DNA from: Trichomonas tenax
Taxonomy: Eukaryota > Parabasalia > Trichomonadida > Trichomonadidae
Assembly (NCBI GenBank): GCA_023091735.1
Contig: JALKBU010000018.1
Span: 62,001-126,000, forward strand
Reading direction: 5' to 3'
DNA length: 64,000 nucleotides
Made by a program: the position numbers and the translations under genes. This document shows positions 1 through 64,000 of the stretch, piece after piece. The notes below the pieces were generated by a model, which worked only from the letters and a program-made list of their open reading frames with translations, had not been told where the DNA came from and did not search any database. Every line of letters starts with the position of its first letter. Position 1 is the first letter of the stretch.

Positions 1-262
1 CGTTCAGGCTGCTTATGTCCAGGCGTTTGAGTCTGCCCGCCAGTCGCTTGGTCCAGCACATCCTCTCAGAACAGGAATCGCCTTGAATTACTCTGTCTTC
101 TACTATGAAATTCTCGGAAACCACGAGGCTGCTATCAACATCGCCAAGATTGCTCATGACGAAGGTGCTTCTGCTGCTAAGGTCCTTCAGCAGGAAGATA
201 AGGAAGATGCAATGGAAGTTATCAACCTTATCGCTCAAAATTTGAAGAGTTGGGGAGCATAA
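1..262 (+). CDS. 14-3-3 protein, 3' end only
   Basis: The window opens inside a coding frame (first full codon at base 2) that runs 86 residues to a TAA at 260-262. It matches the C-terminal helices of 14-3-3 proteins: a stretch reading PLRTGIALNYSVFYYEI corresponds to the very conserved helix 7 and ligand groove segment, and it is followed by the usual short tail ending in SWGA. 14-3-3 proteins are cytosolic dimers that bind phosphoserine or phosphothreonine motifs in client proteins. The N-terminal two thirds lie outside the window, so dimer interface and full length cannot be judged. The family call is very secure; which paralogue it is cannot be told. Confidence 0.93.
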   Translation, partial: VQAAYVQAFESARQSLGPAHPLRTGIALNYSVFYYEILGNHEAAINIAKIAHDEGASAAKVLQQEDKEDAMEVINLIAQNLKSWGA

Positions 263-633
263 AGATTTCTGGTTTATTTTTTATGATTTTAGCGCAATAT
301 TTAAAATTAGCAAATATATCCTTTATAATTCTTTTATTCTCTCACATATCATTTATTATTTCCAACTAAATTCAAACCTCTACCAAAAATTAGCTATTCT
401 CGATAGGATTTAAAAATCAGAATATATTTTCTTATTTCACCTTTGGTATTGAAGATTTGAGCTATCCATAAAATTTTCTATAAAATGTCTAATATAAACA
501 AGCTTTAATTTGATATTATATAAAAATGAAAAATAAAATATTGGATTTCTCTGAACAAAGTCATATGAAATGAATTGAATAAGAGGAGAATATATCGAAC
601 ACCAAGAGAAAAGGCATATTTTCATAAAGATAA
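263..633. other. A+T-rich spacer
   Basis: No convincing coding frame, repeat or RNA gene is seen. It holds the 3' flank of the 14-3-3 gene and the 5' flank of the glycosyltransferase-like gene. A 62-codon minus-strand frame here has no family features and is regarded as chance. Confidence 0.5.
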
Positions 634-1419
634 ATGATTAATTTTATCTTTATGGTTTCAATTTTAGTTGTAGTTCTCACGACCTTTATAATATTGACCT
701 GCAAGGCGTACTACAACAAGTTTTTCCCAACTAAATCACTATATTCGTCGATTTTCCCGAATTCAAATAATTATCAAGCGGATTTAACAGTAATTTATAT
801 CTCAAACGGTCCCCTTTACGTTATAAGTCAGCAGGTTTATTGTATCACGAAGCTTCTTGAAGAAACTTTCCCAGAAAATTTCGTTTATCAAATTGTTTGC
901 ATACACGCGCCTGTTCTTCCTTCAACAAAGAAGCAAATGAAAGCTCTGTTTCCTCATAACAGTAAAATTGAGTTTTACGAAATACAAAGATGCACTGAAA
1001 TGGAATATTTCGTTGTTGGCTGTGCAAAGGCAAACGGTAAAATAATAGTCGACTCTCAGTATCTTCCTGATGTTATTGGAAATCTTAACAATTATGGAAC
1101 TGAATTTATCGAATTTCATCAGAGAAACGCTGAAACTATTCTTTTCCCACTTAACCAAGAACATTATATGATCCCTGTTGCTCTTTCTAAGCAGGCTGCA
1201 GACAAATTATTGATGCGTTTACCAAGTTTCCCACACGCTTATGGTTTCTCGTTATACAATCTCGCAAACCATTACAAAGTCACATCCAATGTCATCAAAT
1301 CTAAATACAATCCATCAGTCGATTCATTCTTCGAAATTTTAATGACTGAGCTCTATATTTTTTATTTGCGAAGACTTGAGAAATACCTTGTCGCTAAGCC
1401 TCATGTTAACCTTATCTAA
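634..1419 (+). CDS. ALG5-like GT2-family glycosyltransferase, degenerate active site
   Basis: 261 residues. Residues 5-23 form one hydrophobic N-terminal anchor, then a single globular domain. The order of elements (a beta-strand reading LTVIYISNG, a second strand in YQIVCIHAP where GT2 enzymes have the VDDGS motif, then a G-x-x-I-I-V-D block near residue 135) resembles dolichyl-phosphate glucosyltransferase ALG5, an ER enzyme that makes Dol-P-Glc for N-glycan assembly. The usual DDGS and DADG acidic motifs are not intact (HAPV and VDSQ stand in their places), so catalysis is doubtful. The start is the first ATG after an in-frame stop and puts the membrane anchor at the N-terminus. The family call is by pattern only; it could be another membrane-anchored GT-A-like protein. 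Confidence 0.42.
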   Translation: MINFIFMVSILVVVLTTFIILTCKAYYNKFFPTKSLYSSIFPNSNNYQADLTVIYISNGPLYVISQQVYCITKLLEETFPENFVYQIVCIHAPVLPSTKKQMKALFPHNSKIEFYEIQRCTEMEYFVVGCAKANGKIIVDSQYLPDVIGNLNNYGTEFIEFHQRNAETILFPLNQEHYMIPVALSKQAADKLLMRLPSFPHAYGFSLYNLANHYKVTSNVIKSKYNPSVDSFFEILMTELYIFYLRRLEKYLVAKPHVNLI

Positions 1420-1745
1420 TTTACTCAAACACATGTTTCATGTTTCAAAATTTTGATTATTTTGTTATTAATAAAATAAAGCCCCTAACTTCGTTAAATA
1501 TCTATATCATAGCATATCATTAAATACCCTTTAACTAATTGATTGTTAAAAGGAAAAAAGAATTTTTGAAGATTATAAAATTCGGTCAATTTATAGTATG
1601 TATTGTATATTATTAAATACTAAATGAGTTATATATTATAATATGTGTGTTAGGCTCAAATATGAAAAAAATCGAGATAATTTTCAACAATCAAAAGAAA
1701 AGATAGCGATGATTTACTTAAATCACCAAAAAATAATAACATGAC
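1420..1745. other. A+T-rich convergent spacer
   Basis: Separates two convergent genes. Only A+T-rich sequence with T- and A-runs is seen; no ORF, repeat or RNA signal is supported. Confidence 0.5.
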
Positions 1746-2405
1746 TTAAATTATATCAAATGGGGCATTAACATCTAAGTCAAACTCTAATTCATCAAAT
1801 GGAATATGAAGTGGTTCGTTTGAATGTAAATTGGATGAATCACTGATATTAGGAACGATTGAAGGCTGTGTATTCACTTGCGGAACAGGAGATTGATTTC
1901 CAGATTCGCATTCGGTCTGAGAAGATGATGAAGAACTATAATCCATGTATTTTCTTGGGTATGGGGATCTGAATGTCCATCGTCTCAATTCCATTGAGTT
2001 ATCCTTCAATGCTGGAATGAGTTTTGTTATTGCAGATACTGCCTGGCTTCTTTCGACAGAATATGTGTATCCTAATTTATGGAGGGATCCATTGATTGAA
2101 GATTTGCACTTTCCAATGAACAAGCGCAACTGATGTGTGTTAATTGCGATAGAGCCATCCATGAAGAAGCAGATGCCAGAGACGAGGTATCTCTTCCAAT
2201 CTTCGTTGTCCCCCTTAACGCAGAAACCCTTAAGGACCTGCAAAACATCGCTGAAATTATCTATTTTATTGCGAACATTCTTTCCATAGGGAGACATCAA
2301 CGCGGACCTTATATAGATGTACTGTTGCATGTCTGCGGGGCTCAAAAGTCCACAGAACTTGGGGAGATCAGCAGGAACAATGGAGTCGTGGTGTAACTTG
2401 AACAT
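1746..2405 (-). CDS. Initiator-binding domain (IBD) protein, IBP39-like
   Basis: 219 residues. The N-terminal ~150 residues match the initiator-binding domain described for Trichomonas IBP39, including the pattern KRYLVSGICFF, then INTHQLRLFIGKCKSSINGS and LHKLGY, a winged-helix DNA-binding fold. In trichomonads this domain binds the initiator (Inr) element over the transcription start and IBP39 contacts RNA polymerase II through its C-terminal domain. Here the C-terminal ~70 residues are low-complexity, with a serine run, and end in an acidic segment (FDELEFDLDVNAPFDII) that looks like an activation or docking tail; the longer IBP39 C-domain is absent. The protein is probably one of a large paralogous set. 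Family call good, target genes unknown. Confidence 0.78.
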   Translation of the reverse strand: MFKLHHDSIVPADLPKFCGLLSPADMQQYIYIRSALMSPYGKNVRNKIDNFSDVLQVLKGFCVKGDNEDWKRYLVSGICFFMDGSIAINTHQLRLFIGKCKSSINGSLHKLGYTYSVERSQAVSAITKLIPALKDNSMELRRWTFRSPYPRKYMDYSSSSSSQTECESGNQSPVPQVNTQPSIVPNISDSSNLHSNEPLHIPFDELEFDLDVNAPFDII

Positions 2406-5086
2406 TTACTGAAATAACTATTTGATTTTAATGAATTTCAAAACACTATTGTCAAAACCGAAGAAACGTTAAGAAAAAAACCGGAAAGCGTAAACATTTC
2501 AAAAAATAACAGTAATAAAACATCATAACTCATTAATCTGTGCATATTTTTGGGAATAAAAAAAATTAAACGGAAAATTATTAATGTATAAAATGATATA
2601 TTTAAAGGAGTAGCACTGAAATATCACTTTTTAAACACAATCAATTTCAATTGAACCCTCCTTTCGAATTTTTTCAATGAGATTTATCATCAATTTTGAT
2701 TTTACTGGGAAAGTGTGCATTAACAGAATATATCAAATTTAACTCAACACGGTACATCTGAGAAAAATGCTAAATTTAATTCTCGCCCATCGCGGTTGAT
2801 CCGTCAATTATTTGTATATTGATACATTTGTATACATTCCCATGATATCATATTTTTTTATTCTTTTTCGAGTTTTGTTAGTTTGCAGTTTGCGATGAGA
2901 ATCAATATATAGAGGAAAACGGAGGTATTGATAAATTATTCCAGAATAACGATTTTATTTGGAAATCACAACAAAGATTTTTTTATCGGATTATCCTCTG
3001 AGTCAAAACTACTGTGAAATCTTTATTGTCTAGACTATCTCTAATCGATCCACTAATGCGGCGGTTATACACAAAGCACGTTATTTTTTACTCACTACGC
3101 AAATTTTCCTCGCGTGCCGCTTTGAGGAATGCTCCGTTCTATTGGGAGGGGTGAAGCCCCTCCCAAACCCACCCCTGTAAAATAATCCACCAAAACATAA
3201 TTAAATGTCACATTTTTTATTTGAACGCTTTGTGACATATTTTAGATGCGGCATAATCAATATAGCTATTTTGCAGCAAAAAATAATTGAACACCCACAA
3301 AATTCTTAAGTGCCTATAATTCTGAGTGCGCACACTTTGTAGGCTATATAAATATTGAAAAGGTCTGGTCGATTTTAAGAACTTATTTAGCTTGTGCGTA
3401 CTATCAATAATACGCACCATACAAAAAATTCAGTGAGCTTTAAAATTGAACACGCACGATGGATTATTGATAGGAAAGTAATACATTTTATGACTGATTC
3501 TATGGCAAAAGCTATTATGAAGTATATTTACCGTTTAATGAAACTTCCATTTTAACATTGTCTGCCTATAATAAAAAGAATTATTTTTATTTTACAAATC
3601 GCAAGTGCGTAACGGTTTTGCGTATGTCCAAAAAAATAAGCCATTGGGAAATGCGTAAGTGCCGCATACTTAAACTATTTAGAAAGCTATGGAATCGAAA
3701 AAATGGCGAAATTTCGGATTTTTTTTCGAAATTAACGGACTTATAAAGACGTTAATTTTGCTCCTTCTAAATCAGAAAAGTATTAATTTTTATTAATTAT
3801 AGATAATTCAGTTTCACCTAATAATATTTTTCTACTTTTTTCTTGAAAAAAAAACAGCCGTTAAAGATTTTGACCTATCGTCCATTTTTACGTAGTGGAG
3901 CGGTACAGCAACTGTTATTCTCGCAAAAAAGTTCAAAAGTGTGATCTACATACTATGTAGATACCTGTTTGGGAAAACTTTTTTTTCTGAGGCCTAGACA
4001 CTTTTTTCATGAATTTGTATGATGGAATATTGAATAATTCCATATTGTATGCATATTTTATCATTTTAATTGAAAATTTTCTGCGAAAAAAATAAAAAAC
4101 AACGATAGGATGATTTTGATGCAATGTATGTATTTTTTATACATAGGTGATGACATTTTTTATATTTTGAGTGATTTTCTTCATTTCTTAAATTTAGCTT
4201 TTCGTTGCCGCAGCTGCTTCAACTTTTAGACGAATTTTCCAACAAGAATGGATTTGCCTACTCACACCATATATGAGTGACTACAACCAGAGCTATCATA
4301 ATGACAATTTAGTGTGATCTAAAATCATGATTATCAAAATCACAATAAATCGTCGAGCTACAACTAACAACAAAAAATACAACCATTTCCCTACCATAAC
4401 TTAGTAATTCGATTGATCATTATATTTTTTATTTTAATTCAACACAAAAGTCCAAAATTCGGACAGTAAATTATTTAAAAATCACGTAAGCTACCTCACA
4501 CACTAAGCTTGTTCGTCCAAGTCTTTTTCTTTACAAAAAGATCGATACAAACTCAAAAAATAAACCGCTAAGCTATACAATAAACGCGGTGTACAATGCC
4601 ACATTATCAATGGCAATCTGATAAGAGTAGTTTTATTAACTAATACCAATTTATTTTGTACCTATTCTTTTTTGTTTTTTCTACTTGCTTAAGAATATAA
4701 AAACGTATGAATGTAGGTATATGTATATAACAGTATAGTATTTATGCCAAATTATGATATTTATAAAGATATTGATTCAAGATTGCACGGATTATTGTTG
4801 ATTTAACAACTAATTTGCGCGGTTTTCGAACCCTCTATAGAAATAGTGTGACTATGGGTTTAAGCAATTTTGAGTGTTGTTTTTATTTAAAACCCTTCTG
4901 ATGTTGGATTTTCCATTTTGTGGAAAAGTAACTGGCTGTAAAGTCCAACACTTCCACAAAAGTGAAGGAGTCAACCCCTCAATTCTCACTTTTCCCCTTC
5001 AAATGTAATGTAAACATAAGAAAAAAATCTGACGTTTTGTGTAACACATTCGTGCAACTCCATATTGGAGGCTCAAACAGTAATTT
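2406..5086. other. Gene-poor 2.7 kb region with hairpins and a GC-rich island
   Basis: No convincing gene. It contains a short GC-rich island around 3060-3180 with a perfect 8-bp stem hairpin (3144-3164), a small 7-bp hairpin at 3394-3417 (GTGCGTA/TACGCAC), and nested hairpins at 4902-4950. Minus-strand 3217-3420 and plus-strand 3558-3746 frames are short and show no family features. The rest is A+T-rich. Confidence 0.45.
3144..3164. repeat. GC-rich perfect hairpin (8-bp stem)
   Basis: GGGAGGGG and CCCCTCCC flank a 5-base loop TGAAG and are followed by a further C-rich stretch up to 3175. In a region of roughly 70% A+T this is strongly out of composition. It may be the end of a mobile element or part of a structured RNA; nothing in the sequence decides. 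Confidence 0.7.
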
Positions 5087-5419
5087 TTAGTAGTTAATTT
5101 GGTTGCCGTTGGCTTCGAGGCAGGCGCGCAACATAGTATCCATCGATGTACAGAGATGCTGGAGTAATTCGTCGCTGGTATTATCCCAGACTTGACGAAC
5201 GTAGATATCGAGGGCGTCAACTGTGGTTGGGTGCATCTCGGCGACGTGGATCTTCATTGTCGCCGAGATGTCTCGAATCCGAGATGGGGTCGCGCCCGAT
5301 CTCAGATCAGTTGCAATATCAGCACGAGCTTGCAATGCACGCGCTGAACGAACGCGCTCAGGCTTCTTAAACTCTCGCCGGAACCCACCGGGGTAGAGGA
5401 AGCGAGATGTTCTGCGCAC
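5087..5419 (-). pseudogene. Tc1/mariner transposase, C-terminal remnant
   Basis: Open frame of 110 residues. The last ~45 residues follow the C-terminal signature of mariner transposases: a helix with a tryptophan (VRQVWDNTSDELLQHLCTSM), then LRACLEANGNQINY just before the stop, equivalent to the SMPRR...ANGGxTKY ending of mariner proteins. The first ~55 residues are not recognisable, and the catalytic DDD/DDE core and HTH domain are absent, so this is a decayed fragment. The stretch is GC-richer than its flanks, which fits a transferred or recently inserted element. An 11-bp inverted repeat (5235-5245 and 5259-5269) lies inside it. No matching pair of terminal inverted repeats was found. Confidence 0.6.
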
Positions 5420-5970
5420 TTGAAATAATGAGCAATTGAAACTTTGCGGTAAAATTTGTGTTTTTACGGATTTTTTTGGCGCCGTAGGAATTTATTGATA
5501 GAAACGTCTTTCTTATCGTATGGAGGCTATTTTTTATATTATTAACGAGAAAGCTCCACCTCACATTTCGATTTTTTGAATGGAAGTGTTTCGTGTCCCA
5601 CTTTGTCCTCACCCTTAATTTTCTCCATCAAAAATCACTAATTTCAAAAAAATTATCAGGAAATAATCTTAAATTTATAAGTCTAATCTATGCCAATCAA
5701 AATATTTCTTATAATTCAATGTTTTATCGATTTTATTAACCTAATGGCCTTTTAATGTCTAACATTTGGTATTTAGCATTGATATATTGAGATATATCTG
5801 ATTTATTGACCTAAATAGATCTTGTCGCATTAAAATTCTATATCTGTGAAAAATCAAAATAAAACTATTGTTTTTGGTCGGTTAACATATGTAATATTCA
5901 TGCTTTTATTCAAATATAAATTATTATAGTAACATCTCAATGTCTTGCGTTTGTATTCATGAAAAAAATA
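5420..5970. other. Spacer next to mariner remnant
   Basis: GC content falls back to background after 5420. A CACCCTTAA string near 5608-5617 resembles the outer end of a terminal inverted repeat but has no partner on the other side of the transposase remnant. No gene is supported. Confidence 0.4.
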
Positions 5971-7719
5971 TTAGAAATAATCAAAATATCGAGGAAGTGT
6001 TACTCCATGTGTAGAAGCAACCTCCTGAAGAGCTTTCTTCTTCACTTCACGCATATTCCTGGCATCAGACGCCTTTTGGCATAATTCTTCAGATAATTTT
6101 TCATCTTTCTCGCATCCAATGCCATCTCTCACCATGAGAGCGAGATCAAACATAGCAAAGATAGTTTCCATTGAAGCAGACGCTTTCATCAGTCTAAAAG
6201 CTTCTTTTTCATCCTTTTTGACTCCTTTTCCTGTTAAATAATGCGTCGCTAAGTTATATTTAGCATAACCGCATCCATATTGGTCACCTAACTTCCAGTA
6301 CTTGCAGGCTGTTTCTTCATCATCCTTAGTATGCGTTCCGAGGTTATTTGCTGATGGTCCGTATTTCATTTTCATACCAATAGTCCAATATTTGACACTT
6401 AGATCGATATTTGCAAATGTTCCAAATGCATATTCATGTGACAAACCCATGAAATGGATAGCATATGGATAGCCGTGATGTGCACAAATGGTCATCATCT
6501 TGTAACTCTGCTCTGGGTCGTATAATCTTACTGTCCCACTGAGGGTGAAAAGAGCAGGAATGTATCCCTTGTAGCCGATCTTCTTTAAGTCTTCCATTTT
6601 CGCTTCTATCTCAGTATCAAGCAATTTATTCTTGGTAATCTGCAAGTACACGTTTCTGATAGCGACTGGATAACCTGCTGCATCAGCTTTTTTGAGATAT
6701 TCGAGTGATTTCTGCGGATTTTCTCTAACATAGTAATTAAAGAGATTATTCATTGCTGCAGGTAACTGACATTTCTCTGAATAGCAAACACCTGCTTGTT
6801 TTTGTTCATGAGTTAGTCCTTTCATTAATAAATGTGATCCAATTATCAATAAAGCAATTTGATCATTCTTATTAGCTTCAGACCTAACTATACCAAGATA
6901 TTCGTCATCTTCAATTGTGTTTATTGTATTATTTGCATCATGGAAAATGAATTTATAATTTTTGTTCTTAAAATTGATTCCATTTGTGTTAAAACTCTCA
7001 ACAATTTCACTCAATTTTGGCCTTTCGTCGATATCAAAGTCTAAACACTTAATACCTATTTCTAATAAAGAATCATTTTTTGATTCAATTTCTTCAAAAC
7101 TCCAGATCTTCGTAAGTATTTCATTTCGATTCATTCCTGTGATTAATTCAATGATTATGAGTCCTATGAGGTAAATATCGCATGCAAGCGGGTCTTTTTC
7201 GTAAAATGGAAGATTTGCATCATCTTCGTCTATATCATACAATAAATTTGGTCTTGGCTGCGGAGTAATAAGTTCTCCGTCAGTATTTTGGAAAAATGAC
7301 AATAATTTTAGATTCGAATGTGAAATATTATGTTTATGAAGCAAATTAACTTGATTAATCATCGTAAAAATGATTTTTGCTTTCATTTCATCGGCTGTTA
7401 ACTTGATATCTATTGGTTTTAAGTTTTGAAATTTCGAATAAACGTGAATATAATTGTTATCATGGAAAAAATAGTCAATGTTCAGCATGTTATGAAAATT
7501 TATTTTCTGTAATTGATACAAATACTTCAAAAATCGTTTAATTTCGATCGACGTAAATATATTGATTGGGAAAGAATTTATTATATAGTCATCATTCGTC
7601 GTGGAATCGCGGCCTAACTGGGTTTTAATGGTCTCTGAGTCTCTTAAAACATTGTTGATTGAAATGTTTGATGAATCAGGAAAATAAGCAAACATAAAAA
7701 TGACATGAAAATTTATCAT
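5971..7719 (-). CDS. Pseudokinase with C-terminal Sel1 repeats
   Basis: 582 residues. Residues ~50-270 show the outline of a protein kinase C-lobe: NISHSNLKLLSFF (134-143) in the catalytic-loop position and ACDIYLIGLIIIELITG (179-195) matching the DxxSxG...ELLTG helix. The HRD aspartate is replaced (HSN), no DFG is seen and no glycine loop is evident, so this is a predicted pseudokinase. Residues ~280-570 are a series of Sel1-like (TPR-like) repeats, for example YAKYNLATHYLTGKGVKKD and AMFDLALMVRDGIGCEKD. Kinase-Sel1 fusions are a large family in trichomonads; Sel1 arrays usually scaffold protein complexes. ATG at 7719 follows an in-frame stop. Upstream bases 7846-7881 hold an inverted pair of TTTACACG/CGTGTAAA. 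Confidence 0.75.
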   Translation of the reverse strand: MINFHVIFMFAYFPDSSNISINNVLRDSETIKTQLGRDSTTNDDYIINSFPINIFTSIEIKRFLKYLYQLQKINFHNMLNIDYFFHDNNYIHVYSKFQNLKPIDIKLTADEMKAKIIFTMINQVNLLHKHNISHSNLKLLSFFQNTDGELITPQPRPNLLYDIDEDDANLPFYEKDPLACDIYLIGLIIIELITGMNRNEILTKIWSFEEIESKNDSLLEIGIKCLDFDIDERPKLSEIVESFNTNGINFKNKNYKFIFHDANNTINTIEDDEYLGIVRSEANKNDQIALLIIGSHLLMKGLTHEQKQAGVCYSEKCQLPAAMNNLFNYYVRENPQKSLEYLKKADAAGYPVAIRNVYLQITKNKLLDTEIEAKMEDLKKIGYKGYIPALFTLSGTVRLYDPEQSYKMMTICAHHGYPYAIHFMGLSHEYAFGTFANIDLSVKYWTIGMKMKYGPSANNLGTHTKDDEETACKYWKLGDQYGCGYAKYNLATHYLTGKGVKKDEKEAFRLMKASASMETIFAMFDLALMVRDGIGCEKDEKLSEELCQKASDARNMREVKKKALQEVASTHGVTLPRYFDYF

Positions 7720-9606
7720 TTTGCCGCCTAAATTTTATATCCATAACTTTTATTTTGATTATCCACCAAAATATTTTTTTTTTCAACATTTTTAAAATAA
7801 CGTAGTTCACTTTTCGCCTTAAAAAATAACCGGCCTTTTGAATGCTTTACACGGCAATTTGTCAATCACTTTTCGTGTAAAATAACTATGCTGTATGAGT
7901 TAATGATAAATATAAACACTAGACATGTCAAGCTAATAGAAAAACAAATAAAAAATTTTACAAAAACTCAAATGAATAGGATAGAAATTAATGAATGAAA
8001 ACATGTTTTCTAGCTGTAAGATGTCTTCTTCTGGCTGCTGGTACTCAAACTCCGATTGCTGAAAGTCGCCATCTCGTTCCAGGCAATATTGCTTTAGACT
8101 TGTGTATTTCGATTTTTTTTGCAAGATGTTGAATATCGCATGTAATGTGTGTCGACCGTTTCTACATCGTCATCCAATCTAAAGACTGCTTAAATGTAAT
8201 GAAATTTTCTTTGAATAATGTAATTCACCTAAATTTGTGGGCATGAGCGCTCTGTTTGGTGGGGCAGTGAAAGGAGGCACCCAAGGTGCATCGAATCATA
8301 GCTTTGCGGTCGCTTCAGCACCCCTCTTCGATGAGGAAACTTCCTCTGCGATGGACCATGAAATTTGTAAATGGACCAAAAAAAAATAACTTTTTTTCTA
8401 GGCAAAAAAATTGAAAATCAAAATTATGATTCAAAAAAGTCATTATTAGAAGTTTTAACTCATAGATATGCTATGCATTATTGTAATAAACATTAAAATA
8501 ATAAAAAAAGATGTGATTTAATGAGGAATTGAAATAATAAAATATTTATTGTAATTTAGATAGGGCACCATAAGGCCCAGAAGCCTTGCATAGTGATTTA
8601 AAGTATTTGTTGATGCATTATTTGGTGTTCGTGCTTTCATATCTTGCAAAATTTCAATCTGAAAGTTTATGGTGCATTGTCTTTGTGATTAATGTAATCA
8701 CATACATGTATTCGCGTTTTGGCTAGCATAACTTTTGTATTTTGATGCTGAAAATAAGAAAAATAAAAGATTGTCATTAAATGTCGAACGGAATGATAAA
8801 AATAGTGGATGGCTCAACGCCACACGGAACCTGAGCGAAGAATTTTATCCTTTTGAATCCATAAAGAAGTAGTTACCATACGAAAAGGCAATTTTTTGAA
8901 AAATGTCAGCTTTCTGATTAAAAATCAGAAACTATTATTGTGCGTACGGCTTTATTATGCTATTTTATGCCTATCTTCTTTAAATCAAGGCTGAATATTG
9001 AGTTTTTAAATTTTCAACAAAATTTTTGATTCACAATGAGGTCTAATTTTTTGCATACATATTTACGATCATATGCTGGTATTGGATCCGCATACTGGCA
9101 AATTGACGAAGGACGATAGCAAATTGACGATGGTCAGCAAAAGTTCTCAATACTTTGGCAAAATCCCCTCAATCGGTCACGATTTTTAAAGGCGAAAAAT
9201 GAATTACGTTATTAGATTCATTGAATTCCAAAGCACAATTTATCATACATGCACTCTGTATAGACTATTGCCATAATTTATAATGAAAAAACGATAATCC
9301 TGCTAAATAAAATAATACCTGACATGTAAATTATATTTATTGAACCTTAAAATAATTTACATTACATTTGTCAATATTTACACGGCAGTTCAGTGAAACG
9401 TCAATCAAGTTAAGGGTGCACTGTAACCGATAAGAAAACTTCAGAAAAAATCTGACGCCTAAAAACGAGAGTTTTGATTTTCTGGAGGTCGTCGTTCATT
9501 ATATACCTCCATAATGTAGTGAAACCCCTGTATTGTTTTCAGGAAAATCCTTCAAGGATTGGCCGATTTGGAACATTTACTCATTTTAAATTTCCACTTT
9601 TTTTAA
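7720..9606. other. Gene-poor 1.9 kb region
   Basis: Mostly A+T-rich. It includes a 48-codon GC-richer plus-strand frame at 8243-8389 (listed separately), a direct repeat of GCAAATTGACGA near 9095-9125, and copies of the TTTACAYG/CRTGTAAA motif at 7846, 7874, 9321 and 9377. A TTAAGGGTGCAC string near 9409 resembles a transposon end without a partner. Confidence 0.4.
8243..8389 (+). other. Short GC-rich ORF, 48 codons
   Basis: ATG to TAA frame of 48 residues, starting MSALFGGAVKGGTQGASNH and ending in a lysine run. Its base composition and residue mix (Gly, Ala, Ser rich) look more coding-like than the surrounding spacer. It has no recognisable domain and may be a fragment of a lost gene or inserted element. 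Confidence 0.2.
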
Positions 9607-10974
9607 ATGTTCCATAAACCAAAACTGGGTGAAAGAAAAGTTCTCGGTTATGGACAAAACCATTACTCCATACAGCCTTTTAAGGTTTTACCGGAATATG
9701 ATCTCAAAAATCCAGATTTAATGCTTGAAGATGAATTTATTGAAGTTCCACAAGTGCAAAACATGCCATATAATGGGAGCTCTAAGCTTATTGTCCACAA
9801 AGTCAGGGTCAATGAGTTCCTTTCTAACATAGCAATGGATTTATTTGTCACAATGAGGGAAATAATCGATAGAAACTGCATTCCATTTCCAGATAATATA
9901 TGTGTAGGGCAAAAGCTTATTGCTCCTAAAATGAAACACAGTCCACATGATTATAGATTTCGACTTTTTTCAATTTCAATAACAATTCGTGAATTTAAGC
10001 TTCAAAGGGCAAGTGATTCTATATGCATAGTCTATCAAAGCGATAATGACAGCCAATTTTTAGTATCTTTCAATATTGTTAAAGAACATTTACAAAAAAA
10101 TGTTTATTTTGAAACAAATGATTCAGAACTATCATCAATTATATCAAAGTATGCACCACAGCATATATACACAATTAAACTTCGAAATGAAAAAATAATT
10201 CAATTATTGCAAGATTCAAGTGTTGATATCACAGAAGAAGAGCTAAATTTATATCAAAATGGTTCTCAGTTCCTTGAAATGTTTAATATATCCGTTTATC
10301 TTGATCCTAATGCATCAGAATTTTATATTCGAGAGTATCAAATTGCATGCGATCTCAAAAATAGTTTTATCACTATTGTTTCATTATGGAATATGCTGGA
10401 AGATGGATATAGAAATAAAATGATAGATGATTATGCAAGCTTTGTAGCTAATGGATGTAATTTTGAACAACTTGAAGATTACTTCAAAAGATTAATTAAA
10501 ATGACAGCAGTGATTAATGGAAAAACAATTTGCCGCGAATTAATGAGAATTGTTTCTCTTGTTCCAAGATTACTTAATGATGTGCAAATAAGAAACTTAA
10601 ATGATGATTGGAGGAATATTAGAAGTTTCAGGAAAACACAAATGGAAGAAGTGCAATCGATGTTTAAGCGTAATGTTTACGAATCTTCATACTCCGATCT
10701 TTTACAAAATTCAAAAGTAATCAGCGATGAAACAGCAAATTTGAACATGAAATCAAAGAAGACAACATACAAATACATGCATAATCAATCCAGCGCCGCA
10801 ATGAATATCGACACAACGCTTTTGTTAATGCATATTTCAGATACTATTATAAACAATAGTCAAAGTCGTCCAAGTATTACAACAACATACACCAAAAAGC
10901 CTACAAAGAAGGCTTCTGGACCAGTCAAACCTTCAAATAGTAAACAAATAACAAAACCACAAAATAGGCCATGA
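9607..10974 (+). CDS. LysM-like domain protein of unknown function
   Basis: 455 residues, no signal peptide or membrane segment. Residues ~58-108 resemble a LysM motif: KLIVHKVRVNEFLSNIAMDL followed by an asparagine-containing loop and ICVGQKLIAPK, in the positions of the H-x-V...IA...N...GQ-x-L-x-I-P pattern. In eukaryotes such intracellular LysM units occur in OXR1/TLDc-type proteins, often with a GRAM/PH-like region after it; residues ~110-170 could be such a fold (FRLFSISITIREFKLQRASD), but no TLDc domain is present. The middle is helical and the last ~60 residues are basic and low-complexity. The role is unknown. ATG at 9607 follows a pyrimidine-rich stretch. Real gene with good confidence; domain call moderate. 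Confidence 0.7.
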   Translation: MFHKPKLGERKVLGYGQNHYSIQPFKVLPEYDLKNPDLMLEDEFIEVPQVQNMPYNGSSKLIVHKVRVNEFLSNIAMDLFVTMREIIDRNCIPFPDNICVGQKLIAPKMKHSPHDYRFRLFSISITIREFKLQRASDSICIVYQSDNDSQFLVSFNIVKEHLQKNVYFETNDSELSSIISKYAPQHIYTIKLRNEKIIQLLQDSSVDITEEELNLYQNGSQFLEMFNISVYLDPNASEFYIREYQIACDLKNSFITIVSLWNMLEDGYRNKMIDDYASFVANGCNFEQLEDYFKRLIKMTAVINGKTICRELMRIVSLVPRLLNDVQIRNLNDDWRNIRSFRKTQMEEVQSMFKRNVYESSYSDLLQNSKVISDETANLNMKSKKTTYKYMHNQSSAAMNIDTTLLLMHISDTIINNSQSRPSITTTYTKKPTKKASGPVKPSNSKQITKPQNRP

Positions 10975-11800
10975 ATTTTGAACGAAAGAGAAATCAAAAT
11001 TCATCATAGCTTTTCTAATGAGTCATAAATGAATGCTATCTGCTGAACCATTTTCAAACAGAATTAACATCACATGTTTGAGCATTACTCAGTTTTGCCA
11101 TATTTAATTTGAATGGGAAATATTTCATTGATAAAGGATCTATAGAATGTGCATTTGCACTTTTAGATTCACCTGTAATAGATGCTTCAATCAAAACAAG
11201 CAATTATGCTTTTCTCACCAAAAACATTTCTGTCTTTATGGTCAACGATGTTTCTAATGTTCTCTCTATGAGTTGATATACAATTATTTCATGATGATCT
11301 TGGTAATTTAGCTCAATAAGAGGAACGAGCTCATCATCGTAGAACGTGTGGAACATTAATGGTTTCCTTCAACAATAACGAAGTGATATTTCTTTATTAT
11401 TCAAATTTTCTATCAATTTTCACGATTTTCTTTTTTTGTGAACATTTTGATGCACTCATCTCAATTTTCAAAAACATCCTTTAACACACTAACAATTGAA
11501 TAACTGTGGTTCATAGATCCAAAACTTAAACAATTATCAGTAATTTGCCAAATAGAGATTCAACAAATGAGTGATTTTGGAATTTGATCTATCCAAAAGC
11601 TTTCTTATATAGGATTGAATATATATTAGTTGTTTTATAAAAGAATCTTAAGATTTCCTAATAAAAAATTTCTGAAATCTGTTCTCTCTAATTTTTGATA
11701 TTTCATGTTCTTCCTCAAGGTTTCAAAACAAACTATATAACTTAAGTTGAATTTAGATATAGATAGTTTAATAATAAACACATTTATTTTACAAAATGAC
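10975..11800. other. Convergent spacer with relics of a surface-protein gene
   Basis: Open stretches at 11082-11276 and 11359-11490 on the plus strand look like broken coding sequence (listed separately). The rest is A+T-rich with no supported feature. Confidence 0.4.
11082..11490 (+). pseudogene. Possible beta-helix surface-protein fragments
   Basis: A 64-codon open stretch (11082-11276) contains KYFIDKGSIECAFALLDSP and later FLTKNISVFMVNDVSN, which has the short strand-turn-strand rhythm of right-handed beta-helix surface proteins. A second open stretch begins at an ATG at about 11359 (MVSFNNNEVIFLYYSN). Both lack a complete frame, start or anchor. They may be remnants of the same family as the broken gene at 16089-17040, but the similarity is only in style. 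Confidence 0.27.
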
Positions 11801-14026
11801 TCAACTTCTGAAAATCGCACCAACTTTCTTATGTGAGCCAGTTAACTCTGATGACAATGTTCTCGCCGATGTAGTGATATTGTCCATGATGAGTCTCGCT
11901 GTTTCTTTGGGAGTGAACTCGCTGGGTGCTATTTCACATATAGAATTCACCATCTGCAAGATAACGGCATCGAGATCATCCAAAGGATTCGTTTTCGCTC
12001 TTCTTACTTCACCTGGTTCTTGAACACCTTCATTATCATCGTATTCGATCTTCTCGTACACAGCAAGTCTCTGTGTAACATTCTGCACGTTCTTCTTCTT
12101 TTTAACAGTCACGAGTGTTGCTTTAGTTTCTGCTGTCGCCGTATCTTTGTTGATGTTTAATCTCGTCTGTTCTTTACGTGGAAAACCAACGTTTTTAAGT
12201 GTTGATATATTGCAGAGATTATCATAATACATACAGAACTTTTCAACAGATGACAAACCGATGCCATCAGCTCCGATTTCTTCTAAATTGGAATTGTTTT
12301 TCGCTAAGTTAATCAGAATTTCCATTCCTTTATCTCCTATTGGAGCATTCGTCACATTGATACTGCGAACAGTCGGAATCTGCGCTAAACTTGAAAGGAA
12401 AGCTAAATATTCGTTTGGTGATTTCACATCTTTGTTTGCTGAAATATCAACACCTGTTAATATTCCTTCTTTCATTAATGACAAGATTGCAGGCAAAACA
12501 ACGCCAAGAACTTCTCTCATGCAGTTCGCAAGTGAAAGGAACTGAAGAATTGGTTTCTGCGTTTCCAAAAACTTCAAGAAATGAGGAACACACTTTGGAG
12601 TGAGTGGATTTCCATCAATGATTAAATCATTGATAACTGGAGCGATTTCAACATCAGTTAATGAAGAGAACAAATACTCTAAATTTGTATCTTGTAAAGA
12701 AGGAAGTTCCAACATTGTCGGACGTGCATTTTTACGTGCACTCAATGACATAATTAAAGATTTGAAGAATTCCGGTGAAATAGCGCTGTTCGATAAATTG
12801 ATGTATGTAAGATTCGGTGCAACATCAGTAGAAAGAGAGTTTTTAAGTGTTGCGTGATCAATAATGAGATGTGTGAATGTTTTCGCGCCATTAAACAAAG
12901 TTGTGACGAAATCTGAAAGATCATCTTTGATACTCGAAATTTGGATGTTTGTAAGTGCTCTGTTCTTTGTGATTGTTTGGCAGAGAAGTCTGACAGGGAA
13001 TTGCTTCAAGTTGATGCTGTCTATGACGAATGTCGCGAGTTTCATGAAACAAGGGAATTTTTGAATCGATCCTAAGATTTCTGTCCATTCTTGGATGCCG
13101 AGATTGCAATTGATCAATGAAATAGCCTTCAGACGACCGTTAAATTTGTAAAGGCACTTGAAAAACCTTGAAACGACAGATGGATGACAATTATTAAATG
13201 CGACTGCGGAAATTTGCGTTTCTTCACGAGATGTAAGATCTATGTCAATTTCTAAAGGATTGTTATAACCTTCAAAGTAAATATTGCAAATAGAGAAAGA
13301 TTCGAGGAATATCTTTTGAATAACTTTATCAACTTTCTCCTCTGCATAGCCCTTCAAAACAAGCGTCCTAATGTCTGAATCCCAGGCAATAGCGTGAGCA
13401 ATAGCTTCGGCTGCATTGCCGGAATAGAAATTTTTATCGATTGAAAGCGTTCCTGCGTGTTGCTGGTCCCAATCCTTGTACTGTGCAGTGTGCGACTGCG
13501 GGAATGGTGTCTTATAGTAGTGAGAAATCGTGATTAATCGTGTTTGAAGTGCTTGAACGGGTCTGACTGGGCATTTTTGATAAACAAGAGCATTTGCGGG
13601 TGTTGATTCGACTTTCAGTGCACTGGCGTTCGGAACATTGTAATAATTGCACGCGTGTTGCATCAGCAAAATTGTTCCAATGTTAAGTGCGTTTTCTGTA
13701 CGGAAAACGACTTCTTTCATGCCGTATGATATGATTAATGTATCAGGTTCGATGTAAGCGACTTTATTCAGATCGTAAACTGTGAAATTTCGTGATAATT
13801 CAACGCCAGCGAACTTATTCTTAAACACGTAGACAGCAGCTGTCGTAATGAACATAACTCTCGGATCTTTTCCACCAGTTGACTTTAAAGTTTCAACTTC
13901 AGTTCCAACAATCACCTGTTCTGCAATTCCCCAGAACTTTTTGATGTAGACACCCATCTTGTCCTTGGGAATTGTGATGATTGACAATGGTGGACGTTTT
14001 TTGTCTTTTTTCGCTTGTTCCGCCAT
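11801..14026 (-). CDS. PH-like plus leucine-rich-repeat protein, CARMIL-like
   Basis: 741 residues. The N-terminal ~130 residues fit a PH-like domain (VMFITTAAVYVFKNKF, then a strand-rich stretch and a helix LNIGTILLMQHACNYYN). Residues ~190-640 are RNase-inhibitor-type leucine-rich repeats, e.g. LQFLSLANC, VRSINVTNAPIGDKGMEILI and NLEEIGADGIGLSS. This order (PH, linker, LRR, helical tail) is that of CARMIL/LRRC16 proteins, which regulate actin capping protein at the leading edge. The last ~90 residues are charged then helical, but no clear capping-protein-interaction motif is visible, so the actin role is an inference. ATG at 14026; a TTTACATGAC motif lies about 52 bases upstream. It shares a 536-bp divergent spacer with the next gene. 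Confidence 0.72.
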   Translation of the reverse strand: MAEQAKKDKKRPPLSIITIPKDKMGVYIKKFWGIAEQVIVGTEVETLKSTGGKDPRVMFITTAAVYVFKNKFAGVELSRNFTVYDLNKVAYIEPDTLIISYGMKEVVFRTENALNIGTILLMQHACNYYNVPNASALKVESTPANALVYQKCPVRPVQALQTRLITISHYYKTPFPQSHTAQYKDWDQQHAGTLSIDKNFYSGNAAEAIAHAIAWDSDIRTLVLKGYAEEKVDKVIQKIFLESFSICNIYFEGYNNPLEIDIDLTSREETQISAVAFNNCHPSVVSRFFKCLYKFNGRLKAISLINCNLGIQEWTEILGSIQKFPCFMKLATFVIDSINLKQFPVRLLCQTITKNRALTNIQISSIKDDLSDFVTTLFNGAKTFTHLIIDHATLKNSLSTDVAPNLTYINLSNSAISPEFFKSLIMSLSARKNARPTMLELPSLQDTNLEYLFSSLTDVEIAPVINDLIIDGNPLTPKCVPHFLKFLETQKPILQFLSLANCMREVLGVVLPAILSLMKEGILTGVDISANKDVKSPNEYLAFLSSLAQIPTVRSINVTNAPIGDKGMEILINLAKNNSNLEEIGADGIGLSSVEKFCMYYDNLCNISTLKNVGFPRKEQTRLNINKDTATAETKATLVTVKKKKNVQNVTQRLAVYEKIEYDDNEGVQEPGEVRRAKTNPLDDLDAVILQMVNSICEIAPSEFTPKETARLIMDNITTSARTLSSELTGSHKKVGAIFRS

Positions 14027-14562
14027 TCTTTAATGCTTTTTATAATAAGGTTAATAATCAAAATCTGACCTCAAACATTTACATGACAAAATTTGTTTTT
14101 ATTATTCCATTAGATATGAATCTTCATGTATATTCTATTTTTTGTAATAAAATTCCTCAAATATTATAAATTGATAGATCAATTTCTTGATTTATAATCA
14201 ACTATTTGCCATTAATCAATATACTAAATAGCTTTGACATGCTAATATAATGAATCAATATACTATATGGAAAGCATGTTCACAAGCCTTGACATGCTAA
14301 TATGAATGATAAAAATTTCATATCGGAAATTCAAATCTAAAATCAGCTTGATACCATTTTTATATCCATTAGAACTATTTGATTTAAAATAAAACAATTA
14401 TATGGTCTATATATTTGAAGATAGCTTGTTCTTTCATATTGCTATATGATTTACATGTCAAGAATATATTTACACGACAAAATTTAAATTTATCAATATG
14501 ATATTGTTGTGTATTTTATATTGCTATCATGAGTATGCTGTAGTTTTAAAGCCAAATTTTCA
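14027..14562. promoter_or_regulatory. Divergent intergenic region with direct repeats
   Basis: Separates the minus-strand LRR gene from the plus-strand gene at 14563, so it should hold both promoters. TTGACATGCTAATAT occurs at 14234-14248 and again at 14289-14303, each preceded by a copy of AATCAATATACTA. TTTACATG/TTTACACG motifs occur at 14078, 14450 and 14469, that is about 50 to 115 bases from the two ATGs. Confidence 0.45.
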
Positions 14563-15867
14563 ATGAAGTCATTTAATCAATATTCGGGATTTGAAACAAA
14601 GAAAAGAGAGAAAACAGAGGAAGAGGACGAAGATGAGTACTTGGCTGCTCTATGCTCATATAAGCAAATCGTGATTTCGCCTGATTATTTACGAATTTGT
14701 TTGGAAAAATTGGAAAATAAAGACTCTCAAGAGCTAATACAAGCAATATCATATATATCGAAGTACAGTACATCGTGTGCTAAGGATTTATTCTCAAAAA
14801 TCACCCAAAATCAACTCGAATTTATATATTCTTTTCTTAATGACGAAAATTATCAAATACACATTCTGAAATTAACTAGATCCCTCCTTAAGTATACAAG
14901 TTTTAGCTTATCGAATAATCATTTACTTGATATATCACAACTATTAAATAAATACACGAATGTTGTGTTTGACATATATATTTTATATTGCAATCCATCA
15001 GAAAACCAAATTACATTCCTTCAGAACAATCTCTTTGATCCTTTGTTTAATATAATTTTAGAACCAACCAAAACAAAGCATAAACTATTAAAACTGCTGC
15101 TATTGATATATCAAAGCCCTTCTGAGCAATACACGCATCTACTAGAATCAAAATTTGATTTTCTTGAACCAATCTTTTCAAGTGATGGAATGGATCCAAA
15201 ATCAATAGCAATTGCTTTAAAAATATATGGACACTCACTTGCTTGGTCAAAAAGACCACTTGAACGCATCAATTCATTAATAGAAATTTGTTTCAAATTA
15301 TTTGAACTTGATGATGAAAAAGTCAGCTTTAGATGTTTGATTTTCCTTGAAAACATTGCAAAACATTGTCCAAATTACCTAATAGATTGTTTATCAAATC
15401 TTTTTACATTATATATTAACTATCATGAGAATGTTCGATTCATTAATTCAATATTTAGAATTCTTTTATTTTCAATCGAATCTGATGACTTAATTATGCC
15501 AATAATTAATGTGTTTTATTCTGAAGACTCTGTTGAAAGCTTGTTTGATGTCCAGTATGAGTCAAAGATATCACTCATCAAGTTTAATTCTCTGTTGATA
15601 GGAAGAACACCAGAACAATATCTTCCCGTTGTGCTTAACAATTTTATTTTCGATCAAATTATGAGTGTAATCACTTCTGATCCATCTGGTGAATTCTGCA
15701 ATATTTTCATTCAAAGCATTGCATACATTACTAACTCTTTCGGAGCTAGTTCGATCATAAATGAAATCTTGAAAATGCTCGATGACGCAGACTTTTTGCA
15801 GCTATTATCAGAAAGTGAAAATGAACTTGCAGAAATGGTTCTCAAAGCAATCTCTAATTCATCATAA
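14563..15867 (+). CDS. Helical-repeat (importin-alpha/ARM-like) protein
   Basis: 434 residues. A charged N-terminus (KKREKTEEEDEDEYLAAL) is followed by ~370 residues of regularly spaced leucine-rich helices with the spacing of armadillo or HEAT repeats. The basic-acidic N-terminus followed by ARM-like helices recalls divergent importin-alpha proteins of trichomonads (the IBB region plus ARM array), but the tryptophan-asparagine ladder that binds nuclear localisation signals is not evident. A nuclear transport role is therefore only a possibility. The start ATG is the first in frame, 94 to 113 bases downstream of TTTACATG/TTTACACGAC motifs. Confidence 0.62.
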   Translation: MKSFNQYSGFETKKREKTEEEDEDEYLAALCSYKQIVISPDYLRICLEKLENKDSQELIQAISYISKYSTSCAKDLFSKITQNQLEFIYSFLNDENYQIHILKLTRSLLKYTSFSLSNNHLLDISQLLNKYTNVVFDIYILYCNPSENQITFLQNNLFDPLFNIILEPTKTKHKLLKLLLLIYQSPSEQYTHLLESKFDFLEPIFSSDGMDPKSIAIALKIYGHSLAWSKRPLERINSLIEICFKLFELDDEKVSFRCLIFLENIAKHCPNYLIDCLSNLFTLYINYHENVRFINSIFRILLFSIESDDLIMPIINVFYSEDSVESLFDVQYESKISLIKFNSLLIGRTPEQYLPVVLNNFIFDQIMSVITSDPSGEFCNIFIQSIAYITNSFGASSIINEILKMLDDADFLQLLSESENELAEMVLKAISNSS

Positions 15868-16088
15868 TGTTTGCATTAAGGTCTTTAGTTCACATAGAAA
15901 TGCGATTTAATATTTATTTTATGTGGTTTTAGAATTTAATAAGGAAATGTTGCCATAATAATGCCTGAGCATTATACACTTTGCCAGTCTTGATTTTGTG
16001 TTCAATTAGAATGTATGTATCAAATATATACATTAGCTTACATAAAACAGTAAAGCACATTGCTGGTGTTCTAATGGTAATATAGATA

Positions 16089-17040
16089 TGTCTTGAAAAG
16101 CCTCCTGTTGGAATTTCAGGTGGAACTCAGAAGGTTATGATCGAGAACTCAATGTTTCAAGAGAATACTAATACAAAAACACCCGGAGGAGCTGCAATTT
16201 TAGATGTACATGATGCTGTTCTTTTAATAACATGTTACAAAAAGTGCACTGTTTCCACCGAGAGTCGCATGCACTGACGATAATTCTGTATGCATGAACG
16301 CCGACATCATGAATTCAATATCGAACTGTAAAACATCGATGTTTGGTATATCTTGGGGAACTTTGATCGTGAAATATCTGAATAGTACCAACAATAGATG
16401 CATCAAGTCATCCGGTGGTGGCTTTGCTAACTTAAAGAACCGAGATTCAGACATCTCTTATAACAATTTATGCGACAATGAACAATCGAAACAATATATG
16501 TCACATTTTGGTGGTCATGCAACTCTCAAATTGATTGTTTCCAATACAAACTTTATCAACAACTTTAAGAAAGCTGATGCTGGTGGAATTTTTTTTTCAT
16601 ATTATAGGAGTCCTGTTTATATGAATAACTGCACTTTCCTACATAACATAAATAGCGCTCTTTTCCTGTGTAACGACCCCGGTGGTGTCTTTATTTGCGA
16701 AGATTGCTTCTTTGATGCGAATCATACATCAACTGGTGGAACCTCTGCCAAATTCATCAATACTAGAGAAGTTTCTTATAAACGAAATGTCATTTTATGA
16801 GTGCGTTGATGTTTTCCCAACAGATCTCGAAGCTTATGATAAGTTGAACAAACCGCCATTAAAATTGGGATTGTCATTGGTCGGTGCTGCGGACTTTTAA
16901 TTCTTTATATTTTCATTAATCATCATCATAATAAATATATTTTATCAAAACTAAAGGCTGTGCGATATAAAATGGATATAAAAGGCATAAAGAAAAATGA
17001 TGCGATATCAAGAAAAAATCTATATATTAAATATATTTGA
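16089..17040 (+). pseudogene. Broken beta-helix surface protein with C-terminal membrane anchor
   Basis: Coding-like sequence is continuous over ~950 bases but changes frame at least three times. Segment one (16089-16276) reads KPPVGISGGTQKVMIENSMF; segment two (16294-16800, 168 codons) has repeated short beta-helix turns such as VSNTNFINNFKKADAGGIFF and VYMNNCTFLHN; segment three (16801-16860) continues in another frame; segment four (16861-17040) encodes a hydrophobic anchor (KIGIVIGRCCGLLILYIFI) and a short lysine-rich cytoplasmic tail ending in TGA. This is the layout of the large families of right-handed beta-helix surface proteins in trichomonads. The 5' end with signal peptide is missing. 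Clearly non-functional as it stands. Confidence 0.68.
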
Positions 17041-18947
17041 TATTTTATTCTCTTTGTACAGAAGGAGAACAAGAATGTTCGTATTATGTTTAAAGAAATA
17101 AGCACATGTAGTAATGCTCTTCTTTGATTTCGACCAAAAGCAACAAAATCAACTTTATTATCAATTATATGGGTGATTCTCTCTATGGATATCCTTGCAT
17201 AACCATATTGAAAAGTATATAAGGCTCATAACTGGATAAAAATGAAATTACATTTCTCAAATTATTGAATAATAGCTTAGATTTTGATCTGATTGAAAAA
17301 TTCGATATAATATAAATATTTATGATATATGGAATGGTTTTTTTGACACCTGTGAAGGTTCAAATTTTATTTCGCTAAAAACATGAAGCATTGATATAGC
17401 ATCAATTAGAAAACTGTAATTTAAGCTCAAATTAATTATTAACATTTTGATTATAAATTAGTTGATTGGATTATTTTTGAATAATAACCAATGGTGAAAA
17501 AATTGAGGTAAGATAACGTTTTTGTAAAGTATAAATTCATAGGGAACAAAGAAAAGTTCCATCTCAAACTCAAAAAATAGAAAAATAAATACTTGTATCA
17601 TGAATGAAAACAGAATTTAAAAGAATTTTATGGAAATCGTTGTTATTTTTGAATAATGTCGCAAACCGAGGTTTTGTTCAGTGGTAAACTATAAATTTGG
17701 TGCTATGAAGCAAATCTATAACTTTAATTATAGCTATAGGAAGGATTTCGAAACTTTAAATCTAATATTTTACAATTTTTTGATTTAATCAAACAAATTA
17801 TCAACAGAAATAGCAACTTATCACTTTACGAATACATTTGATATGAAGAAATATCTTATATTTCAATATATTTATTTGATAATTCTTATATTTCACTCAA
17901 AAACTACAAAATAAAATTGAAATCTCTGAGGTCAAAGCAATCTACGAGAAATAAAATATATAATTCAAAAGGTCTTCATTTCACAAATCGATAGTTAATG
18001 GCAAATTTATGATATTTGTGATTTTATATTCGAAATGTTCAAGCCATAAATGTTCACAGCTCCTTTTTTGTGGTCTGAGAAACAACATGAGACATACCAC
18101 TACAATTTAATTTGCGATAAAATGAATATTCAATTTTGATCTTCACGATAATTTCCTTCTGAGACCGCAAAAGTCAAAAATCCTACAAAAAGATGATTTT
18201 TATCGCATGAAAAGCAGTGTCAGGATCGCTATCGATATCAAATATTTTTTCATAAAATCTGAGGATGAAAACTTGAAAAAAGTGTTACCTTATTTGTCTT
18301 CAGCATGATTATATGCGTACGGAGCTGTGTAGATCATATTTGATCATATTTTATTAATTTGGTTAATCAAACCAGAAAAAACATGTTATTTTGATCAAAA
18401 TAGGCTATAAGAAGCCTATCTATAAATAAAACATTTGATAATCGAATGCAAATTGGTCAAATGAATACCATTAACTTTGGTTATATATGGTAAATTAAGG
18501 CATTTCATCAAATAAATATTCAAAATCTCACAAAATATTCAAAACTCTTGGAATATTTTCATCAAAATAGAAAAATGTTAAAAATCAAAATATTGAAAAT
18601 CCGAAAGGAAATCCTATATAGAGAATCGAAATAACATAAAATTGAGTGAAACTCATACTTCATTCAAAAGTGAACGAATACTTTCAAAGTCGTATTTTGA
18701 TATATTATAAGAATTTAATACAATAATATCACGATTATTTTCCCCTGAATTATTTCAAAAATGCATTTTATATTTTATCATATTTTCTTTAATAGCACAT
18801 TTTTCCATAATAAAAAATTTCTTTAGAAAAAAAATTATTTTGGAATAAAATATTTGACGGTTCCAAATTTTTTTATGTATTTTCTTTTGTTGTTTTTATT
18901 AATGGTGGAACTCTTAAAAACGGTTTGACATCATTTTCCCGATTATC
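17041..18947. other. Gene-free 1.9 kb A+T-rich region
   Basis: No coding frame is supported. One imperfect inverted repeat is seen: TTTTGTGGTCTGAGAA at 18066-18081 and TTCTGAGACCGCAAAA at 18157-18172 (14 of 16 paired), which could be a small non-autonomous element or a structured RNA. Confidence 0.4.
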
Positions 18948-19424
18948 ATGAAGAAGAAATTCACGAAAGACGAAGATATGTTGATCATCAGTCTTGTCAA
19001 TGAGTTGGGCCTTCATCACTGGAAGGAAATATCGCAGCGTCTTAAAAATAGGACTCCAAGACAGTGCCGTGAGAGATGGACACATTATTTATCTCCAAAT
19101 GTCGCGACTTCGCCTTGGACACCAGATGATGATCGAATTTTGGAGGAAAAGTATAATGAATTCGGTGGAAAATGGACTAAAATCAAAGAATTTTTGCCAA
19201 ATAAAACCACTGTTAATATCAAAAACAGATATTCGCTGTTAAAGAGAAAGAAAATGAAACAAAACGCGGAAATAATGCAATCAACTATCGCTCAAAATCC
19301 TGTCTTAATCAAACAACAACTTCCCAATTTTAATATTAGCTCTCTTCTCAATAACCAATCAAATATTCATATAGTTTATTATTACCCTCCGCCGCTTATT
19401 ACAAACTCTTATCCACAACAGTAG
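18948..19424 (+). CDS. R2R3 Myb-like DNA-binding protein
   Basis: 158 residues. Two Myb repeats fill residues ~4-100: the first with W25 and the ending RQCRERWTHYLSP, the second beginning SPWTPDDDRILEEKYNEFG with W75 and the ending NIKNRYSLLKRKKMK. The tryptophans, the recognition-helix residues and the basic end are kept, so DNA binding is expected. After the repeats comes a short Asn/Gln/Pro-rich tail of ~55 residues. Short R2R3 Myb proteins are expanded in trichomonads, where several bind promoter motifs of adhesion and iron-regulated genes. The ATG at 18948 starts six residues before the first repeat. Confidence 0.92.
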   Translation: MKKKFTKDEDMLIISLVNELGLHHWKEISQRLKNRTPRQCRERWTHYLSPNVATSPWTPDDDRILEEKYNEFGGKWTKIKEFLPNKTTVNIKNRYSLLKRKKMKQNAEIMQSTIAQNPVLIKQQLPNFNISSLLNNQSNIHIVYYYPPPLITNSYPQQ

Positions 19425-20216
19425 CCAGAATAATTTTTTATAGTTTTTGCCTTCTCCATTCTATGCGGAATTTTTTATAATTATATCTTTCTACTATTTG
19501 TATTATTGCGATAAAAACTCTCATGTATTAATCTCCCCAAGTCTGCCCTGTGCAGAAACAAATCGATCAATTTCTCCAAAAAATCGGTTTTAGACATTAT
19601 TTGCTGAATATTTTTACAATCCACACAGCGGCTTCATACAATATGTGGTCTAATTTCTGCATTTTTTGAAATTTATTTGCCAAAATTTTGATTGAGAACA
19701 CATATGGGTAATACTCATAACTCTGCATCAGAAACCGTTTCCTCATGAATTATATCAAAATCAATCCCATATTCAAACCACGAAATAAGAACGAATACAT
19801 GAATTATTCATTTAATCCTCTCACATTGATGCGTGCGATATCATATCCAATCATATTTCATTCACTTTACGACGATATGCCTGTATTGCAAGTGGAATAA
19901 CATTTTGCAGAAAACGCCATTATTTGTCATGTAAATATTTTTATTTCATGTAAATTGATTTTTGTCAAAATATTTGATCTCATCAATTGACCGATCACTC
20001 ATATGAGAGCTATATAGCCTATGAAGAACTTTATCGAATTTCATAGTTCTCCAAATCTATATCAAATATTGAAATTTCGAAATACAAATATGATTTATAA
20101 TCATTTAAGAACAGATAGATATTCTAGCAACTAAAAATATTTATGTTGGAAAATGGTTATTTCTAATGCTATGATAATTTTTGTATAAAATTTTTTAATA
20201 AACACTCTAATTCTAT
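19425..20216. other. A+T-rich convergent spacer
   Basis: No gene supported. GTCATGTAAA at 19926-19935 and TTCATGTAAA at 19946-19955 lie in tandem here, not next to any annotated start codon. Confidence 0.4.
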
Positions 20217-20540
20217 TCATGCGAAATACTTCTTGAGTAAGGTAAAAATTGCTGTTGTCTCAAAGAACACTGAAATCAAGATCAATGGCAAAAAATAATT
20301 CGAACTTCTAAGGAAAACAATCGATGCAAAAGAAATGACGAATGATTCGATACATAGCGATGTTCCAATAACAAACGTCGTTTTTGGATTATAATTGAAG
20401 CGATCAATAAGAAATCCAGTTAATGAACCAATGATAATGGACAGAAATACAACCGCGAAATAAAACAATGGAGTCGTCTTAGTAAGGCCAGAATTTGGCA
20501 TGGGCTCTAAAATAACATCATCCTCTTCCATCTCGCTCAT
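20217..20540 (-). CDS. Small three-helix membrane protein
   Basis: 107 residues. A short acidic cytosolic N-terminus (MSEMEEDDVILEP) is followed by three hydrophobic segments at roughly residues 26-47, 55-77 and 81-101, and a short basic C-terminus (KKYFA). No family motif is recognised. The gene is divergently paired with the coiled-coil gene at 20702, with only 161 bases between the two ATGs. Composition and hydrophobic periodicity argue that it is real; function unknown. Confidence 0.65.
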   Translation of the reverse strand: MSEMEEDDVILEPMPNSGLTKTTPLFYFAVVFLSIIIGSLTGFLIDRFNYNPKTTFVIGTSLCIESFVISFASIVFLRSSNYFLPLILISVFFETTAIFTLLKKYFA

Positions 20541-20701
20541 TAAAAAATAAAAGGGTTCATTGTGGTGATAGACCCTAAATTTTAAATTAAGGTTATATAA
20601 CCTAAATGATAAAATAGGGGATTTAGACCCTGTTTTAGTTTAGAATTTATCTAAATTAGGGTCGAATAAAGATCCATCCCCGATCTACGTTTAATAAAAA
20701 A
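20541..20701. promoter_or_regulatory. Compact bidirectional promoter with 14-bp palindrome
   Basis: The 161-bp spacer between two divergent genes holds a perfect palindrome AGGTTATATAACCT (20590-20603) and flanking partial inverted repeats: GACCCTAAAT at 20571-20580 against AATTAGGGTC at 20654-20663, plus ATTTAGACCC in between. This is a good candidate for a dimeric regulator site serving both genes. Confidence 0.5.
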
Positions 20702-22273
20702 ATGGATTCTTTTATAACTACGCCAAAACACTCAAATTACAGCAAAAATCCAATAGAACTCGCGAACGAGCTCATTGCTATGGAATTTGGAGAGGAAAAA
20801 ATCGCTGAATTTCAACAATCTGAAGAATTAAAAAATTATCTTCAGCTTTTTCTACATAGAAATCGCAAAAACATAAAGGAATCGATCTCAGCGTTGTTCA
20901 GTAACATCGTCAGACTTCAAAATACTCAAAATAACAAAGAAATAGTAGTAAATAAATTTTTATTGACCGAATGCATTCTATATAATCCAAAAACATTCAT
21001 GAAAATGCTTCCTCTGTTGATTCTGAGGCCAAATTCGCAAAGTGTTTTGGCAGAATTGTTACAAATTGAGATTGAAAATTCTATTAAAGTAAATTCAGAA
21101 GATTTTCACAATGCATTGCTTACAGTCAAATCTCCAACAGATGCTTTTCAAGAATCCATCAACAATTTTGCAAACACACACGATTCTGAATATCAATCGC
21201 TTAAATTTAACAATTCAAATGATGATGACATATCAAATCAACTTCGACAACTCAAAGAAGAAAATGAGCAACTCATTCAACAAAATCACGAATTACAAAA
21301 ACAAATCGAACAATTAAATTCAAAATCATCAATGAATAATGAAAATGAAACAGAAAATCTTGAAGAACCTATCGAAGCACCAGAAGAAACCGAAGAAATT
21401 AACAACGAAGAAATAGAGGAAGAAGAAGATATCTTTGTTGTATCTTCAGGACCCAAAAAACCTGCAATTAAACCAGAATCACCAGCGAAACCTGACGACA
21501 AGCAGATAGAGCAGCTTCAGAGTCAAATTAAACAGCTCAAATCGCAGCTTGAAGCACAAAAGACAGAAAATAAGAAGAAAATCGAACAACTCGAAAAAGA
21601 AAAAGAAGAACTTGTTGAGAAATTCAATCAGACCGCAGAAAGCATCAACAATGAGCAATTCGAAGAAGACAAGAAAATCAATGATCAACTCAAAGCTGAA
21701 ATCGAAGGATTAAAGAAAGTTATGAGTGATGATAACAATGATTTAGTTCGTCGTGAAAATGAATTGAAAGAAAAACAGAACAAATGGCTTCAGGAGGAAC
21801 AAGTGCGCGCAAAGATCCTAAACATGTCTGTTGAAGAGTTCAGAGATATGACAAAGAGATTCGAGAAGCAAAGCATTTCGATCGAAAAGCAATTGCAAGA
21901 ATTAGATCAACAACGCGATAAAGTCAACGCAAACATGTTTAAAGCACAGCTGGCTGAGAAGATAGCGTCTGAGAAACTAGAAGAGCTCGAGAAAGAGAAA
22001 GCGAGGATTGAAGAATTGCTGAAAGAACTCTACAAACTTCAAAACAAGAGAGATGCTGTTTTAGGTTATGAAAGACTCGATGATGAAGATATTTACATAG
22101 AGCCTTTCATCGGGCAGCTCCAGAACATATATGAAGAGACAGTTTTCATTCCACAACAGAGAACACTCAATGAATATCCATACGACGAAGTTGAAGAACC
22201 AGAAAATGTTCAAGTCAGGCGCAATAATAAGTCAGGATGGCTTAGAGACGCACTTTATAGATTTTCATTTTAA
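20702..22273 (+). CDS. Coiled-coil protein
   Basis: 523 residues. Residues 1-~155 are a helical globular region; residues ~178-205 and ~265-450 are long coiled coils with heptads rich in Glu, Lys, Gln and Leu (for example EQLQSQIKQLKSQLEAQ). Between them lies an acidic stretch (~210-245) followed by a proline-lysine linker (GPKKPAIKPESPAKP). The C-terminus is not coiled and ends in basic residues plus WLRDALYRFSF, a possible membrane-binding amphipathic end. It could be a golgin or a cytoskeletal scaffold; no named family is recognised. Confidence 0.75.
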   Translation: MDSFITTPKHSNYSKNPIELANELIAMEFGEEKIAEFQQSEELKNYLQLFLHRNRKNIKESISALFSNIVRLQNTQNNKEIVVNKFLLTECILYNPKTFMKMLPLLILRPNSQSVLAELLQIEIENSIKVNSEDFHNALLTVKSPTDAFQESINNFANTHDSEYQSLKFNNSNDDDISNQLRQLKEENEQLIQQNHELQKQIEQLNSKSSMNNENETENLEEPIEAPEETEEINNEEIEEEEDIFVVSSGPKKPAIKPESPAKPDDKQIEQLQSQIKQLKSQLEAQKTENKKKIEQLEKEKEELVEKFNQTAESINNEQFEEDKKINDQLKAEIEGLKKVMSDDNNDLVRRENELKEKQNKWLQEEQVRAKILNMSVEEFRDMTKRFEKQSISIEKQLQELDQQRDKVNANMFKAQLAEKIASEKLEELEKEKARIEELLKELYKLQNKRDAVLGYERLDDEDIYIEPFIGQLQNIYEETVFIPQQRTLNEYPYDEVEEPENVQVRRNNKSGWLRDALYRFSF

Positions 22274-22629
22274 TTATATTTTGTTGTTTTCATTTTTTAT
22301 TATTAAATGTACAATTTTATATTTTATCAAAATTTAATTTCAACTAAATGCGAACATTTTATTCTTAAAAATTCTAGACTTTGTAAAATATGAATGTTAA
22401 CATTATAAATTTGTGAAGATTTGTTAAAATAGAATATATGAAAAATATGATAAGGAAATTCACGTGCTGTAATATGGGGTTTTGGAATATAGAGGATGAA
22501 TCCAATACAGTGATATAATGATTGGAATCAAAATTCGAGTAAACCGAAATTGTATAAATTTTGTGTTTTCCATGTAATAATGGGTCTGTATATATAAATA
22601 AATATTTCAATATTTTTATTAAGCAAATT
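22274..22629. other. A+T-rich convergent spacer
   Basis: No gene, repeat or RNA signal supported; contains the 3' flanks of two convergent genes. Confidence 0.5.
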
Positions 22630-23181
22630 TCATTTCATTTTGGTTTCGATAGTCTGAGATAACCACATAAATGATTCTTTAATGTTTGTACCTTGAAGTG
22701 CCGACGTAGGCATAATCGTCCACACTCTATCTTTAATGGACGACAGCTCTAATTTCGTAGTTAATTCGTCAACGCTCATAGATCCCGCGATATCTTGTTT
22801 ATTTGCAAGAATGAGGAGTGGAACTCCCCTTAATTCGTCTTCTTGTAAGAGAAGCTTCAGTTCGTCGCGACATAAATCGATTCTTGCGCGATCTGCTGAG
22901 TCAATAACAAAAACAATTCCATGCGAATCCTGGTAATAAAGCCTCCAGAACGATCTCAACTGGTGCTGACCGCCGAGATCCCAGATCTGGAGTTTGAGAT
23001 TTCCGACTTCGACCTTTTCTAAGTTGAAAGCGACTGTTGGTTGTACTTCTTGAACGAAGTTTCCTAATGATAAGTGAAATAGAATTGTGGTTTTACCAGA
23101 AGCGTCGAGGCCAAGGATCAAGATACGGACATCTGGCTTGCCTTGGAACAAAGATAAAACACTCGAAACTAAACCTCCCAT
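22630..23181 (-). CDS. ADP-ribosylation factor-like (Arl/Arf) small GTPase
   Basis: 183 residues, the usual Arf length. MGG at the N-terminus offers a glycine for myristoylation. All nucleotide motifs are present: GLDASGKT (24-31), the switch-I threonine at T49 (PTVAFN), WDLGGQ (67-72), NKQD (127-130) and SAL (160-162). Arf/Arl proteins cycle between GDP and GTP at Golgi or endosomal membranes and recruit coats or tethers. The interswitch reads as in Arf/Arl1 types; which subgroup cannot be told. GTCATGTAAA sits at 23232-23241 (51 bases upstream) and AAAAAAGTGAC on the minus strand ends 7 bases before the ATG. Confidence 0.92.
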   Translation of the reverse strand: MGGLVSSVLSLFQGKPDVRILILGLDASGKTTILFHLSLGNFVQEVQPTVAFNLEKVEVGNLKLQIWDLGGQHQLRSFWRLYYQDSHGIVFVIDSADRARIDLCRDELKLLLQEDELRGVPLLILANKQDIAGSMSVDELTTKLELSSIKDRVWTIMPTSALQGTNIKESFMWLSQTIETKMK

Positions 23182-23872
23182 TCTGCCGTCACTTTTTTGT
23201 AAAATAACCGCTCGAACATTTTTTCGAAAATGTCATGTAAAGGTTTTCTGTCAAATGCATTTCTTATCACTCTCTATTCATTTTCTTTCATTCTATCTCT
23301 ATACATTAGCCTCTGCATATGGAGCTCTTTCTATTCTATGAATTGTTATATATTAATTCTAATCTATATAGAAGAATGATGAAATTATGATTATTTTTTC
23401 GACAAAAAATATGACATTTACATGACAGATGATTTCGAACTTTAAGAATCACAGTTTCCTAGCATATAGTACTTCAATTCTATGATGATAAGACTTAAAT
23501 AGAAGTGATTTTTGATTTCCATTTAGATGTTTGTTATTCTGAAGTATGATGATTGATGTAATATATTTGCTTTGATATATCAATGAATATCTTATATATT
23601 GAGTTTCTTTCTATTTATTAAAGAAGGTATGTATGTTCTAAATATATATCTTTCAGTAAAAGAATAATTTATGCATTACATATTTACTTCGATTACGAAA
23701 TATTGGATCGAAGATAAAAAAAAAATTGAAATGATTCAGAATTCCATCAAAAATGTGATTGATTCATCCTATACCATCTGATTTTCTTATATACTAATTT
23801 TCATTTTATTCTATCCAGATTCGCCAAATAAATAAAGAGATTGATTATACCAAATAAATATTATAAAAAAGT
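23182..23872. other. A+T-rich spacer with promoter motifs
   Basis: 5' flank of the Arl gene and 3' flank of the WD40 gene. Two GTCATGTAAA/TTTACATGAC motifs (23232, 23417) are seen. No further gene is supported. Confidence 0.45.
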
Positions 23873-25342
23873 TTACTCTTCAACTAAATATGGGTGGGCA
23901 TCCTGCTTGACTTGGTGGATCTCTTCGATCTTCTTAACCTTTTCATCTGTCTCCTCCTCGAGATCAAACATATTGAGGGGCTCGGATGTGTTAAGATCGC
24001 GTGGGACGATTTCTGAATCATCGCTAATAATCAGTAAGTCTGAATCTATCATCTTCTCCTTCTTTGGAGTCGGAGAACTTGGGATCTGGACTTTCTTTTG
24101 TGGTGTCTGTTCTTGTTTGGATAAATTTAAATTGCGCTCTGATATTTCTATTTCTGTTGAATCTGGATTGTTTCTAAGCGGGATTTCTGGAGCAACTATA
24201 GACTTGCTGACTCTAGGACTACGTGTGCGTGAGTTATACGGCGAAGGGCTCTTAATTTGTGATTTATTAATTGTTGAATTATTTGCACTTTTGTTTGGTG
24301 AAATAAAACCACTCATTCTTGATTTTGTTTCACTAATTTCCTGTAGAGAGCGCTTGAAAGTGAATTTAGACACAGAATAATCTCCATCATCAATTGATTC
24401 TTCAACAGCAGACAAAGACTTCAAAACTTTAGGCTTAGGAACAACACTCAAGCCTTGTTCTGACATCTGGTATGAAATATCTTGCGATTGGAATGTGATT
24501 TGATGTGGAGTTATGCTTGGCACAGTTTTGTAGTCTCTGAATGATGTCGTCGATTTTCTCAAGTCGAATAACATAACACCGCCGGAATGTCCAGCAGCGA
24601 ACGTGTAACCGTCGTATTTAATTGCTGTTGTTGTAATTGGGATGTTTGATTGATGCTCAACGACTACGGTGCCCTGGTTTAGGTCGAAGATCTGTACATC
24701 ACCGAAATTTGTTCCCATAACGATTACGTTTTCTTGGACTGGTGAGAAATTGGCTGTTGCAACAGCACCAATGTCGTGTAATTGAATCAAATCTGCTGTT
24801 TCTAAGTTGTAAACACGTAAAGATTTTCCACTTGAAACTGCTATATTCTCTCCGTTAGGAGATAGCGAGAAATTTCTGATAACACCATTACGAGCTCCCG
24901 ATTTAAAGAAAGGTTGTGCCTTTTTATCTTTGTAAATTTGAATGTGTCCATGATCATCTGCTGAATAAATGGATTCAAACTTCGCATCATAAGAAATTGT
25001 GACAACAGGGAAATCGTGCATCTTGTAGGATTCCAGAATCTTGAAGTTTGGATATCTTAAAAGCGATATTTTACCATTTTGGAATCCAACAACGATGATT
25101 GTCGAGTCTTTGTTCGCTGTTACATAGGTAACATTGCTCTCCTCGAAGTCGTATTGGCGCTGTATGCGTGTGTAGACGTCCGTGAAATAAATAATAGAAG
25201 ATCTTCCTCCAGACACTAAAGTGCGGTTGTCGTCGAGGTACTTTATCGTGTTGACGTACTTGAGAGGCGTCTGGACGGGAATTGGCTGCTCGCTGCTGTT
25301 ATTTTCCCATATTCGAATCGATGAATCACAGCATGTTAACAT
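23873..25342 (-). CDS. WD40-repeat protein, NEDD1-like layout
   Basis: 489 residues. Residues 1-~275 form WD40 blades (SIRIWENN at the start, YSADDHGHIQIYKDK, GTNFGDVQIFDLNQG, AAGHSGGVMLFDLRKST). The remaining ~210 residues are disordered, rich in Ser, Pro and Lys (SPSPYNSRTRSPRVSKS), with several SP sites, and end in an acidic helix. An N-terminal propeller followed by a long Ser/Pro tail is the layout of NEDD1, which recruits gamma-tubulin to centrosomes, but no specific NEDD1 residues are certain. The ATG at 25342 begins directly in the first blade, so the propeller closes in the usual way. Confidence 0.75.
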   Translation of the reverse strand: MLTCCDSSIRIWENNSSEQPIPVQTPLKYVNTIKYLDDNRTLVSGGRSSIIYFTDVYTRIQRQYDFEESNVTYVTANKDSTIIVVGFQNGKISLLRYPNFKILESYKMHDFPVVTISYDAKFESIYSADDHGHIQIYKDKKAQPFFKSGARNGVIRNFSLSPNGENIAVSSGKSLRVYNLETADLIQLHDIGAVATANFSPVQENVIVMGTNFGDVQIFDLNQGTVVVEHQSNIPITTTAIKYDGYTFAAGHSGGVMLFDLRKSTTSFRDYKTVPSITPHQITFQSQDISYQMSEQGLSVVPKPKVLKSLSAVEESIDDGDYSVSKFTFKRSLQEISETKSRMSGFISPNKSANNSTINKSQIKSPSPYNSRTRSPRVSKSIVAPEIPLRNNPDSTEIEISERNLNLSKQEQTPQKKVQIPSSPTPKKEKMIDSDLLIISDDSEIVPRDLNTSEPLNMFDLEEETDEKVKKIEEIHQVKQDAHPYLVEE

Positions 25343-27926
25343 TTTTTTATAAAATGTATAGAATTTATTTTTATGTTTTAATTTTGTTTTTGTTCATTCT
25401 GTGATAAATACTCACTGTTTTATGATTGTAGGCTTCATGCATTTGATGTATGATTCCAATTCTATTTTGTAATATAGTGGTAAGTAGTTTCATTCTATTT
25501 TTTAAATGATTTTTATGAATTTGATATTTTTACATTCTCAATGATATTTGTTTGAAAGATATGAATGAAATCCATGCATAGAAAAATCTTTTATTATTCA
25601 ATATAACAAAATTCTAGTACATAAATATTTCATCAATGAATTTGAAAAATGATTTGCTGATACTAATCTCTGCATTAGTTGCATACGAATAATAGTAGGC
25701 AGGGCATTGAATAATTAATCAAGTATCAGAACATGATGAAAACAAATGAAAGAAACAATTTCATGAATTTTTGAGATTTTGATTTTTGATATACTAATCA
25801 GCTTCCATTCAGGTTCATAATTAGTACACAAAAAGAATTATCTATGGCAAAACCAATTTACATGAAGAAATCAACAATTTGAATAATCATCAAATCATAA
25901 CGTTCTGTCGTATTATCGAACAACTGCAACGGGAGTAGATCAATATTTGACGTTGCAATTTTCTTAAATTAATGATGAGCCATGAAATTCAATCCAGTTA
26001 AAACTATCAAAAGTGTCGACGATTAAATAAATCATTCAAACCATTAAGGGTCCGCTCCGTGACCAAAAATTCACTCAATTTTTGAGAGGACTATGGGATA
26101 ATCGTTTTTCCCAGAATATATATTGATATTTTGTGCAATATCTGAATCGACATGAGTAATTTTGCATATGATATCTACATGCACATTCTAATCTTTTTCT
26201 CGTTAAGTTTTTTCTTGATGTTCATTAGTCTCTTACATTTCAAGACGTTCCCAGAATGCTACAAAAAAATTCGAGATTTTGATAAATATTTGCATATTAA
26301 ACCTGGATTTGTATCTAAAACAAAAATAAAAATTATATTTTGCGACGATAGATCCTTATTTGGCCGGAGCGGACCCTTAAATAAACTGACATTTCCCTTA
26401 AATCAATCATTTCTCTCTTTTTATGCAAGAACTGGTTTCCCGTCATTCACCACATCTATTCAAAACCTTCACTGTTACTGATCCTAAATGATGATTCATG
26501 GCAATGCATGAATTAATTCTTAAGAAATATATATTATATCATGTTGCTAAGTAATACCATTATTATCTTATCATCAGTAACCACTAAATGCGTTTTTTAA
26601 TGTCTAGCTGTTTAAAGAATGCAAAAATGACGTGATATCAAATGTTCGGCATTTATACATTTTGTAATGCCCAGAGAACTTGGTGAAACGAACATCTGAT
26701 GATAGGTTTCATGATTCTTATTTCGTTTATCCTTATAATCATTTTATATATTTTTTATCAATCGTAATGATTGATCCAGCTTGAGCCATGCACCGCAAAT
26801 CCTCCATATATATCGAGGCTCCTTTAAAGTGATTCACAGGGCCTTTTTTGGAGTTAAAATTTGAAAAACCTGAATTCACTCAACTTTAAAGCCTACTTTC
26901 CTTTATTTTCCAAATATGAAAATTATGAAGTTTTGAGATCACTAAATCGTAAAGTTGAAGAGATGCAAAAAGTATTAGAGAACCTTAAATAGTCGAAATT
27001 ACAAATATCATATTTTGATATAAACTGATAGCCCAAATATCACGTTTTTTCACAAATTATTTGACACCTTTTCCATTAATGGAATAGTATATATGATGCT
27101 AATTATTTTTCATCATTTTAATTTTCGAATTCTTCATTTTTAATAATCAATAATTTCAGCAATTTCATTGAGTGGCTTTGAGTATAAGTTGGTACATCAC
27201 TTTAAAACAGGTAATTTGTACATATATCTATGTATATTGTCGTCTCTGCAATGATTTCTTATATTTATAAATTTATCAATTAAGATACTCAATTAGAAGC
27301 TTATATTATTTGTACTATGATGCTATCTTGTTGGCGTGTGATATGTTATAATAAATATTGCTGTTTACTCAATATGAAACTATATTTTATATGCTTAACA
27401 CTACAACTAGGTATGGTATCTCATAGGAGTTTGATCTGGTTCGTAAAAAAACAGAGTTGAAATACTTCTCAAACAATTTCGAATTTTGAAAGAATCTTAA
27501 ATGATACAATTATTATCTATCACACTATTCATGCTAATAATTCTCGCCTATGGAAAATGGTTTAGTAAAATAAAAAGCAACAAATTTCGGAATCATTTTC
27601 ACACATTGCAAATGTTGACACAATTTGATTGGTAGCGCTGTGTTGGCAATGAAGTATTATTGTTTGGTTATGGACATTATGCACAAAATGTTAAATGGAT
27701 ATATTTGACCACAATTGCAAGTCGTTGCCGAAATTGCAGTTTAATTTTCATTTTATGGGAAAAAAGCGGTGAATATTTGTTATTAATGTCTTCATATATC
27801 TTAAAATTATCAAAATAGATTGTCGATTTAATATGGAAAAATAGTAACAATTAAAAGTGAGTAACATTAACAAAGAAAAAACATTGTAGATAATTTTTGC
27901 TTCACTGTTGATATCAATGATGATTG
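25343..27926. other. Gene-poor 2.6 kb region containing a TIR element
   Basis: Holds the inverted-repeat element at 26044-26380. Otherwise A+T-rich with no convincing gene. A 109-codon plus-strand frame (26152-26481) crosses the element's right end and is not regarded as a gene. Confidence 0.45.
26044..26380. mobile_element. Short non-autonomous transposon (MITE-like), 16-bp perfect TIRs
   Basis: TTAAGGGTCCGCTCCG at 26044-26059 is repeated in perfect inverted form at 26365-26380, 337 bases end to end, and the pairing continues loosely inward (CCAAA against TTTGG). The ends read T-TA-AGGGTCC...GGACCCT-TA-A, so either a TA duplication (Tc1/mariner style) or a TTAA duplication (piggyBac style) fits. 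The inside has no transposase. The GC-rich ends stand out sharply in A+T-rich spacer. Confidence 0.72.
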
Positions 27927-28304
27927 TTATAAGTCATCAATGAAATTCTCATCATTTTTCATATTCATTTCTTCGAATTTCACACTGAATGAAAGTTCTG
28001 TTTCGAATGAAAAATCAACGAATGAATCATAAACAAATTCGAGATTTTCGGCTTCATTGATAAATGTGAGGTTGTCGACTTTCGGAGCTTGAGGGTGATT
28101 TAGCTCTTTAATAAGAGGAATGGTAAGTTTAGTGTTTGTTCGATTAGTTCGCTGATTCTTCGTACATTTTTTTATCGCTTGAACCATCTCGTGTTTTTTC
28201 CTTCTGTGGGATTTATCTATCAATGGGAATCCTCTCTCATCACAATCTATTACAGTCTTATCTTCAGAGCCAATATCAACAATAATAAACTTCAAGAAAG
28301 ACAT
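27927..28304 (-). CDS. Hypothetical 125-residue protein
   Basis: The open frame extends to 28343 but the first ATG is at 28302-28304, giving MSFLKFIIVDIGSEDKTV. The protein has a hydrophobic N-terminal strand, a basic central part (KSHRRKKHEMVQAIKKC) and an acidic, phenylalanine-rich C-terminus (FVYDSFVDFSFETELSFSV). The basic-then-acidic pattern could fit a small nuclear protein. No family is recognised. Codon usage and charge pattern favour a real gene. Confidence 0.5.
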   Translation of the reverse strand: MSFLKFIIVDIGSEDKTVIDCDERGFPLIDKSHRRKKHEMVQAIKKCTKNQRTNRTNTKLTIPLIKELNHPQAPKVDNLTFINEAENLEFVYDSFVDFSFETELSFSVKFEEMNMKNDENFIDDL

Positions 28305-29190
28305 CGACCAAGAAGTGAAATAAAATAAACGTGCTAAATTCAATTAATTGTTAAGAAGTCAAAATATGAACTAAAAAGTGACTTATTGAGCAAGGAAAAA
28401 GTGTAACATTTGACTAAATACCATATCTTTTGACTATTTACCAAAACTTCACATTTACTGTGGCATTCCGATCAATATGAATATTGTTATGAAATTCTAT
28501 TGGTCCCATGCTCTGACTTTGTTATACTGATATGACTTTTTTTTCTAGAATAATGCCATTTGAAAAATCGAATAATCTTCATATGCATTGACTCAGATTA
28601 TGTTTATAGTAACTATTGAAGTGTTTTGTACACCAAAATGACCCATATCAAGTGAATTAGATTATTGATACAAAATTGACTCGATGATCTGAAGCATATT
28701 AATATAGCTACAATAATATGATATCCCTAGAATGCTCTCAGATATGATTATCTTTTGATGAATGCTAATCCAAATAATATGCCTGGCATTGAACATATTA
28801 TAAAATGTTGAGATCATATTATCGACATCCATATTGAATAAATCAAACATTTTCTTGAGTTCATCGATTTGCTAACACGAATTCACTCGATTTCATTGTT
28901 CGCTTGTAAGCATTCATCATTCTTTTATTGACTTTTCATTGCCAGAAATCAAAAATAATGATTTTTGATGATGATATAATTAATCTTGAGCTATTTCATA
29001 GTTCGCTTGAGTTGGTATTGTTTGATACTTGCCTATATAGAAACAATCAAGTAACAGAACATCATATGCTTCTATGGATTAAATCGATTAAATATTATTC
29101 GAAAAGCAGTGTAATGAATGAATGAAAAAATCATTTTGCAAAATAAGGTTAAATGTATATTTTGGCGCCAAATTTTAGCGGTTTTCAAAA
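28305..29190. other. Divergent spacer
   Basis: Separates the minus-strand gene at 28304 from the plus-strand gene at 29191. Frames at 28662-28850 (minus) and 28928-29125 (plus) have no family features. The last 30 bases contain an E2F-type palindrome, listed separately. Confidence 0.4.
29161..29172. promoter_or_regulatory. E2F-type palindrome TTTGGCGCCAAA
   Basis: A perfect 12-bp palindrome matching the double E2F/DP consensus, 18 bases before the ATG at 29191. E2F/DP proteins control cell-cycle genes across eukaryotes. In a 70% A+T spacer a GGCGCC core is rare, so it is likely a functional site. Confidence 0.6.
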
Positions 29191-29754
29191 ATGGAACCAG
29201 AGCGAGAAATAATGATTGGGACAGCGATTGACTCCGCGTATGTCAACTGCAACATTGCCGAAGCAACGCTGTCCAACGCTATACTCAAGCAGAAAGTCAA
29301 ACGCTACCAAACGATAAATCTGACGAATAAAATTATTTTAGAGCAGAAGAAACTCGAAAATGAACAAAAAGAAGCAGACTTGAAGGCCAAGCGTGAAAAA
29401 ATCATACAAGATATCGTCGATAAAAGCACACAGGAAGTATTAGAATATCAAACTCAAAATGAGCAACAAATCATGGAACTAAATTACCAAATATTCGAAC
29501 TGGGACAAAAGATCGATTCGGCTACTAAACACAAAAACGAAATTATTCAAACTATTTCAAATCCGATTCCAAAATTCGATAGAAAATCTGTTGGAGAGTA
29601 CCAGGACTTAGAAAAACGTATAAATAGTTTGAAGGATGAAATAGAAAAGAAAAAAAATCAACCTAAACCTCAAGCTTCGAATATAATGGGATTCTCATTA
29701 AAGGATGTCGTTCAAGACGAAAATTCTCAAAAATCAAAGAAGTCAAAGAAATGA
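29191..29754 (+). CDS. Small coiled-coil protein
   Basis: 187 residues. A short N-terminal region (MEPEREIMIGTAIDSAYVN) is followed by continuous coiled coil from ~35 to ~115 and a second at ~133-160, then a lysine-rich tail (SKKSKK). The position of an E2F palindrome 18 bases upstream suggests cell-cycle expression, for example a kinetochore, spindle or basal-body component. No named family is recognised; small kinetochore proteins of this form diverge quickly. Confidence 0.72.
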   Translation: MEPEREIMIGTAIDSAYVNCNIAEATLSNAILKQKVKRYQTINLTNKIILEQKKLENEQKEADLKAKREKIIQDIVDKSTQEVLEYQTQNEQQIMELNYQIFELGQKIDSATKHKNEIIQTISNPIPKFDRKSVGEYQDLEKRINSLKDEIEKKKNQPKPQASNIMGFSLKDVVQDENSQKSKKSKK

Positions 29755-29904
29755 AAAGCGTGATTCATTTATTTGTTATCGATTTATTTATTAAGTTTTG
29801 TTTTATATTACCGAATTCTTTCATGTGTATGATATGAACTTCTCTTTGTTGTTTGTTATTATAAAAATTTGTTTCTAAACACATTTTTTTAATCTTTGAA
29901 TTAC

Positions 29905-30012
29905 AAATATATTTTTATTCATGCGCATTCAATTCAATTTTTTTGAGCTTTCAAATGAATAATATTCTATTAGGTATATGTTAATTGAAGGCGCATGAAT
30001 AAAAATATATTT
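29905..30012. repeat. 22-bp perfect inverted repeat, 108 bp overall
   Basis: The arm at 29905-29926 (starting AAATATATTTTT, ending ATGCGC) is repeated exactly in inverted form at 29991-30012, with a 64-base spacer whose inner edges also pair loosely. It lies ~150 bases after the coiled-coil gene's stop. A small MITE or a structured transcript are both possible. Confidence 0.7.
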
Positions 30013-31715
30013 CCGCTTCGCTCCACTCAAAAAGTGGTAGTATACTAGTATTCTTGTACCTTCAAAACTGGTGTGATTATAGTTAAAACTATTTTACAAC
30101 TTTTTGTGAAGATTTGTATTTCAAGAGGGGTCGTCAAATTTTTTTCGTACGTTAATTTTGCTCGAAAAATTATGAACGAAGGAAAATCTTACAGAAAATT
30201 GAAAATGGACTCCAGCAGAAGTATGCTGAAGTTCACTACGCACCGGACCTTCTCAATCCAATTCACTAAGTAATATCAAAACTTTTGAAAATAATTATCA
30301 CGATTTAATATCTTACTCAAATTCAGCGTCTAAAACCCTTCTGGTAAATACTAAAAATGCAAGCCAATGCTATTCCTTCACTCATCATTATTCTTCAAAA
30401 TCGCAAAATATTATCTTTCACCATTACGACAGATTTTCATATAAATATGTTATTTTTGATATATGGGTGCTGTAGGTTATATTCAGACTTTTTTCAGTTT
30501 AAAACTTCCGCTCAATAATTTTATTTCGGCATCTGTTTATCACAAATTTCATCATTACTTTCTTTTATCAAATGCACCTTGTTCCACTATGCTTTTCTGT
30601 TGTTCTATTAGAGGTATACACATTTTAGACAGTATAACGGATTTTAGTTTATTCATTAATACCAACTTTATTGTAAAAACACTGAATAACAACTACAGAT
30701 CTATACACCCTTTAAGTTTATGTTGACTTTTACGCATATTTTGCTTTTGAATATGTTGAATTTAGAAAAATCCAATAAACTAAACAGTTTATACTATAGA
30801 TTTTGTAACATATCGACTACACGCGCTTTAAATATATTTATTATTCTTATACAACGCCACTAATAAAGATTTAGAAGAAATATATTTTTCAAATTTCGTC
30901 TTATTGCCATCAAAAAGCATTTTCATGAAAGATGTGTTACAGCTTCAATGATATGTGTTAAAATCATGAAGACTGGATTATGTGGCAAATTGTCATGTAA
31001 CATATGAATATGACATGTAACAGACACTTTTCCCATGTAAACTCAAGGAAATGTCAGATTAATTCATGTAAACGATTGAATTTTAGGAAGATACAATATC
31101 TATTTCTGGTGGTTATCCCTTTATCGCACCCATATCAAATCGTATTAATTATGCTTTAAATGCTATCTTATCAATGTTGTTGATAAATACTGGTTATTAA
31201 AATTTCACATTTTGGAATAGCAATTAATTTTGCTATTAAGTCTATAATATTCATAAACTAAGTTGTTAAGTCAAAATAATGATACAATTATGTTATAATA
31301 TCTGTAATTTAAATTACCGAAATTTGGTGTTGGCTTAAAATGCATATTTTGTATTGACCAAGATTTTATGCCTATTATTATATGTATTCTATTATTTATT
31401 ATTGATTAATACTCATAATTTGAAATTTTAAAACACATTTATGAAAATTTAACAACAAATTTATTTACGAAAAGTATTCAATATTGTTCTGCAATTATAT
31501 AAGTTTGCTGTGGAAGTTTTTTCTGCCATTTCGCTAAAAAATGTTCGTGTTACCCTAATCTACCTATGGTTTGAATAGGTGACGATTCTGTGGAAATAAC
31601 GTTTGATGACCACTCTGTATTTCACTACACTTTTCTTTCATTTTCAAGCATTTTTTGTTCTCACTTTTGTTTCAAATTTAAATTCATCGTCGTTTATCAA
31701 TTCACAATTTTTAAA

Positions 31716-32015
31716 ATGGATTTCAACTGCTTCCATGCTAGTGCTAGAGATGTTAAGGAATGAGCTGCTATTCGACATAACACAAGACCTTTATATGATA
31801 GCAGCTGCCCATGCAAAAAAACTTCTGAAAATCTAGGCGCAATGCCAGATTTCCCCCTTACAGAAGAAAAATTGATCACCTTTAACCAATACACTACATA
31901 CTGCATGATGTCAGTATTAAGAATAAAAAATTTTATTTCTTCATATTTATCGGTGTTTTACAAATCTTCGCAAAAAGTGGTAATTTATTTTTTTTATAAT
32001 CACGCACAATTTTGA
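31716..32015 (+). pseudogene. Tyrosine recombinase N-terminal (SAM-like) domain, broken
   Basis: One frame runs from an ATG at 31716 to TGA at 32013-32015, interrupted by an in-frame TGA at 31761-31763. After it comes RHNTRPLYDSS, then PDFPLTEEKLITFNQY and LRIKNFISSYLSVFYKSS. That order (N-T-R-x-x-Y-x-S, a P-x-T-x-E-x-L helix, then an I-x-N-x-I-S-x-x-L-S helix) is the core-binding domain of phage-integrase-type tyrosine recombinases. The catalytic domain (R-H-R-Y) does not follow; the frame ends in A+T-rich sequence. Tyrosine recombinases in protists are carried by DIRS, Crypton and related elements. This is a relic. Confidence 0.58.
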
Positions 32016-32358
32016 ATGAACTTGACTATTTTTGGAATTCTCCATTAAATTATATATATTATTTCCATATTTTTAATAAAAACGTAGTTTTAATCGAGTA
32101 AATTTTGAGATACTCGAATCTAGATTTACATTTGCAATTACAGTAACACGTTATATATCCAGTCTGTGTGCTGAATCCGAATATCGCAATTATTTTTTTA
32201 TTAAAGCGTGTTTCACTAATGTCTCTCGACAAAATAATTTATGAAAAAATTCTTTCCTCTCAATTTTTCAATAAGTTACCAAAATCAATTGTTCTGTATA
32301 ATTTTTTCATAACATATGGAATTTTTAAAGTCCAATAAGTTCTCGGTAAGCAGCTGAA

Positions 32359-32397
32359 CCGTTTTTCGAATTGAGCAAAGCTCAATTCGAAAAACGG
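32359..32397. repeat. Perfect hairpin, 18-bp stem and 3-base loop
   Basis: CCGTTTTTCGAATTGAGC pairs exactly with GCTCAATTCGAAAAACGG around an AAA loop. No mismatch occurs. In DNA this is a near-cruciform palindrome; as RNA a very stable hairpin. A purine-rich run follows. It is not next to a known gene's end (nearest gene stop is at 33250 on the other strand). Confidence 0.8.
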
Positions 32398-33249
32398 CGA
32401 AAAAAAAGGAAAAGGTCTAATTTTTTCTTTACTTACGCTCCTTTTTAGAATAAGGTTCCCCATTTTCTTTCATTTTCCTTACAGGTTACTTGAACTGTCA
32501 AAATTCAGCAAAATTCAACTTTATCTATTTCGTATCTATCATTCATTTGGATATCTGTGCTTGATTTCGGAGCTCAGTCGCTGCAATTTTATATCTTTTA
32601 ATTATAGTTACACCTTCACCTCATTTATTTCTATAAATTACTTTAGAGGCTCATCGAGCATGATATATATTTGCATATGCCATTACATAGTACCTCACGT
32701 TACCAATACACATGGAGATCTTGCTGATAACCTTATTTAAATATCGATTTTTTTTGCAATTTTTAACTATTCTCAATTTTTGCAATTTTTAACAATTCAA
32801 AACTGACATGTAAACTTTACATGACATAGTGTTTTTAGCACGAACATAACGTTAAATGCTTGTATATCATCTAAAATACTTTCCAAAACATATATTTAAC
32901 CTCACCATAAACTATATCCAATGTTTCTGAGCTCCAACAGGAATAACTTAATTCAAGATTGAATATTGAACGATGACACATATTGAGAGTAATTTATCTT
33001 TAAAAATTTTGGACAGCAAAGCTATGTTTCAACAATTGGATCTTTATTAGTAATATTTAGAATTATAATTTGAAATTGTTGTTTTATTCCTTTCAATATT
33101 AATATTTATTGAGATAAAGAAGAATGCATCATAAATTTGAGTGTGATGGAATCAAAATTTTAAAAATTCGAAAATATCGAAGAAGATTATTAAAATAAAT
33201 ATTTATACATATATAAAGAAATAAAAAGGTGTCAAGAGAAAAATATACA

Positions 33250-36200
33250 TTAACGCAATTCGAACGAACCGGTGTATTCAATAGCCAATGTGATTAACTT
33301 GAATGCTTTGTGGAATGATGAATATCTTGGCATGTGGAACTGATGGAAGCATGTTGATGATGTAGGCATCTTGTCTAAGCCTTCTGCGCGATCTACTTTC
33401 AAGAATTTCTCGTTATCCTTGAAGTTTGGTGGAAGACGAATTCTTCCTGTTGAGAACTTAAGAAGTAATGATCTCTGTTCTGATGTCATCGTCTCGCAGA
33501 CCTTAAGGAAAATATCTTGTTGTCTGCTGTCCAATCCCTCAAACTGAGTGACTTTACGCAATGCTTCGAATGTGATCTCGCGTTCACCGCAAGCTGCGTA
33601 TTCGAGTGTGCTCCAGTCGAGAGATGTGAGCGGATCGATACCGATGTTTTCCCACATTCCAACTCTGATGGCGTTGAGAGAAGCCTTGAGTTCGTTGATT
33701 CGGAACTCGTTTGCAAGAGAAATGAACTGAGCGCAATTTGATGCTGTGACGAACTCTGTTCTACCACGTTGAATGAGAGGCATTTCGTTACCACGTGCAT
33801 CAGCGATGACGAACTTGTGATTGAGTCTTGCCTTGAACTCCTCATCGCTCATTCCTTCACGCATTGCTTCCTTGAATGACTCTATTGTTGTCTTGTAGTT
33901 GTCATCGATTTCGAGGACTCTTTCAAGCACAACTTCTCCTGAAATGAGATATTCCCAAACAAGTGGTGGGAAGTTGAAGAACTGAACGAGTCCTGTCCTG
34001 ATGCAGATTGCGATGACAGCACCGAAGACTTTATAACGCTCTTCAGCGTTCTTGATGGATGGATGCGGGAGTGGAATGACTGTATCTCTGTACTGTCCAA
34101 CTTCGTTGCGGGCATTCGGTGTTGGAATAACGAGGCCGCAGTTTGGTGAGCAGATATCGAGAGCGAGTTCGCTGACAAGTTCGCGAGCAGGACCACCCGC
34201 ATCTATACCGACCTCGTTCAAGAAGTGGACTTCCCAAGGTTTGTCTGTGTAATCTCTGAAGTGCATTGGGTTCTGGTATATGGAAACCATCTGAGCGATG
34301 AGTGTGACATTGTAGTTTGTTGAAACGCCTTCTCTGACCTCGATAGCAGAGATTCTGTCGATCATGATGTCCGGGCGCTTTGAGTTCTTTCCTTTCTCGA
34401 TGATAATCTGTCTGAGGATGTCGAGTTTGAGCTTTGGAGAAATCATTGGAAGAAGCAACTTCATCGATGGATCCTGCATGATATCCTCCTTTGAAGCGGA
34501 TTTCTTCGAAGAGCCGTCTGTTGGGTCTTTCGTCGTGCCGAAGAACCAGTTGAGGATGAGTAGATAGTGAGCGCGCAAGCAAAGCAAGTTCAACTGCTTT
34601 GTTGATGAGCTCTTAACCATCTGATCTGGGCTGATATCGATCTTCAGGCGTGGAGCTGTGAAGTTGCTGTAAAGGAATGTTGAAAGGATCATTCTGTCTG
34701 TTGTGTTGTCCCAGTTGAACAAGAGGTGTTTGATATCGTCGATGAACCACTCCTTGTTGCTGAGCAAGAAAGCAGTTTGTGGCGGTGAGTCGTTTGAAGT
34801 GAAGTATGGTGTCAATAACTCCCAGACATTTGCATCGTCGTCGATCTCGATGTAGATAATCGAGTTGCCATTCAACTGGAACGCGTGGCCGAGCTTCAAC
34901 TCCATCTTGTTCGACATGTCTTCCTTGAACGAATAGTTCAATTTGATGCTGGATGGAGGAGTCTGTATTTGGATGTTTGCGCTGTGTGGAACTGTTCTGA
35001 TGAATTCAACTCTGAGAATCTTCGAGGAAATGCGCTTCTGGACCGTTGGTGGACACTTTTGTGAGTATTTGACCCAGTTCTTCAATAACTGATAGAATGG
35101 GAATCCATATTGATTGTCTCTTGGCATAAGCAGACGCTTGAGAGTGATGAACAATCTGTCCTTTGGCATGTCGGACTTCATTTCATCTGGAATTGTGTCG
35201 TTCGGGAATACAAAATCATTGCGAGGAATGCTGTTGAGAGAGATTTGATCTGTTTCACTTGCGAAGTATGAGAAGTGGTGCTTCATGTAGAGGAACTCCT
35301 TTTCTTCCCAAAGAGTCTGAAGCTCTTCGATCCAAAGCTGGATCTTCGGGAATGCCTTGAAATCAATGAGTTTGATAACGAGATTGATGTGTGCGAGTGT
35401 ATCATTCTCAATATCGCTTTCCATGATTGGGATGTGCTGGATGAGGAATCCAATGATGTCTGCATAGTATTGTGTGAAGAATGGAGAGTTGCCGATCAAT
35501 GAATCAACAAAGAAATTATAAATTTTTGTTCTGAACTTTTGCATGAGAAGGAATGGAATCTCCTTCTTATAGTGATCGAGTGTGATGACAAAGTACTTGA
35601 AAGACACGACAAGATCGAAAAATGTTCCAAGGAGAGTGATTGTGGAATCCGTCATGAATGGAATCGCGGCAATGCAATTGCCAGGGACTTTATTTTCACG
35701 AGGATTGATGATAAAGCTGTGGCCTTGGACTATCATGATCTTTGGAATTTGCTTCTTCTTCGCATCCTGTGGAGATCCGAATATCTGGCAGTCATCTTGT
35801 GGGGTAGGATTAAGCTGTGTGTGAGTGATGATGAGCCACCTACAAACACCTTGTTTTGTGATTGTCTGTGGACCAACAAGTGTTGATGGATCGATGATAA
35901 TCGCGTAAGGATGATTAACTTTGACAGAGTGGCTTGTGATATCTTGGCCTTCTCTGAACAAGAGATCGCCCCACGCTTCGATGAATTGCTGAACTTTCTT
36001 GTGTTTCTCGATGAAATTGAAAATATTTGTGATAGCGCTCTTCTGCAAGAACTGACTTGACTTTGGTGTCATTACGTTCTGATCAATCAAGTTGAGTTTG
36101 AAGTTAACAGGGCAAATGAACTCTGTGAAGTCGTATGGCTCTATTATAGTCAACAATGAAAGCATACTCTTGAGCAAAGCGTGCTGATCTGTGAAATTGA

Positions 36201-39200
36201 ACTTGACTAATGCTTCCTCAATACCAATTGATGATGGAGAGTAGCACTGAAGAAGAACTGTGGAAAGAAGAGTCTTACGAAGTTTCTGTGCATAGCCAGT
36301 TGCAAAATGATTAAGAATTTCATTCGGAAGGATGCCGAAGTTGTGTGGATGGATTGGTGGAAGTGTGTCACGAGCAACGAATTCCTTCGCTCTGTTAACC
36401 AAAACAACTTTACCAGTGTGTTGATCAACAGTGAAAGTTTTGTGAGGATTGAAGACAGAGGAAATTGGATCATCTGGACTGTTGTTCTTGAGGACATAAT
36501 ATGAACACGACGGTGTTGCAAAGTGGAGAAGCTCTGTTGGCAAAATATTGTTGTTCGCGAAAACAATGCCCTTCTTTGCTTCCTTCTTTATTGGGTTTTC
36601 AATTTTGGTGTTTAGAGTTTCTGTGTTAATCAGCTCTGGTGGATATTCAACAAATTTGTGGTTCGGGTTGTCTAGAGAGTTAAATCTTGAGCATTCAACA
36701 TCTTCTGGTGGAACATATGGATGAGGATTGATGTTCAAGTCATGGATTGTTGAATATGATTTAACAGCACATTGCAAGTTGTTAATCTCTTTAACTGTGA
36801 TGTTCTTTCTGTTGCGCTTGAAGACAATTTTAGCATCCATCGTGCTGGAAAGCTTAGTTTTGCCAATGAGTTCATATTTCAAGTTGGAACCTGGATAAAC
36901 TACGACAACGAAGCAAACCATTGAGGACGGGAATATGTGGGTCTGCAAAACAACGCCGGATTCATCATTAATGATTGAGCACTCCTTCGTGATGTGATTG
37001 AATTTAAGAAGAAGTTTGCACTTCGGAGAAACCTTTGGACCGAGGGCTGTTTTAACTTTTCCTGATATTGTTGACTTGTTCTGTCTTCTGCTGTACATCA
37101 AGCACTTGATATTGGACTCATTGATCGAAAGATGATAGAAACCAACATCATATGATTGCACAATGTCTGCTGCATCAATCTTAAGTGATATATTTTCTGT
37201 TGGTGAGAAAACTTTGGAAATGAAAACATGCAAACCATCCTTTGCAGAAATTGATTTGTCTGTGAATAATAATCCATCTGTATCCTTAACAACTGATGGT
37301 GAAGCATAGAAGAGTTGAGAAATGTTTGTTCTTGGTGTTGTGAAGCCATCATCGTTTGTTGCAAGATGCATCCTGACGATATTCATGAAATCACTGTCAT
37401 AGTTCTCAAATGAGAATTCTGGAAGAACATCGTAAATCTGTTCGTTGACTAATCTGTTGAAGAATGTAAGATCTCTGCAGTATTCATGCATTGATGATAA
37501 TCCATAGTATGATAAGCCTTCAGTGAAATGAGATGGATTGTTCATTGTCAAGAATTTGATGAAGACAGGAACGAGTTTATCATAGAATGGGAAGATGCTT
37601 GGCGTGAATGGTGTAGATGAGATAGATTTGATCTTATCGCCAAATGGAACATTTGTTATTGTGCTTTCAGCTGTGATTGGTAATTGCCAGCAAGTGAGTG
37701 TCTTGTTTGCTTGGTTAATGCTTGTGACATAATACAATATTGAGGAATTGGAATCTTTGATCAACGATGAAAATGAAATAACATCGACAACATTGGAGAG
37801 AATGCCGAAGACTGCATAAAGAAGAATCTGATCACTGAAAATGAACAGATTTGATGGTGCTGCGGCATTGTTTGGTTTGATAAATGTATCTAATATATAA
37901 ACGAAAACATCCATTACATATCTTCCTGTTGGAGAGTTCTCGTTCAAGAATCTTCTGACGAGCTGCATCAACTTAAGGCAGCCAGAGAGAATAATTTCTG
38001 GTGTCTTGCAGAGATTTTCGTGAATAAGAGATTTCTCTGAGATTGCTGGTGTGTTCTTGAGGAATGAGGACTTTCCACCTGAGCAAATTCTGCTGATTTC
38101 ATGGAGAATCCAGTAGAACAAAGAATCCTTCTGTTCGATGCCTTGGCATAACTCACCGATGCAGGAAATATAGCGTGTGTATTCTTGTGGCTGGCAGTTC
38201 ATTAAATGATTGATCAAAATTGATGGATGAATGTTCATTTCCATTCCTGATCTGTAGAACAAAGCGATTGTCTCTGGATCAGCTGGATCGAGATTGCATG
38301 CATCTGCAAGCCTCTGGAACAATGTCTTGAACTCGTTCTGTGCGAAATTCTCTGAGTTCTTTGCTAAGACCCAGAAGAGAGAAACTAAAAGTGAAACGAT
38401 GGAGTTCGAGTTTTGCTTATCGAATTTGCTATTCGTGCCTGTCAAAAACTGAATGAGTTGGATTGTTGGCTCTATGATCAACTTTGGATATTCCTGACCG
38501 ATTGAAAATGCAACATTAGTGAAGAAAGCAATGAAAGTTTGTTGCGAGAAGTCTTCATTAATGTTCAGGATCATGTCATTGACAATACTGATGAGTTTAA
38601 CAGTGTCAGTAACTTCCTTTGGAATTTCTTTGTTCATTGGTGATGAAACGCCAAGAATCAAAGTTTGAATGGCATCGTTAGTTGAGTATCTCTCAAGCAT
38701 AAGGGATGCAATAGAATTGGAGAATGGAGTGAATTTGTTTGATAACATTTCATAGATGTAATCAACAGCTTGAGAAATTGATTCTCTTGCTGTCTGAGCC
38801 TTCTCTATTTGATCGAAGTATTCTTCGATTGTGACATCTGATATCATGAATGATGAAATCTTCTTGGCCATTGTAGAAAAGCTTGATTCGATATCTGACA
38901 TTAATCTCAAGCACGGCTGAAGGTGAACCAAGAAGATGCATTTCTTCATGATCAAATGAATGAACTCTTCATAGCTGTGCCTCATCTGCATTGTTTCGGC
39001 TGGTTCGCTATCTGTTCTTGTGGCCTGCTTGACGAGTCTGATATATCTTCTTGTCTTGTAAACGAACTGAACAATATTCTTGATATACTTTGAAATTTCT
39101 GCTCTCTGGTTTGAGTTAATGTTTATATTCAGTTCACACAAATCCGCGGTTAAACCAAGTTGTTTTGTATATGCAGCAAGAATCACACGCTCGAGATGTC

Positions 39201-42200
39201 TTAAATCTGTCGTGTCAACCTTCTTCATGTGGTCTGGGATGTTTTGATATAAATGATCGATCATTCTCTTGATTGGATTTGTTTCTTCCTTTGCGACAAG
39301 TGATGTTAAGAAGTCCTCTTGTAACTCGGCGTTGTTTGAGAATGATGTTGAATGGAAGTTGAATGAAAGACCTTTGCGAAGTAGCTGCCTGTTTGATGTC
39401 TTCTTGGCTGTGCTGCGTAATATGTCGTCGACATCTGCTGGTGTAAGTTTTGATTCTTTTGTAGGCTGATAAAGCCAGCTGAATGTTGTCGATGACTTCA
39501 TTAATGCTGCGTTCTTCATCAAGCTATCGATGTAGTCAATATAACATGAGTAAACTGAATAGAATAATAAGTTGTGCTGTGGTTGGACTGGTGTTTCGAA
39601 TTTCATTGATTGGATTAGTTTCGATAATTTGATGAATATTTCGTGAATCCTCTTTGTTGCGAAATCAACAATTTGAGGGAATTGTTGGAAGTGGTGTAAC
39701 AACATTATGAACTTCTCGAATATGTTGACATTTGGAATCTTTGCACGAGTTTCTTCGTTATAAACATTTGGAATGTTGTCAAGATGATCCATGAATTGAT
39801 AGAATATCATTGTTGAGAATGTGAAGAAGTTATTCATGAGAATATTTGGACTAATCTCATCATGATGCTGCTTTGGATTGATCATGTATTCTCTGACTGC
39901 CATGAATAAACTTCTCATGTATGTTTCGACGAGTTCTGTTTCTGTTGTCTTTAAGTTTGGATAATCTCTGATAATATTAAAGAATGTACCCTTAATTGTG
40001 TTTCCATCGAAGCAATAAGGATAAATTGACATGTTGTGGATTTTCTGCAAAGTGTAAAGAATGAATTCTGTAGACATCTTCTTGAGAATCTTTGTGAATA
40101 CGGCAGGAAGACTTTCTTTGTTGTTTGTGAATAGCAACGACATTGAATTAACAATTGCGAAGATAACTAAATCATGTGCAAATGAGAATTCTTCATCTTC
40201 AAGAAGTCCAAGTAAAACATGGATTGATTCCACTGAATGGATAAACTTCTGCGGCGTCTGATCTCCGACAACAGAGATCTGAGGATCCATGTTTGACAAG
40301 TTATAATCGAGGAGACGAACTAATGAAAGAAGAATGTGCTTGCAGTCATCTCTTCCAAATCTATCGGACTCTCTCTTTGATTTGAATAATTCTGTATAAA
40401 ATATAATCGAGTTGTTAATAGCATGAATAGCTTCGTTTGTGCAAGGAGCGAAGAATCGTGCTGTTGTTGGTGAATAGTTCTGATTCGATTGAGCTGCGTG
40501 GAACGATAATCCAGAGAAATGAACTGTGTAGAATTCTAAGAAATTGCAAAGTGAATGAAGAACTTCGGAATGTGTCGAAGATGGAGCACATGAGTTAAAC
40601 TCAGCAACATTCATAATATCAGAGCCTGTTAACCATGGAGGTTGACTATTAAATGAAGGAATATGAATAATTCTTCCACTGTTGCAGCCCCAGTAGCAGC
40701 GGTTCCATGGGTCGTATGTGAGAGTTGAAATTGGATGTTCTAAAACAAATTGCGAATCGCAAATATGCTTTCCATCAACTAATGAGAAATGTCTTGCAAA
40801 ATACATATTAGCACCTTCTTCTTGCGACATTAAGCTGAAGAATGAGATTGTAATTCCATTTGTTGCAGAAATCAAATTATTCAAGAATTTTGGTGGGAAA
40901 AGCTCCTCACTAAAAGGCTCTAACAGCGGTGCTTCTGATCTCTCGAAAATGATGAATCTGTGTGATACGAGATAAGGTGGCTTTATCGAGAAAACGCCAA
41001 CGCCGCAAGGTGGATTTAACACGTAGAAGTATTTAGAATCTGTAGCGAAAGGTGGGTAACACTGAGGAATGATATCGAATTCACCATGAATTGAGAATTT
41101 TATCTTTGCATCAAGTTTTTTGAATGGTTTTGCTTGATAAATCGAATACATTGGTATTTTTTGAGAATAAATTAAAATATAGCCGTTTGAATATGTAAGT
41201 GTCATATCATCATTTGGTGATTCGTTCAATTCATCGAGAGAATATTGTTGAAATCTATTTTCATGGCGAGTAATGTTTTTTGATAAATCAACAATTGTAA
41301 GTTTCTTCTTTTTACCGATTATATATAAATGTGTGCCATCAGATGCGATGTATGATGTTTGTTTTAATCCAATTGAGCTAAAATTTGCTAAAACTGTTGA
41401 AGATATAATTTGATTCGTCGGTGGCGCAAAACAAGTGTTTGCAAGGAAGATCGAATTGATTGTTGTCTTTAATTGGTCGAATGAAAAATCATTTGTTTTT
41501 TCTGTTTTTGGCTCTAACGATAAATTTGTAAGACATTGCAATGACTGAATAATAGCAGTAATTTCTCCAGCGCCAAAACCCCATGAAAGCAATCTATAAA
41601 TCGAATTTTCATCAGTGAGATTCTCAGAAAGCTTCGTAGTCATTATAAAGTATGATGGGCTGGGTTTAATTTCGACAAATTGAACAATTTCTTTAAATTT
41701 TAGCAAAAAATTTCGAAAAGTTTCATCATTCTGAATATATTTGGAAACAATGATTGTTTCTTCGGGGATTCTTCTATGGGTGTTAACTATATCGCTTTGT
41801 ATTCCGTTTATTTGTTCATTTATTGCGACAATCCTTCTATATTCGTTCATAAAATATGGATACGCGCGATCTCGTAAAAATCGGAATAAATTTGATAATA
41901 TTTGTATTTGTTTTGGCTTAGATTCGACTTTTGAGCAGAATAAAGGAATCAAAACCTTCGAAAATGCTTCAGACAAACTTGAAGTTGACGAATATGTTAA
42001 ATAATCTGTTAAAATATCATACACCATTTCAGGAGGAGGCAGATTCAGATCTTTCTGAACTTCTTCTTCGGATTTACCGAATAAATCTAATTGGAAAGAT
42101 GTTTTGAGCGGAAGTTCATCAAATCCGACTTCAATAACATTTTGACCTTCTCCACCATAAGCGTCTGCTGTCTGCGGCAGTGATAAACTCTCTTGAGATA

Positions 42201-42213
42201 AATCCTGCCCCAT
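33250..42213 (-). CDS. Giant HECT-type E3 ubiquitin ligase
   Basis: 2987 residues from the ATG at 42213 (MGQDLSQES; the frame is open further up but without an ATG). The C-terminal ~370 residues are a HECT domain: GIDAGGPARELVSELALDI, FFNFPPLVWEYLISGEVV, and the catalytic block MPTSSTCFHQFHMPRYSS with the thioester cysteine at residue 2955 (TGC at 33349-33351). The domain accepts ubiquitin from an E2 and passes it to substrate. The rest is mostly helical repeats, with a propeller-like stretch near 280-560 (HLYIIGKKKKLTIVDLS) and a possible SPRY-like beta region near 1600-1750. The length and layout recall HECTD4/HERC-type ligases, but no RCC1 repeats are clear. MGQDLS offers an N-terminal glycine. 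Confidence 0.93.
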   Translation of the reverse strand: MGQDLSQESLSLPQTADAYGGEGQNVIEVGFDELPLKTSFQLDLFGKSEEEVQKDLNLPPPEMVYDILTDYLTYSSTSSLSEAFSKVLIPLFCSKVESKPKQIQILSNLFRFLRDRAYPYFMNEYRRIVAINEQINGIQSDIVNTHRRIPEETIIVSKYIQNDETFRNFLLKFKEIVQFVEIKPSPSYFIMTTKLSENLTDENSIYRLLSWGFGAGEITAIIQSLQCLTNLSLEPKTEKTNDFSFDQLKTTINSIFLANTCFAPPTNQIISSTVLANFSSIGLKQTSYIASDGTHLYIIGKKKKLTIVDLSKNITRHENRFQQYSLDELNESPNDDMTLTYSNGYILIYSQKIPMYSIYQAKPFKKLDAKIKFSIHGEFDIIPQCYPPFATDSKYFYVLNPPCGVGVFSIKPPYLVSHRFIIFERSEAPLLEPFSEELFPPKFLNNLISATNGITISFFSLMSQEEGANMYFARHFSLVDGKHICDSQFVLEHPISTLTYDPWNRCYWGCNSGRIIHIPSFNSQPPWLTGSDIMNVAEFNSCAPSSTHSEVLHSLCNFLEFYTVHFSGLSFHAAQSNQNYSPTTARFFAPCTNEAIHAINNSIIFYTELFKSKRESDRFGRDDCKHILLSLVRLLDYNLSNMDPQISVVGDQTPQKFIHSVESIHVLLGLLEDEEFSFAHDLVIFAIVNSMSLLFTNNKESLPAVFTKILKKMSTEFILYTLQKIHNMSIYPYCFDGNTIKGTFFNIIRDYPNLKTTETELVETYMRSLFMAVREYMINPKQHHDEISPNILMNNFFTFSTMIFYQFMDHLDNIPNVYNEETRAKIPNVNIFEKFIMLLHHFQQFPQIVDFATKRIHEIFIKLSKLIQSMKFETPVQPQHNLLFYSVYSCYIDYIDSLMKNAALMKSSTTFSWLYQPTKESKLTPADVDDILRSTAKKTSNRQLLRKGLSFNFHSTSFSNNAELQEDFLTSLVAKEETNPIKRMIDHLYQNIPDHMKKVDTTDLRHLERVILAAYTKQLGLTADLCELNININSNQRAEISKYIKNIVQFVYKTRRYIRLVKQATRTDSEPAETMQMRHSYEEFIHLIMKKCIFLVHLQPCLRLMSDIESSFSTMAKKISSFMISDVTIEEYFDQIEKAQTARESISQAVDYIYEMLSNKFTPFSNSIASLMLERYSTNDAIQTLILGVSSPMNKEIPKEVTDTVKLISIVNDMILNINEDFSQQTFIAFFTNVAFSIGQEYPKLIIEPTIQLIQFLTGTNSKFDKQNSNSIVSLLVSLFWVLAKNSENFAQNEFKTLFQRLADACNLDPADPETIALFYRSGMEMNIHPSILINHLMNCQPQEYTRYISCIGELCQGIEQKDSLFYWILHEISRICSGGKSSFLKNTPAISEKSLIHENLCKTPEIILSGCLKLMQLVRRFLNENSPTGRYVMDVFVYILDTFIKPNNAAAPSNLFIFSDQILLYAVFGILSNVVDVISFSSLIKDSNSSILYYVTSINQANKTLTCWQLPITAESTITNVPFGDKIKSISSTPFTPSIFPFYDKLVPVFIKFLTMNNPSHFTEGLSYYGLSSMHEYCRDLTFFNRLVNEQIYDVLPEFSFENYDSDFMNIVRMHLATNDDGFTTPRTNISQLFYASPSVVKDTDGLLFTDKSISAKDGLHVFISKVFSPTENISLKIDAADIVQSYDVGFYHLSINESNIKCLMYSRRQNKSTISGKVKTALGPKVSPKCKLLLKFNHITKECSIINDESGVVLQTHIFPSSMVCFVVVVYPGSNLKYELIGKTKLSSTMDAKIVFKRNRKNITVKEINNLQCAVKSYSTIHDLNINPHPYVPPEDVECSRFNSLDNPNHKFVEYPPELINTETLNTKIENPIKKEAKKGIVFANNNILPTELLHFATPSCSYYVLKNNSPDDPISSVFNPHKTFTVDQHTGKVVLVNRAKEFVARDTLPPIHPHNFGILPNEILNHFATGYAQKLRKTLLSTVLLQCYSPSSIGIEEALVKFNFTDQHALLKSMLSLLTIIEPYDFTEFICPVNFKLNLIDQNVMTPKSSQFLQKSAITNIFNFIEKHKKVQQFIEAWGDLLFREGQDITSHSVKVNHPYAIIIDPSTLVGPQTITKQGVCRWLIITHTQLNPTPQDDCQIFGSPQDAKKKQIPKIMIVQGHSFIINPRENKVPGNCIAAIPFMTDSTITLLGTFFDLVVSFKYFVITLDHYKKEIPFLLMQKFRTKIYNFFVDSLIGNSPFFTQYYADIIGFLIQHIPIMESDIENDTLAHINLVIKLIDFKAFPKIQLWIEELQTLWEEKEFLYMKHHFSYFASETDQISLNSIPRNDFVFPNDTIPDEMKSDMPKDRLFITLKRLLMPRDNQYGFPFYQLLKNWVKYSQKCPPTVQKRISSKILRVEFIRTVPHSANIQIQTPPSSIKLNYSFKEDMSNKMELKLGHAFQLNGNSIIYIEIDDDANVWELLTPYFTSNDSPPQTAFLLSNKEWFIDDIKHLLFNWDNTTDRMILSTFLYSNFTAPRLKIDISPDQMVKSSSTKQLNLLCLRAHYLLILNWFFGTTKDPTDGSSKKSASKEDIMQDPSMKLLLPMISPKLKLDILRQIIIEKGKNSKRPDIMIDRISAIEVREGVSTNYNVTLIAQMVSIYQNPMHFRDYTDKPWEVHFLNEVGIDAGGPARELVSELALDICSPNCGLVIPTPNARNEVGQYRDTVIPLPHPSIKNAEERYKVFGAVIAICIRTGLVQFFNFPPLVWEYLISGEVVLERVLEIDDNYKTTIESFKEAMREGMSDEEFKARLNHKFVIADARGNEMPLIQRGRTEFVTASNCAQFISLANEFRINELKASLNAIRVGMWENIGIDPLTSLDWSTLEYAACGEREITFEALRKVTQFEGLDSRQQDIFLKVCETMTSEQRSLLLKFSTGRIRLPPNFKDNEKFLKVDRAEGLDKMPTSSTCFHQFHMPRYSSFHKAFKLITLAIEYTGSFELR

Positions 42214-43265
42214 ACAAAGCTTATTTTTTTTGAAAAATGTTGTAAAATTGCCCAAGAAAACTTTTCCAAATTATTTTGTATTTTTATCATTCTTATCATG
42301 CGCATGGCCAGAATTTATAAGAAAAATTGTACATTGATCGAGAAGAATTTTAGATATTCGATATTCTATAGATAAAATCGTAATAGACAATTATGGACAA
42401 AGCACATATGATCAAAAGTTCTTTGTATGTATAACTTTATGGCTACAAGCATCAATATCTAATATTTATTCAAGAAAATTGAACTCATATGATGAAGTAA
42501 CTTTCAGCAGCAGATGATGAGTGCTCCTGTTGTCATTTATTGTACCATGATTAAACTCGGAACGAAGATTTCAAAGGAAAAATTCTCCTTAACCAATTAT
42601 ATATCAAAAATTCCTGAAAACTCTCAAATCGTTATACATTGAATTTTAAATTTTCCCACAGTTTTTAACCTTGAAATATAAAAAATCTATTTTTCAGGGT
42701 GTATTTTTATTAAAACAACAATTTATATAACAACATTAAGACTAGAGTCATGGGAGAAATGGAATGTATGCTTCTTTTTAAGGTAGGTCAAAGAAATAAC
42801 AATATCTAATATTGGAATGACTCAAATATTAAGAATGGAGTTGAGTTTCTGGTCAACAGTGATCTGGTATAGAAGTCTGGTCCTTAAAATTTGATGGAAT
42901 ACAAAGAGAACCCTTTCATCAAATGGAGACGTCCATAAAAATACTAACGGTTTTTGCAAATCAGATGAAGTAAATAAGGTTATTACGACCACGAAAAATC
43001 GATTTTTTATTATCATTTCAAGGTGAAAAACCTAAGGAGAATTTGATCTCAAAATTCAAGGCATAACGATTAAAAAAAATTCTTACAAGAGGATACAATC
43101 GATAAATTTAACATTGATTAAACATCATTTGCATTTGTAGGCTTATCAGTCGTAGGCAATGACAGGGTACAGCAAATTAAGTAGTAAGGAAGTGACTTTG
43201 TACGAATTTTTGTTTTCTTGAAAAATTGTTGAAATATCGAATGATGTAAGCACAAAATGCGAGTG
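42214..43265. other. A+T-rich spacer
   Basis: 5' flank of the HECT gene and 3' flank of the next minus-strand gene. A 64-codon minus frame at 42822-43016 has no family features. No gene is supported. Confidence 0.45.
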
Positions 43266-43805
43266 CTATATCGCAGTGTCATCATCTGATCCGTTAGATG
43301 AAAACTCTGTTTTCAATAAATCGTCGACAACTTCCATTCCTGGAATTCTTGAATAATCAACTTTACCAGAAATGGTTCCAGTGCTCTGCAGCATAGTAAA
43401 TTGGGCATCTTCATTGTTGTCCGAATCATCGGAATTATAATTCACTGCTTGAGCAACAGTATTAAACATCGGTTTCGTGAGTATTTCTGATGGAGCACGG
43501 CGGGAATCGGAGAATTTTGTTGCTTGGAAAGTAATAGTTCTGCGAACATCTACGTTAAATGGGTATCGAGACTCTACGTCACGCTCATTGATATACTTGC
43601 GCGTTTTCTTTGGCATTTCTCTTAATTTCTTTTGATTTTTCGCTTGCTTTTTTTCAATTAATTGATGTCTCGAGGATAAATCGGGCCTTGTGGTCCTTAT
43701 CGTCGCAGTTGAAGCATCCACTTTGTTTATGTGACCGACGTAAATGTGGTCTGTTTCTATTTTCGCGAGAATCTGCGAAGTGATGGGATCAAAGCGGTGT
43801 TTCAT
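43266..43805 (-). CDS. Hypothetical charged protein
   Basis: 179 residues, no signal peptide, membrane segment or known domain. A basic central part (KKQAKNQKKLREMPKKTRKY) is followed by an Arg-rich stretch and an acidic Asp/Asn/Ser-rich region (YNSDDSDNNEDAQF), ending in another acidic tail (SSNGSDDDTAI). Largely disordered, so possibly a microtubule- or nucleic-acid-associated adapter. It lies 159 bases downstream of the EF-hand gene on the same strand. Composition supports a real gene; function unknown. Confidence 0.6.
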   Translation of the reverse strand: MKHRFDPITSQILAKIETDHIYVGHINKVDASTATIRTTRPDLSSRHQLIEKKQAKNQKKLREMPKKTRKYINERDVESRYPFNVDVRRTITFQATKFSDSRRAPSEILTKPMFNTVAQAVNYNSDDSDNNEDAQFTMLQSTGTISGKVDYSRIPGMEVVDDLLKTEFSSNGSDDDTAI

Positions 43806-43964
43806 ATTTTATGAATGAAATTTTGGCTAACAACTCCATATATACATTGAAGTTACTCAATTGAGTTTTTCGATAAAAATACTTTACCCCAATCATTTAC
43901 ATTAAAACATGAGAAAAAGTGACTACTAGCAATAACTATCACATTTTTTTAAATAAGTTAAGCT

Positions 43965-44444
43965 TTATTTGTTTTCAACAGAGAATTCATTGAACACACG
44001 TGTCATAAGTGACTTGAATTCCTGAATATCTAATACACCGTTATGATCTCTATCGTAATCTTTTAAGTAAGCTTCGCATCGGGCAGTGGATACTCTCTGG
44101 CCAAGTCTACCGAACAATACGCGAATCTCAGGGACTGAGATATTGCCGGAGTGGTCTGTATCGATCGCCTCGAAAAGCTTTTGGATTGTTGTTTCGTGGA
44201 CTGTAGCGGTCCTTGTGTTTGGCATATCGCCGTAGATTGATAAGAAGTGATCAAGGGTGATAAATGAGTCCTGTGGAATGCCAAAAATGGAATAGAAGCA
44301 AACTGAAGCGGCCATTGGGGCCTTTCCTCCGAGACCCATCTTCCGGAACAACAGAGCGAACTCCTTGAAGTCGAGTTTTCCGTTATGGTCGGAGTCAATC
44401 CTGTTAAAGAAGTCAGTAAGAGACTTTTTCACAGCTGCACTCAT
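43965..44444 (-). CDS. EF-hand calcium-binding protein, calmodulin/centrin-like
   Basis: 159 residues from the ATG at 44444. Three intact EF-hand loops: DSDHNGKLDFKE (17-28), DTDHSGNISVPE (95-106) and DRDHNGVLDIQE (131-142); a fourth, near residues 57-70, has lost its calcium ligands (PQDSFITLDHFL). This is the two-lobe layout of calmodulin-like proteins. An earlier in-frame ATG at 44471 adds nine residues, but CAAAAGTGAC lies at 44457-44466 (minus strand) between the two, in the position this motif takes at two other genes of the window, so 44444 is preferred. Likely a calcium sensor for cytoskeletal or signalling targets. Confidence 0.85.
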   Translation of the reverse strand: MSAAVKKSLTDFFNRIDSDHNGKLDFKEFALLFRKMGLGGKAPMAASVCFYSIFGIPQDSFITLDHFLSIYGDMPNTRTATVHETTIQKLFEAIDTDHSGNISVPEIRVLFGRLGQRVSTARCEAYLKDYDRDHNGVLDIQEFKSLMTRVFNEFSVENK

Positions 44445-45725
44445 TTTCTGAAAATGGTCACTTTTGAGCATACGTTAAAATTCGCGTTTTCCGTATTTAG
44501 ACTTTTTGGAGTGCGCAGAGTGGTATTTTCGAATTTTAGCAACGGCCCATTCAAAATATTTTTGGATTTGTGATAAACGACCATATAATTTTTGACATTT
44601 TTCACTGCCGCTTTGGAACTATGCTTTGGATAATTTTTGACAGCTATTTTTTAAATTATTTGGGAAAATAAATTTGCTTCGCAGATCACTCAATTGTGTA
44701 TGAGTTAGGCCATGTTTTATCGTGGATTTTCTTTTACATGATATATTTTTGTCCAAACTCATAGAATAAAATGTCTCGATTTATATTTTACATGAAAGAC
44801 ATCTCCCACTTTCACATTTCCACTCATGTGGATATTCATTTCAAATCTCAATTACATCAACACAGTTCATGATATTTTAAGAAATCAAATATTAATTATT
44901 GATATTAAACGATGTAAGATGCATTCACATTCATACCATACAGATGAAAATCGAATGTAATCTGGTTCGATGCTTAAACACATTTAAGCATGAAATTTAC
45001 AATTTAATTTTAAAGTTTAATTCATATATCATTATATTCTAAACATGATTTGAGATCACACAATCATGAGAGTTGATTGAAATGTATTAAAGTTGAAGAA
45101 CAAGAAAATTTCATAATTGGCGTCACTGAATTTTCTACGCCTACTCAAACATCTCGATTTTTCTCCACCAGTATGAATAATTAAGGTCTAATTTTGGTGG
45201 CAAATGAAAAATTTTCCTATCTAAAATGCTGTGGATATATAAAGCATGAAAAATATATTATTCAATATTATATCAAAAAAATGTCTTGATTTATTTTGAT
45301 GTTAACTGACGGGTTATCATTACACATGTTGTTTGCATGCTGTGTGGATGAAAAGTAAGGGTTGCAAATTAAGATTGAATATTTTGCGAATAAAAAGCAA
45401 CACATTTTTATCCTGTAAGTCCAACATTTAGTAGACACTGATTTGTCTGCGTTGAAAATGGACAAATCAAGTGAATAATAACGAGATAAAATCAGGATTA
45501 CTAAAAATGAACAGATTTGGTATTGATATTTAATAGGATACATATGCAGGTGATAAGCCATCATATTATCATCATCGCATTCAGCTTTATCTCACCCTTT
45601 TTAACAAAAAATTATTTAATTTTTTTCATTGAAATAGAGACTTAGAGCTATTTTAATTCAGTAATTTATTTTCAAAATATATACACATATTATATATGAA
45701 GCAAGAACATATGTTAACAAAAATA

Positions 45726-45737
45726 TTTGGCGGGAAA
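45726..45737 (+). promoter_or_regulatory. Consensus E2F site TTTGGCGGGAAA
   Basis: Matches the single-site E2F consensus exactly and lies 23 bases before the ATG of a 29-codon ORF, the same distance class as the palindrome before the gene at 29191. Confidence 0.45.
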
Positions 45738-45760
45738 ATCGTAAAAGTAACAGAAATATA

Positions 45761-45850
45761 ATGGTCAGCAAATACACAACAGAAGTCATCGCAATACATG
45801 GAAGTAGTGCTCCTTGTGGCGTTGTGGCACCAGATGCTTGTAGTTGGTGA
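45761..45850 (+). other. 29-codon ORF behind an E2F site
   Basis: Begins MVSKYTTEVIAIHGSSAPCG and ends in TGA after ACSW. Slightly GC-richer than the flanks. It may be a micro-protein or the 5' remnant of a decayed cell-cycle gene. No homology is claimed. Confidence 0.2.
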
Positions 45851-46438
45851 TCACAATTTTAATTTACAAACAAGCTCATTCACTACAAATCAGATCGAAG
45901 CAAGCTCGCTTGTATGCTAGGAAATGTGTAGTGATAGATAGTTATTGTAACTGAATTTGTTGCAAGCTTAAGTGATGGGATGTGTCAAAATAACTTGAAG
46001 TCAAAAAAATTTTTTTGATGAATGAATGAAAGAGTGAAATCAAGTGAAAGAGATACAAAATCGCTGAGAATCAAAAAGAAAGCTGACAATGAACAAGAGC
46101 ATCCACTATTTTATTACAATAAAGTTACTGAACTGCTTTTGAATAAAGGGATATTATAAATATTTATTATAATTGTTTAAAAAAGTGAGATTTAAAAAAT
46201 AAAGTTTATTTTTAAAATATTTTTTATTTTTATTCCTAATAAATGAGTTATGTAGCTTTGAATGATTTATCGAATAATAAGCATCAAAAATTAATTGAAA
46301 AAAACAGGACTTAAGTCTCCCCCACATTATAATCGATACCACAAAGTATTGAGTGAATACTTATAATCACATCGTTATAAAGGTAAAATTTCATATAAAG
46401 AGATCTCAAACTTTATTCAGGATTTGACTTTCCGGCTA

Positions 46439-46903
46439 ATGAATACTGATGCCGGCATGAATTCTAAACCTAAACTTTCACATGAAGTGAGAAAAGAAAT
46501 GCATGATTTAACAAATGTTGACGCAGAATACACAAAGAAATCTGTTGATAGGGATATAAGGCGTGAAACGAATGCTATCACAAATGTTGATACAGGATAT
46601 AAAAAGAAATCTAAAACTAGTGAGCAAAAACATGAATCATTTAATAAAATCAAGTCTGCAGGCGATCAGCTGAGAGAAGCGAAAAAAGTTATTAAAAGCA
46701 TTGCTGACAAACCACTTGCAGGTGAAAGATGGCTTAAGAAAGATGAAAAGAATCCTAAAAATGATGTTAAATATGGAAATAGATTCATCGAGTTCAATGT
46801 TGAAGTTCTCAACGATACCGAAAGGGAATATTTCAATGAGCACCTCGGCAATGTTTTCGTTAGTTTATTAAATATGATTAAAATGAACTCCTCGCAGAAA
46901 TGA
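46439..46903 (+). CDS. Maverick-island hypothetical protein
   Basis: 154 residues from the first ATG (the frame is open a little further up without one). N-terminal half is polar and helical with an internal duplication: ITNVDTGYKKKSKT-type and LTNVDAEYTKKSVD-type units at ~25-45 and ~48-65. The C-terminal half contains a lysine-rich stretch and a helix with paired hydrophobics (NEHLGNVFVSLLNMIKM). No family recognised. First of six plus-strand island ORFs; 15 bases separate it from the next. Confidence 0.5.
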   Translation: MNTDAGMNSKPKLSHEVRKEMHDLTNVDAEYTKKSVDRDIRRETNAITNVDTGYKKKSKTSEQKHESFNKIKSAGDQLREAKKVIKSIADKPLAGERWLKKDEKNPKNDVKYGNRFIEFNVEVLNDTEREYFNEHLGNVFVSLLNMIKMNSSQK

Positions 46904-46918
46904 CTTGTTATTTACAAC

Positions 46919-47341
46919 ATGAATGGAAAGTTAGAGGGCACAACATTAAATATTAGAAACATTGGATGCTTACTTCATCAATTACGCACTGAAAACTGCA
47001 TTTCTGATGTAGAGGCTGAAGCATTAGTTATTATCGAATTACATTATGATTTCTTCCTTGATGAGATTAAAAATTTAAATTACATTTGCTTATTCGACCT
47101 CACTGCATATCCTAATTTCACAATTGATGATGTCAAGAAGGGAGAGATAAAACATAAAACAAAAGAGGAAATAAGGAGTCAGAAGAAACTGACAATGGAA
47201 ATTACACCAGGCACGCAGTCACTCGCTTATAAGTCTTACTTTGTGGGAAAGAAGTCTTACATTGATCTACTCACTACTGAAAATTTCATAATCGTTGTCA
47301 TGAATCAACTGCTGCCAGGTCATAATTTACTTATTTATTAA
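46919..47341 (+). CDS. Maverick-island hypothetical protein
   Basis: 140 residues starting MNGKLEGTTLNIRNIG. Mixed alpha/beta composition with an acidic helix (VEAEALVIIELHYDFFLDEI) and a C-terminal hydrophobic strand (ENFIIVVMNQLLPGHNLLIY). Intact frame, unlike most neighbours. No known domain. Probably a virion or assembly protein by position only. Confidence 0.5.
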   Translation: MNGKLEGTTLNIRNIGCLLHQLRTENCISDVEAEALVIIELHYDFFLDEIKNLNYICLFDLTAYPNFTIDDVKKGEIKHKTKEEIRSQKKLTMEITPGTQSLAYKSYFVGKKSYIDLLTTENFIIVVMNQLLPGHNLLIY

Positions 47342-47366
47342 AAAATAAAATTAATTTAAAAATAAG

Positions 47367-47579
47367 TCAAAATTTAAGTACATCTTTTTCATATATGACC
47401 TCTACCCTTAATTTTATAGGTGATTTCAGTTTAATGGGCACATTGAATGAATCCACTAATGTAAAACTTAGATTTAGGAGATCAAATGATTTAAACATTA
47501 CATTCACAGTTGCAGAATTGTTACGATAGGTATGTTTAATTAATGGTAATCTTACATCTTTCACGGAATGCCCCGATGA
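47367..47579 (-). pseudogene. Possible small minus-strand island ORF, no start codon
   Basis: An open minus-strand stretch of ~70 codons reads KDVRLPLIKHTYRNNSA and further on SPIKLRVEVIYEKDVL, which has alternating hydrophobics like a small beta-protein, but the only ATG is internal. Either a broken gene or chance. Confidence 0.22.
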
Positions 47580-48686
47580 TCACGACACCGCTTTTTAGAA
47601 GAAATACAAGAACAGACAAATATAAAAGTGGGTAAAATATATACTCAGGAAATAGATATAAATGATAAAGACTTAATGACAGAATTGAATAATAAGGCAG
47701 ATGTCAACCATGAACATCAAAACATCGAACACTTAACGGTTCATGAAATTAGGGGATTTATGAAAGAAGGAAGAGAAAGCGAAACGATTAAAAATGAAGA
47801 TGGAACGGAAACTATAATATTACCTAAAGCTCCTACATATGTGATTCCTAATTTCACGGATGGATTAGAAACAAAGGCGGTAATAATTAAAAATAATGAT
47901 GAAATTATCAATGTTGAACAGTCATTAAACAATAAGGCGGATAAAGTCATAAATGACATGTTGAGGTCAAATTTGACAAATGTCATGAATGCATTAAATG
48001 ATAAAGCCGACAAGAAACAATTAGTAGAGACCTTAAATAAAATTGAAACAAAGGCAGGCAAAACAGAAGTCCAAAAAGTTAAGGAAGAATTAGATTATAA
48101 CACTCATGAATTATCGTCAAGAATTGAACAAAGAATCATTGATGTAAGAAATAGTCCTAGCCATAAAGCGTCGACATTAGATTTAGTGGAAGCATTAAAT
48201 AAAATAGAAACAAAGGTAGCAAACGCAAAAATTGAAGCACTAATGACAATTTATCCTGTAGGTTCAATATATACATCGATGAATCCAACAAATTCTGCTC
48301 AATTATTCGGATTCTGTGAATGGAATCAAATAATCGATCGCTTCTTATACTGCGCTAATTCATCAAGAGAAACAGGAGTAAGTAAAAAGATTACAATAAA
48401 TAACTTACCCGCATATAATCACTACTTTTCGGATACAACATCAACGGCAGGAGATCATACTCATTCAATCAGTAATAGAGGTTATTACGGCTGTGGTACA
48501 GGCGGTAAAGAAACGATTTCACGTTATGATATTTCATCAGATTCCAGAAAATACAACGCCGGTTTAATCATTGATCATGCAGGAAGTCACACACATTCAG
48601 TTTACAGAAACACTGCCGACACTGGTTCAGGCACTGATTACATGCCGCCATTTATGACCGTTTACGCGTGGTATAGGGTTTATTAA
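47576..48686 (+). pseudogene. Tail-fibre/collar-like structural protein, frameshifted 5' end
   Basis: The long frame (47580-48686) lacks a usable start; an ATG at 47576 in the next frame reads MITTPLFRRNTRTDKYKSG and merges with it near 47630, pointing to one early frameshift. Residues after that hold repeated NKAD-type units (LNNKADVNHEHQ, LNNKADKVIND, LNDKADKKQ) like the trimeric shafts of phage tail fibres, and a C-terminal head: YPVGSIYTSMNPTNSAQLFG, then WNQIIDRFLYC, HTHSI, HTHSV and a final MPPFMTVYAWYR. This is the T4-type short-tail-fibre/collar receptor-binding fold. Its presence suggests host-cell attachment by the former virus-like particle. First in-frame ATG of the long frame is at 47676. 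Confidence 0.68.
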
Positions 48687-49026
48687 TAAACCATCTTTTG
48701 ACTTCATATTTTTGAAAATTAATTTTTGCCCTTTTCCCGAAAATATTTTGATCTACCTACCAACAATAGCATGACAAAATAAATTATATCACTAATGGAA
48801 AAATAAATTATATCAAAGATTCAAAATAAAAAAATTAACGCTGATTTTGAAATTTATGGAATCTTTAATTCCCTATAGAGGAGCAAGGGCTCTTTTTAAG
48901 AGCTTGACATTTTATAAAGTCACAAGTTTTAAAATTAATAATAACGTTTGTTTTGAAATAAATGAAAACTTTAATTCGTACATGGGGGACCTGAGTGTGC
49001 ACCATTGACAAGGTCTGACGTATGTA
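48687..49026. other. Intra-island spacer with direct repeat
   Basis: TTTTGAAATTTATGGAATC (48845 on) recurs in similar form from 48951 (TTTTGAAATAAATGAAAAC), each followed by TTTAATTC. A short hairpin (GCTCTT/AAGAGC) lies near 48890. The stretch to ~49080 contains GC-richer sequence not typical of the island, perhaps a later insertion. Confidence 0.35.
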
Positions 49027-49302
49027 ATGTGTTACATTACTAACATTTTGCGGGGCTACGGCGAAATCGACTGCAAAATGTTTATTACTAACTATATTAA
49101 TTACTTTAAGTTTAATTTGCAAAATGATAATGGTATTAATCCGTTTGTAAATGTTTCCAGTCAAGATCAGAAATTAGTAGATCTACAAAAAGTTTCACAG
49201 ACATCACCAGTAAAGTTATCACAAACAGTTTCACCAAATGATATGACAGATGATCCAAATAATCCTAACGCAGAAGATATTAATCAGTATCAAGTAAAAT
49301 AA
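49027..49302 (+). pseudogene. Maverick-island protein, probably 5'-truncated
   Basis: 91-codon frame. Only the second half looks coding: a polar stretch with VSSQDQKLVDLQKVSQTSPV and a Asn/Asp/Pro-rich end (DDPNNPNAEDINQYQ). The first ~30 codons derive from the GC-richer sequence just upstream, so the original 5' end may have been replaced. No family recognised. Confidence 0.35.
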
Positions 49303-49382
49303 TTTAAAGATATGCGAGACAAATTGTCGCAGCCCAATTTAATAAATATATTGATCCAATTATAATTTTTATTTTTGGATAA

Positions 49383-49606
49383 ATGTTAGCAAAAATAATT
49401 AATGAAATTAATACAGTGAAAGAATCTATAGTAGATATTCTAACAACTATCGAAATCGTTAACGAAATTATTAACAATGGTCCTATTGTTGAAGAAATTA
49501 AAGACAAATTGCTGATAAAGTTAAAGAAATGGATGCTGATGGTACATTACCAAGTATATTATCAGATAATTTTATAACTAAAAGTGATGAGATGATGAAT
49601 AAATAA
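49383..49606 (+). pseudogene. Coiled-coil island protein, frameshifted
   Basis: Starts at an ATG behind the island promoter-like block (ATTTTTATTTTTGGATAA). MLAKIINEINTVKESIVDI begins a coiled coil; near 49512 the frame shifts and coding-like sequence continues in another frame (VKEMDADGTLPSILSDNF) to TAA at 49604-49606. One lesion suffices to explain it. Confidence 0.45.
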
Positions 49607-49632
49607 TGTTAGAAATAGTATACTAAGAAATA

Positions 49633-50037
49633 ATGATGAACAATGAAATTAAGATTTTTCAATAGTATTAACTTTAAATCAGATGTTTTATTATTGGCTG
49701 GGAAAGTTGGACAAAACGATAATATAGAATGGAATGATGGTTATACTATTAGTGAAATAATATATTATGGTCTACTTATAAAGGCTCAGATACACAATTT
49801 TCTAATTGTAATATCGAATATTGGTCTTTTCCAATAGAAACAATCCATCATAATATTATTAATTATACCAGAAAATTATTTGTTGTGCAACCTGAAGAAC
49901 AATTTAATGAAAATATTGATTTAAGATATGAGCTTCAGTTAACTACAGCTGATAATAAATTAGTTATTCTTCCAGTATATAATACTTTTCCATCAAATAC
50001 TATGCTAGATTTTTATGTATATGCTATTGGAAATTGA
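49633..50037 (+). pseudogene. Island structural protein, two frameshifts
   Basis: Coding-like sequence in three successive pieces: a start at 49633 (MMNNEIKIF), a middle piece in another frame containing LLLAGKVGQNDNIEWNDGY, and a last piece containing YWSFPIETIHHNIINYTRK and LILPVYNT-like strands (KLVILPVYNTFPSN) up to TGA at 50035-50037. Mostly beta-strand composition, so possibly a fibre or capsid-decorating protein. No family recognised. Confidence 0.45.
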
Positions 50038-50386
50038 TATAAAAATTTTTAATAAAAATAATATTATATTTAATGATACAATGTTAACAATTAACCAAGA
50101 ATTCAAAATAAAAATTACGTGAAATTAAAAAAAATACTATTAATAATGGAATAACTACATAATAATTATGTTGGGTTGATTGTTATCCCAATTTTCTCAG
50201 CAATTATTTTTATAGCATCATAATGATTTAGTAATATCGTATGAATTTCATGAATTTTTTGTTTTATTTTTTCATTTATATTTTCACATGTAATTTGATT
50301 GTTAGCTATTTCCTGTTGTAATTGTAAGATATGAAATGTTGGAAGTCCCGAAATAAAATTTATTAGAAAATAAACTCTAATAAACT
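50038..50386. other. A+T-rich convergent spacer in island
   Basis: Between plus- and minus-strand island genes. A tandem AAACTCTAAT repeat lies at about 50373-50396. No gene supported. Confidence 0.4.
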
Positions 50387-50800
50387 CTAATAAACTAATA
50401 AAAATCTGGCCAATTGAAATTTATAATATTTACCAAAATTTTCTCCTTTAACATTTGTAAACCAAATTCTGAATTTTCTCATTGGTCTAGTTATCTCATA
50501 TTTTGCCAAATGTCTTGTATCGGGACCATTACAGAAACATATAGCATAATCAAAATATTGGTCACGTTCAACAAAATCAGCATGGGCAACAGCATAAAGA
50601 ACCCATGTGTTATCAATATTAACTTTAATATCTTCCACAATTATATATTTACGATTCGTATTTGCTGTAAATTCTGGTGGCAAGTTTACTTCCAAAGTAT
50701 TTGCCCATAAATATGTTTTAGTAGGTTCTTGGGATAACCCTTTAAAGATTGTGCTGCGGTCATCATAGATGATGTTCGCGCGAAAGTTTTCATTGAACAT
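50387..50800 (-). CDS. Probable Maverick minor capsid (penton-like) protein
   Basis: 137 residues, intact frame, ATG at 50800 preceded directly by the block TTTTTATTTTTATTAAA. Strand-rich sequence with a strand pair NRKYIIVEDIKVNIDNTWVL and a long strand KYYKFQLARFLLVY at the end fits a single jelly-roll. It follows the capsid-like gene on the same strand by 28 bases, the usual order of major and minor capsid genes in Mavericks. The length is shorter than well-known penton proteins, so this assignment rests on position and composition. Confidence 0.4.
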   Translation of the reverse strand: MFNENFRANIIYDDRSTIFKGLSQEPTKTYLWANTLEVNLPPEFTANTNRKYIIVEDIKVNIDNTWVLYAVAHADFVERDQYFDYAICFCNGPDTRHLAKYEITRPMRKFRIWFTNVKGENFGKYYKFQLARFLLVY

Positions 50801-50828
50801 TTTAATAAAAATAAAAATTATATATTAT

Positions 50829-52178
50829 CTAAATTATTTTATGGGGCTTGTGAACCTTATGGGAATCTTCATATTCCTTAGTACATCTCAAACCACTTGA
50901 AAGATCTGATGCGACTAACTGGTACTGTAAAAATCTTGCGCCAAGTGTTGAAATAACTTGATCTGGTATATTTTTACCATTAACTGTTAATTGGACATTA
51001 TCATAAATAGGATTTTCAAATACAGTATAATCGTTATTATGTTTAGGGAACATTATTGAAATACATGTTACGTTATTCAATGGAATGTTAACTGTTGATT
51101 GGACACCAACTTCTGTAGCAGCTAATGGAAATGCGTTATATTCTAATTCTTGTGATGTAATAATTATTGGTGAATTTGATAATTGGTTACGAATTAATGA
51201 TAAAGCATTATCAGTAATATTAAATCCGAGCATATTGGACTTAAGCATTGTGATGGACATACTATTAATCATTAACTTAAGATTTCCTGGTGTTGCTGTA
51301 TATTGAATTATATCGTTAGTAGAACCAGTTGTTGTTTTAGAAAATTTTACGATACCCTTTGCTGTATTATTTATCTGAATAAATTAATGTGTAAAGCATT
51401 CTGAAGGATTTTTAGTAAATATACCATCAATTTGTTCATTTTCTCTTATTAGCTTATAATTCTTAACTTTTTCTGGGTTTATTGAACTCCAAACTAATCC
51501 CTTAGATATTTGATAAAACTTTAATTCAAGTTCACCAATAATTTTATTAACAAACATATCGAAAGCTTGTAAACACAAAATATCTTCAATTGGAACATTA
51601 AGTTCAAAGTTTACTTCCTTATATCCGTTATTTTCTTTGAAATCCATTAAATTAACGTATGTTCCAGCAATAGATTCAGAAAGATTTTCAACGTTTTCAT
51701 ATAATGAATGTGTATATTTCTTAGTCTTTTTCTCATTATGTTGTTTGATAGTACTATAAGCAAATCCTTCACGTACGCATTCATTTTGCTGATATCCTGT
51801 AGATCTGTTATTACACATTATTTCTAATTGATCAAATATTTGATTACTTGATTTAAATCCAACGAAAAGTTTACACAAATGTTCTTCATCGGTAAAATAT
51901 GTAGAAAGTCCATCTAAGTGAAGATTTAATTTAGCATTAAATGTAAGAAATCCATCTGTTAATTGTGTGATATCAAAATCAGAATGTGTTATAGCAATTA
52001 TTGTTTCTTGTCCTTTGGTAAATGGTACCGATTGGTCATGGAAATCAACTGTACGTAATTGAAAACTTCTAGTACCATCATTAATTTGTACCAGGGATTT
52101 TAGACTTTCAAAATATTGCGCTACGTTACCCTATAAAGTGTTGTTGTTATTTAGCCTTGTATTAAATGCCGAATTCGT
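50829..52178 (-). pseudogene. Maverick major capsid protein-like, three lesions
   Basis: One continuous minus-strand frame of ~450 codons, broken by TAG at 52131-52133 (codon 16) and TAA at 51384-51386 (codon 265), and with ACG (52176-52178) where the start codon is expected just after the promoter-like block. Coding-like strands run throughout: FQLRTVDFHDQSVPFTKGQ and FLTFNAKLNLHLDGLS early, NFELNVPIEDILCLQAF in the middle, then NMLGFNITDNALSLI and DNVQLTVNGKNIPDQ late. Length, two strand-rich halves and location next to a probable minor capsid gene fit a double jelly-roll major capsid protein of Maverick/Polinton type. Assignment is by layout, not alignment. The gene cannot make a full protein. 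Confidence 0.58.
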
Positions 52179-52239
52179 TTTAAATAAAAATAAAAAACAT
52201 AAATAATGGTATTAATTTTGAATTTTATTTATAATTAAA
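52179..52239. promoter_or_regulatory. Divergent late-type promoter of the island
   Basis: 61 bases separate the capsid-like gene (minus) from the small basic gene (plus). On each side an A/T block (TTTTTATTTTTATTTAAA on the minus strand, TTTTATTTATAATTAAA on the plus strand) touches the start-codon position. Confidence 0.5.
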
Positions 52240-52509
52240 ATGGCTTGGGAATTTTGGAAAAAGCTTAAAGATGTTGCTAAGAAAAGTGGCAGAGGAATTA
52301 AATCTTGGGTTAAATGGGTAACAAATAATGTTGTTAAACTTGCAGCTAGTGCGTTTGGTGCTTAATTCGGTGATAAACTTAAGGGAACATTTCCAAAAGT
52401 TGGATTTGAATTTGGTGTGAATAATAATGGTGAGAGAAAACCTGTGATAAATACTGATGATGTTGTTCGGGATGTTGGTTCATGGGTTACTTCTAAACAA
52501 AAACGTTAA
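52240..52509 (+). pseudogene. Small amphipathic basic virion-type protein, one internal stop
   Basis: ATG at 52240, in-frame TAA at 52363-52365 (codon 42), and then open in the same frame to TAA at 52507-52509, 89 codons in all. The first part has an amphipathic, tryptophan-bearing helix (MAWEFWKKLKDVAKKSGRG, then WVKWVTNNVVKLAASAFG), the second a Gly/Asn-rich segment and basic end (TSKQKR). Small membrane-active or DNA-condensing proteins of this kind sit near capsid genes in Mavericks and adenoviruses. Not visible as a long ORF because of the stop. Confidence 0.5.
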
Positions 52510-52544
52510 ATATTGGTCCAAAAATAAATTTTTATTTTTATTAA

Positions 52545-52607
52545 ATGGGATTAATAATTTTGCTATTTATTATAGTTGTATATTTCAAGAATAAATCAAG
52601 CGTGTAA
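52545..52607 (+). CDS. 20-residue single-helix membrane micro-ORF
   Basis: ATG GGA TTA... encodes MGLIILLFIIVVYFKNKSSV and stops at TAA 52605-52607. A clean hydrophobic helix is followed by a basic end, giving a type with the tail in the cytosol. The ATG is directly behind AAATTTTTATTTTTATTAA, the same block as other island genes, which is the main argument that it is expressed. It overlaps the 3' end of the next minus-strand gene by 12 bases. Confidence 0.4.
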   Translation: MGLIILLFIIVVYFKNKSSV

Positions 52608-52856
52608 CACCAAATTACATTCGTTAAGTTTCAATATGATATTATTTAAAATAGTTATAACTTTATTTTTCTTAGCACGTTTTAGTTCAGAAATATTTTC
52701 ATGAGCACATCCGGAAATTTTCAAAAGATTTTTATAAAAAGTATATAATTTATATTTAACATTTTCTTCATCATCAACTTTAAGATTTCCACCAATAAAA
52801 ATTTCATTAAATTGTTCCTGTGATAAGTTAAGAATCACTTGTTCTGTGTATTCCAT
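52596..52856 (-). CDS. Maverick-island hypothetical protein
   Basis: 86 residues, intact frame, mostly helical and charged (ELKRAKKNKVITILNNIILK). Acidic middle (GGNLKVDDEENVKY). No known domain. Rightmost island-type ORF; its ATG faces the spacer before the host coiled-coil gene. Confidence 0.5.
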   Translation of the reverse strand: MEYTEQVILNLSQEQFNEIFIGGNLKVDDEENVKYKLYTFYKNLLKISGCAHENISELKRAKKNKVITILNNIILKLNECNLVLHA

Positions 52857-53215
52857 TATTTATTAGAGAAAAAAAAATATAAATTTTTTCATAACATATA
52901 ACATATAAAAAATATTTTTTATTTTATAAATTTCTAGGAAACCATTAATAAATCCCTACCATAACAATTTTAATTATTAATTAAACAATATATTATAATA
53001 ACAAAATATAAAAATTTATTAGGATTTCGATATAAATTATAGGGAAATTGTTTATTTTATATATTAGGGAAATTATGATTATAGATATTCTCAGATTGCT
53101 GATTTATTATGGGTGTACAAAATTTTGGACTCCATAATAAATCACAATCTGTATACTACTAAATCTATAATCTTCTTTTGATACAAAATCAACTTTCCGT
53201 TTTATTTTTATTAAA
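52857..53215. other. A+T-rich spacer at the right edge of the island
   Basis: Very A+T-rich, with a short direct repeat ATAGGGAAATT/TTAGGGAAATT near 53040-53080. No terminal inverted repeat matching the left side is seen. The last 20 bases (TTTTATTTTTATTAAA) repeat the island promoter-like block in front of a host gene. Confidence 0.4.
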
Positions 53216-56215
53216 ATGAAAAATAGCGACGAAAATCTGGAGACAAAAGACTCCGGAGATGTTGCTTCTGATGTGGAACAGTTGAAACTGAAGAACGAGC
53301 AGTACATTCAGCAGATCCAAACGCTTCGAAATCAACTTAACGAATCATTAGAATTCGCACAACAGAACGAATTATTGATCAAACAAAACACAGAACTTAC
53401 TGCAAAACTTCGCAAAACCGAAGCTTCTGCTGATGATATGCAGAGAAGACTCGAAATTACAATGAAATCAAACGAAGAATTGCAAAATCAACTCGAAAAT
53501 CTAAAATTGCAGAAAGAAAACGAATTAAATCAGAAAGGAGCAACTGAAATGAACAAAATGAAGTTAAATTTCGCAGAACAAATACAAAAATTAAATCAAC
53601 AATTGGAACAGAATGAGAATTTACTCAAAAAATCAAATTCAGACATCGAAGCATTCAAAAGTAGCATCAATTCTGTCATATCTGCAGCTGGACAAGCTTT
53701 CCAAAGGACATTTGATAACATTGATGAGCTTTCTGATTTTCTTTTTCAGCAAAGCAGTGCCACAACAACTCAAATATCGCATATGGAGAATGAAACCACG
53801 GAAATTATCAATACATTTAAAAAACAATTGCTGAAAAAGCAAGAAAGACTGAAAGAAGAGAGATCTCTTCGCAAAGCTCTTGAATCGAAATACGCAGAGT
53901 TAAAAGAACAGTATTCTGTCGACAAACAGCAATTTGAGCAGAAAATTGCAAAATTAGAATTAGAAATATTGGACAATGTTAAAGAGACAGAAAGACTCAA
54001 ATCTGAGAACGAACACAAACTTAAGATGAAAGATGATGAAATACAGATACTAAAAGACAATATTGAAAATATCAAATCTCAAATTCCTTCAGAAGCAGAT
54101 ATTCGATCTAATTCCGAGAATTCATACAATCTCTGCAAACTTAAGCAAGAAAATGAAGAGCTTAATGCAAAAATTGATGCTTTGATGATAGAAGTCTCCG
54201 AACATGAAGGGACATCTTCATCAATACATAAACAAGCATTATCATTGACATCTCAGCTTAAATCTCTTGAAATAAGCTATGACAGCTTAAAGAAGAAGCA
54301 TCAAACTTTAATGAACGACTTACAAGAGAAAACAAAAGATCTTGATAAATTAAAAGTCGAAAAATCCGCACTTTCATTAGAAAAAAGTTCAGCAGAAGAA
54401 AGTCTCAAAGCTAATTCGATCAAATTAAAGAATTCAGAACTGCAAAATCAAAAATTACAGTCAATATTGGATGAAAATAACAACAAGCAGCAAAAATTGC
54501 TTTCGACAATCGAAACATTGCAAAACCAATCTCAGACACACCAAAACGAAATGAAACAAATGATTGCTGTTAGAGATCGTCTAATCACTGTTTTGAAGCA
54601 TTCTGGTGATATTCTAAAGAGCCTTGAAGCTAAAATAACACAGTTATCAGCACAAAACAAAGCTTTCAAAAAATCAATCAAAAATACAGAAAAGAGATTA
54701 GCTCAAGAACTCGAGAAATCTCAAGATGCGTTCGAAATACAACCAAATCTATTCTACGCCGAGGATTTCCCTCGTGAATTATGCACAAAGATTGCAGAGT
54801 TTGCAAATAACATTAAAATACCAGCATCTTCTAAGATAAAGAGTGCAATCTCTTTGATATCTAAATATTACAACGACATTATTCAAGGAAAAACAAATGA
54901 AATCAAGAATTTAGTTGAAACACAAGAGAAACGCGAGTCAACACTTGACAAATTCCTTTCCCAGATCGGATCGTTATTTGAAAATTCGTCTTTATCATGC
55001 GAATCAGTGATAAATGACCCTGTTTCTGCTTACGAAGTCACAACAAGAGCAAATAAATTATTTGTTGATCATATTGGCACAACTAATGCCAAAACCAGAG
55101 TTGAAGAGGATCTTCTTGTGATGCTAACAAAACTTGAAGTCAATAACGCATCTGAAGGCGAGAAAATGATTGGAGAATTATTCTCCAATATTAATGAGCT
55201 CAAGAATGAACTTAGTAATGAAAGGAATAAATTAAAGGACTTCAAGAAGGTATTCAAACAAGTTAATGCTGAATCGAATTCCATTGCATCCTCGCTCAGA
55301 AAAGATCTCGCTGACAGAGACAGGGAGATTCTATCCTTGAAGGAAGATGCTGCAAGAGCTCAAACAGACTTAAGAAAAGCAAATAACGAAATAACTCAGC
55401 TCAAAGAAGAAAACAACAACATGAAAGAGAACACAGAAAAGCTTAAAGGAGATTTCCAAAGAGTCAAAGCAAGTATGAAGTCTAAATACGATTCCCAAGT
55501 TGAAAACGTCACGAAACAAGTCCAACTTAAGCTCGATGCAAAAGATAATTCAATGAATGACATGAAATCAAAAATCAGAAACTTAGAAAAAGAATGCGCT
55601 GAGTTAAGGCGTACCGTACAAATGATGCGTGATGCCAGGAATGAACACGATAAACAACAGCAGTTTATTATTGATCAGTGCGATAATAATGTTAAAGAAG
55701 TTAAACTTCAATGCGAGCGTGAGAAAGAGATGATTAAAGCACAGTATGATAAATACATTACAGAAATCAAAGATAAAAACAATGATCTCGCGAAAGCGCA
55801 TAGTGAGGTTGTTCAAAATTTGCATGAAGCGGAAAATAAACTGGTTCAAGCCAATGCTAAGCTCACAGAAACATCAAAGCAATGCGATGCTTTGATGCAG
55901 AAGAATGAATCATATGCCGAGGAAATAGAAAGAATTAAAAGAGTGATGGAGATGAAAGAAAGATCGAATATTCTTACAACAGAAATGAAATTCGAAACAA
56001 TGCTTGAAGAACAGAGATCGACATTCTTTACTGAAAAGAGGAATCTTATAGGTTACGTTGTACAGCAATTCAGACAGTATTTCGATGCAAGAAGAGAACT
56101 CGATGATGATTGCCTTCGTGATGTTATCTCGCAGGCAAAACGTGACTTGGAAGCTTTGACGGCACAAGAGAATGCTGCAAAGAAAATCTTGAAGATGAAT
56201 TCTATTGTTTGTTAA
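53216..56215 (+). CDS. Large coiled-coil protein
   Basis: 999 residues, nearly all coiled coil from residue ~18 to ~960 with short breaks (for example near 510-560, FYAEDFPRELCTKIAEFANN, and ~600-660). Rich in Glu, Lys, Gln, Asn, Leu heptads. The break near 510-560 is a conserved-looking globular helix region. No ATPase or motor domain, so not an SMC or kinesin; a golgin, spindle or cytoskeletal tether is more likely. TTTTATTTTTATTAAA directly before the ATG resembles the promoter-like block of the neighbouring island. Confidence 0.82.
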   Translation: MKNSDENLETKDSGDVASDVEQLKLKNEQYIQQIQTLRNQLNESLEFAQQNELLIKQNTELTAKLRKTEASADDMQRRLEITMKSNEELQNQLENLKLQKENELNQKGATEMNKMKLNFAEQIQKLNQQLEQNENLLKKSNSDIEAFKSSINSVISAAGQAFQRTFDNIDELSDFLFQQSSATTTQISHMENETTEIINTFKKQLLKKQERLKEERSLRKALESKYAELKEQYSVDKQQFEQKIAKLELEILDNVKETERLKSENEHKLKMKDDEIQILKDNIENIKSQIPSEADIRSNSENSYNLCKLKQENEELNAKIDALMIEVSEHEGTSSSIHKQALSLTSQLKSLEISYDSLKKKHQTLMNDLQEKTKDLDKLKVEKSALSLEKSSAEESLKANSIKLKNSELQNQKLQSILDENNNKQQKLLSTIETLQNQSQTHQNEMKQMIAVRDRLITVLKHSGDILKSLEAKITQLSAQNKAFKKSIKNTEKRLAQELEKSQDAFEIQPNLFYAEDFPRELCTKIAEFANNIKIPASSKIKSAISLISKYYNDIIQGKTNEIKNLVETQEKRESTLDKFLSQIGSLFENSSLSCESVINDPVSAYEVTTRANKLFVDHIGTTNAKTRVEEDLLVMLTKLEVNNASEGEKMIGELFSNINELKNELSNERNKLKDFKKVFKQVNAESNSIASSLRKDLADRDREILSLKEDAARAQTDLRKANNEITQLKEENNNMKENTEKLKGDFQRVKASMKSKYDSQVENVTKQVQLKLDAKDNSMNDMKSKIRNLEKECAELRRTVQMMRDARNEHDKQQQFIIDQCDNNVKEVKLQCEREKEMIKAQYDKYITEIKDKNNDLAKAHSEVVQNLHEAENKLVQANAKLTETSKQCDALMQKNESYAEEIERIKRVMEMKERSNILTTEMKFETMLEEQRSTFFTEKRNLIGYVVQQFRQYFDARRELDDDCLRDVISQAKRDLEALTAQENAAKKILKMNSIVC

Positions 56216-56634
56216 TAAATCTATACTTTATGAACATGAATCAAAATTATTTTTCATTATTTCACCATATGTTCTGATTTTGGTGAAATTAGCAACAAAA
56301 ATCTATATATTCTCTTTCTAGTTCATACACAAAAGCAAAATGTGAGAAATTATGAAAATTTAATTTTGATTTTTTTTTTTTTGTATAGCATTGAGGATTA
56401 TCAAAATGCATAGAAATTGATTCACTTTTGCAAATATATTTAAGGCGAAAATCGTTGATTTTATTCAATAAATTTACAATTCATGATAAAATCATTATAT
56501 TTTTAATAATTTTTACGATGAAAATGTTTCAAAATCAAAGGAATTTATATAGAAGAAAGATTGAATGCCAGGTTAAATATTGACACGTAAACTCTGATTT
56601 GACATTTATCGTTTGGAATTCTGTCAAAATCAAA
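56216..56634. other. A+T-rich spacer
   Basis: 5' flank of the SCY1-like gene with GACACGTAAA at 56582-56591, about 44 bases before the ATG. Contains a T-run at 56371-56382. No other feature. Confidence 0.45.
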
Positions 56635-59181
56635 ATGTGGTTTTTTAAGAAGAAACAGACACCATATGTCATTAAGTCGAAAGTGAAAGACATCGGTGGT
56701 CCACTGAAAATCGTTTTGCACGACGGAATTCGCACCGCTGACAATTATGAAGTTTCAATTTTCGAATTAACCAATGATTCGTCACCGATCTGCAACGATC
56801 TCAGAGCGAACTTACTGAAGCAATGGAAAATCCTCAGGCATCCATCAGTAGTTCCTTACATCGATACATACGAAGATAACAATATAACTTACATTGTAAC
56901 AGAGAAAACGGTCCCTTTTTCGGAGTCAGAGCTTTCCGACAATGAGAAGCAATGGGCTGTTCGCTCAATAACAGAGTTTATCGCTTTCATGTCATCGAAT
57001 GCAAATTCAATCTACGGAAATATCTGCAATTCTTCGCTATTTATGACGCCAGGACACGAAATTTGTATTGGTGGTCTCGAATGGGTCAGTACGATGAACA
57101 GCGGACCAATTTTCACATTCGAGAGAGAATGGAAACAAATTTCACAAGTCAAAAAAAACATTTCCGATTTTCCAATATACGCATCAGACGTTTTTATGCT
57201 CTCTGAATACATTAAGAACTGGTCAGAGGCGCTCGCACGTCCAATTGTTCAAGTTGGAAAGAATTGGACAAAATTCTCGAAAGACATGCCAGATCCAAGC
57301 TTTTTACTCAACCTCGACATCTGGAATGCCGATAAATTCTCTCAAATGCTTACTTTCTTAAAAGAATTACCATTAAAAGATAATCTTGAGCGTGAAGTCT
57401 TCTTTAAAGATCTCGTTGATTATTCGGACATCTTCTCACCACAGATGCAGACTGAAACGATTATTCCAGAACTTCTCAAAGCTCTTTCTTTCTCTCCAAC
57501 GCCATCGATATTGCAGCCAATTTTTGTGCTTTCGAAATCGATGGATAGAGAAGATTTCGTAGCCAAAGTTATACCAAAGGTTTTGGAGCTTTTCGCTATT
57601 AAGAATCCAGCACTTAGAGCAGAGCTTCTTTCGCAGATGCCGAGAATCGTTCCTGAAGTCGATAATTCAGTTGCAAATGATATCATTTTCAAGGAAATAT
57701 TCCCAGGAATGAACGATCCTAATATCAGACAGCAGACAATCATCGCGATGGTTCCTCTTGCCGGAAAACTCACATCCGACAACATAGCGGCCTTAATGAG
57801 GCAATTAAACAGACTTCAAGAGTGCAATGATCCACAGGCACGAACAAACGCCGTTATTTGCCTTGCAAAGATTGCTGAGCACATTGATAAGCCAAAGTTC
57901 TTAGCTACAGCATTTGCAAAGTCAGCACGTGATGGATTCGCGCCTGCAAGGAAGGCATCAGTTGCTGCAATGAAGAGCATGTTGGCAAGATTCGATTCCG
58001 AGAACATTTGCCAGATTTTGATTCCATCTCTGGGTCCTCTTTTAGCTGATGCTGATTTGGAAGTTCGAATTCCAGCTCTCAAGCTCATGGAGATCATCTT
58101 GAATGGACTCATGACACCAGTCAAGGACAAAATTCAGGAATCAGAGCAGCCACAGATTCAGCAAAAACCAGCATCAGTTAAAGAAAAACCATCTGCGAAG
58201 CTTCAAATGTTCGAAAAAGGAGGCTGGAACGATCCAGATAAATCTTTGCCAGGCAATAACACAAGGACTACTGTCAAGCCAAAGGCCCCAATTGTTAAGA
58301 AGCCTAAGCCACAGATAGAAGATGATGAAGCTGGATGGGATGACTTAGAAGATGATAATGGTGTTGAGAATGTCAAAACACAGCCAAAGCCAGCTGTTGC
58401 AAAAGTTGCCCAAAAGCCACGCATTACAAAGCCCAAGGTTGAAGTTGATGATGACGAGGAAGGATGGGGTGACTTGGATGACGATGCCATTGTTCCGAAG
58501 CCAGAAGAAAAACCAAAACTTGAAGCAAAACCAAAGCCCAAACCAAAGGTTTTGTCCAAACCAGTTGCAAAACCTGTCGGGAAAATTCAACCAAAGGTAG
58601 AACCGAAGGTTGACGAAGATGAAGATGAAGATGGTTGGGGTGACTTAGATAATGTTGATGAGTGGAAAAATGCCAAAGCACCACAAAAGCCGGCTGCTCA
58701 AAATCCTTCGAAACCAGCAGCTAAACCTGCACCACGTAAACCAGAAATTGTCAAAGAGGAAGATGACGAGGATGGTTGGGGAGAGTTAGAAAACACCCCG
58801 ACACCAGAGAAGCAGCCGGAGCAGCCAAAGGTTGTTGCAAAACCAAAGCCACAGCCAAAGGTTCTCTCAAAAAAGGCCGATAACGAAGAAGGCGATGACT
58901 GGGGCAACTTATATGATCAGAACACTAAGAGAGCTGTTAAACCAGTCAAGAGAGCTTCGTCTAAGCCAGTTGAGAAACTGCAGGTTCAGGTCGACGATGA
59001 TGACGAAGAGTGGGCTGATTCGGACGATGATAAAACAAAACAGCAAGAACAGACAAAACTGGCACCAAAAGTTGTTGCAAAACCTGCTGCTAAGCCTGTC
59101 CAGAAAACATCTGCTAAGCCTGTAGCATCGAGAGTCTCAAAGGTCGAAGAAATCGAAGATGATGAAGATCTCTGGAATTAA
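56635..59181 (+). CDS. SCY1-like (SCYL1-type) pseudokinase
   Basis: 848 residues from the ATG at 56635; the open frame starts at a TTG at 56599, but MWFFKKK matches the MWFF start of SCYL1. Residues ~10-220 are a kinase-like domain without HRD or DFG (HPSVVPYIDTYEDNNITYIV is the alpha-C/beta-4 region). Residues ~250-500 are HEAT repeats (e.g. IAALMRQLNRLQECNDPQAR, FAPARKASVAAMKSMLARF). The C-terminal ~330 residues are basic/proline linkers with six to seven acidic-tryptophan motifs such as EGWGDLDDD, EDGWGDLDN and a final DEDLWN. SCYL1 binds COPI coats and supports retrograde Golgi-ER traffic; acidic-tryptophan motifs elsewhere bind delta-COP, so COPI binding is likely. Confidence 0.87.
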   Translation: MWFFKKKQTPYVIKSKVKDIGGPLKIVLHDGIRTADNYEVSIFELTNDSSPICNDLRANLLKQWKILRHPSVVPYIDTYEDNNITYIVTEKTVPFSESELSDNEKQWAVRSITEFIAFMSSNANSIYGNICNSSLFMTPGHEICIGGLEWVSTMNSGPIFTFEREWKQISQVKKNISDFPIYASDVFMLSEYIKNWSEALARPIVQVGKNWTKFSKDMPDPSFLLNLDIWNADKFSQMLTFLKELPLKDNLEREVFFKDLVDYSDIFSPQMQTETIIPELLKALSFSPTPSILQPIFVLSKSMDREDFVAKVIPKVLELFAIKNPALRAELLSQMPRIVPEVDNSVANDIIFKEIFPGMNDPNIRQQTIIAMVPLAGKLTSDNIAALMRQLNRLQECNDPQARTNAVICLAKIAEHIDKPKFLATAFAKSARDGFAPARKASVAAMKSMLARFDSENICQILIPSLGPLLADADLEVRIPALKLMEIILNGLMTPVKDKIQESEQPQIQQKPASVKEKPSAKLQMFEKGGWNDPDKSLPGNNTRTTVKPKAPIVKKPKPQIEDDEAGWDDLEDDNGVENVKTQPKPAVAKVAQKPRITKPKVEVDDDEEGWGDLDDDAIVPKPEEKPKLEAKPKPKPKVLSKPVAKPVGKIQPKVEPKVDEDEDEDGWGDLDNVDEWKNAKAPQKPAAQNPSKPAAKPAPRKPEIVKEEDDEDGWGELENTPTPEKQPEQPKVVAKPKPQPKVLSKKADNEEGDDWGNLYDQNTKRAVKPVKRASSKPVEKLQVQVDDDDEEWADSDDDKTKQQEQTKLAPKVVAKPAAKPVQKTSAKPVASRVSKVEEIEDDEDLWN

Positions 59182-59465
59182 CCGGAGCCCTCTTGTTTTG
59201 TATAAATTAAAATCTTATGTTTCAAATATTTTGCGCTTTTTGAAATTAAGAATTTAAATTAACTGCATTAAACACAGTCGTACCTTAATATATTTCGTTT
59301 CCATATGTTTGTTATTGCATGAATTTCATGATGTTTGATTTGAAAATTTCAAATGATATAGTGAATAGAGCCACGATTGGGATGTGGTTAAAGTTGGTGC
59401 CAGGTATTGATTATTTGATGAATATAATGAAATGATTGCCTTTATGTTCAGTCTGTCATTTCACA

Positions 59466-60695
59466 ATGTTTTTTGAACGCAAGAAAAAGTTTCTCTTTTT
59501 ATCGAAAAAACAATGGATGATGATAGGCATTCTATATATTATTTCTTTTTTATTGAGATGCTTTGGACTTTCTCATCCTGATATTGTCACTTGGGATGAA
59601 ATGCACTTCGGATATTTCACTAACTCATATTTAAAACACGAAAATTTCTTCGATATTCATCCACCATTGGCAAAGTTGATATTTTATACCACATCAAAAT
59701 TCATTGGTTATGATGGAAGCTTCAATTTCAGTGATTATGAATCAAAATATAATTCATCATTTTATATTACATTAAGAAGAGTTCCAATGCTTGCATCAAC
59801 ATTTGTATCGCCAATTTTAACTGCTTCTTTGATGGTTATGCGAGTTTCAAATGAAGCTTCAATTTTATGCGGAATTATTTCGACTTTAGACCTATTAACA
59901 ATAACGCAGTCTCGATTTATCCTAACAGACTCATTTCTATACTTATTTTCTGCCTTAACGATTTTCATGTCCTGTTTGTTGAAAAGGAAACAAAAATGGA
60001 GTTATATTATCTTGGAAGCATTCTTTGCTGGTTGCGCACTTTCAGTCAAGTTTACAGCCGGGGGATTATTGTTTTATATTGCATTTCTTCATATAATTTT
60101 GTTGAAGCATCAAAAGAAATTTATTTTTCATCTATTTTTGCGTGGCTCAGTAATATTCATTGTGGTGATTTCAGTTCTTTTTACAACAATATACATTCAC
60201 TTTAAATTGCAACCAAATTCAAATAATAATCAAATATTTGTTCTTAGAGCAATTCGTTATATATATGAAATTACCAAAGCCAATGGTGATGTTACGGATG
60301 ATCATCCGAGCAATTCTCGATGGTATCAATGGCCACTTTCGATATCTTCTCCAATTTTGATTTGGGCAGCTCATAAGAAGCAAATAATGATGCTAATTAA
60401 TCCTGTTGCTTCTTTGTTCTCTCTTTTCGGTTTATTTATTGGAATATATAAATTTCAGCCCGAAGTCATTGGATACGTATTCAGTTACATTCCATTTGTG
60501 TTTATTAAGAGAGACACATTCCTGTATCACTATGAGATACCTCTTATGTTTGGAATATTCATGGGTTGCAAATATCTCGATAATTTAGAAGGGTTTGACC
60601 GCAAATTAGCAGTGTACTTCATAAGTGGAATGGCTGCAGCTGTATTCCTTTTCTTCATTCCAAATATATATGGTTTATATAATTTTCTTTTGTAA
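59466..60695 (+). CDS. Protein O-mannosyltransferase, short form (PMT/POMT family)
   Basis: 409 residues from the ATG at 59466 (the frame is open to 59436 without an ATG). At least eight membrane segments. The luminal loop after the first segment has WDEMHFGYFTNSYLK and FFDIHPPLAKL, the D-E and H-P-P-L signatures of GT39 enzymes that transfer mannose from Dol-P-Man to Ser/Thr in the ER. WYQWPLS (around residue 290) is another family mark. The MIR domains found in fungal and animal PMTs are absent and the protein is about half their length, which is usual for a minimal protist version. Catalytic acid residues are kept, so it should be active. Confidence 0.87.
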   Translation: MFFERKKKFLFLSKKQWMMIGILYIISFLLRCFGLSHPDIVTWDEMHFGYFTNSYLKHENFFDIHPPLAKLIFYTTSKFIGYDGSFNFSDYESKYNSSFYITLRRVPMLASTFVSPILTASLMVMRVSNEASILCGIISTLDLLTITQSRFILTDSFLYLFSALTIFMSCLLKRKQKWSYIILEAFFAGCALSVKFTAGGLLFYIAFLHIILLKHQKKFIFHLFLRGSVIFIVVISVLFTTIYIHFKLQPNSNNNQIFVLRAIRYIYEITKANGDVTDDHPSNSRWYQWPLSISSPILIWAAHKKQIMMLINPVASLFSLFGLFIGIYKFQPEVIGYVFSYIPFVFIKRDTFLYHYEIPLMFGIFMGCKYLDNLEGFDRKLAVYFISGMAAAVFLFFIPNIYGLYNFLL

Positions 60696-60921
60696 TTTTA
60701 TTAATTAATAAAGTGATCATGCAATATTTGCATTTGATTATTTAATCTTTTAATACCAAGCCAAGAAAATCGATTAATCAAAAATATATTTTCAAATTCC
60801 AATAAATTGCATTTGGAACTTAAATATGTTGTTTTTGGATATAAATGAATATATTATTGCAGTGTTAATGTGATTTTATATTAATATTTTTTTTTATAAA
60901 ATATTGATTGTACACATTACA

Positions 60922-61473
60922 TTAAAAGATTTTAGCGTTATACAGTAAGTGGCCTGCGTATATTTCAAGATTAACAACACCAGTAGCTGGATTAACGGCC
61001 TCTTCTACGGCTGGATCGAGTTCATCTGGATCAAGCTTTTCACCATTCGAAGAAAGGATTGTTCTAAAATCTCCTTCTGTTAAATGTCCTTTATGTTCAA
61101 GATCTAATGACTTCAATGCGAGCAAAAGCTTTTCTTCAGACGGTGGTGCCAACTCAGAGTTTGGATTAAGCATTGCATCGATGACAAGAGGGACCAAAAC
61201 TGATTCTAACTTTGGGCAATTGAAGAATGTGTTAGTTTCGTCCTCACGGCATTGAGCAGCGAGCTCTTTCAGCTTTGCGTTTGTTGGGTAAAGTCCAAGA
61301 GAACGAACAAAGTCGTTGAAATCTTCTTCTTTGATTGATTCTGTTTCATCTGGGTCGTAGATCGCGTAAAGTGTCTTAAACATTTCCTTAACTTCACCCT
61401 CCTTCTGCTTGAAGTAAATAGCATCCTCTTCTTTGTTGCCTTTTCCTTTGCCCTTTCCCTTTCTTTTAGGCAT
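60922..61473 (-). CDS. EF-hand axonemal protein, DRC8/EFCAB2-like
   Basis: 183 residues. A lysine/glycine-rich N-terminus (MPKRKGKGKGKGNKEED) is followed by two EF-hand pairs of which D40-E51 and D124-D135 are the loop positions, both poor in calcium ligands. The pattern FVRSLGLYPTNAKLKEL and ALKSLDLEHKGHLTEGDF, ending with a VEEAVNPATGVVNLEIYAGHL block, is that of DRC8 (EFCAB2, FAP200), a subunit of the nexin-dynein regulatory complex of motile cilia. This fits a flagellated cell. GTCACGTAAA lies 36 bases upstream and AAAAAGTGAC ends 17 bases before the ATG. Confidence 0.8.
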   Translation of the reverse strand: MPKRKGKGKGKGNKEEDAIYFKQKEGEVKEMFKTLYAIYDPDETESIKEEDFNDFVRSLGLYPTNAKLKELAAQCREDETNTFFNCPKLESVLVPLVIDAMLNPNSELAPPSEEKLLLALKSLDLEHKGHLTEGDFRTILSSNGEKLDPDELDPAVEEAVNPATGVVNLEIYAGHLLYNAKIF

Positions 61474-63375
61474 TAATTAACGAGTGATAGTCACTTTTTA
61501 TTATTTTTGTCACGTAAAAATTGTTTTGTCAATTTATATAAAACATCCATCTAACATTATCGAATCATCATATATCCAAAGATTTAACCAAATATAAAAA
61601 GCATTTAAAGGTCCCCCACGTGAAAATAAAACAACTCCCGGCCTTGCCGTTGATATGGTAGCATCCCCACATGCTGTATATTAACATATATCATTTCCTA
61701 AGAGATTTGTAAAACCATTTTCGAGATCTGAACAACCATCGGGCTTTTCCCCATTTCCCATATGGAGGTCTTCCTCACGTGCGTCCCCAAATGGGGAAAA
61801 ATTATATTTTACATTAAAAAGTGTTTTTTTTGGAAAATGGGGAAAACTTTTTACAGTGGGGAATCATACATTAGATCGGGAAATACACCGCGAATTCATG
61901 GTTTCAATTTCAAAGAAAACTAAATACCTTTCTTCGTATCCCCATTTTTCCTCTCAATTTTCCCTACAGGTAACACGAATTTGAATACCCGCCACGCATT
62001 TTTTAGTTGGAGAAAAAACTTAAATAACGTGTAAAAAGTGCCCCCAGATGTTTGATCTGATAAGCCTAAATCGTCATTGAGCCAATTTAAAAAAAGTATT
62101 TTTTTACTATAAAATTTAAAAAGTTTTCAAATTTTCATATTTAAATCATGTTTATTTCCTTAATCATATAAGTCAAAATGATTATTAATAAATTATAAGT
62201 AAAAATATTAGTTTAAGACATTATGTTATCGAATTATTTCTTGGTATTTGATATAAATTTCTACATTTTAATCAAGTTAGAAGCAAATATTGTTCAAAAA
62301 TCATATACATATCCCATGCCAATGGATTGCATTTAATACTTTCAGATAAATAGAAATTGCAAGAAATTTATTGTAATTATGTAGAAATATGCTTTATTAT
62401 ACGAAAATTTATACTCTATTGTGCCTGAGATGTACGTGTACAAGGTTAATGCTTCATGATAGGGAAAAATTGTATAATCGATATATTCGTTAGGTTATTT
62501 TAATATGTAGTTTTATAACATAAGTGATCAGTACTACAAATAGAGACAATGCTTTGACTTCATTGCATCCTAAATTATCTTGGAGTTGAGTTCTGATTCA
62601 GATCTCAAAAACAATTTTACAGATCTCTGTAAAACTTAGAAGATCTATCTGGTTTTGGGAGTCTAGTATTTGTGTTATCTCTATAAGATGGGCGTTATTT
62701 TATTTTTGGGTTCTGAGATGCCGAATTTAGCATAGTGATTCAAAGATGTGGGACGCTTTCTGATCCTTTGAGAATACAGTGGTTGCGATGTGAGTATTTA
62801 ACAACGAAATTAAATTTAAATTTGATATTTTTGGCGATTTATTTTATTAACATGGTATAAGATCCTCAGGATCAAGAGAAGACGAAGTGCACTAATGAGT
62901 ACATGCAAATTTATTCTTTAATAGAAAAGCTGTGCATCAACTTTTTAACGTTCGAAACTCACTTTTTTGAGTTCTCGAAATAACGAACATTTTCGTAGGC
63001 CACCCTTAAGCATTTGGATTTTTCATGTTATAATATTTTCAACAATATCAATTTTCATGTTTTGAATCCTATCTTTAAGCACATTTAATGCTCAACTTGA
63101 GTCGATTACAAAGGCATAAGCATATTATTTTTAATATTAAATTCTTCATTTTTTGCTTCAAAGAAGCTGCAATTGATTAATTTTTTCGTGCGTGTTATTG
63201 TATTAAATTCATCTGGTTGAGTTATGCTCCAACTTTTGAAAAAAAAAGAAAAATTATTTGAGAACGGTTAGCGAGCTGTGGCCTGCGCGAAAAAGTGCGT
63301 GTTTCCATATGAAAAGTTTGGTTTTATTCCATATTCAAAACAAATACATATATGGAGAAAATCATTCTTGGTAAT
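61474..63375. other. 1.9 kb spacer with C-run/G-run repeat block
   Basis: 61600-62050 contains repeated CCCCATTT and AAATGGGG units in both orientations (about 61749, 61786, 61829, 61856, 61940), then a TTTTCCCTACAGGTAAC string that recurs in similar form near 32475. 62100-63375 is A+T-rich; CCACCCTTAAG near 63001 looks like a transposon end. No gene supported. Confidence 0.4.
61740..61975. repeat. CCCCATTT/AAATGGGG repeat block
   Basis: Five or more copies of a C4-A-T3 core alternate in orientation, far above expectation in A+T-rich sequence. The last copy plus its flank (CCCCATTTTTCCTC then CCCTACAGGTAAC) resembles 32459-32488. Probably a dispersed non-coding repeat or the end of a mobile element. 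Confidence 0.5.
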
Positions 63376-63819
63376 TTAAATATCTCTGCATATTTCCTTG
63401 ACATTAGCAGTTGGTGCATAAATAACGACCCATTTAAGACACCAAACTCCATCAAGACATTCAAATTGCCATTCTCCTGTTTCATTATTGAAGTTGAATG
63501 ATCCCTTTGGATTCTGTGCTTCAATGGCCTGATGAAGCTCTGATCCAAGGAGAGATGCCTTAACAATCTCTGTTCTCTGAGCGGAATAGCCTTCGTTGAC
63601 TTCAAGGATGAAACAAATGTTGAGTGTGTCGGTGGATGTAAGTGGGAATGGTGGAATATCGTTAGTATATAGACCAATCATCGCTGGAGCATCAGGAACA
63701 GACTTTTTAACTCTAACATCAAAGAAGACATGGCCGCCCATATCATTGATCTGAAGTGTGCCTGTCCAGAAGACGTTTTTATCCAATGAAAGACGTTGAA
63801 GTTGATTTGCTGTTGTCAT
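63376..63819 (-). CDS. Hypothetical conserved-looking protein
   Basis: 147 residues from the ATG at 63819; the open frame continues to 63861 but only with a TTG. Strand-rich: LDKNVFWTGTLQINDMGG, VFFDVRVKKS, TDTLNICFILEVNEG and WCLKWVVIYAPTANVKE look like a beta-sandwich. No signal peptide or membrane segment. Not assigned to a family; GC-richer and well-balanced codons suggest a normal host gene. ATGTAAAGTTTACAC at 63864-63878 lies just upstream. Confidence 0.65.
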   Translation of the reverse strand: MTTANQLQRLSLDKNVFWTGTLQINDMGGHVFFDVRVKKSVPDAPAMIGLYTNDIPPFPLTSTDTLNICFILEVNEGYSAQRTEIVKASLLGSELHQAIEAQNPKGSFNFNNETGEWQFECLDGVWCLKWVVIYAPTANVKEICRDI

Positions 63820-64000
63820 TGAAATATTTTTTTTAATGCACGTTATTTTAAAATTGACCAATAATGTAAAGTTTACACAAATAACCTTAAATACATCTTA
63901 AATATATTTTTGGCTATTAAGCTTTGTAAGTTATTGGGGTTAATATGCTCCTCAATTGCAGTTCGTTTTAAGCTATATTTTGTCAAAATAACAAAATTTT
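63820..64000. other. Upstream flank, A+T-rich
   Basis: 5' flank of the last gene; holds a partial TGTAAA...TTTACA palindrome (63866-63877). Nothing else is supported before the window ends. Confidence 0.4.

Follow-up and report, generated by a model that had tools for sequence, protein, structure and literature searches.

What kind of element leaves a cluster of virion-type genes beside a host gene, and how was it reduced to them? The question is raised by an island within a window of 64,000 nucleotides (the whole stretch of DNA analyzed here), part of a 133-kb contig (C639) in a searched genome of 53.4 Mb and 1,528 contigs. Named relatives of the sequences here come from Histomonas meleagridis and Trichomonas vaginalis, which points to a parabasalid host. 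An initial annotation described a dead Maverick/Polinton island, reduced to its structural half and holding virion-type genes only. Our analysis indicates that the island is very probably an endogenous Maverick/Polinton copy, integrated upstream of a host gene and then reduced by end loss, internal deletions, and point changes. The copy holds a right terminus, capsid, fiber, amphipathic, and 86-aa genes, and a PolB remnant; it has no left terminus and carries three internal junctions (Table 1).

Table 1. Features of the element copy (window coordinates)
Feature	Position	Strand	Basis
PolB N-terminal region remnant (ORF 46439-46903 and ORF 46919 to ~47199)	46142..47199	+	Identity to C795 and C479
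C-terminal tail of PolB, fused to the N-terminal remnant	47200..47341	+	tblastn match to C1102 frame
Tail-fiber-like protein of 336 aa in an open frame, Gp10_C domain at C terminus	47676..48686	+	PF21939, E 8.8e-17
Fragments of two element genes, broken in several frames	49027..50037	+	Matches to sister copies; junction at ~49094
Candidate minor-capsid (penton) position gene, 137 aa, open frame	50387..50800	-	Conserved small gene at this position
Major capsid protein frame, broken	50829..52130	-	Relatives in copies; double jelly-roll by relatives
Small amphipathic basic protein, one in-frame stop (52363-52365)	52240..52509	+	Relatives in copies
86-aa protein, open frame	52596..52856	-	Relatives in copies
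Subterminal hairpin, palindrome with covarying stem	53090..53151	-	DNA fold z -7.0; covariation
Right terminus of element, last base 53160	53139..53160	-	Homology stop in ten copies

Extent of the element and its right terminus

Homology of the island to other copies spanned 46142, a truncated left edge, to 53160, the end of the element. Its true extent is therefore wider than the bounds first given (46439 to 52856). When the island was compared with twenty flank pieces by blastn, homology stopped at 53160 or no more than 2 bp from it in all ten copies, and the copies carried unlike sequence past the equivalent point. Allowing up to 2 mismatches, the genome contains 241 occurrences of the terminal motif (reversed pattern, 0) and the window a single one, at the right end; a search of the window with the terminus pattern found no left terminus. 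Alignment to other copies, the route to element ends and terminal repeats proposed in the initial annotation, thus fixed the right end, and the left end is absent.

The family has terminal inverted repeats, seen as six paired ends with matching termini, and the window copy has the right end only. Target site duplications of Maverick/Polintons are 5 to 6 bp long; identical 5-bp flanks accompanied four of the six convergent terminus pairs and neither of the other two. The left end of C759 bears a tandem pair of terminal motifs. On C1227, convergent termini enclose a PolB match, and no capsid match is among those listed.

A repeat at 45107-45969, close to where the island is truncated on the left, was considered as a left terminal repeat and ruled out, being a separate family without the terminus pattern. 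Some 30 other genomic sites match it at 91 to 98% identity, and its family includes a back-to-back inverted pair on C1146. To the right of the element lies a host gene for a coiled-coil-like protein of 999 aa. Given that its ATG begins at 53216, the element sits within the upstream region of this gene.

Virion-type genes of the island

The proposed grouping of virion-type genes was borne out: capsid, minor-capsid-position, fiber, and amphipathic frames lie together, along with the 86-aa frame, each with relatives in other copies. The capsid frame begins with a codon other than ATG, contains two in-frame stops (one just before 52130, the other at 51384-51386), and lacks its C terminus at 50862/50863, where sister copies are ~0.32 kb longer; "dead" was therefore an apt description. 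The C-terminal frame of the capsid gene had 62 matches in the genome, of which 33 were at ≥76% identity (window and fragments counted); the other 29 were at 30 to 62%, most of them belonging to a second lineage with roughly one-third identity. Values of dN/dS between copies were 0.31 to 0.47, and this protein constraint on the capsid genes suggests that the family once had a particle stage.

Sequence searches with the capsid gave no match in Pfam or PDB, and PHROGs returned only chance-level hits (E 0.012 and 0.043). A first structural model, built on 16 sequences, was of low quality (pLDDT 46) and was replaced by a model from a deeper alignment. In structure prediction the relative P0030, to which the window pieces are 60 and 62% identical, was modeled as a double jelly-roll. 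The capsid family is thus predicted to be of the double jelly-roll type, and the jelly-roll sought in the capsid-like frame was found through the predicted fold of its relatives, the window gene itself being broken. DUF4106, the published T. vaginalis capsid family, had no match in the genome, where the controls were equally silent. IMG/VR scans with the capsid (one sequence and one alignment) and the fiber confirmed no relative. In one sister copy (C363; L007 1074-2339) the capsid frame is fused N-terminally to another stretch, which we take to resemble a transposase type, perhaps a mariner insertion.

The fiber gene matched tail families in PHROG (best E, 1.7e-17) and had at least 262 matches in the same genome; relatives were present in T. 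vaginalis among the matches listed (120 of 572). Its dN/dS was 0.25 and 0.29 against two copies, and a Pfam scan showed no collagen or Peptidase_S74 match in it. On C1374 (L047), a fiber gene 79% identical to that of the window lies near a frame that, by eye, resembles the second capsid lineage, so fibers may accompany both capsid lineages.

The minor-capsid candidate, among 14 of its 22 matches, was 76 to 92% identical to C1479, C613, and C305 and 50 to 60% identical to other copies, a split that makes the family look mosaic. Its dN/dS was 0.39 and 0.64; it had no Pfam or PHROG hit and a single chance-level one in NCBIfam (E 0.043). When six other copies were checked, the stop codon in the amphipathic gene was common to C968 and replaced by a sense codon in five. 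The 86-aa frame was 83 to 95% identical and free of stops among 14 of its 24 matches, three of them short, with dN/dS of 0.22 to 0.55 against seven copies. In the window copy, the fiber, minor-capsid-position, and 86-aa frames are all open.

A PolB remnant and the breaks in the copy

The initial annotation saw no replication gene. This claim did not survive comparison with C479, C795, and C1102, whose matches revealed a PolB remnant. The stretch made up of ORF 46439-46903 and most of ORF 46919-47341 showed nucleotide identities of 89% (C795) and 86% (C479). In C479, no stop interrupts the frame between the equivalents of the window ORFs and the point where PolB begins; in C795, a stop and a frame change occur earlier, yet the sequence is open across that point. 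The next frame of C479 is PolB (E 2e-38 to the C916 protein, which has a PF03175 match at E 1.3e-31). By tblastn, the end of ORF 46919-47341 matched a frame of C1102 (L036:4023-4187; 47% over 55 columns; E 1.2e-9) that Pfam left unnamed and that corresponds to the PolB C terminus (E 4e-35 to C916 PolB). Because the window ORF compared directly with C916 PolB gave no significant match (E 0.8), the assignment runs through two intermediate copies. Judged from these sequence matches, PolB is present as a remnant without its catalytic core.

Four breaks were located, at 46142, ~47199/47200, ~49094, and 50862/50863. The mutual match of C795 and C479 continues ~250 bp further left than that of the window, indicating that the window copy is truncated at 46142. 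At ~49094 the matching copies change: C831 and C1297 match up to 49037 and 49094, respectively, and C1479 and C916 from 49094 onwards. Sister copies hold more or other sequence at each of the three internal junctions. The losses are thus several separate breaks and not the removal of one half, as "reduced to its structural half" implied; likewise, the description as a Maverick island with virion-type genes only is right as to a dead Maverick/Polinton with virion genes and wrong in the word "only," given the PolB remnant. Decay by several breaks and end loss can leave what seems a pure structural island and still holds a remnant of replication. On C795 (L043), the PolB N-terminal region runs almost straight into the fiber gene with edges unlike those in the window, a second such shortening.

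Integrase, ATPase, and protease genes

No integrase was recognized in the island, in agreement with the initial annotation, and no packaging ATPase was recognized there either. In sister copies, two frames (L038 and L030) gave weak rve integrase matches below the curated cut-off (E 4.9e-4 and 2.3e-3); the genome holds 33 rve matches, 20 of them over the cut-off, none linked to the present element family. A Pox_A32 match in a sister copy (L021:5746-6591) had an E value of 1.3e-4 and 22.0 bits versus a cut-off of 22.8. Sequence searches of PDB returned nothing for the integrase frame and three chance-level hits for the A32-like frame, and general Pfam scans gave no match to an adenovirus-type cysteine protease. 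Between PolB and the equivalents of the genes from 49094 onwards, C916 carries further genes, an integrase-like frame among them; none of these was recognized in the window.

A hairpin inside the terminus

When folded as DNA, the 80 bases internal to the terminus gave a 62-nt hairpin (z, -7.0 in the window and -3.9 to -6.6 in five other copies); for one of these six, 1 of 200 shuffles folded equally well. We aligned 20 termini (14 of 16 termini plus six right ends; six left ends were left out, as were L016 and L023, which are second views of C1515 and C613). Across this alignment, 91.6% of pair cells were paired, compared to 50.5 and 52.0% after a one-column shift. The covariation score was 0.178 versus 0.092 in shuffled alignments, none of 500 reaching it (20 termini, kinship ignored). 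Two counts were weaker, since some shuffles also reached them: pairs with double changes (5; 28 of 500 shuffles) and additional pair types (14; 44 of 500). The RNAalifold covariation term was small (-0.78 of -11.04 kcal/mol).

Genome-wide, one outer pair was G-C in 47 termini and T-A in 56, with 4 and 6 mispaired; it was kept in 103 of 113 termini (Fisher P = 3e-20, kinship ignored). Inner arms scored 8.05 against their own partners, whereas shuffled partners averaged 6.16 and never exceeded 6.81 (0 of 2,000; 79 of 113 termini, kinship ignored). The 34 termini omitted followed no fixed rule, and many are alike, so the inner-arm test rests on a partial set. Exact inner complements were far from universal in the 79 termini, being present in 0 of 3 with arm TTTACCATGG, 6 of 10 with TTTATCATGG, 4 of 6 with TTTTTCATGG, 2 of 2 with TTTAACATGG, and 7 of 12 with TTTTTGGGG. 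Two subfamilies could carry part of the covariation signal, and self-templated correction of the palindrome would give the same pairing pattern without selection.

We tentatively suggest, giving the idea a little under even weight, that the ends act as structural signals: ~9 nearly fixed terminal bases, then a 62-nt hairpin in which pairing is conserved more than sequence. If so, these PolB-encoding double-jelly-roll elements would have a phase of single-stranded or cruciform DNA in which an integrase or terminal protein recognizes the hairpin, or the hairpin is copied onto itself, in contrast to the ends described for PolB-bearing bidnaviruses. No covarying hairpin in Maverick termini was reported in the titles and abstract openings of the open-licence papers listed. 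The copy itself is unremarkable, one decayed member of an element type already known; the terminal hairpin deserves further attention and, if general, would offer a testable handle on how Mavericks recognize their ends.

Origin of the copy

These data are best explained if a Maverick/Polinton virus copy integrated just upstream of the host gene, then lost one end and suffered point changes and internal deletions, as which we interpret the junctions. In its intact form the element would have used a protein-primed PolB for replication, a double-jelly-roll capsid for packaging its DNA, the tail-fiber-like protein for attachment to cells, and an rve-type integrase for integration. Because none of the copies seen ran from terminus to terminus with every gene, this form is pieced together from several of them. 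The window copy is incapable of such a cycle because the left end, PolB core, integrase, ATPase, and a whole capsid gene were not found. That virion-type genes make up the remainder would follow from where the breaks fell and not from any observed selection.

The breaks might instead be assembly artefacts, a full-length repeat having been collapsed or chimerized. The element family is repetitive, and the copy matched changes along the island (C479/C795, C831, and C1479), as it would in a chimera. The available text of one study cautions about poor assembly of repeated endogenous viruses, in which stops may be assembly errors (PMC10120064). The stops in the window could partly be such errors. 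However, the island lies inside a 133-kb contig with a long open host frame at its right, C795 shows a similar PolB-to-fiber shortening with other edges, and the stop in the amphipathic frame recurs in the C968 copy; we consider an artefact unlikely.

Less probable still is a small non-autonomous satellite, made of virion and fiber genes only and mobilized by full Mavericks. Such an origin would fit the open fiber, minor-capsid-position, and 86-aa frames and the shorter terminus-bounded stretches of 1.3 kb (C170), 1.7 kb (C1399), 3.0 kb (C1209 and C759), 6.6 kb (C943), and 7.8 kb (C1227) among the termini listed. It accords poorly with a window that lacks a left terminus and holds a PolB remnant and a broken capsid frame, and the set of junctions was found in no other sequence among the loci compared. 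The same three open frames, together with purifying selection between copies, might be read as a capsid/fiber cluster domesticated by the host for cell defense. We rate this slightly lower still: the capsid gene is broken, the amphipathic gene is interrupted, the fiber family has at least 262 matches, and the constraint is a property of copy pairs generally and not of the window copy. A decayed Maverick/Polinton copy thus remains the preferred reading.

Comparison with known elements

Double-jelly-roll capsids (DUF4106) have been reported for T. vaginalis, with 34% estimated for Tritrichomonas foetus, in the available text of PMC10120064. Like the Maverick/Polintons of these two species, the present family has a parabasalid-type host, many copies, a double-jelly-roll capsid gene (here by prediction), a family PolB, and terminal inverted repeats (PMC10120064). 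It differs from T. vaginalis Mavericks in that DUF4106 was unmatched (with silent controls) and the window copy is truncated, and the covarying terminal hairpin has no mention for T. vaginalis or T. foetus Mavericks in the portion of that paper available (PMC10120064). Compared with the virophage capsids of Mavirus and Sputnik (PDB 6g45 and 3j26), sequence identity was 8 to 10%.

Fiber proteins of polinton-like viruses have been described, including collagen and phage-tail-repeat fusions in T. vaginalis, in the available text of PMC12220804. As in these viruses, T. vaginalis elements included, a phage-tail-type fiber gene lies inside the element here; the window fiber ends in Gp10_C, in contrast to the collagen and phage-tail-repeat domains of the T. 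vaginalis elements (PMC12220804). The initial annotation held that fiber genes bear on whether protist Mavericks form particles. They do, but T. vaginalis fiber-like genes and parabasalid capsids were already published (PMC12220804; PMC10120064). Finally, the family resembles bidnaviruses in combining a Polinton-type PolB with terminal repeats (PMC4061559). Bidnavirus terminal repeats form no parvovirus-type hairpins, according to the available text of that paper (PMC4061559), whereas the termini described here are predicted to fold.
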